Assembly: GCA_004321925.1 (NCBI GenBank)
Contig: SCQH01000004.1
Coordinates: forward strand, 1-53,603
Source: Nitrospirota bacterium
GTDB taxonomy: Bacteria > Nitrospirota > Thermodesulfovibrionia > Thermodesulfovibrionales > UBA6898
Length of the DNA stretch: 53,603 bases
Direction: 5' to 3'
The notes beneath the pieces are model-generated. The model was not told where the DNA came from and searched no databases. It saw only the letters and a program-made list of their open reading frames with translations. Numbering within the stretch: position 1 is the first letter of the stretch; the number at the start of each line of letters is the position of its first letter. A program made the translations under genes and the position numbers. Shown here piece after piece: positions 1-53,603 of this stretch.

Positions 1-600
1 CTTTACAATTCCGGGATAATCCGCATCGACATGGGGTGCGTAAATCCACGTTCTTAAGACACTGTTTTCTATTGTTGCGTCGAACTCCAACAGTTTTTCC
101 TGTAAACATGCGAATATTCTTTCCGTCTGCTTTTCAGAGTCAGAATGCTCATCAGCTTCGGAATCGATAAGGTGTTCGGCATAAATATGCCTGATTCCGG
201 AGGTTGTATCAAAGCAGATGATGTTATCATGCCTGAGCTTGCTTGTAATATTGTTCAGGCACATGCCTAGCAATGATAGTTTTACTCCGGAAGCAGGGGG
301 CTGCTCTACGACAGACATAAAGAAATCCGTATTCTGTCTTTTCTTGTAATTTTCAATTTCGCTATTATGGGAAATAAGATCACTCGAAAAGAAGCGTTTT
401 GCCGACGCTGTTTCATTTCCGATTTTGAAAATGTTGTAAAATTCTTTTTCAGCATTTTCAATAGTTTGGATCTGCTCTGCAATGTGTTCGGATTTTTCAG
501 GAATAATTGTATATATAACCTGCATCCAGTGATTGTCACGGTTCCTTAGAAAACTGTATCTGATTTCTGTCCCGACAAGTTTAATGAATCCCGTATCCAC
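1..600 (-). CDS. Partial protein, FkbO/Hyg5 chorismatase-like or large Rid-family
   Basis: An open frame of 200 codons runs off the left edge, so the C-terminus is missing. It starts with GTG at 600-598, preceded on the minus strand by AGGGGAG at suitable spacing; no ATG-initiated frame covers it. The translation begins VDTGFIKLVGTEIRYSFL. Two stretches recall the FkbO/Hyg5 chorismatase and large Rid (YjgF-fold) proteins of aryl-polyene and dialkylresorcinol clusters: SVVEQPPASGVKLSLLG near residue 100 and VLRTWIYAPHVDADYPG near the window edge. Those families hydrolyse chorismate or act on related substrates, often in pigment pathways. The assignment rests on remembered motif resemblance only. 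Its upstream region carries two palindromes that could be operators. Confidence 0.6.
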   Translation of the reverse strand, partial: MDTGFIKLVGTEIRYSFLRNRDNHWMQVIYTIIPEKSEHIAEQIQTIENAEKEFYNIFKIGNETASAKRFFSSDLISHNSEIENYKKRQNTDFFMSVVEQPPASGVKLSLLGMCLNNITSKLRHDNIICFDTTSGIRHIYAEHLIDSEADEHSDSEKQTERIFACLQEKLLEFDATIENSVLRTWIYAPHVDADYPGIVK

Positions 601-616
601 CGTCTCCCCTTTTCCT

Positions 617-642
617 GCTGCCGAATAATATTATTAGGCAGC
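617..642. promoter_or_regulatory. Near-perfect 26-bp palindrome upstream of the minus-strand gene
   Basis: GCTGCC at 617-622 pairs with GGCAGC at 637-642, and the AT-rich centre (AATAATATTATT) is itself palindromic; only one symmetric pair mismatches. It lies 17 bases upstream of the GTG start of the leftmost gene. It could be a repressor operator or a cruciform. It has no T-run on either side that would make it a good terminator. Confidence 0.45.
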
Positions 643-672
643 TTCTTGTTATCTTACAGAAAGCAGTTGTCT

Positions 673-690
673 TTGACAAGAACTTGTCAA
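673..690. promoter_or_regulatory. Perfect 18-bp palindrome, operator-like
   Basis: TTGACAAG at 673-680 and CTTGTCAA at 683-690 form a perfect inverted repeat around a two-base centre. TTGACA within it also resembles a -35 hexamer. Size and symmetry fit the site of a dimeric repressor (TetR- or MarR-like) acting on the gene starting at 600 or on leftward/rightward promoters here. No matching regulator gene lies in the window. Confidence 0.45.
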
Positions 691-984
691 TCTTATTGGA
701 CTATGACTATATGCTCTAACTTAGGGACATTCGTTCTCAGAGTGCTTTGCTATGGCGATCTTTTGAACTTGTACTCAGCATAATGGATAGTCACATTTAT
801 AATACGGAAGTCTGTCTGTAAGAAACAAACAGCAAAAAAGGCCTGCGGGGGGGCATCATAATAGGGCATCCTCCTTCCGGGAAAACCGGGATTGCTTCGC
901 GCCCTTTCCTTTTTCTCGCTGTCTCAATTAATTTGATTGCTTGAAAGCGGATTTGGGGGTATATTTTAGGCAAGGGAATGGATC
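691..984. other. Intergenic region, no gene recognised
   Basis: About 290 bases without a supported coding frame. It holds a small hairpin (CCGG/CCGG around 880-893), two copies of GGGCATC near 856 and 873, and a GC-rich stretch followed by CTTTCCTTTTTC. It might be a leader of the DUF1622 gene. I could not match it to a known riboswitch and see no aptamer core like those at 2004 and 12043. Confidence 0.4.
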
Positions 985-1320
985 GTGGAGACCGTACATA
1001 ATATTTTACAGGCAGTTATTCTCACCATCAGCGGAATGGGGGCGGTCATTGTGGTCTGGGGTGTGATCGAGGCGCTCGCTGCATTCATCGGCTTGAAGTT
1101 CTCCTCCGCCAAAGAGGACCCGGTCTCAAAAAGTGAATCTATCCGCCAGCGTCTGGGCGCCCATCTTCTTCTTGGCCTCGAGATCTTTATTGCAGCGGAC
1201 ATCATCAGTTCCGCGGTCAGCCCGAGTTGGGAAAAGGTGGGCATACTCGTAAGCGTGGTCGGTGTCAGGACGGTCCTGAGCTATTTCCTGAGGATGGAGC
1301 TGAAGCAGGGCATGCACTGA
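985..1320 (+). CDS. DUF1622 family membrane protein
   Basis: A 111-residue protein with the DUF1622 pattern: an N-terminal hydrophobic helix (about 8-35), a basic segment ending in SIRQRLGAHLLLGLEIF, a helix containing AADIISSAVSPSW, and a last helix with VVGVRTVLSYFL before a charged tail. Family members are small inner-membrane proteins of unknown function. It starts with GTG at 985; AAGGGA lies about 8 bases upstream, whereas the ATG at 978 opens only a seven-codon frame. It stands alone, convergent with the SGNH hydrolase gene. Confidence 0.8.
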   Translation: METVHNILQAVILTISGMGAVIVVWGVIEALAAFIGLKFSSAKEDPVSKSESIRQRLGAHLLLGLEIFIAADIISSAVSPSWEKVGILVSVVGVRTVLSYFLRMELKQGMH

Positions 1321-1351
1321 CCTCGGATTTGTTCTATTCCATCGCCGCCCG

Positions 1352-1876
1352 TTACGTTGTTCTCCGGATCAACCTCTCCACCTCGTCCGCCCATACGCGA
1401 TAGCCTTCATCGCTGAGATGCACACCGTCCTCGCTGAGCAGGTCTTGAGCTGGGTCCCCGCTTTCGCCGAGGAAGAGCGAATGGATATCGGCATAGAAGG
1501 CCCCCTCGGCCGCAGCCATTTCCTTTAATAGCCTGTTCACCCCGGTTATATCGTCGTTGGCTATGCCAAGGTAAAGGACGGGCAGAAGGCTCTGGACAAA
1601 GATGCGGGCAGACGGATAATGACCTGAAAGTTCCCTGACGATATAGCGGTAGGTCGGGACAAAGTCCCTGTCGTCCATGGCGAGATTGTTTATGCCGGAC
1701 ATGATAAGAACAGTGCCCACTGCGGCCGCGCTCCGAAAGATCCTCTCAAGGCGTCGATGAAGCCCCTCAACCGTCTCACCTGCCACGCCAAGGTTATAGA
1801 CGATATCTTTCGGGAACCGCCCGGCCCAGTCAAAGAACTCGATCAGCGAATCGCCTATGAACAGGAGTCTTGCCAT
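1352..1876 (-). CDS. SGNH/GDSL-type hydrolase
   Basis: About 174 residues of the SGNH hydrolase fold (esterase, lipase or acyl-hydrolase). All four family blocks are visible: GDSL in MARLLFIGDSLIEFF (nucleophile Ser), the glycine in NLGVAGETV, the SGINN block and C-terminal DGVHLS with the catalytic Asp/His pair. The start at MARLLFIGDS is preferred because GDSL enzymes normally reach block I within ten residues; an upstream in-frame ATG at 1906 would add ten unusual residues. No signal peptide is seen, so it is probably cytoplasmic. Substrate cannot be predicted. Confidence 0.85.
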   Translation of the reverse strand: MARLLFIGDSLIEFFDWAGRFPKDIVYNLGVAGETVEGLHRRLERIFRSAAAVGTVLIMSGINNLAMDDRDFVPTYRYIVRELSGHYPSARIFVQSLLPVLYLGIANDDITGVNRLLKEMAAAEGAFYADIHSLFLGESGDPAQDLLSEDGVHLSDEGYRVWADEVERLIRRTT

Positions 1877-1958
1877 ACATTTCAATGATACCAGATCCAT
1901 GATCATTCCTGAGTATAAATTTATGGTTATAATAATGTCATATTATTATAACTTGACG

Positions 1959-1988
1959 TTGACGGGTCGAGGGGGGTAACTGTTACTG
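1959..1988 (+). promoter_or_regulatory. Putative promoter of the first riboswitch-controlled unit
   Basis: GACGTTGACGG, containing a TTGACG -35-like hexamer at 1959-1964, is shared with the other riboswitch-bearing unit (11995-12005). In both cases it lies about 38-40 bases before the start of the aptamer. The -10 here (around 1982-1988, GTTACTG) is poor, so the exact element is uncertain. Transcription would begin just upstream of the aptamer's closing stem. Confidence 0.4.
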
Positions 1989-2003
1989 TTAGTCATACAT
2001 AAC

Positions 2004-2085
2004 GATCCGCCGAAACTAATCCCATCGACAGGAGGGGACGGAAAGCGGCGGGCACTGGGGAAGATGGCCGAGCTAGCGTAGGATC
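2004..2085 (+). ncRNA. GEMM-I family cyclic-dinucleotide riboswitch, first copy
   Basis: The core GGGGACGGAAAGC followed by CGGGC and GATGGCCGAGCT fits the GEMM-I aptamer, closest to the Geobacter-type GEMM-Ib variant that has CGGAAAGC where classical c-di-GMP aptamers have CGCAAAGC. A closing stem GATCC (2004-2008)/GGATC (2081-2085) brackets it, and CCCATC/GGAGGG closes around a GACA loop. By alignment to remembered aptamers, the ligand-selecting base before CTAATCC is A, as in 3',3'-cGAMP-preferring versions. The segment after GAGCT departs from the usual GCCGA, so it may be degenerate. It overlaps a terminator and lies 56 bases before the Tat-exported binding-protein gene. Confidence 0.6.
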
Positions 2086-2114
2086 AGACATCCTCGCGTG
2101 TATTCGGCCTTTTT
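2066..2114 (+). terminator. Riboswitch-linked intrinsic terminator
   Basis: GGCCGA (2066-2071) pairs with TCGGCC (2104-2109), with an inner AGGAT/ATCCT stem (2080-2084/2090-2094) and five T residues after it. The 5' arm lies inside the aptamer, so aptamer folding and terminator folding exclude each other. This predicts that ligand binding turns transcription on. Confidence 0.65.
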
Positions 2115-2141
2115 GTTGTATCACTTACAAGGAGGCGTTCG

Positions 2142-3188
2142 ATGGGGGATCAAAAGACTCATGGCTGGAGCAGGCGGGAATTTCTTGGAGGGCTTGCGCT
2201 TGCCGGTACGGCCGCCGCTCTCGGCTTGCAGCCGGGACTTGGTATGGCAGCGGTGGAACCACCACCTGAAACAAAAACAGTACGGCTGCGGTATTGGGAC
2301 CCGGCATGCTGGGCTCCGTTCTATCTGGCTGAACCGTTCCTGCGTGAAGAGGGCTTCACGGATATTCGTTACGTGGCGGTGCCGACGAACGAACTTCCTG
2401 ATGCGTACAAGAAGAATCTTATAGACCTGAGCTGCGGTTTTTCTGTAGTGGATATGTATCATCTAGAGAAGGAAAATTCCCCCCATAAATTCCTTTCAGG
2501 GTTCCATGTGGGGTGCTATGCGCTGATCGGGAGCGACCGGGTGCGTTCGGTCCGTGACCTCAAGGGAAAGACCGTCTGGGCGGGAACGCTTGAGTATGGA
2601 GGTCCGCATCTCTTTTTCTCCGCTATCGTGGCCTATGTGGGTCTTGATCCGCGCAAGGACATCAAATACGTTTGGGTGAAGAAGGATGAGGCACTGGGTC
2701 TGTTCAACGAAGGAAAGATCGATGCCTTCATGTCCTTCCCCCCCGGTCCTCAGGAGCTTATGGCAAAAGGCATCGGCCGTCTCCTGGTCGACACCAACGT
2801 TGACAAACCGTGGTCTCAGTACTTCTGCTGCATGATGGGCGGACATAGTGATTATGTGAAGAACTATCCGATCGCCACAAAACGGGCCGTTCGGGCCATT
2901 CTGAAGGCAATAGATCTGGTTTCCCGTGAACCTGCAACGGCTGCGCGCGAGCTGCTGGCGAGAAAGATCGTGAAACAGAAGGATGAGAAGTATATTATTC
3001 AGGCGCTCAAGGAGATCCCCTATGGCCGGTGGAGGGAATATAATCCCGAAGACACGATCCGGTTTTATGCCCTGCGCATGCGGGATACCGGGCTGCTGAA
3101 GACCAATCCCCAGCAGTTCATCGACCAGCATACTGACTGGCGCTTTATCAGGGAGTTGAAAAAGGAATTCAAGATAACCGCGTGGTAA
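2142..3188 (+). CDS. Tat-exported NMT1/SsuA-like periplasmic binding protein
   Basis: A 348-residue protein with a twin-arginine signal (SRREFLGGLALAG, about residues 10-22), then the two-lobed fold of the NMT1/THI5-like and SsuA/TauA binding proteins: RLRYWDPACWAPFYLAEPF near the first lobe, VRSVRDLKGKTVW, and NEGKIDAFMSFPPGPQEL. Family members bind nitrate, sulfonates, pyrimidine precursors or similar small molecules for ABC import. No ABC permease or ATPase gene is near; the next gene is a membrane histidine kinase, so a sensory role is plausible. Tat rather than Sec export implies folding before transport. AAGGAGG lies upstream of the ATG, and a GEMM-type riboswitch with terminator controls the leader. 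Confidence 0.85.
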   Translation: MGDQKTHGWSRREFLGGLALAGTAAALGLQPGLGMAAVEPPPETKTVRLRYWDPACWAPFYLAEPFLREEGFTDIRYVAVPTNELPDAYKKNLIDLSCGFSVVDMYHLEKENSPHKFLSGFHVGCYALIGSDRVRSVRDLKGKTVWAGTLEYGGPHLFFSAIVAYVGLDPRKDIKYVWVKKDEALGLFNEGKIDAFMSFPPGPQELMAKGIGRLLVDTNVDKPWSQYFCCMMGGHSDYVKNYPIATKRAVRAILKAIDLVSREPATAARELLARKIVKQKDEKYIIQALKEIPYGRWREYNPEDTIRFYALRMRDTGLLKTNPQQFIDQHTDWRFIRELKKEFKITAW

Positions 3189-3233
3189 GGACCTGCGAGA
3201 CCATGCCTGAGCCGATACATACGGGATGCTGAC

Positions 3234-4745
3234 ATGAAGGTTTGGCTGCCCCGGCTTGTGGCAAGAGCGCCGTTCACGGTCCATACCAAGCTGATCGGGG
3301 CCTTCTTCGTCATCGTGGCGCTGCTGATCATTTTCGGCATCGTCGTCCTTCAGGTCCTGGGCGGTGTTAACCGCCGTTCCGAGGACGTCGCCAAGCTCCG
3401 GCGCAAGGTTGCCGCGTACCGTCAGCTCCAGCACAATACGACCACCCAGCTCTACAGCATCACCAGCGCGCTCCTGTCTCCGGAGGACCGGATGCTTGAA
3501 AGCGCCCTCCGTCAGCTGCATGAGTTCAGGTACGACCTTGAGCGGCTTCAGTTCGTCACAAAGGACGAGGAGGAGCTTTATGCCAAGATCGGCAAAGAGC
3601 ACGAGCAATTGGTCGGGGTGATAACGGAGATCGTGGAACTTACCCGGAAACGTGAATTCGTCAAGGCACGGGAGCTCCGGATGTCCAGGACTACCCCGCT
3701 GGCAGACAGTCTCGAACGGCTCACCAATGAGATGGTCAACAGGGCCGAGGCCGCCATGGAGACAAAGATCGACGAGAGCAATCATGCATATGTGACATCC
3801 CGGTGGGTGGTCATCGGCTTTGCTGTCGGGAGCATCGGCCTGGCGGTCCTGCTGGGGTATGCGGTCTCTTCCTCGCTGATGGGGCCGGTCATGCTCATGG
3901 ATGAGCGGCTCAGGCAGATCGCCTCGGGCGATTTTTCCAAAAGTGTCGAGGTGCCGAACCGCGACGAACTCGGAACCCTGGCCGATAACCTCAACCGCAT
4001 GAATACCGAGTTAAGGAACCTGTATCAACAGCTCGAGGCTGCCAGCCGCCACAAGTCCGAGTTCCTTGCCAGTGCGAGCCACGAGTTGCGTACGCCTCTG
4101 AATGCCATCATCGGGTTTTCAGGGATACTGAAGAAACGCATGTTCGGTGAGCTGAATGAAAAGCAGGCTGAATATGTCGAAGATATCTACACCTCCGGCA
4201 ACCATCTCCTGTCCCTTATCAATGACCTTCTGGACCTCGCCAAGGTCGAGTCGGGCCGCATCGAACTTGAAGTAAAACAGTTCGACCTGCCGACCGCTCT
4301 GGAGAATTCCATCACACTGTTAAAAGAGCGCGCCAATCGCCATGGGATTTCCATTGACCTTGCCGTTGACGAGAGACTGAGTTCCTTCATGGGAGATGAG
4401 CGCAAGCTCAAGCAGATCATGCTCAACCTGCTCTCCAATGCGGTTAAATTTACTCCGGACGGCGGCCGGATCACGGTGAAGGCAGGCCCTCTTGACGGCG
4501 GAGTGCAGATATCCGTGAGCGACACCGGCGTAGGGATCAAGCCCGAGGACCAGCAGGTCATCTTCGAGGAGTTCCGCCAGGTGGGCGATGATTCACATAA
4601 ACGTGAAGGCACGGGACTCGGCCTTACGCTGACCAAGACACTCATTGAACTGCACGGGGGCAGGATACGGGTGGAGAGCGAAGAAGGAAAGGGTTCGACC
4701 TTTACCTTTACCCTGTCGGAGGTACCATCATGCCGCGAAAGCTGA
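3234..4745 (+). CDS. Membrane sensor histidine kinase with HAMP domain
   Basis: 503 residues. A membrane segment at about 17-43 (LIGAFFVIVALLIIFGIVV), a mostly helical periplasmic region of about 140 residues, and a second membrane segment near 188-212 are followed by HAMP, HisKA and HATPase_c. The H-box is SASHELRTPLNAIIGF; the ATP-binding N, G1 and G2 boxes read NLLSNAVKFT, DTGVG and GTGLGL. The helical input region lacks a recognisable ligand-binding fold, which suits coupling to the upstream binding protein (inference). Its 3' end overlaps the receiver gene by 16 bases. The kinase core is almost identical to that of the kinase at 8353, showing a recent duplication. Confidence 0.92.
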   Translation: MKVWLPRLVARAPFTVHTKLIGAFFVIVALLIIFGIVVLQVLGGVNRRSEDVAKLRRKVAAYRQLQHNTTTQLYSITSALLSPEDRMLESALRQLHEFRYDLERLQFVTKDEEELYAKIGKEHEQLVGVITEIVELTRKREFVKARELRMSRTTPLADSLERLTNEMVNRAEAAMETKIDESNHAYVTSRWVVIGFAVGSIGLAVLLGYAVSSSLMGPVMLMDERLRQIASGDFSKSVEVPNRDELGTLADNLNRMNTELRNLYQQLEAASRHKSEFLASASHELRTPLNAIIGFSGILKKRMFGELNEKQAEYVEDIYTSGNHLLSLINDLLDLAKVESGRIELEVKQFDLPTALENSITLLKERANRHGISIDLAVDERLSSFMGDERKLKQIMLNLLSNAVKFTPDGGRITVKAGPLDGGVQISVSDTGVGIKPEDQQVIFEEFRQVGDDSHKREGTGLGLTLTKTLIELHGGRIRVESEEGKGSTFTFTLSEVPSCRES

Positions 4746-5122
4746 TCCTCGTTATCGAGGATAATGAGAAGAACATGAAGCTGGTGCGGGACCTGCTTCA
4801 GTATGAAGGCTATGAGTTCCTGGGCACCGATACTGCCGAAGAAGGTCTTCGTTTGGCCGGCGAAAATCTTCCCGCCCTCATTTTGATGGACATCGGGCTT
4901 CCGGGAATGAGTGGATTTGAGGCGCTTAAACATCTCAGGGCTGCTCCTGCTACGGCTGGCATTCCTGTGATCGCGGTTACCGCTTCGGTCATGACCCAGG
5001 ACCACCAGAAGATCACCGAAGCGGGTTTTGACGGCTACCAAAGGAAGCCTATTGACATTGATGAGTTTCTCGAAGCAGTGCGCAGTACCCTTGAGCACGG
5101 GGGTAAAAGGAGTGCCGAATGA
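4730..5122 (+). CDS. Single-domain response regulator, DivK-like
   Basis: 130 residues forming one receiver domain and no output domain. The acidic pair is in ILVIEDNEKN, the phospho-accepting Asp in LILMDIGLPGMSG, the switch Thr in IAVTAS and the conserved Lys in YQRKPID. It resembles the DivK-type receivers that commonly follow hybrid-like kinases with a SASHELRTP H-box. It overlaps the kinase by 16 bases and the cyclase gene by 4 bases, so the three are translationally linked. Likely it receives phosphate from the adjacent kinase; its downstream partner is unknown. Confidence 0.9.
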   Translation: MPRKLILVIEDNEKNMKLVRDLLQYEGYEFLGTDTAEEGLRLAGENLPALILMDIGLPGMSGFEALKHLRAAPATAGIPVIAVTASVMTQDHQKITEAGFDGYQRKPIDIDEFLEAVRSTLEHGGKRSAE

Positions 5123-6234
5123 ATGATCCCGCAAGGATCCTGGTAGTTGACGATACACCTGCGAACGTAAAGCTGCTTTCCGATCTGCTTACATACAAAG
5201 GCTATGAGGTTGTGACGGCTGCATCAGGGACCGAAGCATTGGAAAAGGTGGAGACCGGACAGCTCGATCTCGTCCTGCTCGACATCCTTATGCCCGGGAT
5301 GAATGGATACGAGGTCTGCCGTACCATCCGCAAAAACCCTGCCACGGAGATCCTGCCGGTAGTGCTGGTGACATCTCTTGACCCGGCCGAGGAACGGATG
5401 AACGGTCTGCAGGCGGGTGCCGACGATTTCCTCTCCAAGCCTGTTGACGAACAGGAATTGCTGGTACGTGTGCGGTCGCTGCTGAGGATCAAGGAGCTTT
5501 ATGATACGGTTCAGGTCCAGTCAGCCCAGCTTGCCGAGTGCAACAAGACCCTGGAACAGCGCGTACATGATCAGGTGGATCAGCTTGAGCGCCTGGGACG
5601 GTTGAAACGCTTTTTCTCCCCGCAACTGGCCGAGCTTATCATTTCAGGTGGGGCAGATGATCCCCTGAAGGCACATCGGAGAGAAGTGACGGTTGTCTTT
5701 CTGGACCTGCGCGGGTTTACCGCCTTCACTGAGGTGTCCGAGCCCGAGGAGGTGATCTCCGTGCTCAACGAGTACCATGTCGAGATGTCCAAGCTCATCC
5801 TTGAATATGAGGGTACTCTGGAGCACTTTGCCGGAGACGGTATGATGATAATCTTTAACGACCCTGTGCTCCTGCCAAATCCGACTGAGCGTGCGGTCCG
5901 GATGGCTTCAGCCATGCGCAAGCGCATCATAGAAGTGAAAGATAAATGGCAAAAGAGCGGTCACAGTCTCGACTGCGGTTTTGGGATCGCTCACGGCTAT
6001 GCTACTATCGGAGCGATCGGCTTTGAAGGCCGCAAGGATTACTGTGTCATCGGCTCTGTAGCAAATATGGCGGCCCGTCTCTGCGCCGAGGCCAAAGGCG
6101 GACAGGTCCTTATCAATCAAAAGACACTGAGTAAGGTCGAAGAGATAGTCGAAACAGAATCCCTGGATCAATTGTCCCTTAAAGGGTTTTCCAAGCCCGT
6201 TGCCGCGTTCAATATTATCAAGGTCAAGGATTAG
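5119..6234 (+). CDS. Receiver-class III nucleotidyl cyclase
   Basis: 371 residues: receiver domain (1-120, phospho-Asp in LVLLDILMPGMNGYE), a coiled coil (about 125-165) and a class III cyclase domain. Both metal-binding Asp are present (VVFLDLRGFT and HFAGDGMMIIF), and the transition-state Asn/Arg pair is kept in ANMAARL. The positions that usually choose the purine are unusual: His replaces the Lys four residues before the second metal Asp, and Cys occupies the Asp/Thr position (DYCVIGS). The product could be cAMP or another cyclic nucleotide. Phosphorylation by the neighbouring kinase probably controls it. A Crp/Fnr-type protein sits downstream as a possible receptor. Confidence 0.9.
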   Translation: MNDPARILVVDDTPANVKLLSDLLTYKGYEVVTAASGTEALEKVETGQLDLVLLDILMPGMNGYEVCRTIRKNPATEILPVVLVTSLDPAEERMNGLQAGADDFLSKPVDEQELLVRVRSLLRIKELYDTVQVQSAQLAECNKTLEQRVHDQVDQLERLGRLKRFFSPQLAELIISGGADDPLKAHRREVTVVFLDLRGFTAFTEVSEPEEVISVLNEYHVEMSKLILEYEGTLEHFAGDGMMIIFNDPVLLPNPTERAVRMASAMRKRIIEVKDKWQKSGHSLDCGFGIAHGYATIGAIGFEGRKDYCVIGSVANMAARLCAEAKGGQVLINQKTLSKVEEIVETESLDQLSLKGFSKPVAAFNIIKVKD

Positions 6235-6381
6235 AAATCGTCCCGGATCCATGACCGGGATATTCACGAAAAGGAAACTGCCTGCCCCTGGTGAAGGTGG
6301 CTGAGTCGGTCGGCGTAAGCTTCGGGCGGTAACAGATGACTATATGGAAATGCAATAAAGATCAGGGAAAGGGGGTTACAA

Positions 6382-7350
6382 ATGAAAACGTTCAGGAAAT
6401 CAATAGTTGTCATGCTTCTGCTGATTGCAGTTCCATGTTGGGCGCAGGCTCCGCCGCTCATCGCATGGCTTTGGCCGGGCACCCCTGAGGGGTCCGCCGC
6501 TGCCTTCGGCGCGTTTAAGGACGGCATGCGCGAGAACGGATTGGTTGAGGGAAAAGACTACACGCTCGATGTGCGCTATGCCGGAGGGAAGTATGACCGC
6601 TTCCCCTCGCTCGCTGGCGAGCTTCTCAAGCTTAACCCCACCATCATTATGATGTCCACCATCGCAGCGGTGCGTGCAGTTCAAAAGGCGACCAAAACGG
6701 TCCCGATCGTGTTCGTGAGCATCAATGACCCGCTGGGCAGCGGCCTGGTCGCGAGCCTCGCGCGTCCGGGGGGCAATACGACCGGGCTTTCGAGTCAGAA
6801 TGAGGACGCGGTCAATAAGAACATCGAACTCCTGCGCGAAGTGCTTCCCCGTGCATCACGTATTGCTGTCCTCAGCAATCCGGATAATCCATCAAACCTG
6901 AAAATGTTCGACCGCATCCGTGCTGTTGCCTCCACGTTCGGAATTAGCGCCAAGGCGTTCGAGGTATCCACGCCAAAAGGTCTCGCTGCCGCGTTCAGCG
7001 CAATTGCGCAGTACCGTCCCAATGCGTTATTGGTGCTTCCCGAGGCCATGCTCTACGATCAACGAGGCGTTATTACCAAATTATCGACAAGCCAAAGGAT
7101 TCCCACCTTCGCCTCCCAGTCAGAATTCGTTACCTCTGGATGCCTGATCTCCTTCGGCCCTAATCGCCTTGACTTGAGTCGCCGCTCTGCGATCTACGTG
7201 AAGAAGATTCTCGGAGGAGCCAAGCCCGCTGATCTTCCTGTCGAACAACCAACCAAGTTCAATCTCGTCGTGAACTTAAAGACCGCCAAAGCTCTCGGCA
7301 TCTCCATCCCGCAATCGTTGCTGCTGCGAGCGGATGAGGTGATCCAATGA
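6382..7350 (+). CDS. ABC_sub_bind (TrpX-like) periplasmic binding protein 1
   Basis: 322 residues with a Sec signal peptide (MKTFRKSIVVMLLLIAVPCWAQ) and the ABC substrate-binding family PF04392 pattern: GFREGL-like KDGMRENGLVEGKDY, VPIVFVSINDPLGSGLVASLARP and GGNTTGLS. Family members bind small ligands, reportedly aromatic amino acids in TrpX. No permease or ATPase accompanies it; the order binding protein, binding protein, Cache kinase suggests a sensory role. The following gene is a paralogue. GGGGG lies 8 bases upstream of the start. Arginine codons are almost all CGN, unlike the AGG-rich core genes further right. Confidence 0.88.
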   Translation: MKTFRKSIVVMLLLIAVPCWAQAPPLIAWLWPGTPEGSAAAFGAFKDGMRENGLVEGKDYTLDVRYAGGKYDRFPSLAGELLKLNPTIIMMSTIAAVRAVQKATKTVPIVFVSINDPLGSGLVASLARPGGNTTGLSSQNEDAVNKNIELLREVLPRASRIAVLSNPDNPSNLKMFDRIRAVASTFGISAKAFEVSTPKGLAAAFSAIAQYRPNALLVLPEAMLYDQRGVITKLSTSQRIPTFASQSEFVTSGCLISFGPNRLDLSRRSAIYVKKILGGAKPADLPVEQPTKFNLVVNLKTAKALGISIPQSLLLRADEVIQ

Positions 7351-7373
7351 TTCGAGTCCGAAGGAGTATAAGA

Positions 7374-8342
7374 ATGAGAACGATCAGGAAAATTTTAATT
7401 GCAATGTTGCTGGCGCTCACGGTGCCATGTTGGGCTCAGGAGCTGCCGCGTATCGCATGGCTATGGACAGGCACCCCGGAAGGAGAGGCAACTATCGTAG
7501 CTGCCTTCAAGGACGGCATGCGCGAAAACGGCATGATTGATGGCAAACACTATATTCTCGACGAACGCTTTGCAGGCGGAAAGTACGATCAGTTCCCCGC
7601 GTTCGCTGAAGAGCTTCTGAAGCGCAACCCCGCGATCATCATGGCGAACACGATCGCAGCGGTACGTGCGGCGCAGCAGGCGACCAAAACGGTCCCGATC
7701 ATATTCGTGAACACCAATGACCCGGTGGGCAGCGGCTTGGTCGCGAGCCTTGCGCATCCCGGAGGCAATACAACCGGGCTTACGAGTCAGAATGAGGATG
7801 CTATCAATAAGTACCTCGAACTTCTGCGCGAGGTGCTTCCCCGCGCGTCCCGTATTGCGGTCCTCAGCAACCCGGATAATCCGTCGATCCCGAAAATGTT
7901 CGAACGCCTGCGCGTTATGGCCGCCTCCTTCGGAATTACCGCACGGGCGTTCGAGGTGACGACGCCCAAAGGTCTCGATGCTGTGTTCAGCGCGATTGCG
8001 CAGTACCGGCCCAAAGCGTTATTGGTACTCCCCGATTCCATGTTCTACGGTCAGCGAAGCGTTATTTCCAAATTCGTGACAAGCCAAAGGATTCCTACCA
8101 TCGCCGCCAATTCTCAATTCGTAACCTCCGGATGCCTGATCTCATTCGGCACAAATCGTCCAGAGATCTTTCGTCGCTCTGCCGGCTACGTAAAGAAGAT
8201 CCTCGGCGGGGCCAAGCCTGCAGACCTTCCTGTCGAACAACCAACCCGGTTCGAACTCGTGGTGAACATGAAGGCCGCCAGGGCCCTCGGTATCACCATC
8301 CCACAATCGTTGCTGCTGCGTGCGGATGAGGTAATTCAATGA
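7374..8342 (+). CDS. ABC_sub_bind (TrpX-like) periplasmic binding protein 2
   Basis: Tandem paralogue of the previous gene, same length (322 residues) and aligned end to end, including the signal peptide (KILIAMLLALTVPCWAQ), NTNDPVGSGLVASLAHPGG and the C-terminal SLLLRADEVIQ. The start at 7374 is chosen because AAGGAG at 7361-7366 is correctly spaced. An in-frame ATG at 7347 overlaps the previous stop and lacks such a site. The pair arose by gene duplication. The short spacing (10 bases) to the next kinase gene suggests co-translation and functional pairing. Confidence 0.88.
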   Translation: MRTIRKILIAMLLALTVPCWAQELPRIAWLWTGTPEGEATIVAAFKDGMRENGMIDGKHYILDERFAGGKYDQFPAFAEELLKRNPAIIMANTIAAVRAAQQATKTVPIIFVNTNDPVGSGLVASLAHPGGNTTGLTSQNEDAINKYLELLREVLPRASRIAVLSNPDNPSIPKMFERLRVMAASFGITARAFEVTTPKGLDAVFSAIAQYRPKALLVLPDSMFYGQRSVISKFVTSQRIPTIAANSQFVTSGCLISFGTNRPEIFRRSAGYVKKILGGAKPADLPVEQPTRFELVVNMKAARALGITIPQSLLLRADEVIQ

Positions 8343-8352
8343 ATGGAGCGGC

Positions 8353-10242
8353 ATGAAGTTACGAGGGTTCTTCACAAAAAAGAACAATGCCGCCCCTGAG
8401 TTTTACCGTGGCAGACTGTTCCGCAAGTACTTTCAGCTGATCCTTGTGCTGGTCTGCGGGACACTGTTTGTATCGGGTGGAACCAGCGCCTATTTTTCCT
8501 ACCTGGAGCACCAGTCAACCCTTGGAAGCTTACAACATGAGAAAGCGAATGCCGCTGCATTGAGGATCGAACAGTTCGTTCGCCAGATAGAACAACAGCT
8601 CAGTTTCGTTGCACTCCCGCAGTTGGACAAGGGCGCCGCAGGCATTGAACAACGCAGGTTCGAATTTCTCAAGTTGCTCCGCCAAGTGCCGGCTGTAAGT
8701 GATATTTCGCAACTTGACGCTAATGGCAACGAACTGCTGAAGGTATCGCGACTGGAGATGGATGTTGTAGGCTCCTCAAAAGACCGTTCGCAGGACCCGG
8801 CGTTCCTCGGAGCTAAACCGGGAACAGCCTGGTACGGACCGGTTTATTTCAGGAAGGAGACCGAGCCGTACATGACAATCGCTGTGCGTTCTCGCACCGG
8901 AGAGGGCGCTGTGTCCATAATCGAAGTAAACCTCAAGTTCATCTGGGATGTGGTGACGAACATCCAGATTGGCAAGAAAGGCAAGGCTTATGTAGTCGAT
9001 AGCACCGGCAACCTCATCGCCGACCCCGACATCGGGTTGGTACTTGGAAAGACCAACCTGTCCCGACTTGATCACGTGAAATCAGCGCTTGCTGGGCAAG
9101 ATGCATCAAATGTAAAGGTGATTAAAACGTATGATCTCTCCGGTTCGAAGGTCTTTGCCTCATACGCTGACATCGAACCATTAGGCTGGAAAGTATTCGT
9201 CGAGCAGCCCGTCTCCGAGGTTTACGAAACGCTTTACGCCGCTATCCGTCGAACGGGATTTATGGTGGTTGCGGGGATGTTATTCTCTGTGCTGATCGCG
9301 CTTTGGTTTGCACGCGGCCTGGTGCGTCCAATTCGCATACTGCAAGAGGGGGCGCAAAAAGTTGGCGCAGGCGAGTTGGATCAGAAGATCGAAGTGAAGA
9401 CCGGAGACGAGCTCGAATCACTGGCAAACCAGTTCAATAGCATGACCGAACGGCTTCGCGAGTCTTATTCAAGCATGGAACGCAAGGTGGATGAACGAAC
9501 CGCCGAACTCCTTCTTGCCCGTGATGCCGCCGATGCCGCCAATCAGGCCAAGAGCATGTTCCTTGCCAGTGCGAGCCACGAGTTACGCACACCTCTGAAT
9601 GCCATCATCGGGTTTTCAGGGATACTGAAGAAACGCATGTTCGGTGATCTGAATGAGAAGCAGGCTGAATATGTCGAAGATATTAACACCTCCGGAAACC
9701 ATCTCCTGTCTCTTATCAACGATCTTCTGGATCTCGCCAAAGTTGAGTCCGGACGCATCGAACTTGACGTGAAACAGTTTGACCTGCCGTCAGCCCTTGA
9801 GAATTCGATAACACTGGTAAGAGAGAGGGCCAATCGCCATGGGATCCTCATTGAGCTTGCTCTTGACGAGAGGCTGAGTTCCTTTATGGGCGATGAGCGC
9901 AAACTCAAGCAGATCATGCTTAACCTGCTCTCCAATGCGGTAAAATTTACTCCGGATGGCGGCCGAGTCACGGTGAAGGCAGGCCCGGTCAATGGCGGAG
10001 TGCAGATATCCGTGAGTGACACCGGCGTCGGCATCAGGCCCGAGGACCAGCAGGTTGTCTTCGGTGAGTTTTGCCAGGTGGGCGATGATTCGCACAAACG
10101 TGAAGGCACGGGGCTCGGCCTCACGCTGACCAAGAAACTCGTTGAACTGCACGGAGGCGGGATACGCGTGGAGAGCGAGGCAGGAAAGGGTTCAACCTTT
10201 ACCTTTACCCTGTCGGAGGCACCTCCATGCCGGGAAAGCTGA
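8353..10242 (+). CDS. Cache-HAMP sensor histidine kinase
   Basis: 629 residues: membrane segment at about 30-52, a periplasmic dCache-like sensor (about 55-295; IEVNLKFIWDVVTNIQIGKKGKAYVVDS is characteristic in tone, with FVEQPVSEVYETL before the second membrane helix), HAMP, a short coiled coil (MERKVDERTAELLLARDAA), HisKA with SASHELRTP, and HATPase_c. From the H-box to the C-terminal CRES the sequence is nearly the same as the kinase at 3234, at DNA level too, while the input halves are unrelated: a domain-swapped duplicate. No intact receiver gene follows, only a scar. It may phosphorylate the receivers at 4730 or 5119. Confidence 0.92.
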   Translation: MKLRGFFTKKNNAAPEFYRGRLFRKYFQLILVLVCGTLFVSGGTSAYFSYLEHQSTLGSLQHEKANAAALRIEQFVRQIEQQLSFVALPQLDKGAAGIEQRRFEFLKLLRQVPAVSDISQLDANGNELLKVSRLEMDVVGSSKDRSQDPAFLGAKPGTAWYGPVYFRKETEPYMTIAVRSRTGEGAVSIIEVNLKFIWDVVTNIQIGKKGKAYVVDSTGNLIADPDIGLVLGKTNLSRLDHVKSALAGQDASNVKVIKTYDLSGSKVFASYADIEPLGWKVFVEQPVSEVYETLYAAIRRTGFMVVAGMLFSVLIALWFARGLVRPIRILQEGAQKVGAGELDQKIEVKTGDELESLANQFNSMTERLRESYSSMERKVDERTAELLLARDAADAANQAKSMFLASASHELRTPLNAIIGFSGILKKRMFGDLNEKQAEYVEDINTSGNHLLSLINDLLDLAKVESGRIELDVKQFDLPSALENSITLVRERANRHGILIELALDERLSSFMGDERKLKQIMLNLLSNAVKFTPDGGRVTVKAGPVNGGVQISVSDTGVGIRPEDQQVVFGEFCQVGDDSHKREGTGLGLTLTKKLVELHGGGIRVESEAGKGSTFTFTLSEAPPCRES

Positions 10243-10284
10243 TCTTCGTTATCCATAACCAGGATATCCACGAAAAGGAAACTG
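10227..10284 (+). pseudogene. Deletion scar: start of a receiver gene fused to post-cyclase sequence
   Basis: The first 27 bases (ATG at 10227, then CCGGGAAAGCTGATCTTCG and so on to 10253) match the start of the receiver gene at 4730 apart from two changes. The next 30 bases (CATAACCAGGATATCCACG onward to 10284) match 6252-6282, the sequence just after the cyclase stop, with three changes. The joint lies at a shared ATC. So the duplicated block once held kinase-receiver-cyclase, and the last two genes were removed. The remnant frame encodes about 20 residues and ends at 10289. Confidence 0.85.
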
Positions 10285-10285
10285 T

Positions 10286-10993
10286 TTGACAATGCATCAC
10301 TCAAATGACGAGAGGGAATTAGTAGAAAAGTTTGTTCGCAGAGTAATTTTGTTCAGGGGCATTACTGAGAAGTATTTGAAACAGATCGTTGATGATTTCA
10401 GCATTCTTCATGCAACAAAGAATGAGGTCATCATAGTGCAGGAAGATACAAGTACAGACCTCTACATAATTCTCAGGGGTAAAGTTAAAGTGACCCTTAT
10501 GAGTGTGGAAGGAGAAGAGTACATCCTGACAGATCTGCAGACGGGTGATTGTTTCGGCGAGATGAGCCTTATCGATGGGAAGCCCCGTTGTGCGACAGTA
10601 GTTGCCGCGGAGGACTCGACATTTGCCGTGCTCAAGCGGGAAAGACTGATCGAAGCGTTACAACAAGACCCCATACTTGCACTTGATCTGCTCGCAACCC
10701 TCGTCCATAAGCTGAGAAAGGCCACTGAACGGGAGGAAGGCCTTGCATTTCTCGATGTACGCGAACGTGTGTTGAAACTGTTCGGAGAACTGATGCGGGA
10801 AGAGGGCAAGAGGGAAGAAGACGGTTTTTACAGGATAGGCAAGCGCACCCAGAAGGAACTGGCCATAAGAATAGGCGCTTCACGAGAGGCGACCTCGCAG
10901 GTCCTCAGGGCCCTGGCTTCAGAAAAGATTCTCTTGGAAAAAGACATTTATTTTCTGATATCACCTTCCGTATGCAGAGAAGACTCTGAGTAA
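10286..10993 (+). CDS. Crp/Fnr family transcription regulator
   Basis: About 235 residues. The N-terminal cyclic-nucleotide-binding fold (about 25-140) shows DLYIILRGKVKVTL, GDCFGEMSLIDGKPR (the phosphate-binding cassette, with an Arg near the end) and ATVVAAEDSTF; a long dimer helix and a winged helix follow, with the recognition region IGASREATSQVLRAL. No Fnr-type cysteine cluster is visible, so cNMP binding is more likely than iron-sulfur sensing. TTG at 10286 has AAGGAA at 10275-10280; ATG at 10292 is an alternative. It may read the product of the cyclase at 5119 (inference). Confidence 0.88.
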   Translation: MTMHHSNDERELVEKFVRRVILFRGITEKYLKQIVDDFSILHATKNEVIIVQEDTSTDLYIILRGKVKVTLMSVEGEEYILTDLQTGDCFGEMSLIDGKPRCATVVAAEDSTFAVLKRERLIEALQQDPILALDLLATLVHKLRKATEREEGLAFLDVRERVLKLFGELMREEGKREEDGFYRIGKRTQKELAIRIGASREATSQVLRALASEKILLEKDIYFLISPSVCREDSE

Positions 10994-11007
10994 GCAGCCG
11001 CAAAAAC

Positions 11008-11030
11008 AAGGCACTTATACACTGCCTTTT
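11008..11030 (+). terminator. Weak intrinsic terminator after the Crp/Fnr gene
   Basis: AAGGCA (11008-11013) and TGCCTT (11023-11028) form a six-pair stem with a nine-base loop followed by TT. The stem is short. It would end the long unit starting near 1990. Confidence 0.35.
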
Positions 11031-11153
11031 GTCATTCCGGCCCTGCGGTCTCTGCCGCGGGATTCTTCATTTTCTCCTCCGATGGTATTTTCACCTTTAC
11101 TCTGCCGCCTGATACTGGCAGAATCAGGCTAAGCAAGAAGAAGGAGGTGCAGT

Positions 11154-11261
11154 ATCAAAAACAGGACCCGCATCATATTAGATTACATAGTGCCTGTGAT
11201 CGGCATCCTTCTGACAGTCGGAGGACTGTATATTCTGCTGGTCAATCTGTTAGGTCATTAG
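11154..11261 (+). CDS. Possible 35-residue single-span membrane peptide with non-standard start
   Basis: The frame reads IKNRTRIILDYIVPVIGILL and then TVGGLYILLVNLLGH before a TAG stop, a clean positively-charged-then-hydrophobic single membrane helix. A perfect AAGGAGG lies at 11141-11147, but no ATG, GTG or TTG follows in frame; the best-placed codon is ATC at 11154. An alternative GTG frame at 11147 gives a low-complexity, less protein-like product. It may be a real small protein using a rare start, a sequencing error, or chance. The remaining sequence between 11031 and 11384 shows nothing else clear. Confidence 0.3.
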   Translation: MKNRTRIILDYIVPVIGILLTVGGLYILLVNLLGH

Positions 11262-11384
11262 AAGGGAGGGAAGGGGTTAAACATGGTTGAGGCGCCGCCT
11301 GTGCGGCAGACACAGATGAGAACAACAAAATCTAACGATCTCCCCTGCAAGGGAGAAGAGAACTCAGTGAAAGGAGAAACACAA

Positions 11385-11903
11385 ATGAAATGGTCTATTA
11401 AGGAAGTAGCAAGCGTACTGTTGGTTGCGGTACTTGTTGTTGGGACGTTGGCTGGGGCTTCGGAGGTATGGGCAGCGGAGAAGGGCGTGCAGGGAAGCTG
11501 GATACTCGTCGAGCTTTATAACGAGACAGACGGTAAGAGGTTAGAGCCGTTCGGCCCCAATCCCAGAGGCTCCATGCTTTTAACTCCTGATGGCCATTTT
11601 TCGATGACCTTGATGCGGTCAAGCCTTCCGAAATTCGCCTCCAACGTCCGCACAAAAGGAACCGCTGAGGAGTACAAGGCCGTTGTTGACGGTTCCGTTG
11701 CAGCTATTGGCACGTACACAGTGACGGGCGATAAGGAGCAGATACTGAATCTGCATATTGTGGGCAGCACGTTCCCAAACTGGGATGGTCAGCATCAGAA
11801 GAGGCCTGTGACCGTTACCGGAGACGATATGAAGATCATAAACCCTGCCCCGTCCATTGGTGGCGGCGGAAAGAATACTCAGATCTGGAAACGGGCCAAG
11901 TAG
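11385..11903 (+). CDS. Exported lipocalin-like domain protein
   Basis: 172 residues from the ATG at 11385, which has AAGGAG at 11371-11376 and opens directly with a signal peptide (KWSIKEVASVLLVAVLVVG, cleavage near VWA-AEK). The earlier in-frame ATG at 11283 would bury the signal peptide behind 34 residues. The mature part matches the lipocalin-like family PF13924: VQGSWILVELYNETDGKRLEP, then GSMLLTPDGHFSMTLMR and GTYTVTGDKEQILNLHI. Such proteins are small periplasmic or secreted beta-barrels, function mostly unknown. It lies between the signalling unit and the second riboswitch; a hairpin follows its stop. Confidence 0.8.
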   Translation: MKWSIKEVASVLLVAVLVVGTLAGASEVWAAEKGVQGSWILVELYNETDGKRLEPFGPNPRGSMLLTPDGHFSMTLMRSSLPKFASNVRTKGTAEEYKAVVDGSVAAIGTYTVTGDKEQILNLHIVGSTFPNWDGQHQKRPVTVTGDDMKIINPAPSIGGGGKNTQIWKRAK

Positions 11904-11907
11904 ACTG

Positions 11908-11933
11908 CATGTCCGGGGGGCCGGGACATGTTT
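11908..11933 (+). terminator. Probable terminator after the lipocalin-like gene
   Basis: CATGTCC (11908-11914) pairs with GGACATG (11924-11930) across a GC-rich loop, followed by TTT. The T-run is short, so strength is uncertain, but its position 5 bases after the stop codon supports the role. Confidence 0.5.
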
Positions 11934-11997
11934 GAGCGCGTTAGAGCCATAGTATCAAAATGTGGTTACGTGGCCATCTCACTAAGGGAACTAGACG

Positions 11998-12026
11998 TTG
12001 ACGGTTCCGGACTTATCTGGCATAGT
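11998..12026 (+). promoter_or_regulatory. Putative promoter of the second riboswitch-controlled unit
   Basis: TTGACG at 11998-12003 and CATAGT at 12021-12026 are separated by 17 bases, a reasonable sigma-70-type promoter. The -35 area (GACGTTGACGG) is repeated ahead of the first riboswitch at the same distance from the aptamer. Transcription would start a few bases before 12043. Confidence 0.5.
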
Positions 12027-12042
12027 GAAGATATAGACAGAC

Positions 12043-12125
12043 GATCCCGACAAAGCCAACCCCTGCGCGACAAGGGGACGGAAAGCAACGGGTCTTAAGG
12101 AAGATGGCCGAGCTGCCGAAGGACA
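12043..12125 (+). ncRNA. GEMM-I family cyclic-dinucleotide riboswitch, second copy
   Basis: The sequence shows CCGACAAAGCCAACCCC, stem CCCCT/AGGGG, core GGGGACGGAAAGC, then CGGGTCTTAAGGAAGATGG (stem TCTT/AAGA) and CCGAGCTGCCGA. This follows the GEMM-I aptamer order and again carries the CGGAAAGC variant of GEMM-Ib aptamers. At the ligand-selecting position the base is G (AAAGCC), as in c-di-GMP-binding aptamers, whereas the first copy has A. The closing stem is weaker than in the first copy. It precedes the Tat-exported metallo-hydrolase gene by about 65 bases. Confidence 0.78.
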
Positions 12126-12152
12126 GGACTGAGGTAGCTTCGGCCATTTTTA
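12104..12152 (+). terminator. Riboswitch-linked intrinsic terminator
   Basis: ATGGCCGAGCTGCC at the 3' half of the aptamer pairs with GGTAGCTTCGGCCAT (one bulge), followed by TTTTT. The arm is shared with the aptamer, so ligand binding should prevent termination and switch the downstream gene on. Confidence 0.8.
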
Positions 12153-12188
12153 TTGGCAAACTGATGTACGAACCGAAGGGGGTGTAAT

Positions 12189-13232
12189 ATGGATGGTGGA
12201 ATGAATCGCAGGGAATTTCTGAAGTATTCAGCGGCAGCGGGTATGCTTTTCGCAGCAGGAGATGGAATACTGGGAGGCATGACAGCGCAGGCTGCAACGG
12301 CTGTCAACGAAGTGGACAAGCTGACGATCTGGATCCTGGCAGACAACTATTACGACACGAATGAACCGGACGCCAAGATCACAAAGCGCTACCGCTCGGT
12401 GGCCGGGAAATCAATTCACGCGCAGCACGGTCTTTCTTATTATATCGAGACGGTCACTGCCGGAAAGACAAGCTCCTGCATGTTCGATTTCGGGCTTGAC
12501 CCTGCGGACGTGATGGGCAATATTGCGCTACTGGGGCTCGATATCGGAAAGACAAACGCCTTCAGTCTGAGCCATGGCCATTACGATCACTATACGGGTG
12601 CACTCAGTATCCTCAGGCAGAACCAGGCGCACATAGCCGCCGGAACGCCGTTTTATGTGGGCGAGGAGGCCTTTTCACGGAGATACACACTGCGCCCCGG
12701 AGCGGCCGCACCGACAGACCTCGGACAACTGAGCAAAGAGGATATCGAAGCCCTTGGCGTGAAGGTGATCGAGGTAAAGACCCCGGTGGAGATCATTCCC
12801 GGCGCGTACCTTTCCGGAAGGATTGAGAGGGTCACGAGCTACGAGAAGATACCTGCGTCTCAGCAGATAAAACGCGGTGAAAAGATCGAATCAGACAATT
12901 TTCAGGGTGAGCAGGCTGTTTTCTTTAACGTAAAAGGAAAGGGGCTGGTCGTTCTTTCCGGCTGCGCGCACTGTGGGATCGTAAATACCATTAAACATGC
13001 GCAAAAGATTGCCGGCACAGACAAAGTTCATGCAGTAATGGGAGGTTTCCATCTTATTGTTGCGAAGCCCGAGCTTATTCAGAGCACCGTTGCCGATATC
13101 AAGGCGATGAAGCCCGACCATATCGTGGGCACCCATTGCACCGGGTTCAGGGCGATGGTGGCTTTAAGCACGGAGATGCCCGAAGCCTTCGTTGTGAATA
13201 CCGCGGGTACCAGGTATACCTTTGGCGCATAG
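12189..13232 (+). CDS. Tat-exported metallo-beta-lactamase-fold hydrolase (COG1237-like)
   Basis: 347 residues. A twin-arginine signal (MNRREFLKYSAAAGMLFAAG) is followed by an MBL domain with SLSHGHYDHYTGAL (HxHxDH metal site), a second-metal His in LSGCAHCGIVNT, GGFHL and a C-terminal GTHCTG. The arrangement recalls the COG1237 group annotated as dihydropterin-ribofuranosylaminobenzene phosphate synthase-like proteins, where the reaction is proven only for an archaeal member. Export to the periplasm makes a pterin-synthesis role unlikely here. ATG at 12189 or at 12201 (MNRREF) are both possible. It is the sole gene behind the second GEMM riboswitch and ends before a strong terminator. Confidence 0.85.
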   Translation: MDGGMNRREFLKYSAAAGMLFAAGDGILGGMTAQAATAVNEVDKLTIWILADNYYDTNEPDAKITKRYRSVAGKSIHAQHGLSYYIETVTAGKTSSCMFDFGLDPADVMGNIALLGLDIGKTNAFSLSHGHYDHYTGALSILRQNQAHIAAGTPFYVGEEAFSRRYTLRPGAAAPTDLGQLSKEDIEALGVKVIEVKTPVEIIPGAYLSGRIERVTSYEKIPASQQIKRGEKIESDNFQGEQAVFFNVKGKGLVVLSGCAHCGIVNTIKHAQKIAGTDKVHAVMGGFHLIVAKPELIQSTVADIKAMKPDHIVGTHCTGFRAMVALSTEMPEAFVVNTAGTRYTFGA

Positions 13233-13260
13233 GCTTTTATAGGCAGGATACAGAAGACGC

Positions 13261-13288
13261 AAGGGGAGGTTGAATACAACCTCCCCTT
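13261..13288 (+). terminator. Strong intrinsic terminator
   Basis: AAGGGGAGGTTG (13261-13272) and CAACCTCCCCTT (13277-13288) form a perfect 12-pair stem with an AATA loop. The symmetry gives a usable A/T flank in both directions, although the T-run after it is short. It closes the metallo-hydrolase unit. Confidence 0.8.
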
Positions 13289-13358
13289 GTTAATCCTCCC
13301 CCGAAAATCCTCTTTGTTTCATTTTCCGATATTTCCTCTGCACAGGTCTAAAAAGGTC

Positions 13359-13387
13359 TTGACAATTATCTCAAAAAAGCGCTTAAT
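13359..13387 (+). promoter_or_regulatory. Sigma-70-type promoter for the candidate ncRNA
   Basis: TTGACA at 13359-13364 (perfect -35) and CTTAAT at 13382-13387 are 17 bases apart. The predicted start near 13394 is followed by a self-complementary RNA rather than an open frame. Confidence 0.65.
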
Positions 13388-13393
13388 GAAATC

Positions 13394-13552
13394 AGAGTAG
13401 AGTTCACAAAAAAAGTGGTGGACTTGCTCCTCTGCCTCTCAGCAGAAAGGGATGTAGGGTCGTAAGACGCAGGTTGTAGACGTAAATGTCTTTAGCTTTT
13501 GTCTCATGATGTGCAAACCGCTGAGAGATGAGGAAGCAGGCGCCACTTTTTT
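13394..13552 (+). ncRNA. Candidate structured small RNA, about 159 nt (6S-like layout, family not identified)
   Basis: Long-range complementarity closes the molecule in three registers: seven A plus GTGG (13408-13418) with CCAC plus six T (13543-13552); CTTGCTCCTC (13423-13432) with GAGGAAGCAGG (13530-13540); CTCTCAGC (13436-13443) with GCTGAGAG (13520-13527). Inside lie small hairpins, one being GTC-GTAA-GAC (about 13459-13468) with a GNRA loop. The 3' arm ends in six T, so it doubles as a terminator. A good promoter precedes it and no open frame fits. The rod with closing helix and apical part resembles 6S RNA in outline, but I cannot confirm the central bubble. Confidence 0.6.
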
Positions 13553-13633
13553 ATTACCGCCCCGCCGTGTTCCCGATCCTGCAGAAACCACTGAACGGTT
13601 CCCGTTAATTCATTTCCTTTTTGCCCGGTGAAC

Positions 13634-13658
13634 AGCCCTGCAGATGCGTGGGCTTTTT
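13634..13658 (+). terminator. Terminator-like hairpin upstream of cdaA
   Basis: AGCCC (13634-13638) pairs with GGGCT (13650-13654), followed by a run of T. It lies between the candidate ncRNA and cdaA and could stop read-through or act as a leader attenuator. Confidence 0.4.
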
Positions 13659-13740
13659 GGCCCGGCGCTAGGAAAAGAGAATGCGGTTCATATATAATAT
13701 CAAAGGATCGCAGAGTTTTTTTGAGGCAACACCATACACT

Positions 13741-14520
13741 ATGACAGAATTCTTACGACAAAACAGATGGCTGCTGGACATCCTTGACATCTTCCTGGTC
13801 TCGGTCGTCATCTATCGCCTGCTGAAGATCGTCAAGGGCACGAAGGCTGCGCAGATGCTTGTCGGCCTGGGCGTCCTGCTCGCCGCATCGCTCGCCTCAC
13901 GGTACCTTGATCTCATCACCATAGACTGGATCGTCCAGAGCTTCTGGGCCCAGATCGTCATTGCCATGCTGGTCCTGTTTCAGCCCGAGATCCGGAGGGC
14001 CCTCGCCCATATCGGGGAGGCGCAGTTCCTGTCGACCTTCACCAAGGCCGAAGAGCTCAAATCCCTCGAGGAGATCGTCCGCGCCGCGGTCTCGCTTTCG
14101 AACAAAAAGATAGGCGCCCTGATCGTCATAGAGCGAGACACCAGCCTCAAGGACTTTGTTGAGGTCGGCACCTTCCTCGATGCCAGGGTCTCGAAGGAGC
14201 TTCTGGTGAGCATCTTTCATCCGTCATCTCCGATCCATGACGGGGCCGTCATCATCAAAGGCAACCGGATCGCTGCTGCAGGCTGTTTCCTGCCTATCAC
14301 TCTCAGTTCTGAGTTAAGCAAGGCCCTCGGGACACGCCACCGGGCCGGCATAGGCCTGACAGAGGAGACGGATGCCGTAGCGATCATCGTCTCCGAGGAG
14401 CAGGGCAGCATATCCATGGCCCTTGACGGCAGGCTCGAGACCAAGCTTGATATGGCCGCACTCAGGGACATGATGACAGACCTCTTTACCTCGGTGAAGG
14501 GAAAGAAGGTGAAAAAATGA
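13741..14520 (+). CDS. cdaA: Diadenylate cyclase CdaA (c-di-AMP synthase)
   Basis: About 259 residues from MTEFLRQNRWLLDILDIFLV, the usual CdaA opening; an upstream ATG at 13681 would add 20 atypical residues. Three N-terminal membrane helices precede the DAC (DisA_N) domain, where the catalytic DGA (SSPIHDGAVIIKG) and RHR (LGTRHRAGIGLTEETDA) motifs are intact. It makes c-di-AMP from two ATP at the inner membrane. It overlaps cdaR by 4 bases, and glmM follows: the widely conserved cdaA-cdaR-glmM arrangement, in which CdaR and GlmM modulate CdaA. Confidence 0.95.
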   Translation: MTEFLRQNRWLLDILDIFLVSVVIYRLLKIVKGTKAAQMLVGLGVLLAASLASRYLDLITIDWIVQSFWAQIVIAMLVLFQPEIRRALAHIGEAQFLSTFTKAEELKSLEEIVRAAVSLSNKKIGALIVIERDTSLKDFVEVGTFLDARVSKELLVSIFHPSSPIHDGAVIIKGNRIAAAGCFLPITLSSELSKALGTRHRAGIGLTEETDAVAIIVSEEQGSISMALDGRLETKLDMAALRDMMTDLFTSVKGKKVKK

Positions 14521-15158
14521 GAAAATTGCTGACAGAAAATCTCGGGCTGAAGATATCGGCCCTGCTGATATCCGTACTCCTCTGGTTCTTTGTGACCTCG
14601 CGGGGCCAGTCTGAGATCTCGCTTGAGGTCCCTCTCGAGTTCAGGAACATACCCGCAGGACTCGGCATTGTCAGCAGCAGCATCAAGACCACTACCGTAA
14701 ATATCAGGGGGCAGGAGAGGATGATGAAGAATATAAGGTCATCCGGCATCAGGGCCTCGGTTGACCTCACCAAGGCAAAGAAGGGTGACGATACCTTCTT
14801 CATCAACAAGGATGACATCAAACTGCCGCACACCATGTCGGTCATGACCGTCACCCCTTCGTCTGTGAAGGTCCGGATGGATGAGACGATCACAAAGGTC
14901 ATCCCGGTCAAGCCGGTCCTGGTCGGCAGCCCTGAAAAAGGATATGATGCCCGGGTGGTATCGGTCAAACCTTCTGTGATAACCGTGCAGGGGCTTAAGG
15001 CAGAGGTGAGAAAGTTGACCGAGCTCAGGACAGAACCGTTGGATATCACCGATCTGAAAGAGACGATATCTCAGCAGGTAGAGCTCGACACACAGGGGGC
15101 TAATGTCAGTTTTGACGCCACCGCGGTCACCGTTACGGTGACAGGGAGAAAGAGATGA
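14517..15158 (+). CDS. cdaR: YbbR-domain protein CdaR
   Basis: 213 residues: one N-terminal membrane anchor (LGLKISALLISVLLWFFVT) and an extracytoplasmic part with YbbR-type repeats (for example EVPLEFRNIPAGL, and the repeat starting VIPVKPVLVGSPEKGYDA). It is the CdaA-regulating partner in the c-di-AMP cluster. Firmicute CdaR usually has four YbbR repeats; this one is shorter with about two. Overlaps with the genes on both sides by 4 bases indicate coupled translation. Confidence 0.9.
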   Translation: MRKLLTENLGLKISALLISVLLWFFVTSRGQSEISLEVPLEFRNIPAGLGIVSSSIKTTTVNIRGQERMMKNIRSSGIRASVDLTKAKKGDDTFFINKDDIKLPHTMSVMTVTPSSVKVRMDETITKVIPVKPVLVGSPEKGYDARVVSVKPSVITVQGLKAEVRKLTELRTEPLDITDLKETISQQVELDTQGANVSFDATAVTVTVTGRKR

Positions 15159-16504
15159 AGCTCTTCGGCACTGACGGCATCAGGGGGAGGGTCAACAGGC
15201 ACCCCATGACACCCGAGACGGTCCTGCGGATCGGCATGGCTGCCGCAACCGTGCTACGCAAGGAGCATTATGGCAGGAACATGGTACTGATAGGCAAGGA
15301 CACCAGGCTCTCGGGGTATATGATCGAGAGCGCCCTCACCTCAGGCATATGCTCGATGGGCATGAATGTGACGCTCGTCGGCCCGCTTCCGACACCGGGG
15401 ATAGCCTTTCTCACGAGGACGCTCCGTATGGATGCCGGGATCGTTATTTCAGCCTCTCACAACCCTTTTCAGGACAACGGCATCAAGTTCTTTTCCCATG
15501 ACGGCTTTAAACTGCCGGACTCCCTGGAACGGAGGATCGAAGAGCTGGTCACTGACGACAATCTGGCCCGGTTCCGTCCAAAAGGGGAGGAGGTCGGAAA
15601 GGCCTTCAGGCTTGATGACGCGACCGGCAGGTACATCGAGTATGTGAAATCGACGCTGCCCAAAGGGATGTTGTTCGAGGGCATGAAACTGGTCGTCGAC
15701 TGCGCCAACGGGGCAGCCTATAAGACCACCCCCTGGCTCCTGCGCGAACTGGGGGCCGAGGTCATCGCGATCAATGAGAAGCCTGACGGGGTCAACATAA
15801 ATCTGGACTGCGGGACCCTCCATATGGAGAGCCTTCAGAAGGCGGTCCTTCAGCATAAGGCCGACGCCGGCATTGCCCATGACGGCGATGCAGACAGGGT
15901 CCTCCTCTGTGACGAAAAAGGCCGGGTGGTAGACGGCGACCGGATCCTCGGGATCTGCGCTGATGACATGAAGGCCTCGCGCTTTCTGAGAGGAAATACC
16001 GTCGTCTCGACGGTCATGAGCAATATAGGGCTCGAAAAATTCCTTGAGCAAAAAGGCATCCGCCTGATCAGGACAAAGGTCGGCGACCGGTATGTTGTCG
16101 AAAGGATGATCGCAGAAGGGTACAACCTCGGAGGCGAACAGTCCGGCCATATTATCTTCCTTGACCATAATACGACCGGCGACGGACCGGTCACCGCAAT
16201 GCAGGTGCTGAGCATCATGAAGAAAAAGGGCGCCAGCCTTTCAAAGCTTGCATCGGGTATCAGGCTCTTTCCCCAGGTGCTGATAAATGTTGAGGTTCTG
16301 AAAAAACATGACATCAGGACGATCCCCGGGATCGAAAAGGCGGTGCGGGCTGCAGAGGCGAAGCTCGGGAGCAACGGGAGGGTCCTGGTGCGTGCCTCCG
16401 GAACGGAACCGAAGATACGCGTGATGCTCGAAGGCCGGGACCTCAAGGTCATAACCGGTCTCGGCAGGAACATAGCAAAGGTCATCAAAGAGACGATGAG
16501 ATAG
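15155..16504 (+). CDS. glmM: Phosphoglucosamine mutase
   Basis: 449 residues, the normal length. It interconverts glucosamine-6-phosphate and glucosamine-1-phosphate for UDP-GlcNAc, peptidoglycan and LPS synthesis. MKLFGTDGIRGRVN opens it; the active-site phosphoserine lies in ISASHNPFQDNGIKFF, the metal-binding loop is DGDADR and the substrate loop is GGEQSGH; the C-terminal phosphate-binding loop is RASGTEPKIRVM. In other bacteria GlmM also inhibits CdaA, which matches its place directly after cdaR (4-base overlap). Confidence 0.97.
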   Translation: MKLFGTDGIRGRVNRHPMTPETVLRIGMAAATVLRKEHYGRNMVLIGKDTRLSGYMIESALTSGICSMGMNVTLVGPLPTPGIAFLTRTLRMDAGIVISASHNPFQDNGIKFFSHDGFKLPDSLERRIEELVTDDNLARFRPKGEEVGKAFRLDDATGRYIEYVKSTLPKGMLFEGMKLVVDCANGAAYKTTPWLLRELGAEVIAINEKPDGVNINLDCGTLHMESLQKAVLQHKADAGIAHDGDADRVLLCDEKGRVVDGDRILGICADDMKASRFLRGNTVVSTVMSNIGLEKFLEQKGIRLIRTKVGDRYVVERMIAEGYNLGGEQSGHIIFLDHNTTGDGPVTAMQVLSIMKKKGASLSKLASGIRLFPQVLINVEVLKKHDIRTIPGIEKAVRAAEAKLGSNGRVLVRASGTEPKIRVMLEGRDLKVITGLGRNIAKVIKETMR

Positions 16505-16517
16505 CCATGGGCTCCTG

Positions 16518-18866
16518 ATGCCGGTCTTCATCCCCTTTATCTTCGGGATCTCCCTGCATCATCTCTTTCTTTATTACCCGTATACCACAGCAATCTTATT
16601 CTTCTCAACGGCCGTTTACGCGGCAGTCCGGAAAAAACTCCTGTTCGTTCTTCTGATAGCGCTCGGCATATTCTTCGCTTTCTGGAGATCGGCGCCCCAT
16701 ATTGACGAGACCGATATCTGGAACAGGGAGCTCAGGCTCTTCGGCAGGTTCGTGCCGTCCCGGGACCTTACCTCCTCCGGCCAGCCGGTCAGGATATTCA
16801 GGCCGGAGAGCATCGCCGGGGAGGAACCGGATGAAGAGATCAGGAGCCCCGGCAGCGGGGAGGTGATCGTCTATTCTGAATTCGAGGCTGACAGCGATAT
16901 GCTCTATGAGCTCCTGCTGAAGACCGGAAAGGACAGGACAAGGCTTAACCCGGGCGGTGCGCCCGTGAGCAGACTCTCCGGGAAGATAGTCTCAGCCGAG
17001 GTAAAAGGGGCTGCCGGATACTCGGTGACGCATGAATTCAATAAGAGCAGGGACAGGCTGAACCGGTATTTTCTTCAGAACTTCAAGCCGGACTCTGCCG
17101 GTCTGACCGCCTCCGTGACCACCGGGGAGACCTCATATCTGAGCGACAGCCTGAAGGAGGCCTTTGCCGTTACCGGGCTCGCACACATACTGAGCATATC
17201 CGGCACGCACTTCGGCCTCTTCTCGGTCGTGCTCTACGGGACCTTTCTCTTTCTGCTTAAGCGGCTTCCGTATGATGCCCTGCAGCGCTTCACCCTTTAT
17301 ATCGCCCCGTCCCAGGCCGCGGCGATACTCTCCCTCCCCTTTATGGCCTTCTATCTCGGGCTCTCGGGCGCAAGCCCCCCTGCGGTCAGGTCGTTCATCA
17401 TGATCGGTCTCTTCCTCGGCGGCCTGCTCATCGGCAGGAAGGGGGCCTGGCTCCATTCCGTAGCCTTTGCCGCCTTTATCCTGCTGCTGTTCGATCCGGA
17501 GCTGATCATGAACCTCTCCTTTCAACTCTCTTTCATCGCGGTCCTTTTCATCGGCTTCGCGCTGGAAAGGAATAAGGACGAAGAGGACCTGCCTCCCCCC
17601 TCACCTGCAGGGCCGCGGGGCAAGGCCCTGAAATTCCTGAAAGACTCACTGATGCTGACGCTCGCCGCCATGATAGGGACAGCGCCCCTCGTCGCCTATC
17701 ACTTCCATTACCTCTCCCTGATATCGCCGCTGGCCAACCTTATCGCATCGCCGCTGATAGGCTTCGGCCTCGTGCTCCTGTCGGTAGTCTCCTCTTTTTC
17801 TTTCCTGCTGTCCGGACATTTTCTGCTTGGCCCGTTGGTCTCGGTCGCGGCAGACCTGTCCGTAACGTTGGTATATGGGCTGGCCAGGATACCTTACGCC
17901 GATATTAAAATAGCCGCCTTTCCTCCTGTCCTCTGCATCCTGTTTTATGCCGGTTGTCTCCTCTATCTCCTTTCAGGCAGGAGGAAGGTCTTTCTGGCAG
18001 TGCCGCTGCTCCCTTTCGCCGTCTACCTGGCATTGAGCGCGATCGAACCGGAGAGGCTCAGGGTCACCTTCCTGGACGTGGGTCAGGGAGATTCGGCCGT
18101 TGTCCGGCTCCCCGACAAAAAGACGGTCGTGATCGATACAGGGATGACCGGCAGGGAGACCGCGGCCTTCCTGAAATATTCGGGCGTGAGGCAGATAGAT
18201 GCGCTCGTCCTGACCCATGCACATCCGGACCATGCAGGCGGCCTCGATCATCTTAAAGAAAAGTTCAGCATAAAAGAGATATGGGAGGGCATCGGCTCAG
18301 GGTCTGAACCATCCGCAGCTGCAGACATAACGCAGCGGACCCTTGAGCGGGGAGACAGCACAGGGGGGAGCGGATACAGCATCACGGTCCTGCATCCTTA
18401 CCAGGGCTTTTATACCCGGGACGGCAATGACTTCATCGCTGAGAATAACAGCTCCGCAGTGTTGAGGATCTCTGACACGAAGGCCTCGTTCCTCTTTGCC
18501 GGAGACATCGAGGAGGAGGCAGAAGAGGACATCTTCCACCTCGGGACGTGGCTCAAAAGCGATGTTCTGAAGGTGCCGCACCACGGCGGCAGGAGCTCTG
18601 CAGGAGCTGACTTTATTGGCCTGATTTCACCCTCGATCGCCGTGATCTCGGTCGGGAGGGACAACTCCTTCGGCCATCCGACCCCTGAAATGATAAGCAC
18701 CCTGGAGGGGACCCGGATACTCAGGACCGACAAGGACGGGGCAGTCAAGATCACCTCTGCGGAGGATGGGCTTATGGTAAAGACCTTCCGGGACGACAGG
18801 ATAGAAAAAGCCGGCAGCCTGGAAGACGAATGGAAGAATATCAGAAAACTTTTCAGGACGTGGTGA
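16518..18866 (+). CDS. comEC: ComEC/Rec2 DNA-uptake channel protein
   Basis: 782 residues with the full ComEC layout: hydrophobic N-terminal helices, an OB-like DUF4131 region, the competence core with many membrane helices (GLAHILSISGTHFGLFSVVL is the signature), and a C-terminal metallo-beta-lactamase-like domain (TFLDVGQGDSAVVRLPDKK, then LTHAHPDHAGGL and PHHGGRSS). ComEC moves single-stranded DNA across the inner membrane during natural transformation. It follows glmM by 13 bases and may be co-transcribed. A PilT-like ATPase gene is present at 50869, consistent with type IV pilus-based uptake. Confidence 0.95.
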   Translation: MPVFIPFIFGISLHHLFLYYPYTTAILFFSTAVYAAVRKKLLFVLLIALGIFFAFWRSAPHIDETDIWNRELRLFGRFVPSRDLTSSGQPVRIFRPESIAGEEPDEEIRSPGSGEVIVYSEFEADSDMLYELLLKTGKDRTRLNPGGAPVSRLSGKIVSAEVKGAAGYSVTHEFNKSRDRLNRYFLQNFKPDSAGLTASVTTGETSYLSDSLKEAFAVTGLAHILSISGTHFGLFSVVLYGTFLFLLKRLPYDALQRFTLYIAPSQAAAILSLPFMAFYLGLSGASPPAVRSFIMIGLFLGGLLIGRKGAWLHSVAFAAFILLLFDPELIMNLSFQLSFIAVLFIGFALERNKDEEDLPPPSPAGPRGKALKFLKDSLMLTLAAMIGTAPLVAYHFHYLSLISPLANLIASPLIGFGLVLLSVVSSFSFLLSGHFLLGPLVSVAADLSVTLVYGLARIPYADIKIAAFPPVLCILFYAGCLLYLLSGRRKVFLAVPLLPFAVYLALSAIEPERLRVTFLDVGQGDSAVVRLPDKKTVVIDTGMTGRETAAFLKYSGVRQIDALVLTHAHPDHAGGLDHLKEKFSIKEIWEGIGSGSEPSAAADITQRTLERGDSTGGSGYSITVLHPYQGFYTRDGNDFIAENNSSAVLRISDTKASFLFAGDIEEEAEEDIFHLGTWLKSDVLKVPHHGGRSSAGADFIGLISPSIAVISVGRDNSFGHPTPEMISTLEGTRILRTDKDGAVKITSAEDGLMVKTFRDDRIEKAGSLEDEWKNIRKLFRTW

Positions 18867-18888
18867 TACCGGCAGCGACCGGAAGAAC

Positions 18889-19860
18889 TTATGCGCCGAG
18901 GGCCTTTGCAGCGTCCTTCGCGAAATAGGTGAGGATGATGTCGGCACCTGCGCGCTTGATCGAGGTCAGCACTTCGAGCATAACGCGTTTTTCGTCGATC
19001 CAGCCCATCTTTGCCGCGGCCTTGACCATGGCATATTCTCCGCTGACGTTGTAAGCGGCAACCGGGAGGGCAAAGTTCTCCCGTATGTCGGCAATGATGT
19101 CGAGATAGGTCATGGCAGGCTTGACCATGACAATGTCAGCCCCCTCTTCAATGTCGAGGGCAACTTCCTTCAGTGCCTCGCGCCTGTTTCCGGGGTCCAT
19201 CTGGTAGGAACGCCGGTCGCCGAACTGCGGCACTGACTCGGCAGCATCCCGGAACGGTCCGTAAAAAGCGGACGCGTATTTTGCGGCATAGCTCATGATC
19301 GGGAGCTCAGAAAAACCTTCGCCGTCGAGGGCGATGCGGATCGCCTCGACCCTGCCGTCCATCATGTCGGAAGGGGCCACCATATCAGCGCCTGCCTGAG
19401 CATGCGAGACAGCTTCAAGACTGAGCAGTTCCAGGGTCGGGTCATTTTTGACATCACCCTTTTCGATGACGCCGCAGTGGCCGTGGCTGGTGTACTCGCA
19501 CATGCAGACGTCGGTGATGACATAAAGCCCGGGGACCTTGTCCTTGATCGCCTTTATGGCCTTCTGGACTATACCGTGAGGATCATAGGCCCCTGAACCG
19601 GTCTCGTCCTTATGTTCGGGTATGCCGAAGAGTATGACAGCCGGAATGCCGAGGTTATGGACCTCGCGCGCATGCTTGACGACCCGGTCGACCGATTCCT
19701 GATAGCAGCCGGGCATGGACCTGATCTCCTTGCGGACATTCCTGCCGAAGGTCACAAAAAGCGGATAGACAAAGTCATCAGGGGAGAGTGAGGTTTCCCT
19801 CACCATCCTCCTGATGTTCTCACCCTGTCTGAGTCTGCGCGGCCTGCTGTAAGGGAACAT
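18889..19860 (-). CDS. hemB: Delta-aminolevulinic acid dehydratase (porphobilinogen synthase)
   Basis: 323 residues, full length. It condenses two 5-aminolevulinate molecules to porphobilinogen in tetrapyrrole synthesis. Schiff-base lysines sit in [16 protein letters not shown] and [12 protein letters not shown]; the zinc-type cysteine cluster is [23 protein letters not shown]-type entry is [14 protein letters not shown]. It is convergent with comEC and upstream of the IscA-like gene on the same strand in gene order. Later haem genes hemG and hemH are at 32.8-35.2 kb. Confidence 0.97.
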
Positions 19861-19875
19861 GCGGTCGTTCGGTCT

Positions 19876-20205
19876 TTATCCGCAGGAACTGCAGCCGGAG
19901 CCGCAGCCGCCTGAAGCAGGAGCTTCTCCGCCGTTTATGACAAAGCCCTCGCCGCGTTCGGTCGAGACATAATCGATCTCCTTGTCGGCAAGACCGGGTG
20001 CTGCTTCCTTGTCGATAAAGACCTTCAGGCCGTTCTTCTCCACGGTCTCGTCGCCCTCGGACGCCTTTTCATCGATATCCATCCCGAAGCTCGGACCGCA
20101 GCAGCCTCCGCCCTGCATAAAGAGCCTCAGGCCCCAGCCTTCCTTACCTTCAGCCTTCAATATCTCTTTCGCCTTTTCAGCGGCCGTATCAGATATTTTC
20201 AACAT
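19876..20205 (-). CDS. IscA/HesB-type iron-sulfur cluster assembly protein
   Basis: 109 residues. It begins MLKISDTAAEKAKEILKAEG and continues with the A-type carrier fold; GGGCCGPSFGMDID holds the first conserved cysteine(s), and the C-terminus is glycine/cysteine-rich (GGCGSGCSSCG), replacing the usual CGCG ending. Such proteins carry Fe-S clusters or iron to target apoproteins in the cytoplasm. GGAGGT precedes the ATG. It probably shares a transcript with hemB. Confidence 0.88.
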   Translation of the reverse strand: MLKISDTAAEKAKEILKAEGKEGWGLRLFMQGGGCCGPSFGMDIDEKASEGDETVEKNGLKVFIDKEAAPGLADKEIDYVSTERGEGFVINGGEAPASGGCGSGCSSCG

Positions 20206-20297
20206 ACATAACCTCCAGAGTTAAATTTAACGTATAATTTTAGGATACGAAAACATAGAAATAAAAAGCAAGCAGGGCCGTTATGAGGCCGTCAGCC

Positions 20298-21545
20298 CTA
20301 TGAAAAAACTCCGTCGAGGACATTCTTCTGGACCGGTCCGTAGACCGTGCAGGAGAAGAGCTCCTTCCTGATAAGCCGTTCAGCAAGCCCCCGTATCTGG
20401 GACATCGTCACCTTGTCGACCGATTTTATGATCTCGTCCGGGGAGAAATATCTTCCGAAATATATCTCCTGACGGGCGATGTTGTTCATCCGGCTGCTGG
20501 TCGATTCGAGCCCGAGGATAAGACTTCCCTTAAGGTGGTTCTTGGCCCTCTGGAGCTCGACCTCGGTCAGCGAATCCCGCAGCCCCAGCATCTCTTCCAT
20601 GATGACCCCGGCGACCTCCTTCACCTTCTTTTTGCTCACCCCGGCATAGACGCCCCAGAGCCCGGTATCGCTGTAGGAGGAGGTGTAGGAGTAGACCGTG
20701 TAGGCAAGCCCCCTCTTTTCCCGTATCTCCTGGAAGAGGCGGGAACTTACCCCTGCCCCGAGAATGGTGTTAAGGACAAAGAGCGCGTACCGCTCCTCGC
20801 TCACCTGGGAAATGGACGGGACCCCGAGGCAGATATGGGCCTCAGAGATGTCCTTCGGAAAGACCGAGACGCTCTGCCGGAACCCCGGGACCGGTCCTGT
20901 CTTGGGCTCTGAGCCATGCCGCAGCCCGCCAAAGCGTGAGTTCAGCGTCCGGATCAGCTCGTCATGAGCAAAGTTCCCTGCACAGGCTATGACGATGTCC
21001 TTCGTGCCGTAATGCTTTCTGATATGCGAGGTCAGGTCATCGCGGGTAAAGGAGGCTATCGTCTCCCTCGTCCCGAGAATGGCCTGCCCAAGACCTTCCC
21101 TGCCCCATATTTCCTGGTTGAAGAGATCATGGATATAATCGTCAGGCGTGTCCTCCACCATCTTGATCTCCTCTTTGATGATCTTCTTTTCCTTCTCTAT
21201 CTCGTCCTCGGGGAAGACCGAATGGACGAATATGTCGGAGAGGAGGTCGATGCCGGGCTCGAGATGCTCGTCGAGGACCTTGACATAAAAGGCGGTATTT
21301 TCGCGCGAGGTAAAAGCATTGAGGTCCCCGCCGATCGAATCGATCTCGATGGCAATGTCCTTGGTGTTCCGCTTTTTCGTGCCCTTGAAGAACATATGCT
21401 CGAGGAAATGGGATATGCCGTTCTCGGCGGCTGTTTCGTACCGGGAGCCGACCTTGACCCATACCCCTACGGCCACGGACCTCACATTTTTGAATGATTC
21501 CATGACGACCGGTATGCCGTTCTCAAGATTCTCTTTTATATACAT
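20298..21545 (-). CDS. M16 family zinc peptidase
   Basis: 415 residues of the mitochondrial-processing-peptidase-like M16 family. The inverted zinc motif HFLEHMFFKG (HxxEH) and the downstream Glu region ENTAFYVKVL are present near residues 45-85; the C-terminal half includes RGLAYTVYSY, the conserved substrate-closing RxxxxY element. Length matches single-unit bacterial M16B peptidases that work as homo- or heterodimers. No signal peptide, so cytoplasmic or unconventional. It follows pnp-rpsO on the same strand but a terminator separates them. Confidence 0.92.
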   Translation of the reverse strand: MYIKENLENGIPVVMESFKNVRSVAVGVWVKVGSRYETAAENGISHFLEHMFFKGTKKRNTKDIAIEIDSIGGDLNAFTSRENTAFYVKVLDEHLEPGIDLLSDIFVHSVFPEDEIEKEKKIIKEEIKMVEDTPDDYIHDLFNQEIWGREGLGQAILGTRETIASFTRDDLTSHIRKHYGTKDIVIACAGNFAHDELIRTLNSRFGGLRHGSEPKTGPVPGFRQSVSVFPKDISEAHICLGVPSISQVSEERYALFVLNTILGAGVSSRLFQEIREKRGLAYTVYSYTSSYSDTGLWGVYAGVSKKKVKEVAGVIMEEMLGLRDSLTEVELQRAKNHLKGSLILGLESTSSRMNNIARQEIYFGRYFSPDEIIKSVDKVTMSQIRGLAERLIRKELFSCTVYGPVQKNVLDGVFS

Positions 21546-21582
21546 GAGGCACCCCCAGGTTCCTTGGTTATTAAAAATGAAA

Positions 21583-21602
21583 AAGGGGATGACTATCCCC
21601 TT
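21583..21602 (-). terminator. Intrinsic terminator downstream of pnp
   Basis: AAGGGGAT and ATCCCCTT form a perfect eight-pair stem with a four-base loop. Read on the minus strand it is followed by TTTCATTTTTAA, a good T-rich tail. It lies between pnp and the M16 peptidase gene. Confidence 0.75.
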
Positions 21603-21628
21603 GACATTACATCGTATGGATGCGGAGC

Positions 21629-23725
21629 TTACTCTGTCTTTGCGCCCTGCTCCTTCATCGCATCTTTCCTGCTGAGCCTGATCTTGCCCATCTTATCTAT
21701 CTCGATCACCTTCACCACAACCTCGTCGCCTTCGTTCACTTCGTCGGTCACCTTGGCAACCCTCTTGTCGGCGAGCTGGGATATATGGCAAAGACCTTCG
21801 GTCCCCGGCAGTATCTCGATAAAGGCCCCGAAGTCCATGATCCGTTTCACCTTGCCCTGGTAGATCTTGCCGATCTCTGCCTCTGCAAGGATACCGTTTA
21901 TGATATCGATCGCCTTCTGTGCGGCGGTGCCGTCAGTCGCTGCGATATTGATGAGACCGCTGTCGTCGATATTGATCTTGACACCCGTCTGCTCGATGAT
22001 GCCGCGGATGACCTTCCCGCCTGCCCCGATGACCTCACGGATCTTGTCCGTCTTGATCTGCATCGTATAGATGCGGGGTGCGTGGCTGGCAAGCTCGGTC
22101 CTCGGCGTGGTGAGGGTCTCTTTTATCTTGCCGAGGATATGGAGCCTTCCCTGGCGGGCCTGTTCCAGGGCCTTTTCCATGATCGGCCGTGATATGCCGC
22201 CGATCTTGGTGTCCATCTGGAACGCGGCAATGCCGTTTTCCGTACCGGTCACCTTAAAGTCCATATCGCCCAGGTGGTCCTCAAGTCCGAGGATGTCGGT
22301 CAGGACAACGACCCGGTCGCCTTCTTTAATGAGTCCCATCGCAATGCCGGCAACAGGGGCCTTGATCGGCACCCCGGCATCCATCAGGGCAAGCGTCCCG
22401 CCGCAGACCGTGGCCATGGACGACGACCCGTTGGACTCAAGGATGTCGGAGACTATCCGCACCGTATACGGGAAATCAGCCTTTGACGGCATGACGGCCT
22501 TCAGCGACCTCTCGGCAAGGATGCCGTGTCCGATCTCGCGCCTGCCGGGTGACCGCAGCGGCTTCACCTCGCCGACGCTGAACGGCGGAAAGTTATAGTG
22601 CAGCATGAAGGACTTCGAGGTCTCGCCCTCAAGGGAATCGATCCTCTGTTCGTCGTCGGTCGTGCCGAGGGTGACGACCGCAAGACACTGTGTCTCCCCG
22701 CGTATGAAAAGGGCGGAACCATGGGTCCTCGGAAGGATGCCGACCTCGGAACTGATCGGACGGATCTGCTCGGGGGCCCTGCCGTCGGCCCGTACATTCT
22801 TTTCGAGGATCATGTCCCTGACAAGGTTCTTTTCTATATCATTGAATACCGTGGCGATCGCCTTGGCTATGTCCTTCTCTTCCGTATTTAACTGCGCGAC
22901 GATCTCCTTGAGGATCTGATCGAGGGCAGCCTGTCTTCTCATCTTGTCCGGGATGACTATCGCTTCCGTGATCTTCGCAAGGCCGAGTTCCTTGACCTTA
23001 TTGCCCAGGGCCTCGTCCTTTTCCGGGACAATGAAGGTCCTCTTGGGTTTGCCGTACTTTTCCCTGAACTCGTTCTGGACCGCGCAGAGCTTCTTGATCT
23101 CCGCATGGGCCAGGTCGATCGCCTCCAGGAGGTCGGCTTCGCTCATCTCCTGGGCACTGCCTTCGACCATGGCCACCGCATCTGCGGTGCCGGCCACGAC
23201 CAGGTTCATATCGCAGTCCTCAACCTCTCTGAGGTCGGGGTTGATGATGAAATTGCCCATGATCCTGCCGATGCGGACAGCGCCGACCGGACCATTGAAC
23301 GGGATGTCGGATATGTGAAGCGCAGCAGACATGGTGGTTATGCCGAGGGTGTCGGCTATGTTCTCATCCCCGTAGGAGAGCACATTGACGATCCCCTGGG
23401 TCTCACAGGCGTACCCCTTGGGAAAGAGCGGCCTGCAGGGCCGGTCAATGAGCCGCGAGGTCAGGACTTCCTTTTCTGTCGGCCTGCCCTCTCTCTTGAA
23501 GAAACCGCCCGGTATCTTGCCTGCTGCATACGTTTTTTCGAGATAATCTATGGTCAACGGGAAGAAATCAAGGCCCTCCCGCGGAGTCTTGCTGCTCACG
23601 GCAGTGGCCAGGAGGACCGTATCGCCGTATTGGGCCACTACAGATCCGTCGGCCTGCCGGGCCATTTTACCGGTACTTAAACTCAGTTCTTTTTCGCGAA
23701 GATTGATCGTTACATGCTGTATCAT
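21629..23725 (-). CDS. pnp: Polyribonucleotide nucleotidyltransferase (PNPase)
   Basis: 698 residues, full length. Two RNase PH domains (the first with FFKREGRPTEKEVLTSRLIDR, the second with GETQCLAVVTLGT and DFPYTVRIVSDILESNGSSS) flank an all-helical linker; KH (IGAGGKVIRGIIEQTGVKI) and S1 (GKIYQGKVKRIMDFGAFIEI) domains end it. It degrades RNA 3' to 5' using phosphate and is part of RNA decay. It sits 6 bases after rpsO, the standard rpsO-pnp order. Confidence 0.98.
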   Translation of the reverse strand: MIQHVTINLREKELSLSTGKMARQADGSVVAQYGDTVLLATAVSSKTPREGLDFFPLTIDYLEKTYAAGKIPGGFFKREGRPTEKEVLTSRLIDRPCRPLFPKGYACETQGIVNVLSYGDENIADTLGITTMSAALHISDIPFNGPVGAVRIGRIMGNFIINPDLREVEDCDMNLVVAGTADAVAMVEGSAQEMSEADLLEAIDLAHAEIKKLCAVQNEFREKYGKPKRTFIVPEKDEALGNKVKELGLAKITEAIVIPDKMRRQAALDQILKEIVAQLNTEEKDIAKAIATVFNDIEKNLVRDMILEKNVRADGRAPEQIRPISSEVGILPRTHGSALFIRGETQCLAVVTLGTTDDEQRIDSLEGETSKSFMLHYNFPPFSVGEVKPLRSPGRREIGHGILAERSLKAVMPSKADFPYTVRIVSDILESNGSSSMATVCGGTLALMDAGVPIKAPVAGIAMGLIKEGDRVVVLTDILGLEDHLGDMDFKVTGTENGIAAFQMDTKIGGISRPIMEKALEQARQGRLHILGKIKETLTTPRTELASHAPRIYTMQIKTDKIREVIGAGGKVIRGIIEQTGVKINIDDSGLINIAATDGTAAQKAIDIINGILAEAEIGKIYQGKVKRIMDFGAFIEILPGTEGLCHISQLADKRVAKVTDEVNEGDEVVVKVIEIDKMGKIRLSRKDAMKEQGAKTE

Positions 23726-23731
23726 ATTTTA

Positions 23732-23998
23732 TTATTTCCTTATGCCAAGACGGCTGATTATACTGTCGTACCGGTCTTTTTTCTTTTTCTTGAGATAGTC
23801 GAGGAGTTTCCTTCTCTGACTGACAAGCATCAGCAGTCCGCGTCTGGAATGATGATCTTTTGTATGTACCCTGAAGTGCTCGGTAAGATATGAGATCCTT
23901 TCGCTCAGGATAGCTATCTGCACCTCCGGCGATCCCGTGTCCTTCTCATGTGTCTTGTAATTCTTGATAATCTCGCCTTTGTTCTTTTCGATTCCCAT
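23732..23998 (-). CDS. rpsO: 30S ribosomal protein S15
   Basis: 88 residues, the exact usual length. [17 protein letters not shown] and [20 protein letters not shown] are the conserved rRNA-binding stretches. It binds 16S rRNA helices H20/H22 early in small-subunit assembly. The site AAGGTGGTGATTTCAC precedes the ATG. Translation is often self-regulated through the leader; the leader here is only about 40 bases. It heads the rpsO-pnp unit. Confidence 0.98.
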
Positions 23999-24047
23999 GT
24001 GAAATCACCACCTTTCAATGCTCTTATAATGTAATTATGCGCTGTTA

Positions 24048-24077
24048 AGAATAGCACAAGAGGGTTTGTTCTGTAAA
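24048..24077 (-). promoter_or_regulatory. Putative rpsO-pnp promoter
   Basis: On the minus strand TTTACA (24077-24072) and TATTCT (24053-24048) are spaced 18 bases apart. This puts the transcript start near 24041, about 43 bases before the rpsO ATG. Confidence 0.5.
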
Positions 24078-24200
24078 GGTTACAGCAGCCGGAAGGATCC
24101 CGATCAGACGTCGCGCACCACTCCACAGCATCGGTAAAAAAGCAAACCTGTTAGAATTATAGCATAACCCCGTGATAAAAAGGGACATTACGGGGTATAC

Positions 24201-24953
24201 TTGGATAAACTCATGAGTGAAGCAGGTATCGTGAAAGAAAAAGATGACCCGGCAGTCGTTTTCAGGACCCGTGGGCTGACCAAGGTCTATGAGATGGGCA
24301 GCGTGACCGTCCATGCCCTGAGGGGGATCGACCTTGAGCTCTCCTCCGGGGAGCTGGTCGTGCTCCTCGGACCTTCCGGCAGCGGCAAATCCACCCTCCT
24401 GAACATCCTGGGTGGGCTCGATACGGCAACAGGCGGCGAGGTCTCCTACCTGGGGAAAGACCTCACCAAGGCGACCGAACGGGAGCTGACCGAATACCGG
24501 AGGTATCATGTCGGGTTCGTCTTTCAGTTCTACAACCTGATCCCGAGCCTCACGGCCGTCGAAAATGTATCGGTCGTGACCGAGATCGCCGTAAAACCGA
24601 TGAACCCCGCTGATGCGCTTGCTGTGGTCGGGCTGGCGGACCGGCTGGACCATTTCCCGTCACAGCTGTCCGGAGGCGAGCAGCAGCGTGTGGCGATAGC
24701 CCGGGCCATATCAAAGAACCCCAGTGTGCTGCTCTGCGACGAGCCGACCGGGGCCCTCGATTCAGAGACCGGCATCGTGGTGCTTGAGGCGCTCGAAAGG
24801 GTCAACCGCGAACTCGGCACGACCACGGTCATCATAACCCATAATGTCGACATAGCAGGGATGGCGGACCGCATCATCCACCTGAGCAACGGGCTTATCT
24901 CAGAGGTCACGAAGAACACGGCAAAAAGATCCCCGCAGGAACTCCATTGGTAA
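24201..24953 (+). CDS. MacB/LolD-type ABC transporter ATP-binding protein
   Basis: About 250 residues. Walker [18 protein letters not shown]-loop [18 protein letters not shown], signature [14 protein letters not shown], Walker [13 protein letters not shown] and the switch His in IITHN are all present; the pattern is that of MacB/LolD ATPases. It may start with TTG at 24201 or ATG at 24213. It lies 4 bases before the FtsX-type permease gene and is followed by a membrane-fusion protein, giving a complete exporter of unknown substrate. Confidence 0.93.
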
Positions 24954-24957
24954 GGCT

Positions 24958-27321
24958 ATGAAGGCGCTCGACCATAAGCTCTGGCGCGACCTCTGGGGCA
25001 TGAAGGGCCAGGCCCTCGCGATCTGCCTCGTGATCGCAAGCGGGGTCTGCACCTATGTCCTGCTCATCAGCACCATGCATTCCCTGAACCTGACAAGGGA
25101 CAGCTTTTACAGCGAATACGGATTTGCCGATGTCTTTGCCTCACTGAAGCGGGCGCCGGAGGGGCTCAGGCAGAGGATCAGCGAGATCCCCGGCGTCAAT
25201 CAGGTCGAGACGAGGGTCATGGCCAATGTCAAACTGGATATCAGGGACTTTCCCGAGCCGGTGACGGCAAGGCTCGTCTCAGTGCCGGATTCCGGCAGTC
25301 CGCTTTTGAACAGGCTTTTTATCCGGCGCGGCAGGCAGGTCGACCCGTCAAAGGACAACGAGGTCCTGGTGAGCGAGGCCTTTGCCGACGCCCACCGGCT
25401 CATTCCGGGTGATCGCTTCGGTGCGGTCATCAACGGTAAATGGAAGACCCTCGTGGTGGCGGGGGTCGCCCTTTCGCCTGAATTCGTCCTGCAGTCCAGG
25501 CCCGGGGCGCTCAGCCCCGACTATAAGCGGTATGCCATCCTCTGGATGGCACGCACTCCCTTTGCGACCGCCTATGACATGAAGGGGGCCTTCAACGACG
25601 TGACCATGACCCTTTCTCCCAATGCCCTGACCGGGGATGTTATTGCCCGGCTGGATGAACTGCTCGACAACTACGGCGGCCTCGGCGCATACAGCAGGAA
25701 GGACCAGATGTCGAACCGTTTTCTCTCGGAGGAGTTCAAACAGCTCCAGAGGTCTGCCCAGATATTCCCCACTATCTTCATCGCGGTGGCAGGCTTTCTC
25801 CTTAATGTCGTGATCAGCAGGACCGTCAGCACCCAGCGTGACCAGATCGCTGCCTTAAAGGCCTTTGGCTATGACAATATGAGCATCGGCATACACTACG
25901 TAAAGCTTGTGTTCGTCATTGTCCTGATCGGCATCGCGCTCGGTCTCGGGGCCGGTATCTGGCTCGGGAGAGGTCTCGGCAGGATCTATATGGAATTTTA
26001 CCGTTTCCCGTATCTGCTCAATGTCCTGAAGCCTTCGGTGGTGATCAGCGCGAGCCTCATCAGCATCCTTTCGGCCCTGGCCGGAACTCTCTATTCGGTC
26101 AGGCGGGCCGCCCTGCTGCCCCCGGCAGAGGCCATGCGTCCGGAGCCGCCGGCGCAGTACCGCAGGATCATGCTGGAATATCTCGGTCTCGGGAGGATCC
26201 TTTCACAGCCGACGCGCATCATCTTTCGCAATATAGAGCGCAGGCCGGTCAAGACAGCCCTCACCGTCTTTGGCATTGCCCTTGCCTCAGCGGTCATGAT
26301 CTCCGGAAGATTTTCATCAGACGCAATTGATTTCATGGTGGATGTCCAGTTCAGGCTCCATCACCGGGAGGACATGACCGTCACCTTCACCGAGCCTGCC
26401 TCCGGAAAGGCGGTCCATGAGCTGCAGAGCATCCCGGGGATCGAATATGCCGAACCGTTCAGGTCAGTGCCGGCGCAGCTGCGGTTCGGCCACAGGACAT
26501 ACCGCACCTCGATCGAAGGGGTCCGGCCGGCCAGCAGGCTCTATCAGCTCCTTGATCTGAGGCTGAAGGTGGTCGACATACCCCCCTCAGGGATACTTCT
26601 TACGGATTATCTCGGCCAGATGCTCGGCATCAAAGAGGGGGATATGCTTACCGTCGAAGTGCTGGAAGGGTCACGTCCCGTGCTGCAGGTCCCGGTTGCA
26701 GGGCTCGCCAAGCAGTATATCGGCCTCATGGGCTTCATGGACATCTCTGCCCTGAACCGGCTCATGAAGGAAGGGAGCGCCATCTCCGGCGCCTACCTGG
26801 CAACCGACGCACGGTATCAGCAGCAGATCTACCGGAAGCTGGTCGAGACGCCCCGGGTCGCAGGGGTGGTGGTCAGAAAGGAAGAGATAAAGAATTTTTA
26901 TGCAACACAGGCAGAGGCGCTTCTCTTCTTCACCTTTATTGCGACGATCCTCGGCGGCATCATCGCCTTCGGGGTCGTCTATAACAGTGCGCGCATCTCG
27001 CTCGCAGAGCGAAGCCGCGAGCTTGCAAGCCTGCGGGTCCTCGGGTATACCCGGGGAGAGATATCCTACATCTTCCTCGGAGAGCTCGCCCTGCTCACCC
27101 TGGTATCGATCCTCCCCGGCTTCTTTATCGGGAAAGGGATCTGCGTCTATGTGGCACGCGCCCTCGAATCCGACCTCTTCAGGATACCGGTCGTGATCGA
27201 GCCGAAGACCTATGCCCTCGCCGCCGCGGTCGTGATCGTCTCTGCCTGTCTCTCAGGGCTGATCGTGCGCCACCGGCTTGACCATCTGGACCTGGTAGCG
27301 GTCCTTAAAACAAAGGAGTAA
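24958..27321 (+). CDS. FtsX-type ABC transporter permease (two FtsX modules)
   Basis: 787 residues: an N-terminal membrane helix (MKGQALAICLVIASGVCTYV), a large extracytoplasmic MacB-PCD-like region, three helices with the FtsX pattern (about 265-385, QRDQIAALKAFGYDN), a second extracytoplasmic region and a second FtsX module (about 640-780, SLAERSRELASLRVLGYTRGEI). This duplicated layout fits a permease that carries both half-modules in one chain, so one copy or a dimer may serve the ATPase encoded 4 bases upstream. Such systems power export of peptides, lipoproteins or antibiotics across the envelope. Confidence 0.9.
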   Translation: MKALDHKLWRDLWGMKGQALAICLVIASGVCTYVLLISTMHSLNLTRDSFYSEYGFADVFASLKRAPEGLRQRISEIPGVNQVETRVMANVKLDIRDFPEPVTARLVSVPDSGSPLLNRLFIRRGRQVDPSKDNEVLVSEAFADAHRLIPGDRFGAVINGKWKTLVVAGVALSPEFVLQSRPGALSPDYKRYAILWMARTPFATAYDMKGAFNDVTMTLSPNALTGDVIARLDELLDNYGGLGAYSRKDQMSNRFLSEEFKQLQRSAQIFPTIFIAVAGFLLNVVISRTVSTQRDQIAALKAFGYDNMSIGIHYVKLVFVIVLIGIALGLGAGIWLGRGLGRIYMEFYRFPYLLNVLKPSVVISASLISILSALAGTLYSVRRAALLPPAEAMRPEPPAQYRRIMLEYLGLGRILSQPTRIIFRNIERRPVKTALTVFGIALASAVMISGRFSSDAIDFMVDVQFRLHHREDMTVTFTEPASGKAVHELQSIPGIEYAEPFRSVPAQLRFGHRTYRTSIEGVRPASRLYQLLDLRLKVVDIPPSGILLTDYLGQMLGIKEGDMLTVEVLEGSRPVLQVPVAGLAKQYIGLMGFMDISALNRLMKEGSAISGAYLATDARYQQQIYRKLVETPRVAGVVVRKEEIKNFYATQAEALLFFTFIATILGGIIAFGVVYNSARISLAERSRELASLRVLGYTRGEISYIFLGELALLTLVSILPGFFIGKGICVYVARALESDLFRIPVVIEPKTYALAAAVVIVSACLSGLIVRHRLDHLDLVAVLKTKE

Positions 27322-27330
27322 AGTATATAT

Positions 27331-28533
27331 ATGCAGCCCATAATACGAAGAAGACTGCTGATGATCTGCGTTGCCGCAGGGGTCTCGCTTGCGCTTGCCT
27401 ACGGCTTTATGCCGAAGCCTGTGCCCGTCGACACGGTCAGGGCGGCCCGCGCGCCGATGCAGGTCACGATCGATGAAGAAGGCAAGACACGGGTCAGGGA
27501 CCGGTTCATCATCTCTGCGCCGGTCTCCGGATATATGCGGAGGGTTGACCTGAAGGTTGGGGATGCGGTCCAAAAAGGACAGGCAGTGGCAGTGCTTGAG
27601 CCCCTGCGTTCCGGCGTGCTCGACGCCCGGTCCCGCGCAGAGGCCGAGGCAGCCGCTGCAGCGGCCGAGGCGGCGGTGGCCGCGGCTGATGAACGCGCCC
27701 GTGCCGCTGCAGCAGACGCTGACTATGCGCGCAAGAATATCGCCCGGCAGAAAAAGCTCTACGAAGCCGGCTATATCGCCCGCGATCTTTTTGAGCAGGC
27801 AGATGCTGAGGCTGCGCGGACCGGGGCGACCCTCCTGTCGGCTGAGGCAGCTGCCAGGACAGCGCGGGCCGAACTTCAGCGTGCCCGCGCTTCGCTGCGC
27901 TATTCAGCGGCAGAGGGGTCATCAGACCGGCGCCACACCGTGGTGATCACCTCACCTGCCGGAGGCAATCTTTTGAAGCTCCAGAAAGAGAGCGAGGGCA
28001 CGGTCAATGCAGGGGAACCGCTGATCGATGTAGGGGACCCGGCAAAACTGGAGGCGCGGGTCGAGGTCCTCTCCTCTGATGCTGTCTCGATTCGGCCCGG
28101 GACAAAGGTCCTCCTGGAGCGCTGGGGAGGGGACTCCCCGCTGACCGGCACGGTGCGGGTTGTCGAGCCTGCCGCCTTCACCAAGATCTCAAGCCTCGGG
28201 GTTGAGGAACAGCGGGTCTTTGTCATCGCCGACATCACCTCGGTCCCCGAGGAGTGGAAGCGCCTCGGGGACGGCTACCGGGTCGAGGCAAAGTTCATCA
28301 TCTGGGAAGGTGCGGATGTACTCCAGGTCCCTGCCAGCGCCCTCTTCAGAAAAGGCGACGACTGGGCGGTCTTCACGAAAGAGAACGGCCGGGCGCGCCT
28401 CAGGCAGCTGCAGACAGGTAAGCGCAACGGACGTTCAGCAGAAGTGCTTTCAGGCCTCGCCGAAGGGGCAGAGGTCATCATCCACCCCGACGATACGGTC
28501 AGGGATAACGTCCGGGTCAAGCTCAGGAGATAG
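27331..28533 (+). CDS. HlyD/MacA-type periplasmic adaptor
   Basis: 400 residues. An N-terminal anchor (RLLMICVAAGVSLALAYGF), barrel-sandwich halves (VSGYMRRVDLKVGDAVQKGQ and SPAGGNLLKLQKESEGTVNAG), an alanine-rich coiled-coil hairpin (about 105-200) and a C-terminal beta-barrel are visible. It would join the inner-membrane ABC exporter to an outer-membrane channel; no TolC-type gene is nearby. AAGGAG precedes the start and the gap to the permease is 9 bases, so the three genes form one operon. Confidence 0.9.
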   Translation: MQPIIRRRLLMICVAAGVSLALAYGFMPKPVPVDTVRAARAPMQVTIDEEGKTRVRDRFIISAPVSGYMRRVDLKVGDAVQKGQAVAVLEPLRSGVLDARSRAEAEAAAAAAEAAVAAADERARAAAADADYARKNIARQKKLYEAGYIARDLFEQADAEAARTGATLLSAEAAARTARAELQRARASLRYSAAEGSSDRRHTVVITSPAGGNLLKLQKESEGTVNAGEPLIDVGDPAKLEARVEVLSSDAVSIRPGTKVLLERWGGDSPLTGTVRVVEPAAFTKISSLGVEEQRVFVIADITSVPEEWKRLGDGYRVEAKFIIWEGADVLQVPASALFRKGDDWAVFTKENGRARLRQLQTGKRNGRSAEVLSGLAEGAEVIIHPDDTVRDNVRVKLRR

Positions 28534-28579
28534 TCCTCCTCTTTTATCCTGACAGACCAATTCTTTATACTACCGTGAC

Positions 28580-29224
28580 ATGGAACTGATACTGGTCTTT
28601 TCTTTTATCTTCATCATGGGCTTCGTGGCTGCCATACCTGCCGGCCCGGTGCAGATAGAGGTCGTCAGGCGGTCGGTGCACGGACACCTGAAACCGTCCC
28701 TTATGGTCATCCTGGGGGCCTTCATGGTCGATATGCTCTATGGGGTTGTCGCTTTTTTCGGGATCGCCCCGTTCCTTAGGAATCCGGTGGTCATGTCCGT
28801 CTTCTGGCTGTCAGGCAGCATCATCCTCGCCGTACTCGGTGTCTTATCGATCCGTCACAGCAGGAGGACGCACCACGCCCCGCGCTGGTCAGCCTACCTC
28901 AGCAGAAAACGCTGGTCTTTGCTCAGCGGCTTCTCGCTTTCCGTGGCCAACCCGGTCATGGTCCTTTGGTGGCTCACGGGACTGCATATCATGGAAGACC
29001 TCGGCCTGGCCCCGGTCTTTACCACGACCGTGACCGTGTCGTACCTGCTTGCCGGCAGTCTCGGCCTCGCCTCATATCTCATCGCCCTTACCTTTATCCT
29101 CTACCGTATGAAGGACTTCATCTCTCTGAGCAGGATGCGCCAGATCAATACCGCCTTCGGGGTCCTTCTCCTTGGCCTGGCAGGTTATTTTTTCTTCCAC
29201 GCGGCCAAAGCCTTTATCGGCTGA
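28580..29224 (+). CDS. LysE family exporter
   Basis: 214 residues, six predicted membrane helices. The LysE signature is at the N-terminus (GFVAAIPAGPVQIEVVRRSVHG), with GAFMVDMLYGVVAFFG in helix 2 and FSLSVANPVMVLWWLTGL in helix 4. Family members export amino acids or other small metabolites by proton exchange. Its substrate is unknown. It lies 46 bases after the adaptor gene and may be read from the same transcript. Confidence 0.88.
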   Translation: MELILVFSFIFIMGFVAAIPAGPVQIEVVRRSVHGHLKPSLMVILGAFMVDMLYGVVAFFGIAPFLRNPVVMSVFWLSGSIILAVLGVLSIRHSRRTHHAPRWSAYLSRKRWSLLSGFSLSVANPVMVLWWLTGLHIMEDLGLAPVFTTTVTVSYLLAGSLGLASYLIALTFILYRMKDFISLSRMRQINTAFGVLLLGLAGYFFFHAAKAFIG

Positions 29225-29266
29225 ACCCTTTCATAGTTTCTTCACTATCGCGAGCTAAAGTGAAGC

Positions 29267-29842
29267 ATGAAGAAAATGATATTCATGCTGACCGGTATGT
29301 TACTCGGGAGCTTTTCTATATTGCTCTATGCTGATACGGACAGGAAAGGACAGGACACTACGATGACGCAGGGAGAACAACAGGACGAAAAGACCACAGG
29401 GAAATATCAAAAACCTGCTGATGCCGAACTGAAGAAAAAACTGACGGACCTGCAGTATACGGTGACCAGGCAATGTGGTACAGAACCGCCCTTCAACAAT
29501 GAATACTGGAACAACAAAAAAGAGGGCATCTATGTCGATGTCGTCTCCGGCGAACCGCTCTTCAGCTCTCTTGATAAATACGACTCAGGGACAGGCTGGC
29601 CGAGTTTCTTCAAGGCCCTTGAACCGGACAATCTCATCGAGAAGGAAGATAAAGGCCATTTCATGACCAGGACAGAGATAAAGAGCAAACACGGCGACTC
29701 GCACCTCGGCCATGTCTTCGACGACGGCCCTGCCCCGACCGGCAGGCGCTACTGCATGAACTCGGCCTCGCTGAGGTTCATCCCGAAAGAGGACCTCGAA
29801 AAAGAAGGGTACGGCGGTTATCTGAAGTTGTTTTCCCCGTAG
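29267..29842 (+). CDS. msrB: Exported peptide-methionine (R)-S-oxide reductase
   Basis: 191 residues. A signal peptide ([19 protein letters not shown]) precedes a charged linker and the MsrB domain: [39 protein letters not shown] and catalytic [12 protein letters not shown]. It reduces methionine-R-sulfoxide, here in the periplasm, protecting exported proteins. The two CxxC zinc sites of many MsrB proteins are absent, as in other zinc-free members. A likely resolving Cys is in [10 protein letters not shown]. Its stop codon overlaps a palindromic repeat. Confidence 0.93.
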
Positions 29843-29918
29843 GGGCAACCCTGTGTGGATGCCCGGCCAGCCTAATGTCGGTTGCCCGGTTCAGGGCAGG
29901 TCACAGACCTGCCCCTAC
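29839..29918. repeat. 80-bp palindromic REP/MITE-like element
   Basis: It begins GTAGGGGCA (29839-29847) and ends with the inverted TGCCCCTAC (29910-29918). Inside are GGGCAACC/GGATGCCC and a perfect stem GGGCAGGTC-aca-GACCTGCCC (29894-29914). Such paired hairpins with GTAGGGGC ends are common dispersed repeats in environmental bacteria. It takes in the msrB stop codon and could end transcription between the converging msrB and ilvD genes. Confidence 0.7.
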
Positions 29919-29942
29919 AAAACACCGGCCAATTACCCGGAA

Positions 29943-31595
29943 CTATTTCATTATTGCGCCTTCGTTGGCTGAGCTGACGAAGCGGGCGTAGCGCGAAAGG
30001 TAGCCCTTGGTGATCTTCGGGCGCGGTTTCTTCCAGGCCTTCATCCTCTTTGCCAGTTCTTCTTCAGAAACGATAAGCTCAAGCTTCCTTTTTGGTATAT
30101 CGATCTCGATCAGGTCGCCGTCCTTTACAAGGGCTATCGGGCCTCCCTCCATCGCCTCGGGGGATATATGGCCGATGCAGGGGCCGCGGGTCCCTCCCGA
30201 GAACCTGCCGTCGGTCAGGAGCGCCACGGATTCGCTCAGCCCCATGCCCGCAATGGCAGAGGTCGGGGAGAGCATCTCACGCATACCCGGGCCGCCCTTC
30301 GGGCCCTCATAACGGATAACGACAACATGGCCGGCCTTCACTTTCCCGGCGAGTATCGACTTCATTGCCGCCTCTTCAGAGTCGAAGACTATCGCCCTGC
30401 CCTGAAACTGCATCATGCCCGCAGTGACCGCAGACTGCTTCACGACCGCGCCGCCCGGTGCGATATTGCCCTTCAGGATGGCGATGCCGCCCTGCTTGTG
30501 ATGGGCCTTGTTCAGGGGCCTGATCACGTCGTTGTCGTAGATCTCTGCCGCGTCGGCGATCTTGTAAAGAGACCTGCCGGTGACGGTTATGGTGTCATTA
30601 AGTTTTTCCTTTAATCTCTTGAGGACGGCCGGGATGCCGCCGGCGGCCTCGAGGTCCTCAAGGTAGTTCTTTCCGCCCGGAAGCATATCGCAGATATGCG
30701 GGGTCGTCCTGGCCAGCCGGTCGAATATCTCAAGAGGCAGCTTTATCCCTGCATCATGGGCAATGGCCGGGATATGCAGGACCGTATTGGTGGAACCGCC
30801 CAGGGCAAGATCGACCATGACCGCATTTTCGAAGGCCTTCAGGGTCATGATCTTGCGCGGTGTTATATTCTTCTTCACCAGCTCGGCTATCCGCCGGCCG
30901 CTCTCAAAGGCGATCCGCCTCTTCTTGGACGATACGGCAAGCGCCGTTGCGCAGCCTTCGAGGCTCATGCCGAGGGACTCGGTGACGCAGGCCATCGTAT
31001 TGGCGGTGTACATGCCCTGGCATGACCCGGCACCCGGACAGGCGCACATCTCAAGGTTGTCGAGCTCTTCACGCTTGATCAATCCGCGTTTGAACTTTCC
31101 GACCGCCTCAAAGGTGTCGCTCGTCAGGTTCAGCCGCCGGCCTTTATAATGGCCGGAGGCCATCGGTCCGGCGGTCACCACGATGGAGGGGATATTGAGC
31201 CGGCCGGCAGCCATCAGCATGCCCGGCGTGATCTTGTCGCAGTTGGTCAGCAGGACAAGGCCGTCAAGCCGGTGCGCCTCGGCAACGGTCTCGACCATGT
31301 CGGCTATCAGCTCCCGCGAGGCAAGCGAGTAATGCATACCGCGGTGGCCCATAGCAATGCCGTCACAGATGCCGGGTATGCCGAAGAAGAACGGATAGCC
31401 GCCGCCGGTATGGACCCCTTTTTCTATGAACCTCTCAAGGTCCCGCATGCCCGAATGACCGGGGATTAGGTCGGTAAAGCTCGTGGCCACCCCGATGAAC
31501 GGCTTGCCCATCTCTGACTTGGGGATGCCGGTGGCATACAGCAGCGCCCGGTGCGGAAGACGTTCAAGGCCATCTTTGATTGTACTGCTTCTCAT
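29943..31595 (-). CDS. ilvD: Dihydroxy-acid dehydratase
   Basis: 550 residues, full length. It dehydrates 2,3-dihydroxy acids in valine, leucine and isoleucine synthesis, using an Fe-S cluster. The three cluster cysteines appear in [34 protein letters not shown] and [30 protein letters not shown] and the C-terminal [10 protein letters not shown] stretch are also typical. The gene stands alone on the minus strand. Confidence 0.97.
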
Positions 31596-31661
31596 GGAAA
31601 CCCCCTGGTCTGATATTTATGAGTTAAACGGATCGTAAGAGGCGGATCTATAAAAACATAC

Positions 31662-31682
31662 GGGGCGGTCAGAGACCGCCCC
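31662..31682 (-). terminator. Intrinsic terminator downstream of the DUF465 gene
   Basis: GGGGCGGTC (31662-31670) and GACCGCCCC (31674-31682) are perfectly complementary with a three-base loop. Read on the minus strand, GTATGTTTTTATAG follows, giving a T-run. It ends the small gene at 31694. Confidence 0.85.
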
Positions 31683-31693
31683 GGCAAGCCGGT

Positions 31694-31924
31694 TCAGTTC
31701 GAGGGATGGTCCTTCTTATAATCCCGGATCATTTCCGCCATCTTATCTTTCTTGGAAAGCTTCTGCTTCTGCATCTTTTTTCTCTCCACCTCTTCTTCCG
31801 GGGTCAGGTAGACCTTCTTGTCTATCTCTGCCAGCTGCCCGTCAAGCACGTGGTGGTCATCATACAGCTTTTTGAATTCCTCGTTCCCCTGTCTCAGGCT
31901 CTCAATAATCTCCTGCTCTTTCAA
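31694..31924 (-). CDS. YdcH/DUF465 family small helical protein
   Basis: 76 residues from a TTG start at 31924 with a perfect AAGGAGG five bases upstream; the ATG at 31960 would place this ribosome site inside the gene, so TTG is preferred. The sequence is a charged helical hairpin: LKEQEIIESLRQGNEEFKKL, DDHHVLDGQLAEID, then the DUF465 signature VYLTPEEEVERKKMQKQKLS and KKDKMAEMI. Function in the family is unknown. Confidence 0.85.
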   Translation of the reverse strand: MKEQEIIESLRQGNEEFKKLYDDHHVLDGQLAEIDKKVYLTPEEEVERKKMQKQKLSKKDKMAEMIRDYKKDHPSN

Positions 31925-32159
31925 GTAAGCCTCCTTAAGAGAAATTTTACATATCATCAAGGGCTTTGCAGGCCCGAAAAGTCAAAGACAAAAAGGCATT
32001 GATAAAAGAATAAATCCTGCCGAAAGCCCCATGGCAGTAGGAGAAAAGCCGTCCCAAAACGTTCCGGTCCTCTGCATACCGTTTCTGGTTATAGAATATA
32101 ACTTTCCGGCAAATTTATCAAATCAAAAAATACCGCTGTCCATCCTTGCATTTCCCGCC

Positions 32160-32768
32160 CTATTCGGTTATTTTCACCTTCATCTCGACCCGTTCGTTGG
32201 GGTTGTCCCGCTGGTCCCGCGGGGTGTTCACGATCTTGTCAACCACATCCAGGCCGGAGACCACCTCACCGAAGACCGTATACTGTTTGTTGAGAAAGGC
32301 CGAATCAGCCGCGCAGATAAAGAACTGTGAGCCTGCGCTGTTGGGGTCCGCCGAGCGAGCCATCGAAAGAGTACCCCTCTTGTGAGGCTTATCGCTGAAC
32401 TCTGCGTTGACCGTATAGCCGGGGCCGCCGGTGCCATGGCGGGCCTTGTTGGCGTCCTTTGAGTTGGGGTCGCCTCCCTGGATCATGAAACCGGGGATCA
32501 CCCGGTGAAAGGTCGTGCCGTCAAAAAACCCTTTTTTGGCAAGCTCAATAAAATTATTGACATGGTTCGGAGCAACATCCGGAAAGAACTTGAGTGTTAT
32601 GCTGCCGAACTTCGTCTCGATCACTGCCTTTGTCTCTGACATCTTCTTTATCTCCTCTTTTTTGAATTTCTGGGCCTTCGCCTCTTTGAATTTCAGGTCC
32701 AGAGCACCAGCCGTCTGGACCGATACCATGACAACCAGAGCTGCCAACAGATACGCAATCTTTTTCAT
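32160..32768 (-). CDS. Exported cyclophilin-type peptidyl-prolyl isomerase
   Basis: 202 residues: signal peptide (MKKIAYLLAALVVMVSVQTAGA), a charged linker, then a cyclophilin domain with the catalytic Arg in FHRVIPGFMIQGGDP, GTGGPGYTVNAEF, LSMARSADPNSAGSQFFI and FGEVVSGLDVVDKI. It speeds proline isomerisation during folding of periplasmic proteins. The tryptophan near the usual cyclosporin site is absent, as in many bacterial forms. The 235 bases between it and the DUF465 start show no clear feature. Confidence 0.95.
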   Translation of the reverse strand: MKKIAYLLAALVVMVSVQTAGALDLKFKEAKAQKFKKEEIKKMSETKAVIETKFGSITLKFFPDVAPNHVNNFIELAKKGFFDGTTFHRVIPGFMIQGGDPNSKDANKARHGTGGPGYTVNAEFSDKPHKRGTLSMARSADPNSAGSQFFICAADSAFLNKQYTVFGEVVSGLDVVDKIVNTPRDQRDNPNERVEMKVKITE

Positions 32769-32831
32769 CCTGCCACTTCCTCCCGTTATGTATATATATT
32801 TATGATGCTCTTCTCTTTTATCATCCTGTTA

Positions 32832-34199
32832 TTATTGTCCGTCCGCGATCCGTTGCGCAAGCTTAAATGAATTCTCTATGCAGTCATTGACCCCGATGCC
32901 GCGGTAGGCATTGCCGGCAAGGTAGAGGTTCCTGAAGCGCGACAGCAGAGAGTCGATCTCATCCAGCCGGCCAAGGTGCCCGGCGGTATACTGCGGTATG
33001 GCCTGTTCATGCCGGTAGACCTTCGCAAAATCGGGGTCTGCCGTGATCCCCATGATCCCGGCCATCTCTTTCCGGACCATATCGGTGAGGTTCGCATCGC
33101 TTTCGAGTGCGCGCGAAGAGGCACGCGCTCCTCCCACCATACTCCGCAAAAGGACGTATCCCTCGGGTGCGCGGTTCGGGAATATGCTTGAGTCCCAGAG
33201 CGTCCCGAGGACTGTCCGCTTTTCGCGCGAAGGGACCAGAAAGCCGAAGCCGTCAAGGTCTGCCTTGACCTTCTCGCGCCGGTAGCCGAGACAGACGACC
33301 GACAAGGACGGATAGGGGATCGTGGCTATGATGCCCGACAGGTGAGCGTTCATCTCCCTGAGCATCCCGGAGGCCGTATATGCCGGGGAGGCCACAACAA
33401 CCGTCCCTGCCTCAAACCCGGAACCGTCAGAAAAGAAGACCTGATATCCCTTTCCCTTCCTGTCGATCGAGACGGCGCGGTATCCCGTCCTCACCCGGTC
33501 TCCCAGCTTTGTCTTAAGGGCATCCACCACCTCGGCCATCCCGTCATAAAAAGAGGTCAGGACCCCACCGGGGCCTGCCCCGACCTTTTCGCCGGAACCG
33601 GCCTTTTTCTTTGCCCTCTGGAGCGCGAACATGCCCCTGACCAGGCCGCCATAATTCTTTTCAAGGTCGTAGACCTTCGGGAAGCAGGCCCTCAGGCTCA
33701 GGGTCTCGGGGTTCCCCGCGTATATGCCCGAGGCCATGGGGTCGATGAGCTTTTCATAGGCCTCCTGTCCGAGCCTCCTCTTTGCAAAGGCTGCAAGGGT
33801 CTCTTCCTCCTGGGCATTCCCCGGTATAAACGGCTCTGCCATGACCCTGAGCCTGCCGGGGAGACTGAGGAGCCCGGAAGTAAAAAAAGAAGGAGGAGAC
33901 TCAGGGAGCCGCTGAAGCCTGCTGTCGGAGAATATGAACCTTTTCCTCGAGGCGTCGTTGCTTCTGAGCGGCTTCAGCCCGACCTTCCCTGCAAGCTCAA
34001 GCGTCTTCGGCCGGTTGTCGAGAAAACCGTTCACTCCGCCTTCGCAGAGAAAGCCCTGCGTCTTGTCGGTCCATATCTTGCCGCCGAGCCTTTGCTCGGA
34101 TTCAAAGACCGTGATATCCGCAGAAGGGTCCCTCTCCAGAAGGAAATACGCCAGGGAGAGGCCGGAGATGCCTCCGCCGATGATACCTATATTATCCAT
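32832..34199 (-). CDS. hemG: Oxygen-dependent-type protoporphyrinogen oxidase (HemG/HemY family)
   Basis: 455 residues. FAD-binding NIGIIGGGISGLSLAYFLLE opens it, followed by ESEQRLGGKIWTDKTQGFLCEGG and a C-terminal GNAYRGIGVNDCIEN. It converts protoporphyrinogen IX (or coproporphyrinogen III in the alternative route) to the porphyrin. The 13-base overlap with hemH, which lies upstream in transcription, couples the last two haem steps. Which of the two haem routes is used cannot be told from the window. Confidence 0.93.
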   Translation of the reverse strand: MDNIGIIGGGISGLSLAYFLLERDPSADITVFESEQRLGGKIWTDKTQGFLCEGGVNGFLDNRPKTLELAGKVGLKPLRSNDASRKRFIFSDSRLQRLPESPPSFFTSGLLSLPGRLRVMAEPFIPGNAQEEETLAAFAKRRLGQEAYEKLIDPMASGIYAGNPETLSLRACFPKVYDLEKNYGGLVRGMFALQRAKKKAGSGEKVGAGPGGVLTSFYDGMAEVVDALKTKLGDRVRTGYRAVSIDRKGKGYQVFFSDGSGFEAGTVVVASPAYTASGMLREMNAHLSGIIATIPYPSLSVVCLGYRREKVKADLDGFGFLVPSREKRTVLGTLWDSSIFPNRAPEGYVLLRSMVGGARASSRALESDANLTDMVRKEMAGIMGITADPDFAKVYRHEQAIPQYTAGHLGRLDEIDSLLSRFRNLYLAGNAYRGIGVNDCIENSFKLAQRIADGQ

Positions 34200-35164
34200 T
34201 TTGCCTTTCGTGCCCCCTCACATGCTATATCAGCGAGGGCCGATATGAACAGGGGTGTTGTATTGAGTGATTCCGTCCGTTTCAGGACCATGCCGAGTCC
34301 CTCGGCCATGTTTTTATATAATATATCAATCTCGAAGAGAGTTTCTATATGGTCCGAGACAAAGCTCACCGGGACGACGAGCAGGTTCCTGACCCCCCTG
34401 GCCGCGAGGGTATGGAGCATCTCATCGGTCGACGGCTCGAGCCATTTCACCGGACCGCTCTTGGACTGATACGAAAGGTCGTATGGTATACGTATCCTCT
34501 GCGCAATTGCAGAGATGGTGGCCGTTATATGCCTGACATACGGGTCCCCATCCTCTATGAATTTCTGCGGCAGGCTGTGGGCGCTGAAAAGAAGATGGAC
34601 GCCGGCGTCAGAGGGGAATGCCGCAATACCGTCCCTTATCTTTTCGGCAAGCGCGTCGATATATCCGGGATGATCATACCACGACGATATCGGCAGAACC
34701 TCAAGCGGCAGGCCCCCGGCAACCTCGTTGAGCTTAGAGACGGAGGACCCGGTCGTTGCAACGGAATAATGGGGGTACAGGGTCAGGGCAATGACCTTGC
34801 GAATGCCTTCGTCATATATCCGGGGAACGACCTCCTCGGTCAGCGGATGCCAGTACCTCATGCAGACAAAGGTCCTGAACTCCCCGGTCAGGCTGCCTGC
34901 CTGCTGCCGCCTGAGCAGCTCCGCCTCAAGGGCCTCTGCCTGAGCAGCGGTTATCTCACGTATGGGCGACTTCCCGCCTATCAGCTCGTAATATGACTCT
35001 GTCTTCTTATGTCTCAGGGTCGAGATCAGGTGCGCCAGCGGCTTCTGCATGAAGGACGGCCCGAGCCTGATGATCTCCCTGTCCGAAAAAAGATTATAGA
35101 GAAAAGGCCTGACCGCGGCGAGGGAATCGGGCCCGCCAAGGTTCAGCAGCAGGACACCTATCAT
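34187..35164 (-). CDS. hemH: Ferrochelatase
   Basis: 325 residues. MIGVLLLNLGGPDSLAAVRPF is the ferrochelatase opening; the catalytic His is in LLFSAHSLPQKFIEDGDPY, and the acidic metal-path segment is VVPVSFVSDHIETLFEID. It inserts Fe2+ into protoporphyrin (or coproporphyrin). It overlaps hemG and lies 4 bases after the ASKHA-family gene, so haem genes share a transcript with that ATPase and the MoeA fusion. Confidence 0.95.
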   Translation of the reverse strand: MIGVLLLNLGGPDSLAAVRPFLYNLFSDREIIRLGPSFMQKPLAHLISTLRHKKTESYYELIGGKSPIREITAAQAEALEAELLRRQQAGSLTGEFRTFVCMRYWHPLTEEVVPRIYDEGIRKVIALTLYPHYSVATTGSSVSKLNEVAGGLPLEVLPISSWYDHPGYIDALAEKIRDGIAAFPSDAGVHLLFSAHSLPQKFIEDGDPYVRHITATISAIAQRIRIPYDLSYQSKSGPVKWLEPSTDEMLHTLAARGVRNLLVVPVSFVSDHIETLFEIDILYKNMAEGLGMVLKRTESLNTTPLFISALADIACEGARKAKWII

Positions 35165-35168
35165 GGCA

Positions 35169-36665
35169 TCATGCCTTCAGCAGCTCAGGCTCGGTATGCG
35201 GAATGAAGATCGCACCCTGAAGGATGTTCATGAGCTCTGAGTCCTCGTTCATCTCCCGGTAGGTGACGCGGGAGGACAGGAGGCTGACCTCCTCGAGCAG
35301 GCCCCGGTCAAGCAGCACCATCCCGGCGCCTCCCAGGGAGGAATTCCCGAGCAGGACAAGCCGCTCCCGAGGGATATCCGGAAGCATGCCGATCTTTATG
35401 GCGCTTTCAGGATTGATGCCGCAGCCCAGCGCCCCGCTTACCAGCACTTTTTTTATGTCCCTGAAGGCAAGCCCGACCGATCTGACAAAAACATAGAGAA
35501 AGGAGAACATGGCCGCCTTTGAGACCAGAAAGTTCCTGATCTCGGGCTCGGTGATGAACAATTCCTTATCACCTGCCCGATGCAGGGCAAGGGCCCTGAC
35601 CCCGTCACGCGAGACCACCCTGTGCGCCTGATCAGTGAAGCGGCCGGTCTGGTCTATGAGGCCTGCAGAAAACATCTCTGAAACAAGATCGATAAGCCCT
35701 GACCCGCATATTCCGGCAGGTTCGAGGCCGTCTATCACCCCTACGGTTATTTCCCCGGATACCGGATCGATCCGCACCGAATTGATGGTCCCGGGCTCGG
35801 CCTTTCTGCCGATCGCTGCAACACCGCCTTCAAGCGCAGGCCCGGCAGCCCCGGCCCCGGTCATGATCCAGTCTTTGCAGCCGAGGGTCACCTCGACGTT
35901 CGTGCCGACGTCGACGAACAAAACAGGGCTCTCCTCCCTGTTGATGCCGCCGAAGATGATACCGCTTATGATGTCGCCCCCGACATAGCTCCCGGCGTTC
36001 GGAAAGGTATAGACCACGGCCCGGCTGTTGATCACCAGGCCCGCCTCCCCTGCGCTCAGAAAGACCGGGCTGTTGCTCACCGGGGTATAGGGGCTGAGGG
36101 GGATATTCCCGACCTCAAGTCCCAGAAAAAAATGCGTCATGATCGTGTTGCCTGCCACGGTCATTGCGTAGATCGTCCTGTCAGAGATACTGTTCTTCCT
36201 GCAGATCGTCCTGATCAGGCTGTTCATGCCGATCTTCAGGGCCGCTGCAAGGGGATCGAACTCACCGGTCATAGCCCGCTGGACCCTCGTCAGCACATCA
36301 CTGCCGAAGCTCACCTGGGGGTTCACCTCATCGAGTTCATCGAGTTTCTCCCCGGTCGCGAGGTCGTAGAGGGCACAGGCTATATTCGTCGAGCCAAGGT
36401 CCATGGCAAGACCATACACCGCTTCCGGCCCTATATCGAGGAGCCTGAACCCGCGGGCCTGAGGGGCAATGACAAGGCTGACCTCAAACCCGCTGCTGCG
36501 GAGCTCCGCAGGCAATCTCCTCATGAGTTCCAGCGGGACCGTTACATCATCATAGCCAACAGCCTTCAGAGCATGGAACAGCCTGTCAACGTCGGCTGTC
36601 TTGTCAGCCGGGGAAGGCAGCTTCAGCTTCAGCCTGACCAGCTCTGCCAGAGGGCTAGGACTCAT
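35169..36665 (-). CDS. ASKHA-domain ATPase, RACo-like (DUF4445), lacking the Fe-S domain
   Basis: About 498 residues from ATG at 36665, giving an 11-base overlap with the MoeA fusion; an upstream ATG at 36884 would force a long out-of-frame overlap with low-complexity sequence. Residues about 85-460 contain the ASKHA pattern of the corrinoid activator RACo: GLAMDLGSTNIACALYDL, VAGNTIMTHFFLG, VLFVDVGTNVEVTLG and GICGSGLIDLVSEM. RACo enzymes reductively activate corrinoid proteins and normally begin with a [2Fe-2S] domain; none exists here, only a short linker-like N-terminus. Its electron source and target protein are therefore open. Confidence 0.85.
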   Translation of the reverse strand: MSPSPLAELVRLKLKLPSPADKTADVDRLFHALKAVGYDDVTVPLELMRRLPAELRSSGFEVSLVIAPQARGFRLLDIGPEAVYGLAMDLGSTNIACALYDLATGEKLDELDEVNPQVSFGSDVLTRVQRAMTGEFDPLAAALKIGMNSLIRTICRKNSISDRTIYAMTVAGNTIMTHFFLGLEVGNIPLSPYTPVSNSPVFLSAGEAGLVINSRAVVYTFPNAGSYVGGDIISGIIFGGINREESPVLFVDVGTNVEVTLGCKDWIMTGAGAAGPALEGGVAAIGRKAEPGTINSVRIDPVSGEITVGVIDGLEPAGICGSGLIDLVSEMFSAGLIDQTGRFTDQAHRVVSRDGVRALALHRAGDKELFITEPEIRNFLVSKAAMFSFLYVFVRSVGLAFRDIKKVLVSGALGCGINPESAIKIGMLPDIPRERLVLLGNSSLGGAGMVLLDRGLLEEVSLLSSRVTYREMNEDSELMNILQGAIFIPHTEPELLKA

Positions 36666-38583
36666 ACATGACCTTGCCCATGTCCGTCGTATCATAGCCT
36701 CCGAGGGACTCGACCATCTGCCTGAATTCAGCATTCTCCCTGATGGTCCTGAGAAGGGCTGCGATCTTCGGGTCTGACAGATATTCGGCAGGCAGCGCAA
36801 GGTCATACCGCTCCTTTGCAACCGCAATAAAATCAAGGTCGAGCGCCCGCGCCGCGGCAAGGATACCGAGGCCGGTATCGGCAAGGCCGGTCAGTACTGC
36901 GGACGCAACACCCATATGCGTATATTCCTCACGCTCATAGCCGCGTATATCTTTCGGGTCGATCCCAAGCTCCTTCAGGTGCTTGTCCGTCAGCATCCTC
37001 GTGCCTGCGCCGCACTGTCTGTTTATAAAGACAATGTCCTTTCGCGCCAGGTCCGCAAACCCCTTTATCTGTTTGGGGTTGCCTTTCGGGACGATCAAGC
37101 CCTGCGTCCGGTAGACCAGGTTGACCAGGATGATACGCCGTCCGGCCAGGAGTCTGTTGATGAAACTGATATTATATTCCCCGGTCTCCTCGTCGAACAT
37201 ATGGGTCCCCGCGCAATGGGCCTCCCGCCTTTGCAGGGCGATGAGCCCTCCCAGGGAGCCGACGTGGGCTGACGAGAGGGAGAATGCGGGGTAGTTCTTC
37301 TTCAGGGTATTTGCCAGGAGATCAAGGGCATTGTCATGGCTTCCGATGCAGACGATCGTATGCTCGATCTCGTCCCGCGACCGCAGCATGTCGACGTCCA
37401 CGTCGGTCCCGGCACCGAAACCCTCAGACATTGCCGGTATCCGGACAAAGCCGTCAGCCCTGACAAGCGACATGAGCACTCCGGCGCCCCGGCTCACCGG
37501 CGTCGCAATTAGGTTCTCTGCCACCCTGCCGACCTTCACCCTCAGGAACTCTTCCTGTCCGAGGGCAGAGGCGACCTGCCGGGAAAGCCTTGCCCGGATG
37601 ATCTCCGGGGGAGGCGGCTCAAGCCCCTGGAGCCGGTAGACCAGCGGCTCTGCAAAGAGTTTGAAGGTGATATAGGCGGAGACAGGATAACCGGGGATGC
37701 CGAGCACCGGCCGGTTCTTCACCCAGCCGAGGATGACCGGTTTTCCGGGTTTTATATTGATGCCGTGCAGCAGCACCTCGCCGAGTTCGGATATCGCCTT
37801 TGCGGTATAGTCCTCTGAGCCCGCCGAAGACCCTGCGTTGATCACGACCAGATCGCCGGTCTCGGTCCCGCTGAGGATCGCGGCCTTTATCTTTTCAATA
37901 TCGTCGGGCACCGGACGTATCCTGACCGGCTCGCCGCCCCACTCGCTGACCAGGGAGGAAAGTATACGGGAATTATATTCGATGATGTCACCCTTCTTAA
38001 GCTCTGTGCCGGGCTCAACGAGCTCAGTCCCTGTCGGTATGACCACCACCCGCGGCCGGCGTCTGACCATGACCGAGGTATGCCCCCCGGAGATGACCGC
38101 ACCGATGTCCACGGGACGCATCCGGTGGTTCTCCGGCAGTATCAGCTCGGTCGCGACAATGTCCTCTCCGATCACCCGTACGTTCTGCCAGGGAGTGACC
38201 GGCTGGATGATCTCGATGGCGCTCTCCTGCCCCCTGATAAGGTTTACGTCCTCGACCATGACCACGGCATTGAAACGGTCAGGGAGGGGATCACCGGTAT
38301 CAACATACAGGGCCTCCTCACCAAGGGCCAGCCGTTTGGGAGAGAGCTCTGAGGCGCCGAAGGTGTCCATGAATCTCACGGCATACCCGTCCATTGCCGC
38401 TGCGTGATAGAACGGCGAGGAGAGCCTGGCAATGACTGCAGCGGCGGTGACCCTGCCGAGGGCCTCTTCCAGCGGGACCTGCTCGCCTTCAAGCGGTCCT
38501 GAGCCTGATGTCCCGAGCCGGGCAGACCAGAGCTCCAGGGCCTTTTCAAGCGGGGTGTTCTCCAGGTAGATGCCTTTTCTCAT
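36655..38583 (-). CDS. MoeA-periplasmic-binding-domain fusion (molybdopterin molybdenumtransferase)
   Basis: 642 residues from ATG at 38583, which has GGAGGT five bases upstream. The N-terminal 410 or so residues are MoeA: YHAAAMDGYAVRF, AVISGGHTSVMVRRRPRVVV, GDLVVINAGSSAGSEDYT and GIPGYPVSAY. The C-terminal 215 residues form a PBP-like (LysR-ligand/ModA-like) domain, including TQGLIVPKGNPKQIKGFADL and INRQCGAGTRM. MoeA inserts molybdate or tungstate into adenylylated molybdopterin. The fused domain, known from many anaerobes, may bind a small ligand or oxyanion; its role is not settled. Confidence 0.92.
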   Translation of the reverse strand: MRKGIYLENTPLEKALELWSARLGTSGSGPLEGEQVPLEEALGRVTAAAVIARLSSPFYHAAAMDGYAVRFMDTFGASELSPKRLALGEEALYVDTGDPLPDRFNAVVMVEDVNLIRGQESAIEIIQPVTPWQNVRVIGEDIVATELILPENHRMRPVDIGAVISGGHTSVMVRRRPRVVVIPTGTELVEPGTELKKGDIIEYNSRILSSLVSEWGGEPVRIRPVPDDIEKIKAAILSGTETGDLVVINAGSSAGSEDYTAKAISELGEVLLHGINIKPGKPVILGWVKNRPVLGIPGYPVSAYITFKLFAEPLVYRLQGLEPPPPEIIRARLSRQVASALGQEEFLRVKVGRVAENLIATPVSRGAGVLMSLVRADGFVRIPAMSEGFGAGTDVDVDMLRSRDEIEHTIVCIGSHDNALDLLANTLKKNYPAFSLSSAHVGSLGGLIALQRREAHCAGTHMFDEETGEYNISFINRLLAGRRIILVNLVYRTQGLIVPKGNPKQIKGFADLARKDIVFINRQCGAGTRMLTDKHLKELGIDPKDIRGYEREEYTHMGVASAVLTGLADTGLGILAAARALDLDFIAVAKERYDLALPAEYLSDPKIAALLRTIRENAEFRQMVESLGGYDTTDMGKVMYES

Positions 38584-38648
38584 TGTTACCTCCGGATGGT
38601 CTGAAACAGATGCTGGCGATGAAAAGATCTCATGCTGCCCGACAGGTC

Positions 38649-39602
38649 CTACATCTCGTTCTTGAGCTCTGCCCCTGAGGCGGTCTCGGTGCGGTTTCTC
38701 CCGTTCTGCTTGGCGCGGTAGAGCGCTATGTCGGCACAACGGATCAGCTTATCCTCGTTCCTGATATTTTCGTCAGGCATTCCGGCGATCCCCAGGCTGG
38801 CCGTAATACTGCCGGTTATCTCGGGAAAGGTAAATGCGGCGATCGACTCCCTCATGCGTTCGGCAACGACCCTGGCGCTGACGATGTCCGTACTCGGCAG
38901 TATGACCATGAACTCCTCACCCCCGAAGCGCGAGGCCGTATCGATCTCGCGGACGCTCTTGGTTATCAGGGTGGAGACCTCTTTCAGGACAGCATCCCCG
39001 GCGCTATGGCCGTAATTGTCGTTTATCCTCTTGAAAAGGTCTATATCAAGCATGATGAGGGAAAACGGGGTCTTATAACGTTTGGCCCGTTCGAACTCAC
39101 CGGAGAGGGTGTCCTGAAACTTTCTGCGGTTGTAAAGACCGGTCAGGGCGTCGGTGATCGCCATATAATTGACCTTGTCGAGGAGTTCCTCCAGCTGCTT
39201 GTTCTTCTGCCTGAGCTCGTCCTGAAGGGACTTTGTCCTGAGTGAGGCGTAGATCCGGGCGTTCAGCTCAAGCTCGTTATAGGGCTTCGGGAGATAATCA
39301 TCCGCCCCGATATGCAGACCGGAGATCTTATCAGAGAGGTCCTTTTTGACGGTGAGCATGATGACCGGTATGCTCTTGGCCGATTCGTCGAGCTTAAGCC
39401 ATCTGCAGACCTCATACCCGTCAAGTCCGGGCAGGATCAGGTCAAGGAGTATGATGTCGGGCTTTGAGGACTTGACAAGCTTGATCGCATTGATCCCGTC
39501 CTGGGCCCAGAGGACCTCATAACCGGTCTGCTGCAGGATCGCTTCGGTCTCACGGGCCTGTATCGGATCATCTTCAACAAGTAAAACCCTGGCCTTTGAC
39601 AA
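38649..39602 (-). CDS. Response regulator diguanylate cyclase
   Basis: 317 residues: a receiver (1-120; phospho-Asp in IILLDLILPGLDGYE, Lys in YLPKPYNE), a coiled linker (KNKQLEELLDKV) and a GGDEF domain with the active motif in ASRFGGEEFMVILPSTD. It makes c-di-GMP when phosphorylated, a pattern like WspR/PleD. The sequence reads no clear RxxD inhibitory site. It starts with TTG at 39602, six bases after AGGAGG. The c-di-GMP made here could be the ligand of the riboswitch at 12043 (inference). Confidence 0.93.
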   Translation of the reverse strand: MSKARVLLVEDDPIQARETEAILQQTGYEVLWAQDGINAIKLVKSSKPDIILLDLILPGLDGYEVCRWLKLDESAKSIPVIMLTVKKDLSDKISGLHIGADDYLPKPYNELELNARIYASLRTKSLQDELRQKNKQLEELLDKVNYMAITDALTGLYNRRKFQDTLSGEFERAKRYKTPFSLIMLDIDLFKRINDNYGHSAGDAVLKEVSTLITKSVREIDTASRFGGEEFMVILPSTDIVSARVVAERMRESIAAFTFPEITGSITASLGIAGMPDENIRNEDKLIRCADIALYRAKQNGRNRTETASGAELKNEM

Positions 39603-39687
39603 TACATTCCTCCTGAATTGCCCTTAAAATAACATGTTCACTACTTATATTCAAGCCCTTCATCCCGCACGGGGACGGTCAGCAGCG

Positions 39688-40179
39688 TCAGAGGCTGCTT
39701 GCAACGATCCTGCCTGTTTCATCAGAGACAAGGTGACAGTAGACAAGAAGTTTTTTCTTTTCAAGTCCGGCCTCGGCGCGTGCCTTCGCCTTATTGCATA
39801 TCTTTCTCAGGATCTCGAACCTCTTGCCATAGTACAGCCAGGGGAAAAGGTCGTTGATGTCCGCGGAACGGAACGGGGAGAGTTCGGCCTCGCCAATGCC
39901 GGTCTTTTTCAACAGGGCAAGCACGTCGTGGAGCAGCGGCCGCCGGGATGTCCAGAGCGCGACCCTGAGCATGGTCTCCCAGCCCGCGGCAACATGCAGC
40001 TTGGCAAGGTCTCCGGTCACAAAGGAGGCAAGGGACTGCACAATGTCCGGGCCTGCGGGAAAATAATGCGAGTCGGCAAGCTGAAAGAGTTCCTTATGGG
40101 ATGCCTCTGCCGCCTTACCCTCGTAAATGACTATCTCATTGGCTCCTTCAGAGACTGCCCTGCAGGCCGGGGTTTCCAC
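39688..40179 (-). CDS. Uncharacterised protein, 163 residues
   Basis: I do not recognise the family. The protein starts with GTG at 40179, with GGGGAG about 10 bases upstream, and has no membrane segment or signal peptide. It contains helical stretches such as DIVQSLASFVTGDLAKLHVA and MLRVALWTSRRPLLHDVLAL, a LFPWLYYGKRFEILRKIC segment, and ends KLLVYCHLVSDETGRIVASS. Codon use matches the neighbours. It lies 26 bases after the RlmD-type gene and 85 bases before the GGDEF gene on the same strand, so it is probably a real gene of this cluster. Confidence 0.65.
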   Translation of the reverse strand: METPACRAVSEGANEIVIYEGKAAEASHKELFQLADSHYFPAGPDIVQSLASFVTGDLAKLHVAAGWETMLRVALWTSRRPLLHDVLALLKKTGIGEAELSPFRSADINDLFPWLYYGKRFEILRKICNKAKARAEAGLEKKKLLVYCHLVSDETGRIVASSL

Positions 40180-40205
40180 TGTCTTACGCTCCCCTGCGCA
40201 TCAGG

Positions 40206-41408
40206 CTACCTGACCGTGAGAAAGGCGATCGACTCGATATGGAACGTGTTGGGGAAAAAATCGATCTGCCTTACGGACCGTATGTCATATTTTGCGGTCA
40301 GTTTCTTGAGGTCACGCGCAAGGGTCGCGGGATTGCATGATATGTAGACCAGGGAATCCGGAGGGGTCTCAAGGAGCTTTTTGACAACATCGCCGGTCAG
40401 TCCGGGCCGGGGAGGATCAAGGACGATGATATCATACTTCCTGCCGATCTTGAATTTCTCGGCAGAGGACCTAACCATCTTGCAGTGCTTGAGCTCATTG
40501 AGCCGGACATTGCGTATGCCGTCATCGACCGCATGCGGATTTTCCTCGACAGCGGTCACCTCGCCGGCCTGCCGGGCAAGCGGCAGGGCGAAATTGCCTG
40601 CCCCTGCATACAGATCAAGGACACGTTTTCCGCTTAACGGCATTAGCTCGCTGACCATGAAGTCGACCACGCTCCTGTTGAGCTCCCAGTGCGCCTGGAA
40701 AAAGCTCCAGGGTGAGACCGTGTAGCTCATCCCGTTGAGGTCAAAGGATGTGCTCCCCGACCCTGCAACGATCGTCTTGTCAAAGGCGACCCCGCTGAAA
40801 CCGGCCTCCAGGAAGGCATTGAAGGACCCGGCGGTATAGTCCCTTCCCCGCAGCAGGACCACCGGAAGGTCCCCGGAGGCGATATGTATCTCGCTGAGCC
40901 CCCTGGTCTCACACTGCTTTTTTATCTTTTCTGTCAGGAGGTTGATGCTCTCATCCATGAGGGGGCAGGCGTCGAACGTCACCACGTCACGGCTCGCCTC
41001 CCTGAAAAATCCCATGTCGCCGGCAGGCCCGACCTTGAACTGAGCCCTTCGCCGGTAATGCCACTGTTCGCCGGTCAGCGCCGGACCCGGGGCAATATCG
41101 ATGCCGCCGATCCTCGTGAGGGAGTCAAGGAGTATCTCATCCTTCATCGCGGTCTGCTTTTCATAGGCGATGAACTGCAGCTGGCAGCCGCCGCAGACGC
41201 CGAAAACAGGGCAGGGGGGTTCTACCCGGTGCTCCGACGCTTCGACGACCGAGACGACCCGTGCCGTGCTGTAGTCCCGCTTCTTTTCGACGATCTCGAC
41301 CTCCACCACCTCACCCGGGACAGCGCCCTTGATCAGGATGACCTTTTCATCCCGGGCGATCGTATAGCCCCCGTAGGCAGGTGATACGGCCTTCAGCACC
41401 ACTCCCAT
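40206..41408 (-). CDS. rlmD: RlmD/RumA-type 23S rRNA (uracil-C5)-methyltransferase
   Basis: 400 residues from ATG at 41408. A TRAM domain comes first (GYTIARDEKVILIKGAVPGE), then the [4Fe-4S] cysteines (PPCPVFGVCGGCQLQF and FDACPLM), the SAM site (VLDLYAGAGNFALPLA), the DPPRPGL motif and the catalytic Cys in VYISCNPATLARDL. This family methylates uracil in 23S rRNA or tRNA; which base is not certain from sequence. The start overlaps the preceding receiver's stop as TAATG, coupling their translation. Confidence 0.9.
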   Translation of the reverse strand: MGVVLKAVSPAYGGYTIARDEKVILIKGAVPGEVVEVEIVEKKRDYSTARVVSVVEASEHRVEPPCPVFGVCGGCQLQFIAYEKQTAMKDEILLDSLTRIGGIDIAPGPALTGEQWHYRRRAQFKVGPAGDMGFFREASRDVVTFDACPLMDESINLLTEKIKKQCETRGLSEIHIASGDLPVVLLRGRDYTAGSFNAFLEAGFSGVAFDKTIVAGSGSTSFDLNGMSYTVSPWSFFQAHWELNRSVVDFMVSELMPLSGKRVLDLYAGAGNFALPLARQAGEVTAVEENPHAVDDGIRNVRLNELKHCKMVRSSAEKFKIGRKYDIIVLDPPRPGLTGDVVKKLLETPPDSLVYISCNPATLARDLKKLTAKYDIRSVRQIDFFPNTFHIESIAFLTVR

Positions 41409-41758
41409 TATTCCTGCCCGATCAGCTTCCTGATGGTCGCCTTCAGCTCTGTCAGATCGGACGTCTTGACAATATACGCCTCTGACGCCCATACTGAAAA
41501 ATCATCCCGGTAGTCAAAGGCAGTGGACATGATGACCGGCATCCTCGGCCGTTTCTCCTTCATCTGCCTCAGGAGCTTTATCCCATCCGTATCAGGGAGC
41601 TGGATATCGAGGGTGACCAGGTCAGGTTTTTCCTGCTCGAACCGCTCCATCGCCTCTGTCCCGTTTGCGGCCATCACGACCGTATACCCCTCCTCTTCGA
41701 GCTCCTCCTTATAAAGTCGTGCTATGTTCAGATCATCGTCAACAACAAGAATCTTCAT
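41408..41758 (-). CDS. Single-domain response regulator
   Basis: 116 residues, one receiver domain: ILVVDDDLNIARL, phospho-Asp in LVTLDIQLPDTDGIKL, switch residue in VIMSTAF. The position of the usual KP motif reads AYIVKTSD, so the Pro is missing. It follows the large sensor kinase by one base and is presumably its partner; without an output domain it must act by protein contact or pass phosphate on. The GGDEF regulator three genes downstream is one candidate. Confidence 0.9.
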   Translation of the reverse strand: MKILVVDDDLNIARLYKEELEEEGYTVVMAANGTEAMERFEQEKPDLVTLDIQLPDTDGIKLLRQMKEKRPRMPVIMSTAFDYRDDFSVWASEAYIVKTSDLTELKATIRKLIGQE

Positions 41759-41759
41759 A

Positions 41760-44700
41760 TTAAACCTCCTTCCTTGGTATCAGTATCCTGAATAAACTCC
41801 CCTTGCCCGGTTCACTTTCGACCTCGATCTGCCCGTTATGCTCCTGAACGATCCGGTGCGTGATCGCAAGCCCCAGGCCCGTGCCGGAGGCCTTGGTCGT
41901 AAAGAACGGGTTGAAGATGGAGGACAGGTCTTCCCCGGCAATACCCTTGCCGGTGTCCCTGACCTCAAGCACCCCATGAGCGTCCCGCACATAGGTCTTG
42001 ACGGAGATCGACCCGGCGCCGGAGAGTGACTGTATCGCGTTGGTGATGATGTTCATGATGGCCTCCTGCACCCTGTTAACGTCCACATAGACCTCGACGT
42101 CCGGGGCATAGTCCCTGGTGATGGTGATGCCCCTGTCCTCGGTGTCCGGCTTCATGACCGTTATAATATCATCAATGATCGTATTAAGGCTTACCACCTG
42201 CTTCGACAGCCGCACCTCCTTCACGAACCCGAGGATCTCGCGGAGTATATGCTCAAGCCTTGAGACCTCCTTGACGATGATGCCGGCATATTCCTTCAGG
42301 TTCCCGTCCAGCTTCTTTTCAAGCCGCTTCGCGAAGCCGCCGACCGAGACCAGGGGGTTTCTGATCTCGTGGGCGACCTTTGCCGCCACCTCACCCAGCG
42401 CCGCCATCTTTTGCGTCATGGCCAGTTTTTCCTGGAGGTTCTTCAGCTCGGTGATGTCCCTGACAACATGGACGGACCCGATGAACTCATTATTAAGGTC
42501 AAAGATGGGCGAACTCGACGTGAGGAACGTCCCTCCCAGATGCGGGTCCTCCAGCTCTTCTATGTACGCCTTCTTCGTGAGGACGGTCTTATGATGCGGG
42601 CATTTTACATACGGCCCTTCAGTGCCGTGAAAGACCTCATAGCATTTCCTGCCGATGATCTCGGACGCCGGAAGCCCGATCTTGTTGCAGACCGCCTTAT
42701 TGACGCTCTGGATGACATAATCGCTGTTATTGAAATAGACCATGTCGGACATGGACTCGAAGATGTTCTCAAGCTGCTGTTCGGCCAGTTTGACCTGTTC
42801 GAAGAGGCGGGCGTTCTCGATGGCCGAGGCGACGTGGTTCGAAAAACTGGTCAGGAACTTCATGTCCTCTTCCGATATCTCCTTGCGGTTGAAGTAATTA
42901 TCCACCCAGATGATGCCGATCACCTTGTCCCGCGAAATGAGGGGCACGATCGCGTAGGCAGGGGTCCCGAGCTGCTGGATCAGTATGGTATCTGAGAGCG
43001 GCTCTGTTTTGACGTCCCTGATATTGAAGTAGTGTTTTTCCTTCACGGCCCTCGCCAGCATGCTGTCCTCATCAAGCGGCACTTCGATCCCCATGGTCAG
43101 CCGGTCCAGGAAAGAGTTCTTTTCGAGCGGATTCGTCATGACCTCCTGCATGATCTGGTCCATGGACTTGCGCTGCAGGGAGAGGTCATCCCAGATCTTC
43201 CAGGCCTCCTCAGGGCTCGCAGGCCCCACGCCCATGGCCCCTTTCAGGACGTTCTTGTTCTCGTCCACCAGGAAGAGTATCGCCCGGTTGAAACCCATGC
43301 CGTCGCTCATGGTCACCGCAACGAGGACCATCCGGAGGAGCTTGTCGAGCTCGAGGGTCCCGCGCATCGCCGAGCTTATGAAAAAGAGGCGTGAGAGTTC
43401 CTGGCTTCTGCGGATCAGCTCTTTTTCGACGCTCTTCTTCTCCGAAACGTCCCGGGATATGCTGCTAACCCCTATCACCTCTCCGGCAGCGTCCTTGACC
43501 GGGGACAGGGTGAGGTTGACCTCGATGACCGCACCGTCCTTCTTCTTCCGGAAGGTCTCAATGTCCTTCAGCAGTTCGCCTTTCTTTATCCGCGCTATAT
43601 GTTCCTTCTCCTTTTCCAGGAGAAAATCAGGGACGTACGGCATGAAACTGCCGAGGACCTCCTGCTCACTGAAGCCGAAGGTCCTTTCGGCCCCCTGGTT
43701 CCAGGAAATGACCTTGCCCTCGACATCCGTCGACACGATCGCATCGGCAGAGTTGTCGATGATGCTTTCGAGATATTCCTTGGTCTGAATCACCTCCCGG
43801 TAAAGGCTCAGCGTCTCCTCCTGGTACAGCACCCGCTCGGTGATGTCCTGGATGAACACAACGCATTCACTGACCTGACCTGTCCCGCTCCTGACCGGAT
43901 ACGAGGTCAGTTCCGCATAGTTCATGCCGCGCGACTGCATGATCGTATTGATCTCACCGGTCTCAAAGGTCACCTTGGCCGCACAGTGGGGACAGATGCC
44001 TGCCTTGTCATGAAATATCTCGATGCTGCTCCTGCCGATCAGTTCGTCGCTGCCTATGCTTACCCAGTCCTCAACATGCCTGTTCGCCGAGAGTATGCCG
44101 TAGTCCTGACCGAGAGATATGATACCCCCCTGCACACTGTCAAAGAGGATGTCGAGCCTCTTCTTGGCATCGGTCGCGCTGCGCTCCCTGCTCACCTCAT
44201 TTTCATAGAGCTTTGCCTTGTCGATGGCGATGGCCGTTATATTGGCAAAACCCTCAGCGGTATTGAGGTCATCCAGATCAAAGGGCCGCAGGTCTCCCTT
44301 TTCATCGACCTTGTCGTAAAGACCGAGGGTCCCGATCACCGTCTCCCCGAGTTTGAGCGGCACACAGACCACGCTGTTCACCGCAAGTTTCGGGACCCGC
44401 ATCTCCGGCGGCATCTTCGCCACGTCCTCAACGAGGAGGGATGTCCCCTTCTGAGCCACCCAGCCGGCTATCCCGTCGCCGAGAGAAAGCTCCATCTCAT
44501 CCTCGATGCCCGGAGGAAGACCGGCAGAGGCCTTGATCCTGAGCTTGTCACCCTCGAGCAGGCGGATGATGCAGCCCCGTGACGACAACATCCGCGTGAT
44601 GCCCTCGGCCGTTCTCATGAGCAGTTCTCTCTGTTCAAGGACAGAGGTCACCGCCCTGGTCAGTTCATACAGCATGGTCAGCTTCTGGAGCTGTTTTCTT

Positions 44701-45947
44701 GTGGAGAGATAGAGCTCGGCGTTTATGGCCGCAGAACCGATCGTACGGGAGACGATCGTCAGGACATTGATGACATCCTGCGGAAAACTGCAGGGGGTCC
44801 TGCTCCCGATGACCAGCATGCCATGACAGGCACTCTCCCTGATGACCGGAACAGCCAGGACCGACCTGAAGCGGTCCCTGAACTGCAGGTCGCGCTCAGG
44901 ATAATTGGCGGTATCGTCAATGATCACCGGCCGGAGCGTTGTCACCACCCCGGAGGCAACAGGATCAGCATACGGGAGGCCGGCATCCGGGACCTCACCC
45001 CCGTCACTGTATGAGGCTTCAAGGACAAAGAGGGAGCGTTCCGGAAGGTAGGTGTAGATCAGGCAGGCATTATATTTCAGCTTCTGCGAAATGGTCCCGG
45101 CGACCAGGCTGAGCGCGTCCTTCAGGTCAAGGCTCGTCCCCGCCACCCGCGTCACGTCGAGCAGGAGCTCAGACTCGGCAAGCCGCTGCTCTGTCTTAAG
45201 GGTCGAACCTTCGAGCTCGGCCGCCATCGCATTGAACCCGGCCGAAATGGTGCCGAACTCATCGGCGCGGCCGATCGGTATCCGGTGATCGAACTCACCC
45301 CTGCCGATCTTTTCCGTTGCGGTCAGAAGCTCATTGAACGGCGCCGTTATGGCCCTGCGGATGAGCAGGATCAGATAGATCGAGACGAGGGCGCTGAAGG
45401 CGATCAGGGAAATAAGATAGTAGATCATCTCCCTCTCGATGTCAGTGCCCTGCCTGATGACCAGCAGAACCTTGTCGACCGAGTGCTCCTGCATTTCGTC
45501 GATCCTGGTTATGAGACTGAGGCCCTCGGTGTCCAGGAGGCGTTTTGCGTCCAGGAATTTGGAAGGTTCCACAGGCTGCCGCAGCCCCATGATATATTTT
45601 GCATGCACGAGGAACTTCTGGTAATCCTTCTCAAGGGCCTCTATCTCCCTGTCCCCCCCGAACACCCTGAAGAGGACCGCAAAATTATTGCGGATCTCCG
45701 CGAGCTTTTTGGCATATTCTTTTTTGAACCGGGCATCCCCGGTCATGCCCCAGTTCTTGGCCGCATCCATGAGGTCGGCCACGTTGCGGTCCAGGTCATT
45801 GAAGAGCTTATTTTCCTGGCTTATGGTCTGCAGGGAGCGCATACTGCCGCTCATCCGTTCGAAGATCAGGATGGTGCCGCCGGCAAGAATCGCCACCACG
45901 ACCAGGAAGAACGAGAGCATATAGGATAGCTTTGCCCGCAGGCTCAT
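41760..45947 (-). CDS. Large multi-sensor histidine kinase (HAMP, three GAF, three PAS)
   Basis: 1395 residues from ATG at 45947, whose ATGA overlaps the glgA stop. Layout: membrane helix (8-31), helical periplasmic part, second membrane helix (about 178-200), HAMP, GAF (about 275-430), GAF (450-590), PAS (610-715), PAS (735-855), GAF (875-1025), PAS (1040-1150), HisKA (H-box KVAHEIRNPLVSVGGF) and HATPase_c (DTGKGIAGEDL, GTGLGLAI). The first PAS has GICPHCAAKV and the third YVKCPHHKTV, the Cys-rich PAS type that may bind metal or sense redox. It probably signals to the one-base-adjacent receiver. Confidence 0.93.
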   Translation of the reverse strand: MSLRAKLSYMLSFFLVVVAILAGGTILIFERMSGSMRSLQTISQENKLFNDLDRNVADLMDAAKNWGMTGDARFKKEYAKKLAEIRNNFAVLFRVFGGDREIEALEKDYQKFLVHAKYIMGLRQPVEPSKFLDAKRLLDTEGLSLITRIDEMQEHSVDKVLLVIRQGTDIEREMIYYLISLIAFSALVSIYLILLIRRAITAPFNELLTATEKIGRGEFDHRIPIGRADEFGTISAGFNAMAAELEGSTLKTEQRLAESELLLDVTRVAGTSLDLKDALSLVAGTISQKLKYNACLIYTYLPERSLFVLEASYSDGGEVPDAGLPYADPVASGVVTTLRPVIIDDTANYPERDLQFRDRFRSVLAVPVIRESACHGMLVIGSRTPCSFPQDVINVLTIVSRTIGSAAINAELYLSTRKQLQKLTMLYELTRAVTSVLEQRELLMRTAEGITRMLSSRGCIIRLLEGDKLRIKASAGLPPGIEDEMELSLGDGIAGWVAQKGTSLLVEDVAKMPPEMRVPKLAVNSVVCVPLKLGETVIGTLGLYDKVDEKGDLRPFDLDDLNTAEGFANITAIAIDKAKLYENEVSRERSATDAKKRLDILFDSVQGGIISLGQDYGILSANRHVEDWVSIGSDELIGRSSIEIFHDKAGICPHCAAKVTFETGEINTIMQSRGMNYAELTSYPVRSGTGQVSECVVFIQDITERVLYQEETLSLYREVIQTKEYLESIIDNSADAIVSTDVEGKVISWNQGAERTFGFSEQEVLGSFMPYVPDFLLEKEKEHIARIKKGELLKDIETFRKKKDGAVIEVNLTLSPVKDAAGEVIGVSSISRDVSEKKSVEKELIRRSQELSRLFFISSAMRGTLELDKLLRMVLVAVTMSDGMGFNRAILFLVDENKNVLKGAMGVGPASPEEAWKIWDDLSLQRKSMDQIMQEVMTNPLEKNSFLDRLTMGIEVPLDEDSMLARAVKEKHYFNIRDVKTEPLSDTILIQQLGTPAYAIVPLISRDKVIGIIWVDNYFNRKEISEEDMKFLTSFSNHVASAIENARLFEQVKLAEQQLENIFESMSDMVYFNNSDYVIQSVNKAVCNKIGLPASEIIGRKCYEVFHGTEGPYVKCPHHKTVLTKKAYIEELEDPHLGGTFLTSSSPIFDLNNEFIGSVHVVRDITELKNLQEKLAMTQKMAALGEVAAKVAHEIRNPLVSVGGFAKRLEKKLDGNLKEYAGIIVKEVSRLEHILREILGFVKEVRLSKQVVSLNTIIDDIITVMKPDTEDRGITITRDYAPDVEVYVDVNRVQEAIMNIITNAIQSLSGAGSISVKTYVRDAHGVLEVRDTGKGIAGEDLSSIFNPFFTTKASGTGLGLAITHRIVQEHNGQIEVESEPGKGSLFRILIPRKEV

Positions 45948-47395
45948 CGGCTGACCTTCGTGCGGGCCTTGGCATAGAGCAGGGCATATCTGTCGGTGGC
46001 AGCGTCCCATGAAAAATCAGCCGTCATGGCGCGCTGCATAAGCCCCCTGAACCTCTCGTGGTCGGCAAAGGCCCTCAGGCCCCTGCCGGCAGCGCCGGCC
46101 ATCGCCCGCACCGAGTAGTCCGAAAAAAGGAACCCGGTCCCCAGGCCCGGCGCATGATCATCGTCGGTTATCGTGTCGGTCAGCCCCCCTGTCCTGCGTG
46201 CCACCGGGATGGCCCCGTATCTGAGCGCGATCAGCTGACCGAGTCCGCAGGGCTCGTATTTCGACGGCATCAGGAAGAAATCAGCGCCCGCATAGATCAG
46301 ACGTGCGAAGCGTTCTTCAAACCCTATCCGCACCGATACACGGCCCGGATATTGTTCAGAAAGACCGGACAGCAGGTCCTGGTAATATGCCTCGCCCTTC
46401 CCGAGCAGAACAACCTGGAACCCCTTTGCGAGCAGTTCAGGCAGACCGTCTGCGATCAGATCAAAACCCTTCTGTGCGGCCAGTCTGCCGACGATCCCGA
46501 TGACAGGACTGCCGTCATTTCCGAGGCCCGCCTCCTTTAAGAGCATCTGCCTGCAGGCTTTTCTTCCTTCAAGGTCATCCTGGTCGTACTGGGCCGGCAG
46601 GAGCCTGTCCCGGCCCGGATCATATTCGTCGTAGTCAATGCCGTTGATGATCCCGTAAAGGTCCTTCTTCCTCTGCCTCAGCAGGTCATCGAGCCCGAAC
46701 CCGTTTTCGGGCCGCAGTATCTCGCGGGCATAGGTCTCGCTCACGGTATTCAGCACGTCGGCGTAATTGAGCCCGGCCTTCAGATAATTGAGCATATCGT
46801 GGAACTCCATCTTATCGATCGTAAAATGCTCCCATCCAAGGCCGGTGTCCCTGATATCTGTCTTGGGGAAAAGCCCCTGATACCCGAGGTTATGTATGGT
46901 CAGGACCGAAGCGGTCCCGGCAAGGCCGGTCTTCTTCCGGTAAAGGTCCTTCAGGAAAAGCGGCACGAGACCGGTCTGCCAGTCGTTGCAGTGGATCACG
47001 TCCGGCCTTATATTCAGGGCCAGGCAGGTCTCAAGCACCGCCCTCGAAAAAAAAGCGAACCGCAGGGCATTGTCCGTGTAATCGCCCCGGGCAGTTCCAT
47101 AGAGTTCGGGCCTGTCGTAGAGCTCATCACAGGAAATAAAATAGGCAGCGGGGCAGGAGGTCTTGTCCGTGCTCCATATCCCGGCAGAGACCCGGCGGAT
47201 CCCCATCTGAAGCGTAAAGGATTTCCCTGTGGGGTGCAGCCTGAACCCTTCCCTGACCGCCCGGTAGAGCGGCAGGACCAGGGATGCCCTTTCGCCCCGG
47301 GCCCGGAACTCCCTGAGCAGCGCCCCGGCAACATCAGCAAGCCCTCCTGTTTTGACATACGGAACCGCCTCAGGAGATGCTATGATGATACGCAT
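45944..47395 (-). CDS. glgA: Glycogen synthase (ADP-glucose type)
   Basis: 483 residues from ATG at 47395. MRIIIASPEAVPYVKTGGLADV carries the KTGGL sugar-nucleotide motif; HCNDWQTGLVPLFL and the C-terminal PSKYEPCGLGQLIALRYG (E-x7-E type, GT5) are also present. It extends alpha-1,4-glucan from ADP-glucose for glycogen storage. Its stop overlaps the sensor kinase start by four bases (ATGA), and galT lies 11 bases upstream, so sugar storage genes and the kinase share a transcript. Confidence 0.95.
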   Translation of the reverse strand: MRIIIASPEAVPYVKTGGLADVAGALLREFRARGERASLVLPLYRAVREGFRLHPTGKSFTLQMGIRRVSAGIWSTDKTSCPAAYFISCDELYDRPELYGTARGDYTDNALRFAFFSRAVLETCLALNIRPDVIHCNDWQTGLVPLFLKDLYRKKTGLAGTASVLTIHNLGYQGLFPKTDIRDTGLGWEHFTIDKMEFHDMLNYLKAGLNYADVLNTVSETYAREILRPENGFGLDDLLRQRKKDLYGIINGIDYDEYDPGRDRLLPAQYDQDDLEGRKACRQMLLKEAGLGNDGSPVIGIVGRLAAQKGFDLIADGLPELLAKGFQVVLLGKGEAYYQDLLSGLSEQYPGRVSVRIGFEERFARLIYAGADFFLMPSKYEPCGLGQLIALRYGAIPVARRTGGLTDTITDDDHAPGLGTGFLFSDYSVRAMAGAAGRGLRAFADHERFRGLMQRAMTADFSWDAATDRYALLYAKARTKVSR

Positions 47396-47406
47396 GGCAA
47401 TGGCCC

Positions 47407-48402
47407 CTATATCTTTGCTTCCCGCATGAACTTGGCAGACTCCTCCGGCGGGGTGGGATTGATATAAAAGCCGGACCCCCATTCAAACCCCGCGATCTTG
47501 GTAAGCTTCGGCACCAGCTCAATATGCCAGTGGTAATATTCGTTCACCTCGTCATAGAACGGCGAGGTATGCAGGACAAAATTGTAGGGAGGGGTATCCA
47601 GGATCCTGTCCATCTGGCGCAGGATCCTCTGCAGCACCTCTGCCAGGTCGGCAAAGCTCTTATCATGGGGGCTGAAGAGAGACGAATGCTTTTTTGGCAG
47701 GATCCAGGTCTCAAAGGGCGCCCGGGGCGCAAACGGCGCAACGGCCACGTACTTTTCGTTCTCGTAGATGATCCTCTTGCCGTCCTCAAGCTCCTGGTTG
47801 ATCACATCACAGAAGATGCAGCGCTCCTTGAACTCGTAATGGCGCCGTGCTGAATCAAGTTCCTCCCTGACCAGTTTGGGCACGATCGGCAGGGCGATCA
47901 GCTGCGTATGCGTATGTTCAAGCGAGGCGCCGGCGACCTCTCCCTCATTCTTGAATACCAGGACGTATTTAAAGCGCTGGTCTTTTTTGAGGTCGGTGAG
48001 CCGGAGATAGGCTGCCCAGAGCACATCCTCGACCGCCTTCTGGGTCATGGTTGCCAGGGAGAGGTTGTGATCAGGCGTCTCGACGATGACCTCATGGGCG
48101 CCGATCCCGTTCATCTTGTCGAATATGCCCTCGCCGGTCTTGCCGAGGTCCCCGTAGATCTGCAGGGCAGGGAACTTGTTCGGCATGACCCTGAGCGTCC
48201 AGTCAGGGGCATTGGCCTGGGACCCGACCGGCCTGAAGGCCATGATCTCGGGCGGTGTGGTATATTCGTTGCCCTGGCAGAAAGGACAGAAGCCGCCCTT
48301 TTTCCTCTGCGACGCGGATATGAAATCGGTTGGCCGCTTGCCGCGCTCCACCGATATGATCACCCACCGGCCGACGATGGGGTCTTTTCTTAGTTCAGGC
48401 AT
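47407..48402 (-). CDS. galT: Galactose-1-phosphate uridylyltransferase (GalT family)
   Basis: 331 residues from ATG at 48402, five bases after GGAGG. The HIT-like fold is seen with GRWVIISVERGKRP, zinc cysteines in CPFCQGNEYTTPPE, and the active-site region HTHTQLIALPIVP, then HWHIELVPKL near the end. GalT exchanges UMP between UDP-glucose and galactose-1-phosphate; some homologues next to glycogen genes act as ADP-glucose- or other hexose-phosphate-using enzymes. Pairing with glgA suggests a role in feeding glucose nucleotides to storage. Confidence 0.92.
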   Translation of the reverse strand: MPELRKDPIVGRWVIISVERGKRPTDFISASQRKKGGFCPFCQGNEYTTPPEIMAFRPVGSQANAPDWTLRVMPNKFPALQIYGDLGKTGEGIFDKMNGIGAHEVIVETPDHNLSLATMTQKAVEDVLWAAYLRLTDLKKDQRFKYVLVFKNEGEVAGASLEHTHTQLIALPIVPKLVREELDSARRHYEFKERCIFCDVINQELEDGKRIIYENEKYVAVAPFAPRAPFETWILPKKHSSLFSPHDKSFADLAEVLQRILRQMDRILDTPPYNFVLHTSPFYDEVNEYYHWHIELVPKLTKIAGFEWGSGFYINPTPPEESAKFMREAKI

Positions 48403-48523
48403 GTATCCTCCATAGGGAGCAGGAGGAGAGGCATGACGCACCAGTCCCCCTGTTTCCAGTCATCTTTAATTGCGGATATTATATCACAATAGTCTGGAAT
48501 TGCTCATGAGGCATGAGGACAAA

Positions 48524-48547
48524 CGGACATGCTCACGGACATGCTCA
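48524..48547. repeat. 12-bp tandem duplication
   Basis: CGGACATGCTCA occurs twice in direct succession between galT and the Rho_N gene. Probably a slippage product; no function is evident. The remainder of 48403-48596 shows no other clear feature. Confidence 0.6.
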
Positions 48548-48596
48548 ATGACCGGTCTGCTGCCAGGGAAGACGGAAGGTATGGGGAAAGGACCTG

Positions 48597-48785
48597 TTAC
48601 GCAACACTCAGGCAGTCAGACCGCCAGATACAGTCTCCCTGGTTGCATTCGCCGGAGCGGGCCGAGCCAAAACAGTCAAAGTTGCCTTCGGCCGTCTGTA
48701 TGGCCCGGATGATCTCATCCTTTTTCATCTTGCCTGCCTTCACGCCCTTTTCCTTTGCCATGTCCTTGATCTCTTTCAGGGTCAT
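48597..48785 (-). CDS. Rho termination factor N-terminal-like/SAP-type small protein
   Basis: 62 residues. MTLKEIKDMAKEKGVKAGKM followed by KKDEIIRAIQTAEGN is the helical Rho_N (SAP-like) module, which binds nucleic acid in Rho. The second half has four cysteines (FDCFGSARSGECNQGDCIWR, then DCLS), which may bind metal. GGAGGAAAGAGT lies just before the ATG. Function unknown; small Rho_N-plus-cysteine proteins are frequent in anaerobes. Confidence 0.85.
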   Translation of the reverse strand: MTLKEIKDMAKEKGVKAGKMKKDEIIRAIQTAEGNFDCFGSARSGECNQGDCIWRSDCLSVA

Positions 48786-48985
48786 ACTCTTTCCTCCTCA
48801 ATAGATACTATTGAAATCCATGCTCAAACATATCTCACAACATTCCTTATTGCAAGAAAATAATTTATGGGAACGATCAGTTGCGATCCTTTGATACTCT
48901 ATCCCGGCTTGCCAACCCTGCCTGAATGGTTTACATTATCAGAAATGATACCGGGCAGAACATGCACAGAGGAAAGAAACAGGGT

Positions 48986-49900
48986 ATGAAGACCGGCCTG
49001 ATTGCGCGCATTTTGCTGGCCCTGTTCTGCCTGGCCCTGTTCCCGGCAAACGTTCTTTCAACGGTCGAATATTCCCGCCAGACTGACAGGCCCTGCAGCA
49101 GCTGTCACCGGGACCCCTCGGGAGGCGGTTTCCTGACACAGAACGGCGAGGCATACCGCGATGACCTCAGGATCAGGGGAGAATACCGGATGCTCTCACC
49201 CCTGCAGCGCGTCATCCGGTTCATCATCGGCTACCTTCATATGATCACCGCCATAGCGTGGTTCGGGACCATACTTTATGTCCATCTCGTTCTTAAACCG
49301 GCCTATGCTGCCGGCGGCCTCCCCCGGGGGGAACTGCGCCTGGGCTGGATCTCGATAGGCGTCATGGCGGTCACCGGGACCCTCCTTTCTATATCACGCG
49401 TCCCGAGCTGGCATATGCTCTTTCATACCCGCTTCGGCATCCTGCTTTTCATCAAGATCCTGCTCTTCCTGATCATGGTCTCGACGGCCGTATTTGTCAC
49501 CTTTGTTGTGGGGCCGCGGCTGAGGAGAAAAAGGGAGGCGGCCCCGCCAGGAACGGCCGGGGAGATGACCCCTGCCCGGCTTTCTGAATGCGACGGCAAA
49601 GAGGGGCATCCCGCATATATTGCGTACAAAGGCACTGTCTACGATGTATCGGACAGCAGGCTCTGGCCTGAGGGCATCCACCTGAGACGGCATCATGCGG
49701 GGACAGACCTCACCGATATCCTGAAGGACGCTCCGCATGGTGAAGAAAAACTTCTCACACTGCCGGTCGCCGGGAGGCTGCTGGCTGAAAAAGAGATGCC
49801 GAAGCCGCCGCACCTGGCCGTATTTTATTTCTTCGCCTATATGAACCTGGTCATCATCCTCGGCGTGGTCTTTGTCATCTCTCTGTGGCGCTGGTGGTGA
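48986..49900 (+). CDS. Membrane haem protein: CXXCH, CopD-like helices and cytochrome b5-like domain
   Basis: About 304 residues from ATG at 48986 (signal peptide MKTGLIARILLALFCLALFP); earlier in-frame ATGs at 48926 and 48962 would only lengthen the lead. DRPCSSCHRDPSGGGF carries a haem-c site near residue 37. Three membrane helices follow (FIIGYLHMITAIAWFGTILY opens a CopD/DUF4149-like bundle), then a cytochrome b5-like domain (AYIAYKGTVYDVSDSRLWP, HLRRHHAGTDLTDIL, APHGEEKL) and a last membrane helix. It looks like an electron-transfer protein with both c- and b-type haem. No partner oxidase is adjacent. Confidence 0.82.
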   Translation: MKTGLIARILLALFCLALFPANVLSTVEYSRQTDRPCSSCHRDPSGGGFLTQNGEAYRDDLRIRGEYRMLSPLQRVIRFIIGYLHMITAIAWFGTILYVHLVLKPAYAAGGLPRGELRLGWISIGVMAVTGTLLSISRVPSWHMLFHTRFGILLFIKILLFLIMVSTAVFVTFVVGPRLRRKREAAPPGTAGEMTPARLSECDGKEGHPAYIAYKGTVYDVSDSRLWPEGIHLRRHHAGTDLTDILKDAPHGEEKLLTLPVAGRLLAEKEMPKPPHLAVFYFFAYMNLVIILGVVFVISLWRWW

Positions 49901-49907
49901 TCGTCCC

Positions 49908-50240
49908 ATGACAGGCAGGCATAACAAAAGAGAACCCCTGCCGGCTGAGCGGCATGATACCATCCGGCATGAGATCATGCATGAGCTCGGCGGCATCAGT
50001 CTGTCGGCGCGTGAGATCTCTGAAAAGGTCGGGATATCTGAGAAGGCGGTAGCTGACCATCTCGAACATATCCACCGGTCCCTTGCCGGGAGCACGGGAA
50101 AGCTGCTGGTCACCCCTGCCGCGTGCATCGCCTGCGGCTTCGTCTTTCGCAAGAGGGAGAGACTGAAAAAACCGGGCAGGTGTCCGGTCTGCCACAGCGA
50201 GCATATTCAGGACCCCCTGTATTCGATCATCCCCCGCTAG
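49908..50240 (+). CDS. HTH-Zn-ribbon transcription regulator (COG3357-like)
   Basis: 110 residues from ATG at 49908. A winged helix-turn-helix (SLSAREISEKVGISEKAVAD, then HLEHIHRSL) is followed by a zinc ribbon: ACIACGFVFRKRERLKKPGR and CPVCHSEHIQDP. This is the layout of the predicted regulators in COG3357, found with redox and respiratory genes. It is 7 bases after the haem-protein gene and could regulate it; target sites are not identifiable. Confidence 0.83.
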   Translation: MTGRHNKREPLPAERHDTIRHEIMHELGGISLSAREISEKVGISEKAVADHLEHIHRSLAGSTGKLLVTPAACIACGFVFRKRERLKKPGRCPVCHSEHIQDPLYSIIPR

Positions 50241-50390
50241 TCCCGATGGGCGGGGATGGAGACATGACCGACCGGACATCCTGAAGAAATCTCTTGTAAC
50301 GTCCCTCTTTTTTTGGTATCGTTTGTGGGGAGCAGGTGATGAGGAGAATAATACCTCCAGCCCCGTGCTCATAGAGGAGGAGAGTGAGTC

Positions 50391-50876
50391 GTGTCAGATA
50401 TTGAGATCGACGGCCTGACGCTGATCAGCGGGATCGAGAAGATCCAGGAGAGTTTTCTCTTTAAGGGGCTTTCATACGAAGAGACCCGGCAATTGGCCGG
50501 CATCTGCATCCTCACCACCGTGGACGACGCCACCGTCATCATCGAGGAGCACTCCCTGGGGCAGGACCTTTACCTGGTCGTCAGGGGAGAGGTGACGGTC
50601 TACACGGGTGAGGGCGACAATAAAAATATCCTGGCGACCCTCAAGCCCGGTGACATATTCGGCGAGATGTCGCTGATAGACGACCTGCTTACCTCGGCCA
50701 GCGTGGCCAGCAGGGGGGAGACCACCCTCCTGAAGGTCTCAAAGAGAGACCTTGAAGGCCTCATGGAATACAACGACCGGCTTGCCGCCAAGGTCTACCG
50801 GTCATTCTGCATGGCCCTGTCCAGACGCCTGCGTGAGGCGAATGAAAGACTTGAAGGAGCGGACCCTCATGGATGA
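50391..50876 (+). CDS. Cyclic-nucleotide-binding domain protein
   Basis: 161 residues, a lone cNMP-binding fold with no DNA-binding domain: ATVIIEEHSLGQDLYLVVRG, TLKPGDIFGEMSLIDDLLTS (phosphate-binding cassette; the usual Arg is replaced by Leu/Thr) and ASVASRGETTLLKV. It starts with GTG at 50391 with AGGAGGAGA upstream. Its end overlaps the PilT-like gene by 8 bases, so the two are made together. It may gate the pilus motor in response to a nucleotide or act by protein contact; the altered cassette makes cAMP binding uncertain. Confidence 0.88.
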   Translation: MSDIEIDGLTLISGIEKIQESFLFKGLSYEETRQLAGICILTTVDDATVIIEEHSLGQDLYLVVRGEVTVYTGEGDNKNILATLKPGDIFGEMSLIDDLLTSASVASRGETTLLKVSKRDLEGLMEYNDRLAAKVYRSFCMALSRRLREANERLEGADPHG

Positions 50877-51942
50877 GCGCAGCCTGCAGCAGATCCTCGC
50901 TGCCGGGGTCAAATACGGGGCAAGCGATGTGCATTTCAAGGCCGGCATGGCCCCTCTTCTGCGTGTCTCAAAAGACCTTAACTGGATAAAGGCGCCCCAG
51001 CTGAGCCCTGAGGACACCGAGGTGATCGCGCAGATACTGCTTGCCCGCTCACCTCACCGGGAAGATTCGACAAAACCTGAGATCGACACCTCATACGAGA
51101 TCCCCGATGTCGGGCGGTTCAGGGTGAACATCTTCCGCCAGATGGGACGCTATGCCATCATCATGAGGGTGATCCCGCTGAAAGCCCCCTCTTTCGACAA
51201 CCTTATCCTTCCCCCTTCGATACAGCAGATCGCTGAGTTCGAACGCGGCCTGGTACTGGTGGCCGGGGCAACCGGCAGCGGTAAATCCTCAACGCTTGCC
51301 GCAATCATCAACCGGATAAATGAGACCCGTAAATGCCATATCGTCACCATCGAGGACCCGGTGGAATTCATACACCGCGACCTCAAGAGCTCGATCACCC
51401 AGCGGGAGATCGGCCTCGACACCCCGAACTTCGCCTCTGCGCTCAGGGCCACCCTGAGGCAGGACCCGGATGTCGTGCTGGTGGGCGAGATGCGCGATTA
51501 CGAGACGATCGACATCGCCATCAAGGCGGCAGAGACCGGCCACCTTGTCTTTTCGACGGTCCATACCACCGACACCGCCAAGACCATTAACCGCCTCATG
51601 AGCGTCTTCCCTTCAGAGGAGCAGAATGCGGTGCGGTTCAGGCTGTCGGAATCCCTTATGGCGGTGGTCGCGCAGAGACTGCTGCCGCGGCAGGACTCAA
51701 AAGGCATGATCGCGGCCTGCGAGATCATGATCAATACCCTCTCGATAAAGGAATGCATCATCAACCCCGAAAAGCTCGGCATGATCAACGACTTCATCTC
51801 CAAGGGCAGGGAACTGCTCGGCACCCAGACCTTCGACCAGCACCTGTCCGAACTTTTCAAAGACGGGAAGATAACGCTCGATACGGCCAAGTCCGCCGCC
51901 ACCAACCCCAGCGACCTGGAACGCTCGCTCCATTGCGATTAG
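50869..51942 (+). CDS. PilT/PilU-type twitching-motility ATPase
   Basis: 357 residues from ATG at 50869 with AAGGAG at 50853-50858. Walker A is LVAGATGSGKSSTLAA, the Asp box VTIEDPVEFIH, Walker B DPDVVLVGEMRDYETI and the His box TGHLVFSTVHTTD; it resembles PilT/PilU retraction ATPases. It would power pilus retraction for surface movement and DNA uptake. The C-terminus (DFISKGRELLGTQTFDQHL) is PilT-like. The rest of the pilus genes lie outside the window; comEC is at 16518. Confidence 0.93.
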   Translation: MDERSLQQILAAGVKYGASDVHFKAGMAPLLRVSKDLNWIKAPQLSPEDTEVIAQILLARSPHREDSTKPEIDTSYEIPDVGRFRVNIFRQMGRYAIIMRVIPLKAPSFDNLILPPSIQQIAEFERGLVLVAGATGSGKSSTLAAIINRINETRKCHIVTIEDPVEFIHRDLKSSITQREIGLDTPNFASALRATLRQDPDVVLVGEMRDYETIDIAIKAAETGHLVFSTVHTTDTAKTINRLMSVFPSEEQNAVRFRLSESLMAVVAQRLLPRQDSKGMIAACEIMINTLSIKECIINPEKLGMINDFISKGRELLGTQTFDQHLSELFKDGKITLDTAKSAATNPSDLERSLHCD

Positions 51943-51987
51943 CGGCTAAAAAAGATCCCCGATATTATTATCCCGAATTACACCGCG

Positions 51988-52022
51988 GCGGTATATCACC
52001 CCTGTACGCGGAGTTATACCGC
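51988..52022. repeat. Inverted repeat with GTTATAC arm
   Basis: GCGGTATA (51988-51995) and TATACCGC (52015-52022) are exact complements with a 19-base loop. The right arm contains GTTATAC, the same heptamer that opens the gene cassette at 52135. It might be a relic recombination site or a simple hairpin after the PilT-like gene. The rest of 51943-52134 shows no gene. Confidence 0.4.
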
Positions 52023-52135
52023 TCGCAAACACCAGAATCGCGCCAATTAACGCAAAGATCGGTTAAAAATCGATGCCATCCTGTCTTTCTCATAAATATA
52101 CTGTCCCAAACCCCGCCGCGGGATAAAAAAAGATG

Positions 52136-52629
52136 TTATACGTCTCAAGTCACACTCACGGCGACACTATGACAACCCAAAGTCCATTCATCTGGCACGA
52201 GCTAGTCACTCAAGACCAGAAAAGAAGCGGAGCATTCTTCAGTCAGCTTTTTGGCTGGACGCGCAAGGAAGTCGATGCCGGGAAGTTCGGTACGTACACG
52301 TTGTTTCAGAAGGAAGGCCAGGATGTTGCGGGAATGATGAATCCAACACCGGAGACACCAAGCAGCGCGTCATTCTGGCATTCTTATATCGCAGTGGAAG
52401 ACGTCGATGAATGCGCGAAACAGGCGCCTCTGCTGGGTGGAAGTGTTGTAGTACCCCCACATGAGGTTCCCGACGTTGGCCGAGTTTGCATTGTTGCAGA
52501 CCCTACCGGTGCCATTGCCCACTTAATGCAGCCAATCAAACAGTGACGTATAACCCTGCGGTCGACCCCGTTCCCTTCGGTCACTGGACGCTGCGCGATG
52601 AAGCCGCGCAGCGCCGGTCACCTTGAACG
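52136..52629 (+). mobile_element. Integron-type gene cassette carrying a VOC protein
   Basis: The boundaries are core sites cut as G/TT: GTTATAC at 52135-52141 and GTTCGGC at 52629-52635. When the cassette is circularised, its start TTATAC completes the attC whose left core, GTATAAC (52548-52554), is its exact reverse complement. This matching is the known signature of a cassette. It carries one gene filling most of its length, in plus orientation. No integrase gene is in the window, so it belongs to an integrase-less cluster or a secondary-site insertion. Confidence 0.65.
52169..52546 (+). CDS. VOC (glyoxalase/bleomycin-resistance) family protein
   Basis: 125 residues from ATG at 52169; a longer in-frame start at 52133 would straddle the cassette boundary and is rejected. 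WHELVTQDQKRSGAFFSQLF and GWTRKEVDAGKFGTYTLFQ begin a two-module VOC fold; the second module reads SFWHSYIAVEDVDECAKQA and ends RVCIVADPTGAIAHLMQP. The CGU4745-like group, common in cassettes, binds or modifies small molecules; the reaction is not known. The stop codon lies one base before the attC-like site. Confidence 0.88.
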   Translation: MTTQSPFIWHELVTQDQKRSGAFFSQLFGWTRKEVDAGKFGTYTLFQKEGQDVAGMMNPTPETPSSASFWHSYIAVEDVDECAKQAPLLGGSVVVPPHEVPDVGRVCIVADPTGAIAHLMQPIKQ

Positions 52630-52635
52630 TTCGGC
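52548..52635 (+). repeat. attC-like recombination site
   Basis: An 88-base imperfect palindrome between GTATAAC (52548-52554) and GTTCGGC (52629-52635). The centre holds GCTGCGCG/CGCGCAGC around a short loop (about 52590-52611), with partial pairing of GGTCACTGG and CCGGTCACC outside it. The 3' segment CCTTGAACGTTCGGC has the usual L'-R' look. Length is in the normal attC range. It directly follows the VOC stop codon and precedes the next cassette gene. Confidence 0.62.
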
Positions 52636-52646
52636 GTAATAAAAGC

Positions 52647-53261
52647 ATGAAAATCAAACAAAGCTTATCAATCGTTCAGCAGCGCACTTATGCCTCTATT
52701 TCGGTATTTATCAGCTTTGTTCTCATTATTCTTGTTTCATTGACATTATGTGGATGCACGGTAACTAAAAAATATGGGCCATATAGTGGTAAGGTGGTTG
52801 ATTCAGAGACGAAACAACCTTTAGAAGGAGCAGCGGTTCTGATAGTTTTTCATACAGTATCGGCCACAGTCGGTGGGGCAGTATTTAAGTATGCTGATGC
52901 CGTAGAGACTGAAACTGATAAGAATGGAGAATTCAAAGTAGAATCAAAAAGAATTCTGAAGACAGGAATACTGCAGAGATGGGACGACAACGGATACGTG
53001 ACAATCTTTAAACCAGGGTACGGTTGTTATCCCGAACACATAGATTCACGACCCTTGATTCTGCCAAGTGGAACAATACCTGAAAAAAACTATGTTGTAT
53101 TTGAGTTGCCCAGCTTAAAAACAAAAGAGCAGAGGGAGAAATATCTTTGTGGTAGAAACTTAGCAGCTCCCTTATCAAAACAAAGACATTTGATCAGATT
53201 ACTCAATCGAGAAAGAAGGGCATTGGGGTATGAAACATTTTATAGTGAAGATACAAAATGA
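52647..53261 (+). CDS. Lipoprotein with carboxypeptidase-regulatory-like domain (second cassette gene)
   Basis: 204 residues from ATG at 52647. A hydrophobic lead (ISVFISFVLIILVSLTLCGC) ends in a lipobox-like LCGC, so it is probably lipid-anchored. Next comes GPYSGKVVDSETKQPLEGAA, the opening of a carboxypeptidase-regulatory-like beta-sandwich, with ETETDKNGEFKVES later in it. The function is unknown. Base composition is clearly more AT-rich than the core genes, as expected for acquired cassette DNA. It sits between a G/TTCGGC core and a matching GCCGAA at 53282. Confidence 0.78.
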   Translation: MKIKQSLSIVQQRTYASISVFISFVLIILVSLTLCGCTVTKKYGPYSGKVVDSETKQPLEGAAVLIVFHTVSATVGGAVFKYADAVETETDKNGEFKVESKRILKTGILQRWDDNGYVTIFKPGYGCYPEHIDSRPLILPSGTIPEKNYVVFELPSLKTKEQREKYLCGRNLAAPLSKQRHLIRLLNRERRALGYETFYSEDTK

Positions 53262-53287
53262 TAAGAATAATGATAAAAGTCGCCGAA

Positions 53288-53491
53288 ATCGGGTAGCCGG
53301 GGGTAGTTAACCCCCAGCCCCCACACCACCCACCGTGCGGGTCCGCAGTGGGCGGTTCGTAGAAATTATCGGGCCTTAGCCGGATGGTGAATCTTTATCC
53401 ACAATGTGCGTATGGAAGTGAGCCCCTGCTTTTCCAGGAACGTGTTCCCGAGGCCGCAATCGCGGAGGATAACGGGGTCAGCCCTTGACAG
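53288..53491 (-). mobile_element. 3' end of a group II intron (domains V and VI), interrupted
   Basis: On the minus strand a 34-base hairpin (53358-53325) has a 5' arm GAACCGCCCACTGCGG and a 3' arm with a two-base CG bulge before GTGGGTGGT, the shape of domain V. Domain VI follows (GGGGGT/ACCCCC core, 53322-53288), leaving an unpaired A seven bases from an end in CCCGAT. The 3' exon then starts TTCGGC. A reverse-transcriptase C-terminus lies just upstream. The upper loop is not GNRA, so the class is uncertain. Confidence 0.6.
53366..53491 (-). pseudogene. C-terminal remnant of a group II intron reverse transcriptase/maturase
   Basis: The minus-strand frame reads NSLSRADPVILRDCGLGNTF, continues LEKQGLTSIRTLWIKIHHPA and ends KAR-stop at 53366. 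The tail with a Trp-Ile-Lys-Ile-His-His-Pro segment recalls the C-termini of intron-encoded reverse transcriptases, and domain V begins 8 bases after the stop, the usual arrangement. The rest of the gene is cut off by insertion-sequence DNA starting near 53488. Confidence 0.5.
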
Positions 53492-53603
53492 GCTGTTGAA
53501 AAACTCTCCTTAAACTTAGGCGCAGGAATTGCAATGCAAATGTCAGCCAGATTATTAAGGAGGACACATTGTTAGGAGAGACACAGCGCAAGGAGCCGAT
53601 GTT
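53488..53603 (+). mobile_element. Left end of an IS1182-like insertion sequence (partial)
   Basis: CAGGCTGTTGAAAAACTCTC at about 53489 resembles the terminal inverted repeat type seen in IS1182-like and related elements. About 80 bases later a transposase-like frame begins. The element runs off the right edge, so the other end and target duplication cannot be seen. It interrupts the intron reverse-transcriptase frame. Confidence 0.6.
53569..53603 (+). CDS. IS1182-like transposase, N-terminal fragment
   Basis: TTG at 53569 has a perfect AAGGAGG at 53557-53563. The twelve visible codons read LLGETQRKEPMF, matching the remembered opening M-L-G-x-x-x-R-x-E-P-M-F of IS1182-type DDE transposases. 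The gene continues past the window. Confidence 0.55.
   Translation, partial: MLGETQRKEPM

Follow-up and report, generated by a model that had tools for sequence, protein, structure and literature searches.

The leader in front of an NMT1-like binding-protein gene in the window, a 53,603-nucleotide stretch of DNA that forms contig 37 in a genome of 3.2 Mb, is best explained as a GEMM-I leader, perhaps once of the A20 type, in which the aptamer is probably decaying while the terminator persists. Judged from its sequence, the leader is more likely a switch on its way to losing the sensor than a cGAMP switch in working order. The closest named carriers of the binding-protein gene are uncultured Nitrospirota/Thermodesulfovibrio-type bacteria.

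The GEMM-I-derived aptamer region spans positions 2004–2085 on the forward strand, which also carries the other parts of the leader, the genes of the unit behind it and the sister leader at 12045–12120, with P1 strands GAUCC at 2004–2008 and GGAUC at 2081–2085. With default settings Rfam does not detect the site; its only GEMM-I match across the window lies at 12045–12120. Scoring against RF01051, proposed earlier as a check, gave no match at the gathering threshold for the focal leader; the best Rfam match in a permissive scan of 1900–2160 is to RF03167 (c-di-GMP-I-GGC) at 2006–2081, which scores 23 bits (cut-off 59) and has a genome-wide E-value of 0.006. A covariance model (R1) trained on 31 GEMM-I elements from the taxonomic family of the focal genome, with the focal leader excluded, scores the leader at 39.8 bits (E 2.2e-10), and the E-value is 7e-9 when the whole own genome is searched. 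This score is somewhat generous, since the training set included a sister leader at 12045 with the same promoter and layout. Despite this, descent is not in doubt, and by sequence comparison the focal leader is homologous to GEMM-I. The earlier note, which placed a GEMM-I aptamer before the binding-protein gene, was therefore right about ancestry (R1 39.8 bits), but the site stays below Rfam gathering (23 versus 59 bits).

The leader alignment places a promoter-like element at 1959–1989, with TTGACG at 1959–1964 and TACTGT at 1984–1989. Its spacer is 19 nt long, compared with 17 nt in the sister leaders, and for this reason a sigma-70 scan with 16–18 nt spacers did not detect it, while the sister promoter at 11998–12026 was detected. 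The terminator (2066–2114) consists of a hairpin at 2066–2109 followed by T5 (2110–2114); it folds with −24.4 kcal/mol and is also present in the whole-leader minimum free energy (MFE) structure. Its 5′ arm overlaps the 3′ strand of aptamer P3/P1, with 2066–2074 (the P3 3′ strand) lying within the arm, and by this overlap terminator and aptamer are predicted to be mutually exclusive. The sharing of an arm between terminator and aptamer was thus correctly described before. Since the arm is shared, a working ancestor is correctly inferred to have been an ON switch.

A survey was performed of the GEMM-I elements reported in 27 family genomes, which were fetched and aligned, yielding 136 distinct elements, one of them from Desulfobacterota (L070). 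As these reference elements were chosen by Rfam score, canonical forms are favoured and variation is understated. In Vc2 numbering, position 20 is G in 116 elements and A in 19; at position 92, 117 elements have C, 19 have U and none has a purine. A17 and C93 are each found in 133 of 136, a GNRA loop is found in 130, and at least five of the seven lower P3 pairs are formed in all 136. In the focal leader, position 20 is A (2015), the cGAMP-favouring base, in agreement with the earlier alignment, and is followed by C21-G46. Both P1b pairs (C21-G46 and U22-G45) are present, A47 is at 2042, and C44, G45/G46 of P1b and A47–A49 are intact within CGGAAAGC (2039–2046). The P2 hairpin (2021–2036) keeps five of six pairs, with one A-A mismatch and the loop GACA instead of GNRA. 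P3 (2044–2074) retains six of seven pairs in its lower part and is weak in its upper part. Position 17 (2012) is G instead of the near-invariant A. Rfam and R1 both choose a register with A91 (2075), G92 (2076) and C93 (2077), which keeps G14-C93 and puts at position 92, the partner of the guanine in the ligand, a G where all 136 family elements have C or U. Fourteen aptamer features are each present in at least 130 of the 136 elements, and the focal leader lacks three of them (A17, GNRA and C/U92). Compared with GEMM-I (RF01051; variants RF03167 and RF03168), it shares the three-helix layout, the P1b pairs, A47–A49, C44, C93 and a terminator with a common 3′ strand, and differs in its RF03167 score, A20, G92, G17 and the GACA loop.

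The MFE structure of the focal aptamer (−26.6 kcal/mol) contains a competing 6-bp helix, 2007–2012/2046–2051. The aptamer folds lie 4.5–5.4 kcal/mol above it, with a family median gap of 7.3 by a cruder measure, and these modelled energies are compatible with the aptamer fold. A larger gap of 18.5 kcal/mol, considered as proof of decay, was dropped because it came from forced isolated pairs, sensible pairs giving 4.5–5.4. Inspection also suggested a conserved pairing of the 5′ leader with J2/3, which was rejected because it is the MFE in some leaders only.

Orthologs of the binding-protein gene occur in seven of the 27 family genomes and in SURF_11 (L067), and their leaders mostly carry the common promoter. 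These leaders lack two to six of the 14 aptamer features, each a different set. L013 has A20/C92 with changes in P1b, P3, C44, A17 and the loop; P1b, P2 and P3 are broken in L014; L017 has G20/A92 with P1b and P3 broken; L018 has A20/U92 with lower P3 broken; and in L067 the 3′ half and the terminator are missing entirely. The R1 search found no match in the L015 and L016 leaders. Six NMT1 leaders can be aligned; four of them (focal, L013, L018 and L067) have A20, and the five orthologous ones other than the focal leader all have a broken lower P3. Among the alignable leaders compared, no ortholog has an intact aptamer, nor does any combine A20/C92 with an undamaged core. The L018 leader (2593–2681, reverse strand) shows A20/A47/U92, the combination of an engineered Vc2 mutant that binds c-di-AMP. 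Compared with this G20A/C92U mutant (3MUV), the focal leader shares A20 and differs in G92, while L018 carries the combination naturally and lacks lower P3.

The sister leader at 12045–12120 contains an intact GEMM-I aptamer (G20/A47/C92; RF01051, 50 bits) in front of a metallo-beta-lactamase-like (MBL-like) gene (12189–13232). Of the copies of the cassette that precede the MBL-like gene, the one in the window is the only intact one. The corresponding leaders in G014 (L266/L293) and G020 (L267/L290) have lost the 3′ half and the terminator, and in G003 the promoter alone is left. G006 has an intact GEMM-I element near the MBL-like gene, but it lies outside the focal/sister promoter family. Among the clear cassette copies, only 12045 has an intact aptamer.

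The leader descends from a GEMM-I cassette of promoter, aptamer and overlapping terminator, which in this bacterial family stands in front of genes of two neighbouring kinds: the NMT1-like gene at the head of the kinase/regulator/cyclase unit, and the MBL-like gene. We propose that the ancestor worked as an ON switch in which ligand binding kept the 5′ arm of the terminator within the aptamer; as A20 is present in four of six alignable NMT1 leaders, it may have been of the A20 (cGAMP) type. The present focal aptamer would bind a cyclic dinucleotide too poorly to switch, so that the unit would be mostly attenuated by the terminator or expressed via read-through. Several observations speak for decay: the damage differs from one orthologous leader to the next, the 3′ half and the terminator are lost in the L067, G014 and G020 leaders, the focal spacer has drifted to 19 nt, and the remaining terminators are strong (−16 to −32 kcal/mol), their arms changing together. 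Against it, the focal leader keeps P1b, most of P2, lower P3, A47–A49, C44 and C93, which would exceed the retention of a freely drifting sequence, and a strong terminator would be costly if nothing relieves it. The bias of the reference set to canonical forms and energies that leave the aptamer fold possible also count against decay.

It is rather doubtful that the leader, as a naturally altered GEMM-I derivative whose pocket is A20/G92 or, in a shifted register, A20/C92, still senses cGAMP or some other cyclic dinucleotide and governs the binding-protein/kinase/class III cyclase unit. We also regard as unlikely a working 3′,3′-cGAMP ON switch in a shifted register, in which C2077 serves as C92 and cGAMP would hold P3/P1, block the terminator and turn the unit on. 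In this register A2075 is inserted in J1/3 and P1 consists of C15-G93, G14-U94, a bulge and the perfect 5-bp outer helix GAUCC/GGAUC. It is slightly stabler than the model register (−22.1 versus −21.2 kcal/mol), and both lie above the MFE. Positions 17, 20 and 92 are equated here with A11, A14 and C75 of the Geobacter cGAMP aptamer. As in the Geobacter 3′,3′-cGAMP (GEMM-Ib) riboswitch (4YAZ), the focal leader has A20 followed by C21-G46, A47 and an ON layout with an intact terminator, and its genome encodes a GacA-like Hypr GGDEF protein. Some weight on position 20 is fair because A20G turns the cGAMP switch Gmet_0970 into a c-di-GMP switch (PMC6456294). However, the ligand contacts C75 and A11 of the Geobacter aptamer are altered in the model register of the focal leader (PMC6274999, PMC7288161); in simulations, the occupancy of the main C75-ligand hydrogen bonds was 98–99% and that of the A11 bond 91.5% (PMC6274999). 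C92 is reachable only with the inserted base and a flip of the near-invariant closing pair, and the shifted register stays a rival because this pair must flip. It needs three further departures, namely the closing G-C changed to C-G (C93 in 133/136), a longer J1/3 and A17G; moreover, the GNRA loop is gone and the MFE is the competing helix. The ortholog L013 has A20/C92, yet its P1b and P3 are broken. The earlier assignment of a cGAMP-type switch thus retains A20, its single basis, and is opposed by G92 in the model register, G17 and the lack of an intact ortholog aptamer; from the pocket and the orthologs, cGAMP specificity appears less likely than decay. The motif CGGAAAGC had also been read as the GEMM-Ib form. 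In this lineage it is no GEMM-Ib marker: the P1b CC/GG form that gives it accompanies G20/C92 in 47 of the 136 elements and never occurs in an intact A20/C92 element, and it was ruled out as a marker of cGAMP.

A fixed attenuator, or one that is relieved not by a small molecule but by translation, a protein or temperature, would make the aptamer remnant incidental. Terminator arms co-change in terminator-bearing orthologs while aptamer pairing goes, as this explanation expects, but an unsystematic look identified no binding site or leader peptide, and we hold it to be quite unlikely. Least probable is a GEMM-I variant of altered specificity (A20/A47/G92) that still antiterminates with another ligand. 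A partly kept structural core, a maintained terminator and orthologs that vary at positions 20/92 (A/G, A/U, G/A, A/C and G/C) with terminators kept speak for it; against it, no single altered pocket is common to the orthologs, and the broken lower P3 in five of five other alignable leaders fits decay better.

Beyond the focal leader, 19 intact A20/A47/C92 elements were found in 14 family genomes (including L055, L056, L212, L189, L058, L135, L059 and L150). Among the genes behind them are those for multihaem cytochromes (L055, L056 and L212; L189 is partial) and for PilZ proteins; L058 precedes a gene for a phosphonate-type binding protein, and a laminin-G-like protein is encoded behind another element. 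These 19 elements form a candidate cGAMP regulon that recalls Geobacter, and on sequence grounds the intact A20/C92 elements are better cGAMP candidates than the focal leader. Another 19 elements combine G20 with U92 (including L050, L054, L166, L171, L183 and L220), a natural combination that might recognize guanine and adenine in an orientation opposite to that of A20/C92.

The focal genome contains 25 GGDEF matches. One of them, L240 (own contig 59:64017–64487), has the arrangement GHLVGS...GGDEF, in which a serine, which we take to occupy the place of residue 348 of GacA, replaces the specificity aspartate. Its closest solved structure is 6d9m, GmGacA (7.7e-48), and the next is at 1.5e-30. 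A serine at the specificity site together with GGDEF is the Hypr signature (PMC6456294). A GacA-like Hypr GGDEF protein with this serine is conserved in 23 of the 27 family genomes (L240 and L308–L329), which predicts 3′,3′-cGAMP synthesis in this Nitrospirota-related family. cGAMP signalling is plausible in the lineage, and the focal organism, with its GacA-like Hypr GGDEF protein, may well make cGAMP. L256 is a second candidate Hypr enzyme (GHLAGS...GGDEY), and L258/L259 have GS with GGDD[FY]. A Hypr enzyme was ruled out as proof of a cGAMP switch, as the enzyme-bearing genus genomes G001–G004 have no intact A20 GEMM-I element; its presence is no predictor of an A20 element in the same genome. 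Among the papers searched, none ties GEMM-I to Thermodesulfovibrio, or Hypr and cGAMP to Nitrospirae.

The unit behind the leader agrees with the earlier description of a Tat-exported binding-protein/kinase/cyclase unit. Its first gene, at 2142–3188, encodes an NMT1-like, Tat-type binding protein (MGDQKTHGWSRREFLGG...; PF13379, 1.7e-15), and Pfam further identifies a HAMP histidine kinase at 3234–4745, a response regulator receiver at 4730–5122, and a receiver fused to a class III adenylate/guanylate cyclase domain at 5119–6234 (PF00211, 4.3e-21). In some relatives the unit is syntenic with a CRP-type regulator and the MBL-like gene. The class III cyclase and a CRP-type cyclic-nucleotide-binding regulator (10286–10993) lie in one conserved module, which suggests local cAMP/cGMP signalling. 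One relative in Gammaproteobacteria and one in Desulfobacterota carry the unit or parts of it, with no GEMM-I element directly before it. In two Desulfobacterota the NMT1-like gene is immediately preceded by a conserved leader of another kind (L070:1950–2066, and L071 at the same place); it contains a helix that encloses a hairpin (ACCUC...GGAGACAUCUCC...GAGGU), followed by mention of a terminator, with a z-score of −3.8 and no match in Rfam.

If the focal leader were a changed-pocket derivative after all, it would link cyclic-dinucleotide to cAMP/cGMP signalling. As a decaying element, it shows that a single base, A20, can mislead ligand assignment, and its orthologs let the loss of a riboswitch be followed, through aptamer pairs and the loop in some leaders and through the 3′ half with the terminator in others. 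These Nitrospirota-related bacteria are a lineage with both GacA-like synthases and intact A20/C92 elements before multihaem cytochromes.

Follow-up and report, generated by a model that had tools for sequence, protein, structure and literature searches.

Positions 2142–10993 of the window, the 53,603-nt stretch of Nitrospirota bacterium DNA analysed here (assembly GCA_004321925.1, contig SCQH01000004.1), encode what we read, with a probability of about 0.7, as a modular periplasmic sensing system. Orphan substrate-binding proteins (SBPs) would signal through two membrane histidine kinases, HK1 and HK2, to a shared receiver and receiver-cyclase, and the resulting cyclic nucleotide would act on a Crp-type regulator. 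The evidence comprises the gene content, the lack of a recognised transporter partner, the conservation of the arrangement, kinase sensor domains that follow the SBP family, kinase cores that follow the output, and the retention of catalytic residues.

The eight reading frames are all open, tightly packed and on the plus strand. SBP1 (2142–3188), assigned from Pfam NMT1_2/NMT1 and NCBIfam, is a Tat-secreted, SsuA-like orphan periplasmic binding protein. It is followed by HK1 (3234–4745), a membrane kinase with Pfam HAMP-HisKA-HATPase domains. The start of a single-domain receiver (4730–5122; Response_reg), which is kept in relatives, overlaps the stop of HK1, and the receiver-class III nucleotidyl cyclase (5119–6234; Response_reg and Guanylate_cyc) comes next. 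Two orphan binding proteins of the Pfam family ABC_sub_bind (PF04392; 6382–7350 and 7347–8342) precede HK2 (8353–10242; dCache_1-HAMP-HisKA-HATPase), and a Crp/Fnr-family regulator (10286–10993; cNMP_binding and a weak HTH_Crp_2 match) completes the set. The reading frames and Pfam domains bear out the gene content and coordinates of the initial annotation, which had listed three binding proteins of two families, kinases, a receiver, a receiver-cyclase and a Crp/Fnr protein. Its placement of each binding-protein group directly ahead of a membrane kinase also holds in the window, and no ABC permease or ATPase was seen alongside, from 2142 to 13232.

The comparison covered dozens of other genomes and points to the SBPs as external sensors of the kinases. 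Nitrospirota, Desulfobacterota and Rokubacteria keep the order SBP1-HK1-receiver-receiver/cyclase, as do alpha-, beta- and gammaproteobacteria, and each kinase has one to seven tandem SBPs. A scan of 70 SBP1 loci, chosen blind to their neighbours, found an HK1-type sensor at 57 (36 of 42 where the downstream room was at least 5 kb). The SBP gene was upstream and on the same strand in 56 of these 57 loci, and a receiver-cyclase lay within 2.3 kb downstream in 40. The reciprocal search, made without SBP1, showed HK1-sensor orthologues preceded by SBP1 in 5/5 loci fetched and HK2-sensor orthologues preceded by ABC_sub_bind in 3/3, so that for both kinases an SBP gene and the gene of a kinase with an extracytoplasmic sensor form a conserved operon. 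The initial annotation had proposed a search for this co-occurrence and had named a lack of conserved order as evidence against the module; the order is conserved across several phyla, and the gene arrangement is therefore not due to chance.

The two kinases differ in their sensors and agree in their cores. The sensors of HK1 and HK2 are unrelated (~20% identity), whereas the cores are 88% identical and the DHp domains match at 63 of 66 positions. Compared with HK1, HK2 keeps the core (83–88%) and not the sensor (~20%). The reverse is found for HK1 in Nitrospirota NtrC-type clusters, where the sensor is kept (76–78%) and the core is not (41–43%). The HK2 cores and the cyclase-linked HK1 cores of Nitrospirota form one clade in the tree (support 100/99). 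Recent gene conversion between the HK1 and HK2 cores is unsupported, as the HK2 cores and the HK2s of relatives have their own clade (100/97). In these kinases the sensor goes with the SBP family and the core with the output, and the relatives amount to a natural domain-swap experiment. Control of a cyclase is not universal, because some relatives have an NtrC-type output in its place.

The predicted structure of SBP1 (pLDDT 90) is closest to the solved structures of CmpA, NrtA and SsuA (Z ~29). The model of the HK1 periplasmic sensor is a four-helix bundle that, in fold comparison, resembles TorS from its complex with TorT and LytS from its complex with XylFII; helical bundles readily reach high Z-scores. 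The outputs of TorT-TorS and XylFII-LytS are transcriptional regulators, not a cyclase.

The receiver of the window cyclase is fused to a cyclase domain with its catalytic residues, as seen from Pfam and from an alignment of 48 rows, in which the metal-binding Asp positions are kept in 48/48 and 47/48 rows and the Asn and Arg in 48/48. The window protein has all of them. Its purine-choice residues are H and C, which is neither the canonical adenylate nor the canonical guanylate cyclase pair. We regard the protein as a putative two-component-controlled class III nucleotidyl cyclase that would be switched by phosphorylation of its receiver. The regulator has a Crp-type cNMP-binding domain (PF00027, 79 bits; matches to solved structures of E. 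coli CRP and others), and the Crp gene stands immediately after the cyclase gene in relatives. The motif GGTGANNTCACC was considered as a Crp site and rejected, since the window matches it only at chance level, and hits in a sigma-70 promoter scan were no more frequent than in shuffles. The intergenic region between the Crp and lipocalin genes contains a conserved block.

Annotation places both NMT1_2 and ABC_sub_bind among the ABC substrate-binding families, and the nearest NCBIfam model for the PF04392 proteins, below its cut-off, is TrpX, a tryptophan transporter subunit. The SBPs might therefore be ordinary transporter subunits with a permease and ATPase elsewhere, and the adjacent kinases would merely regulate uptake. 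We consider this unlikely. The genome, 120 contigs rated 100% complete, has no SsuC/TauC- or TrpY-type partner that we could recognise among its PF02653 and PF00528 hits, which fall in gene sets read as Liv-like, Pst/Tup-like or of other non-matching types. The matching permease or ATPase elsewhere in the genome that the initial annotation had named as counter-evidence was not recognised for either SBP family, and ATPase-like reading frames occur at just 10 of the 70 SBP1 loci. The genome has four PF04392 SBPs, and each lies beside a receptor gene: two copies at HK2, one at an HK and NtrC pair, and one at an MCP. Approximately 24 of the 29 ABC_sub_bind loci of the phylum adjoin receptors (HK, MCP, HD-GYP, GGDEF/EAL, HAMP-GAF), no permease homologue was seen at any of the 29, and throughout the phylum PF04392 genes lie next to or overlap those for MCP, HD-GYP, GGDEF and HK proteins. 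That the kinase sensor domain follows the SBP family also argues against a transport role, and the SBPs are orphans in that no dedicated transporter was recognised beside the SBP1 arrays or in the genome. They could yet serve a distant, unrecognised transporter.

The window could also contain two independent adjoining systems: SBP1-HK1-receiver-cyclase, and ABC_sub_bind-HK2 directed at a different receiver. Crp would then be part of just one of the two. The cyclase gene and the first ABC_sub_bind gene are 147 bp apart, HK2 of the window is not immediately followed by a receiver, and both kinds of cluster occur separately in relatives. Nevertheless, the same receiver/cyclase/Crp genes stand directly behind HK2 in the relatives' loci L164–L166, and this back end is common to both front ends (L164, L165 and L166 versus L168 and L170). 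The near-identity of the HK1 and HK2 cores and DHp domains means that common partners are to be expected in any case. We judge separate systems improbable, although HK2 could act on a receiver elsewhere. Targets other than kinases, such as secreted enzymes or redox or scavenging proteins, in a neighbourhood that reflects shared regulation only, are very improbable. SBP1 has four invariant cysteines, two of which lie where it aligns with the cysteine-rich region of the enzyme THI5, whose fold it shares, and genes for an MBL-fold protein, a lipocalin and further orphan binding proteins are nearby. The tight association of sensor and SBP across phyla, and the exchange of the sensor together with the SBP, speak against such targets.

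Both front ends, SBP1-HK1 and ABC_sub_bind-HK2, are present in the window with a single back end. Most likely, one receiver/cyclase takes input from both SBP-kinase branches and Crp responds to the cyclic nucleotide; HK1 and HK2 very probably share this back end instead of feeding two separate paths. SBP1 and the ABC_sub_bind pair would bind periplasmic ligands and dock on the sensors of the neighbouring kinases, the four-helix bundle of HK1 and the dCache domain of HK2. The kinases, which have the same type of transmitter, may then phosphorylate the same receiver, the receiver-cyclase or both. Once phosphorylated, the cyclase would raise or lower the amount of a cyclic nucleotide, putatively a 3',5'-cyclic purine nucleotide. 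The Crp/Fnr protein would read the nucleotide and regulate target genes, among them probably the neighbouring lipocalin and MBL-fold genes. The initial annotation had drawn a path from periplasmic ligand to cyclic nucleotide to transcription; its orphan SBPs stand, the gene order proved to be conserved, the single shared back end is our amendment, and the mechanism is proposed from the genes.

A Lipocalin_5-like secreted protein by Pfam (11283–11903, plus strand), a possible output gene product, is a conserved neighbour in L164, L165, L166 and L169, and a Tat-signal MBL-fold hydrolase-like protein (12189–13232, plus strand; phmmer matches to 2p4z and 3h3e) in L164–L166 and L168–L170. Other orphan SBPs (TctC, Peripla_BP_6) occur in the same neighbourhood as these two genes. 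The module had been described as under a cyclic-dinucleotide riboswitch. Its leader (2006–2110, plus strand; fold z -2.26) does contain a degenerate GEMM-I-like aptamer at 2006–2081, followed by a GGCCGA...TCGGCC-TTTTT terminator-like hairpin. The aptamer scores 23 bits to RF03167 in cmscan (E = 0.1), where the gathering score is 59, the leader is missing from the matches of the own-genome RF01051 scan, and in the consensus fold it is mainly the terminator that finds support. Relatives have similar leaders before SBP1; that of L164 scores 30 bits to RF03168 and several score nothing. A confident c-di-GMP-I/GGC-variant riboswitch (12045–12121, plus strand; RF01051 50 bits and RF03167 58.6 bits in cmscan; also in the own-genome RF01051 scan) lies after the SBP module and ahead of the MBL-fold gene. 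We therefore do not treat a riboswitch as an established component of the module, and the label "multi-messenger" claimed too much, given how weak the case for the riboswitch is; periplasmic sensing remains supported.

Activation of kinases by SBPs is an established mechanism (PMC9602780; PMC3043104), and the module is a variant of it with other SBP families and outputs. LevQRST of Streptococcus mutans is similar: two ABC-SBP-superfamily proteins with no nearby ABC transporter share one operon with a kinase and its single response regulator, and signalling from the kinase to the regulator requires them (PMC3043104). However, LevQRST has a single kinase, its response regulator is transcriptional, its SBPs are sugar-binding and its host is Gram-positive, whereas the window combines SBPs of two families, two kinases that share a core, a receiver-cyclase and Crp. 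In TorT-TorS and XylFII-LytS, cited in PMC9602780 (PDB 3o1h, 5xsj), the kinase sensor is a helical bundle on which an extracytoplasmic SBP docks, and similar docking may occur here, with SBPs of the NMT1/SsuA-like and ABC_sub_bind families instead. PruR-DcpA and PruR-DTB operons also pair a secreted binding protein and a conserved periplasmic sensor domain with exchanged cytoplasmic outputs (PMC13259868). PruR, however, binds pterin and has another fold, and the outputs in the available text of that source are c-di-GMP enzymes or kinases, with no cyclase-Crp back end among them. BctC likewise activates the kinase BctE in Bordetella pertussis, where its family is strongly expanded, but it belongs to the TctC family and to a real transporter operon (PMC9602780). 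No description of the present gene combination was found among open-licence papers, in agreement with the initial annotation, which knew of no such system.

The odds slightly favour a class of plug-in sensing systems that is widespread and undescribed, in which one to seven orphan NMT1/SsuA or ABC_sub_bind SBPs serve each kinase. A change of SBP family would bring a change of sensor, and a change of output, either class III cyclase and Crp or an NtrC-type regulator, would bring a change of core. In the window, two front ends on one cyclase-Crp back end would sum two kinds of periplasmic ligand into one cyclic-nucleotide signal. If this is true, NMT1/SsuA-like and ABC_sub_bind proteins join the co-sensors of kinases, and a concrete, testable role falls to the large sets of "orphan" ABC SBPs of rhizobia, Rokubacteria, Desulfobacterota and Nitrospirota, whose annotation makes them parts of transporters. 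The natural swaps reveal which part of the kinase goes with the input and which with the output. Should the double front end function in this way, it would be a natural two-input device on one cyclic-nucleotide pathway.

The module comprises eight close-packed genes on the + strand (2142–10993) of the window. The window corresponds to contig C37 in a genome of 3.2 Mb, whose nearest relatives with names are MAGs of Nitrospirota (Thermodesulfovibrio sp., Nitrospirae/Nitrospiraceae bacteria). The eight genes encode the SsuA-like NMT1_2 binding protein SBP1, its neighbouring kinase HK1, a receiver, a receiver-class III cyclase, two ABC_sub_bind (PF04392) proteins, the dCache-HAMP kinase HK2, and a Crp/Fnr regulator. 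The HK1/receiver, receiver/cyclase, and ABC_sub_bind 1/ABC_sub_bind 2 gene pairs overlap, and the only gap longer than 100 bp (6235–6381), ahead of the ABC_sub_bind genes, includes the sequence gaaggtggctgagtcggtcggcgtaagc, which resembles a relic of a GEMM 3′ part. The module is followed by a lipocalin-like gene and then by a Tat-signal MBL-fold gene. The intergenic region between Crp and lipocalin carries a conserved, repeated block similar to GGTNNTTTCACC (window ~11070–11110; loci L164–L168), a possible regulator site. A c-di-AMP synthase is encoded right after the module, within a cdaA-cdaR-glmM-like operon (13681–16504; DAC-domain diadenylate cyclase, YbbR, and phosphoglucomutase).

The initial annotation placed the module under a cyclic-dinucleotide riboswitch, of which a sub-threshold leader match remains. 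The GEMM-like aptamer part of the SBP1 leader reaches 23 bits in the window and 30 bits in L164, both below the cut-off, and nothing scored in the SBP1 leaders of several other relatives. The leaders of relatives can be aligned and end with a terminator-like hairpin, which is the mainly supported element of the consensus fold. The confident riboswitch, of the c-di-GMP-I/GGC-variant type, is located at 12045–12121, directly ahead of the MBL-fold gene; the genome contains three further c-di-GMP-I matches (C95, C99, C28).

When SBP1 was the sole query against genome_contigs, with neighbouring genes disregarded, 70 loci were identified, 57 of which contain an HK1-sensor match. The binding protein is upstream of HK1 on the same strand in 56 of these 57 loci, in one to seven copies per kinase locus, and a receiver-cyclase follows within 2.3 kb in 40. 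Several of the remaining loci end at contig edges; among all loci with at least 5 kb downstream, the HK1 sensor is present in 36 of 42. The gene order is kept across Nitrospirota, Desulfobacterota, Rokubacteria, a putative Eisenbacterium, and alpha-, beta-, and gammaproteobacteria including rhizobia; in Microvirga and Sinorhizobium it is plasmid-borne. The reciprocal search of 61 genomes with the HK1 sensor found strong orthologues in the window's genome and six others, with SBP1 directly upstream in all five loci fetched. HK2 orthologues, from three genomes, are all behind one to three ABC_sub_bind genes. The loci of this search partly coincide with those of the SBP1 scan (L005 = L169, L006 = L167, L007 = L170, L008 = L168). 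The module is patchy: HK1 is missing from most relatives, three of the four genomes of the same genus among them.

The reported absence of permease and ATPase partners was supported. The genome contains six BPD_transp_2 and nine BPD_transp_1 matches, which were read from their neighbours as gene sets of the branched-chain-amino-acid-like and Pst/Tup-like kinds, plus a few of other types; no sulfonate/taurine- or TrpXYZ-type partner permease was recognised among them (C33 and C59 without gene-by-gene annotation). ATPase-like ORFs occur in only 10 of the 70 SBP1 loci. Each of the genome's four PF04392 proteins lies beside a receptor: the pair in the window adjoins HK2, one on C57 adjoins a kinase and an NtrC-type regulator, and the gene of one on C7 (L090 1346–4353) overlaps that of an sCache-HAMP-MCP chemoreceptor, likely forming an SBP-chemoreceptor pair. 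Of the two NMT1 proteins besides SBP1, the one on C68 precedes a HAMP-PAS sensor protein. Within the phylum, PF04392 proteins are present in 76 of 118 genomes. A receptor or signalling gene (dCache-HD-GYP, MCP, HK, GGDEF/EAL, or HAMP-GAF) directly adjoins them in about 24 of 29 sampled loci, for a few of which the assignment relied on similarity or on truncated genes, and no permease homologue was seen within ~1.5 kb in the 29 loci. Module neighbourhoods in relatives contain further orphan binding proteins of other families: TctC (L168 11996–12961), TctC-like by sequence (L170 3693–4685), and Peripla_BP_6 (L164 9101–10441).

The HK1 sensor was modelled as a four-helix bundle (pLDDT 77), for which a second look with VIA-align gave Z-scores of 17.9 to McpS and of 15.3 and 13.1 to the solved SBP-kinase complexes XylFII-LytS and TorS-TorT, although helical bundles easily score high. 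For the SBP1 model (pLDDT 90), the closest structures are CmpA, NrtA, and SsuA (Z 25–29). Cysteines 56, 125, 229, and 230 are invariant across 46 SBP1 relatives, which is unusual for a periplasmic binding protein, and the vicinal cysteines, 229 and 230, align with a cysteine-rich region in THI5. In class III cyclases, metal-binding, transition-state, and purine-choice positions have assigned roles, and two positions usually fix adenine versus guanine. The window cyclase retains the metal-binding and transition-state residues; its purine-choice positions, H and C (R/H and A/C/S in most family members), match neither canonical adenylyl nor canonical guanylyl cyclases and so do not name its product. 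The Crp protein matches Crp structures of E. coli and others, and its gene overlaps the cyclase gene by four bases in L168 and L170.

Activation of receptors by binding proteins is an established mechanism; only about ten such kinases had been characterised by 2022 (PMC9602780). Two further papers describe LevQRST, with two orphan binding proteins, a kinase, a regulator, and no transporter nearby (PMC3043104), and PruR-DcpA/DTB, in which a binding protein has swapped outputs (PMC13259868). The available portions of these three sources do not describe a receiver-cyclase and Crp fed by NMT1 or ABC_sub_bind proteins, and searches of an open-licence library yielded no account of one.

Among relatives, the receiver-cyclase-Crp back end is preceded by SBP1-HK1 in L168 and L170 and by ABC_sub_bind-HK2 in L164, L165, and L166; L167 has the SBP1-HK1 front end and ends within the cyclase. 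In the window, both front ends share a single back end. Window HK1 and HK2 share 88% identity in the kinase core but 20% in the sensor. HK1s of Nitrospirota clusters with NtrC-type output are 76–78% identical to window HK1 in the sensor, but only 41–43% in the core. HK2 cores form a 100/97 clade nested in a 100/99 clade with Nitrospirota cyclase-linked HK1 cores, outside of which the NtrC-linked HK1 cores are placed. The DHp stretch of histidine kinases determines partner choice; 63 of its 66 positions are identical between window HK1 and HK2, but only 33–37 between window HK1 and the NtrC-linked HK1s. The identities, the core tree, and the DHp comparison indicate that, at the sequence level, the sensor tracks the binding protein and the kinase core tracks the output. 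Action of the binding protein on the sensor, and of the core on the receiver, would produce such a pattern. The tracking of output by the core is also an argument that the receiver and cyclase encoded ahead of HK2 would serve this kinase, which lacks its own receiver gene in the window.
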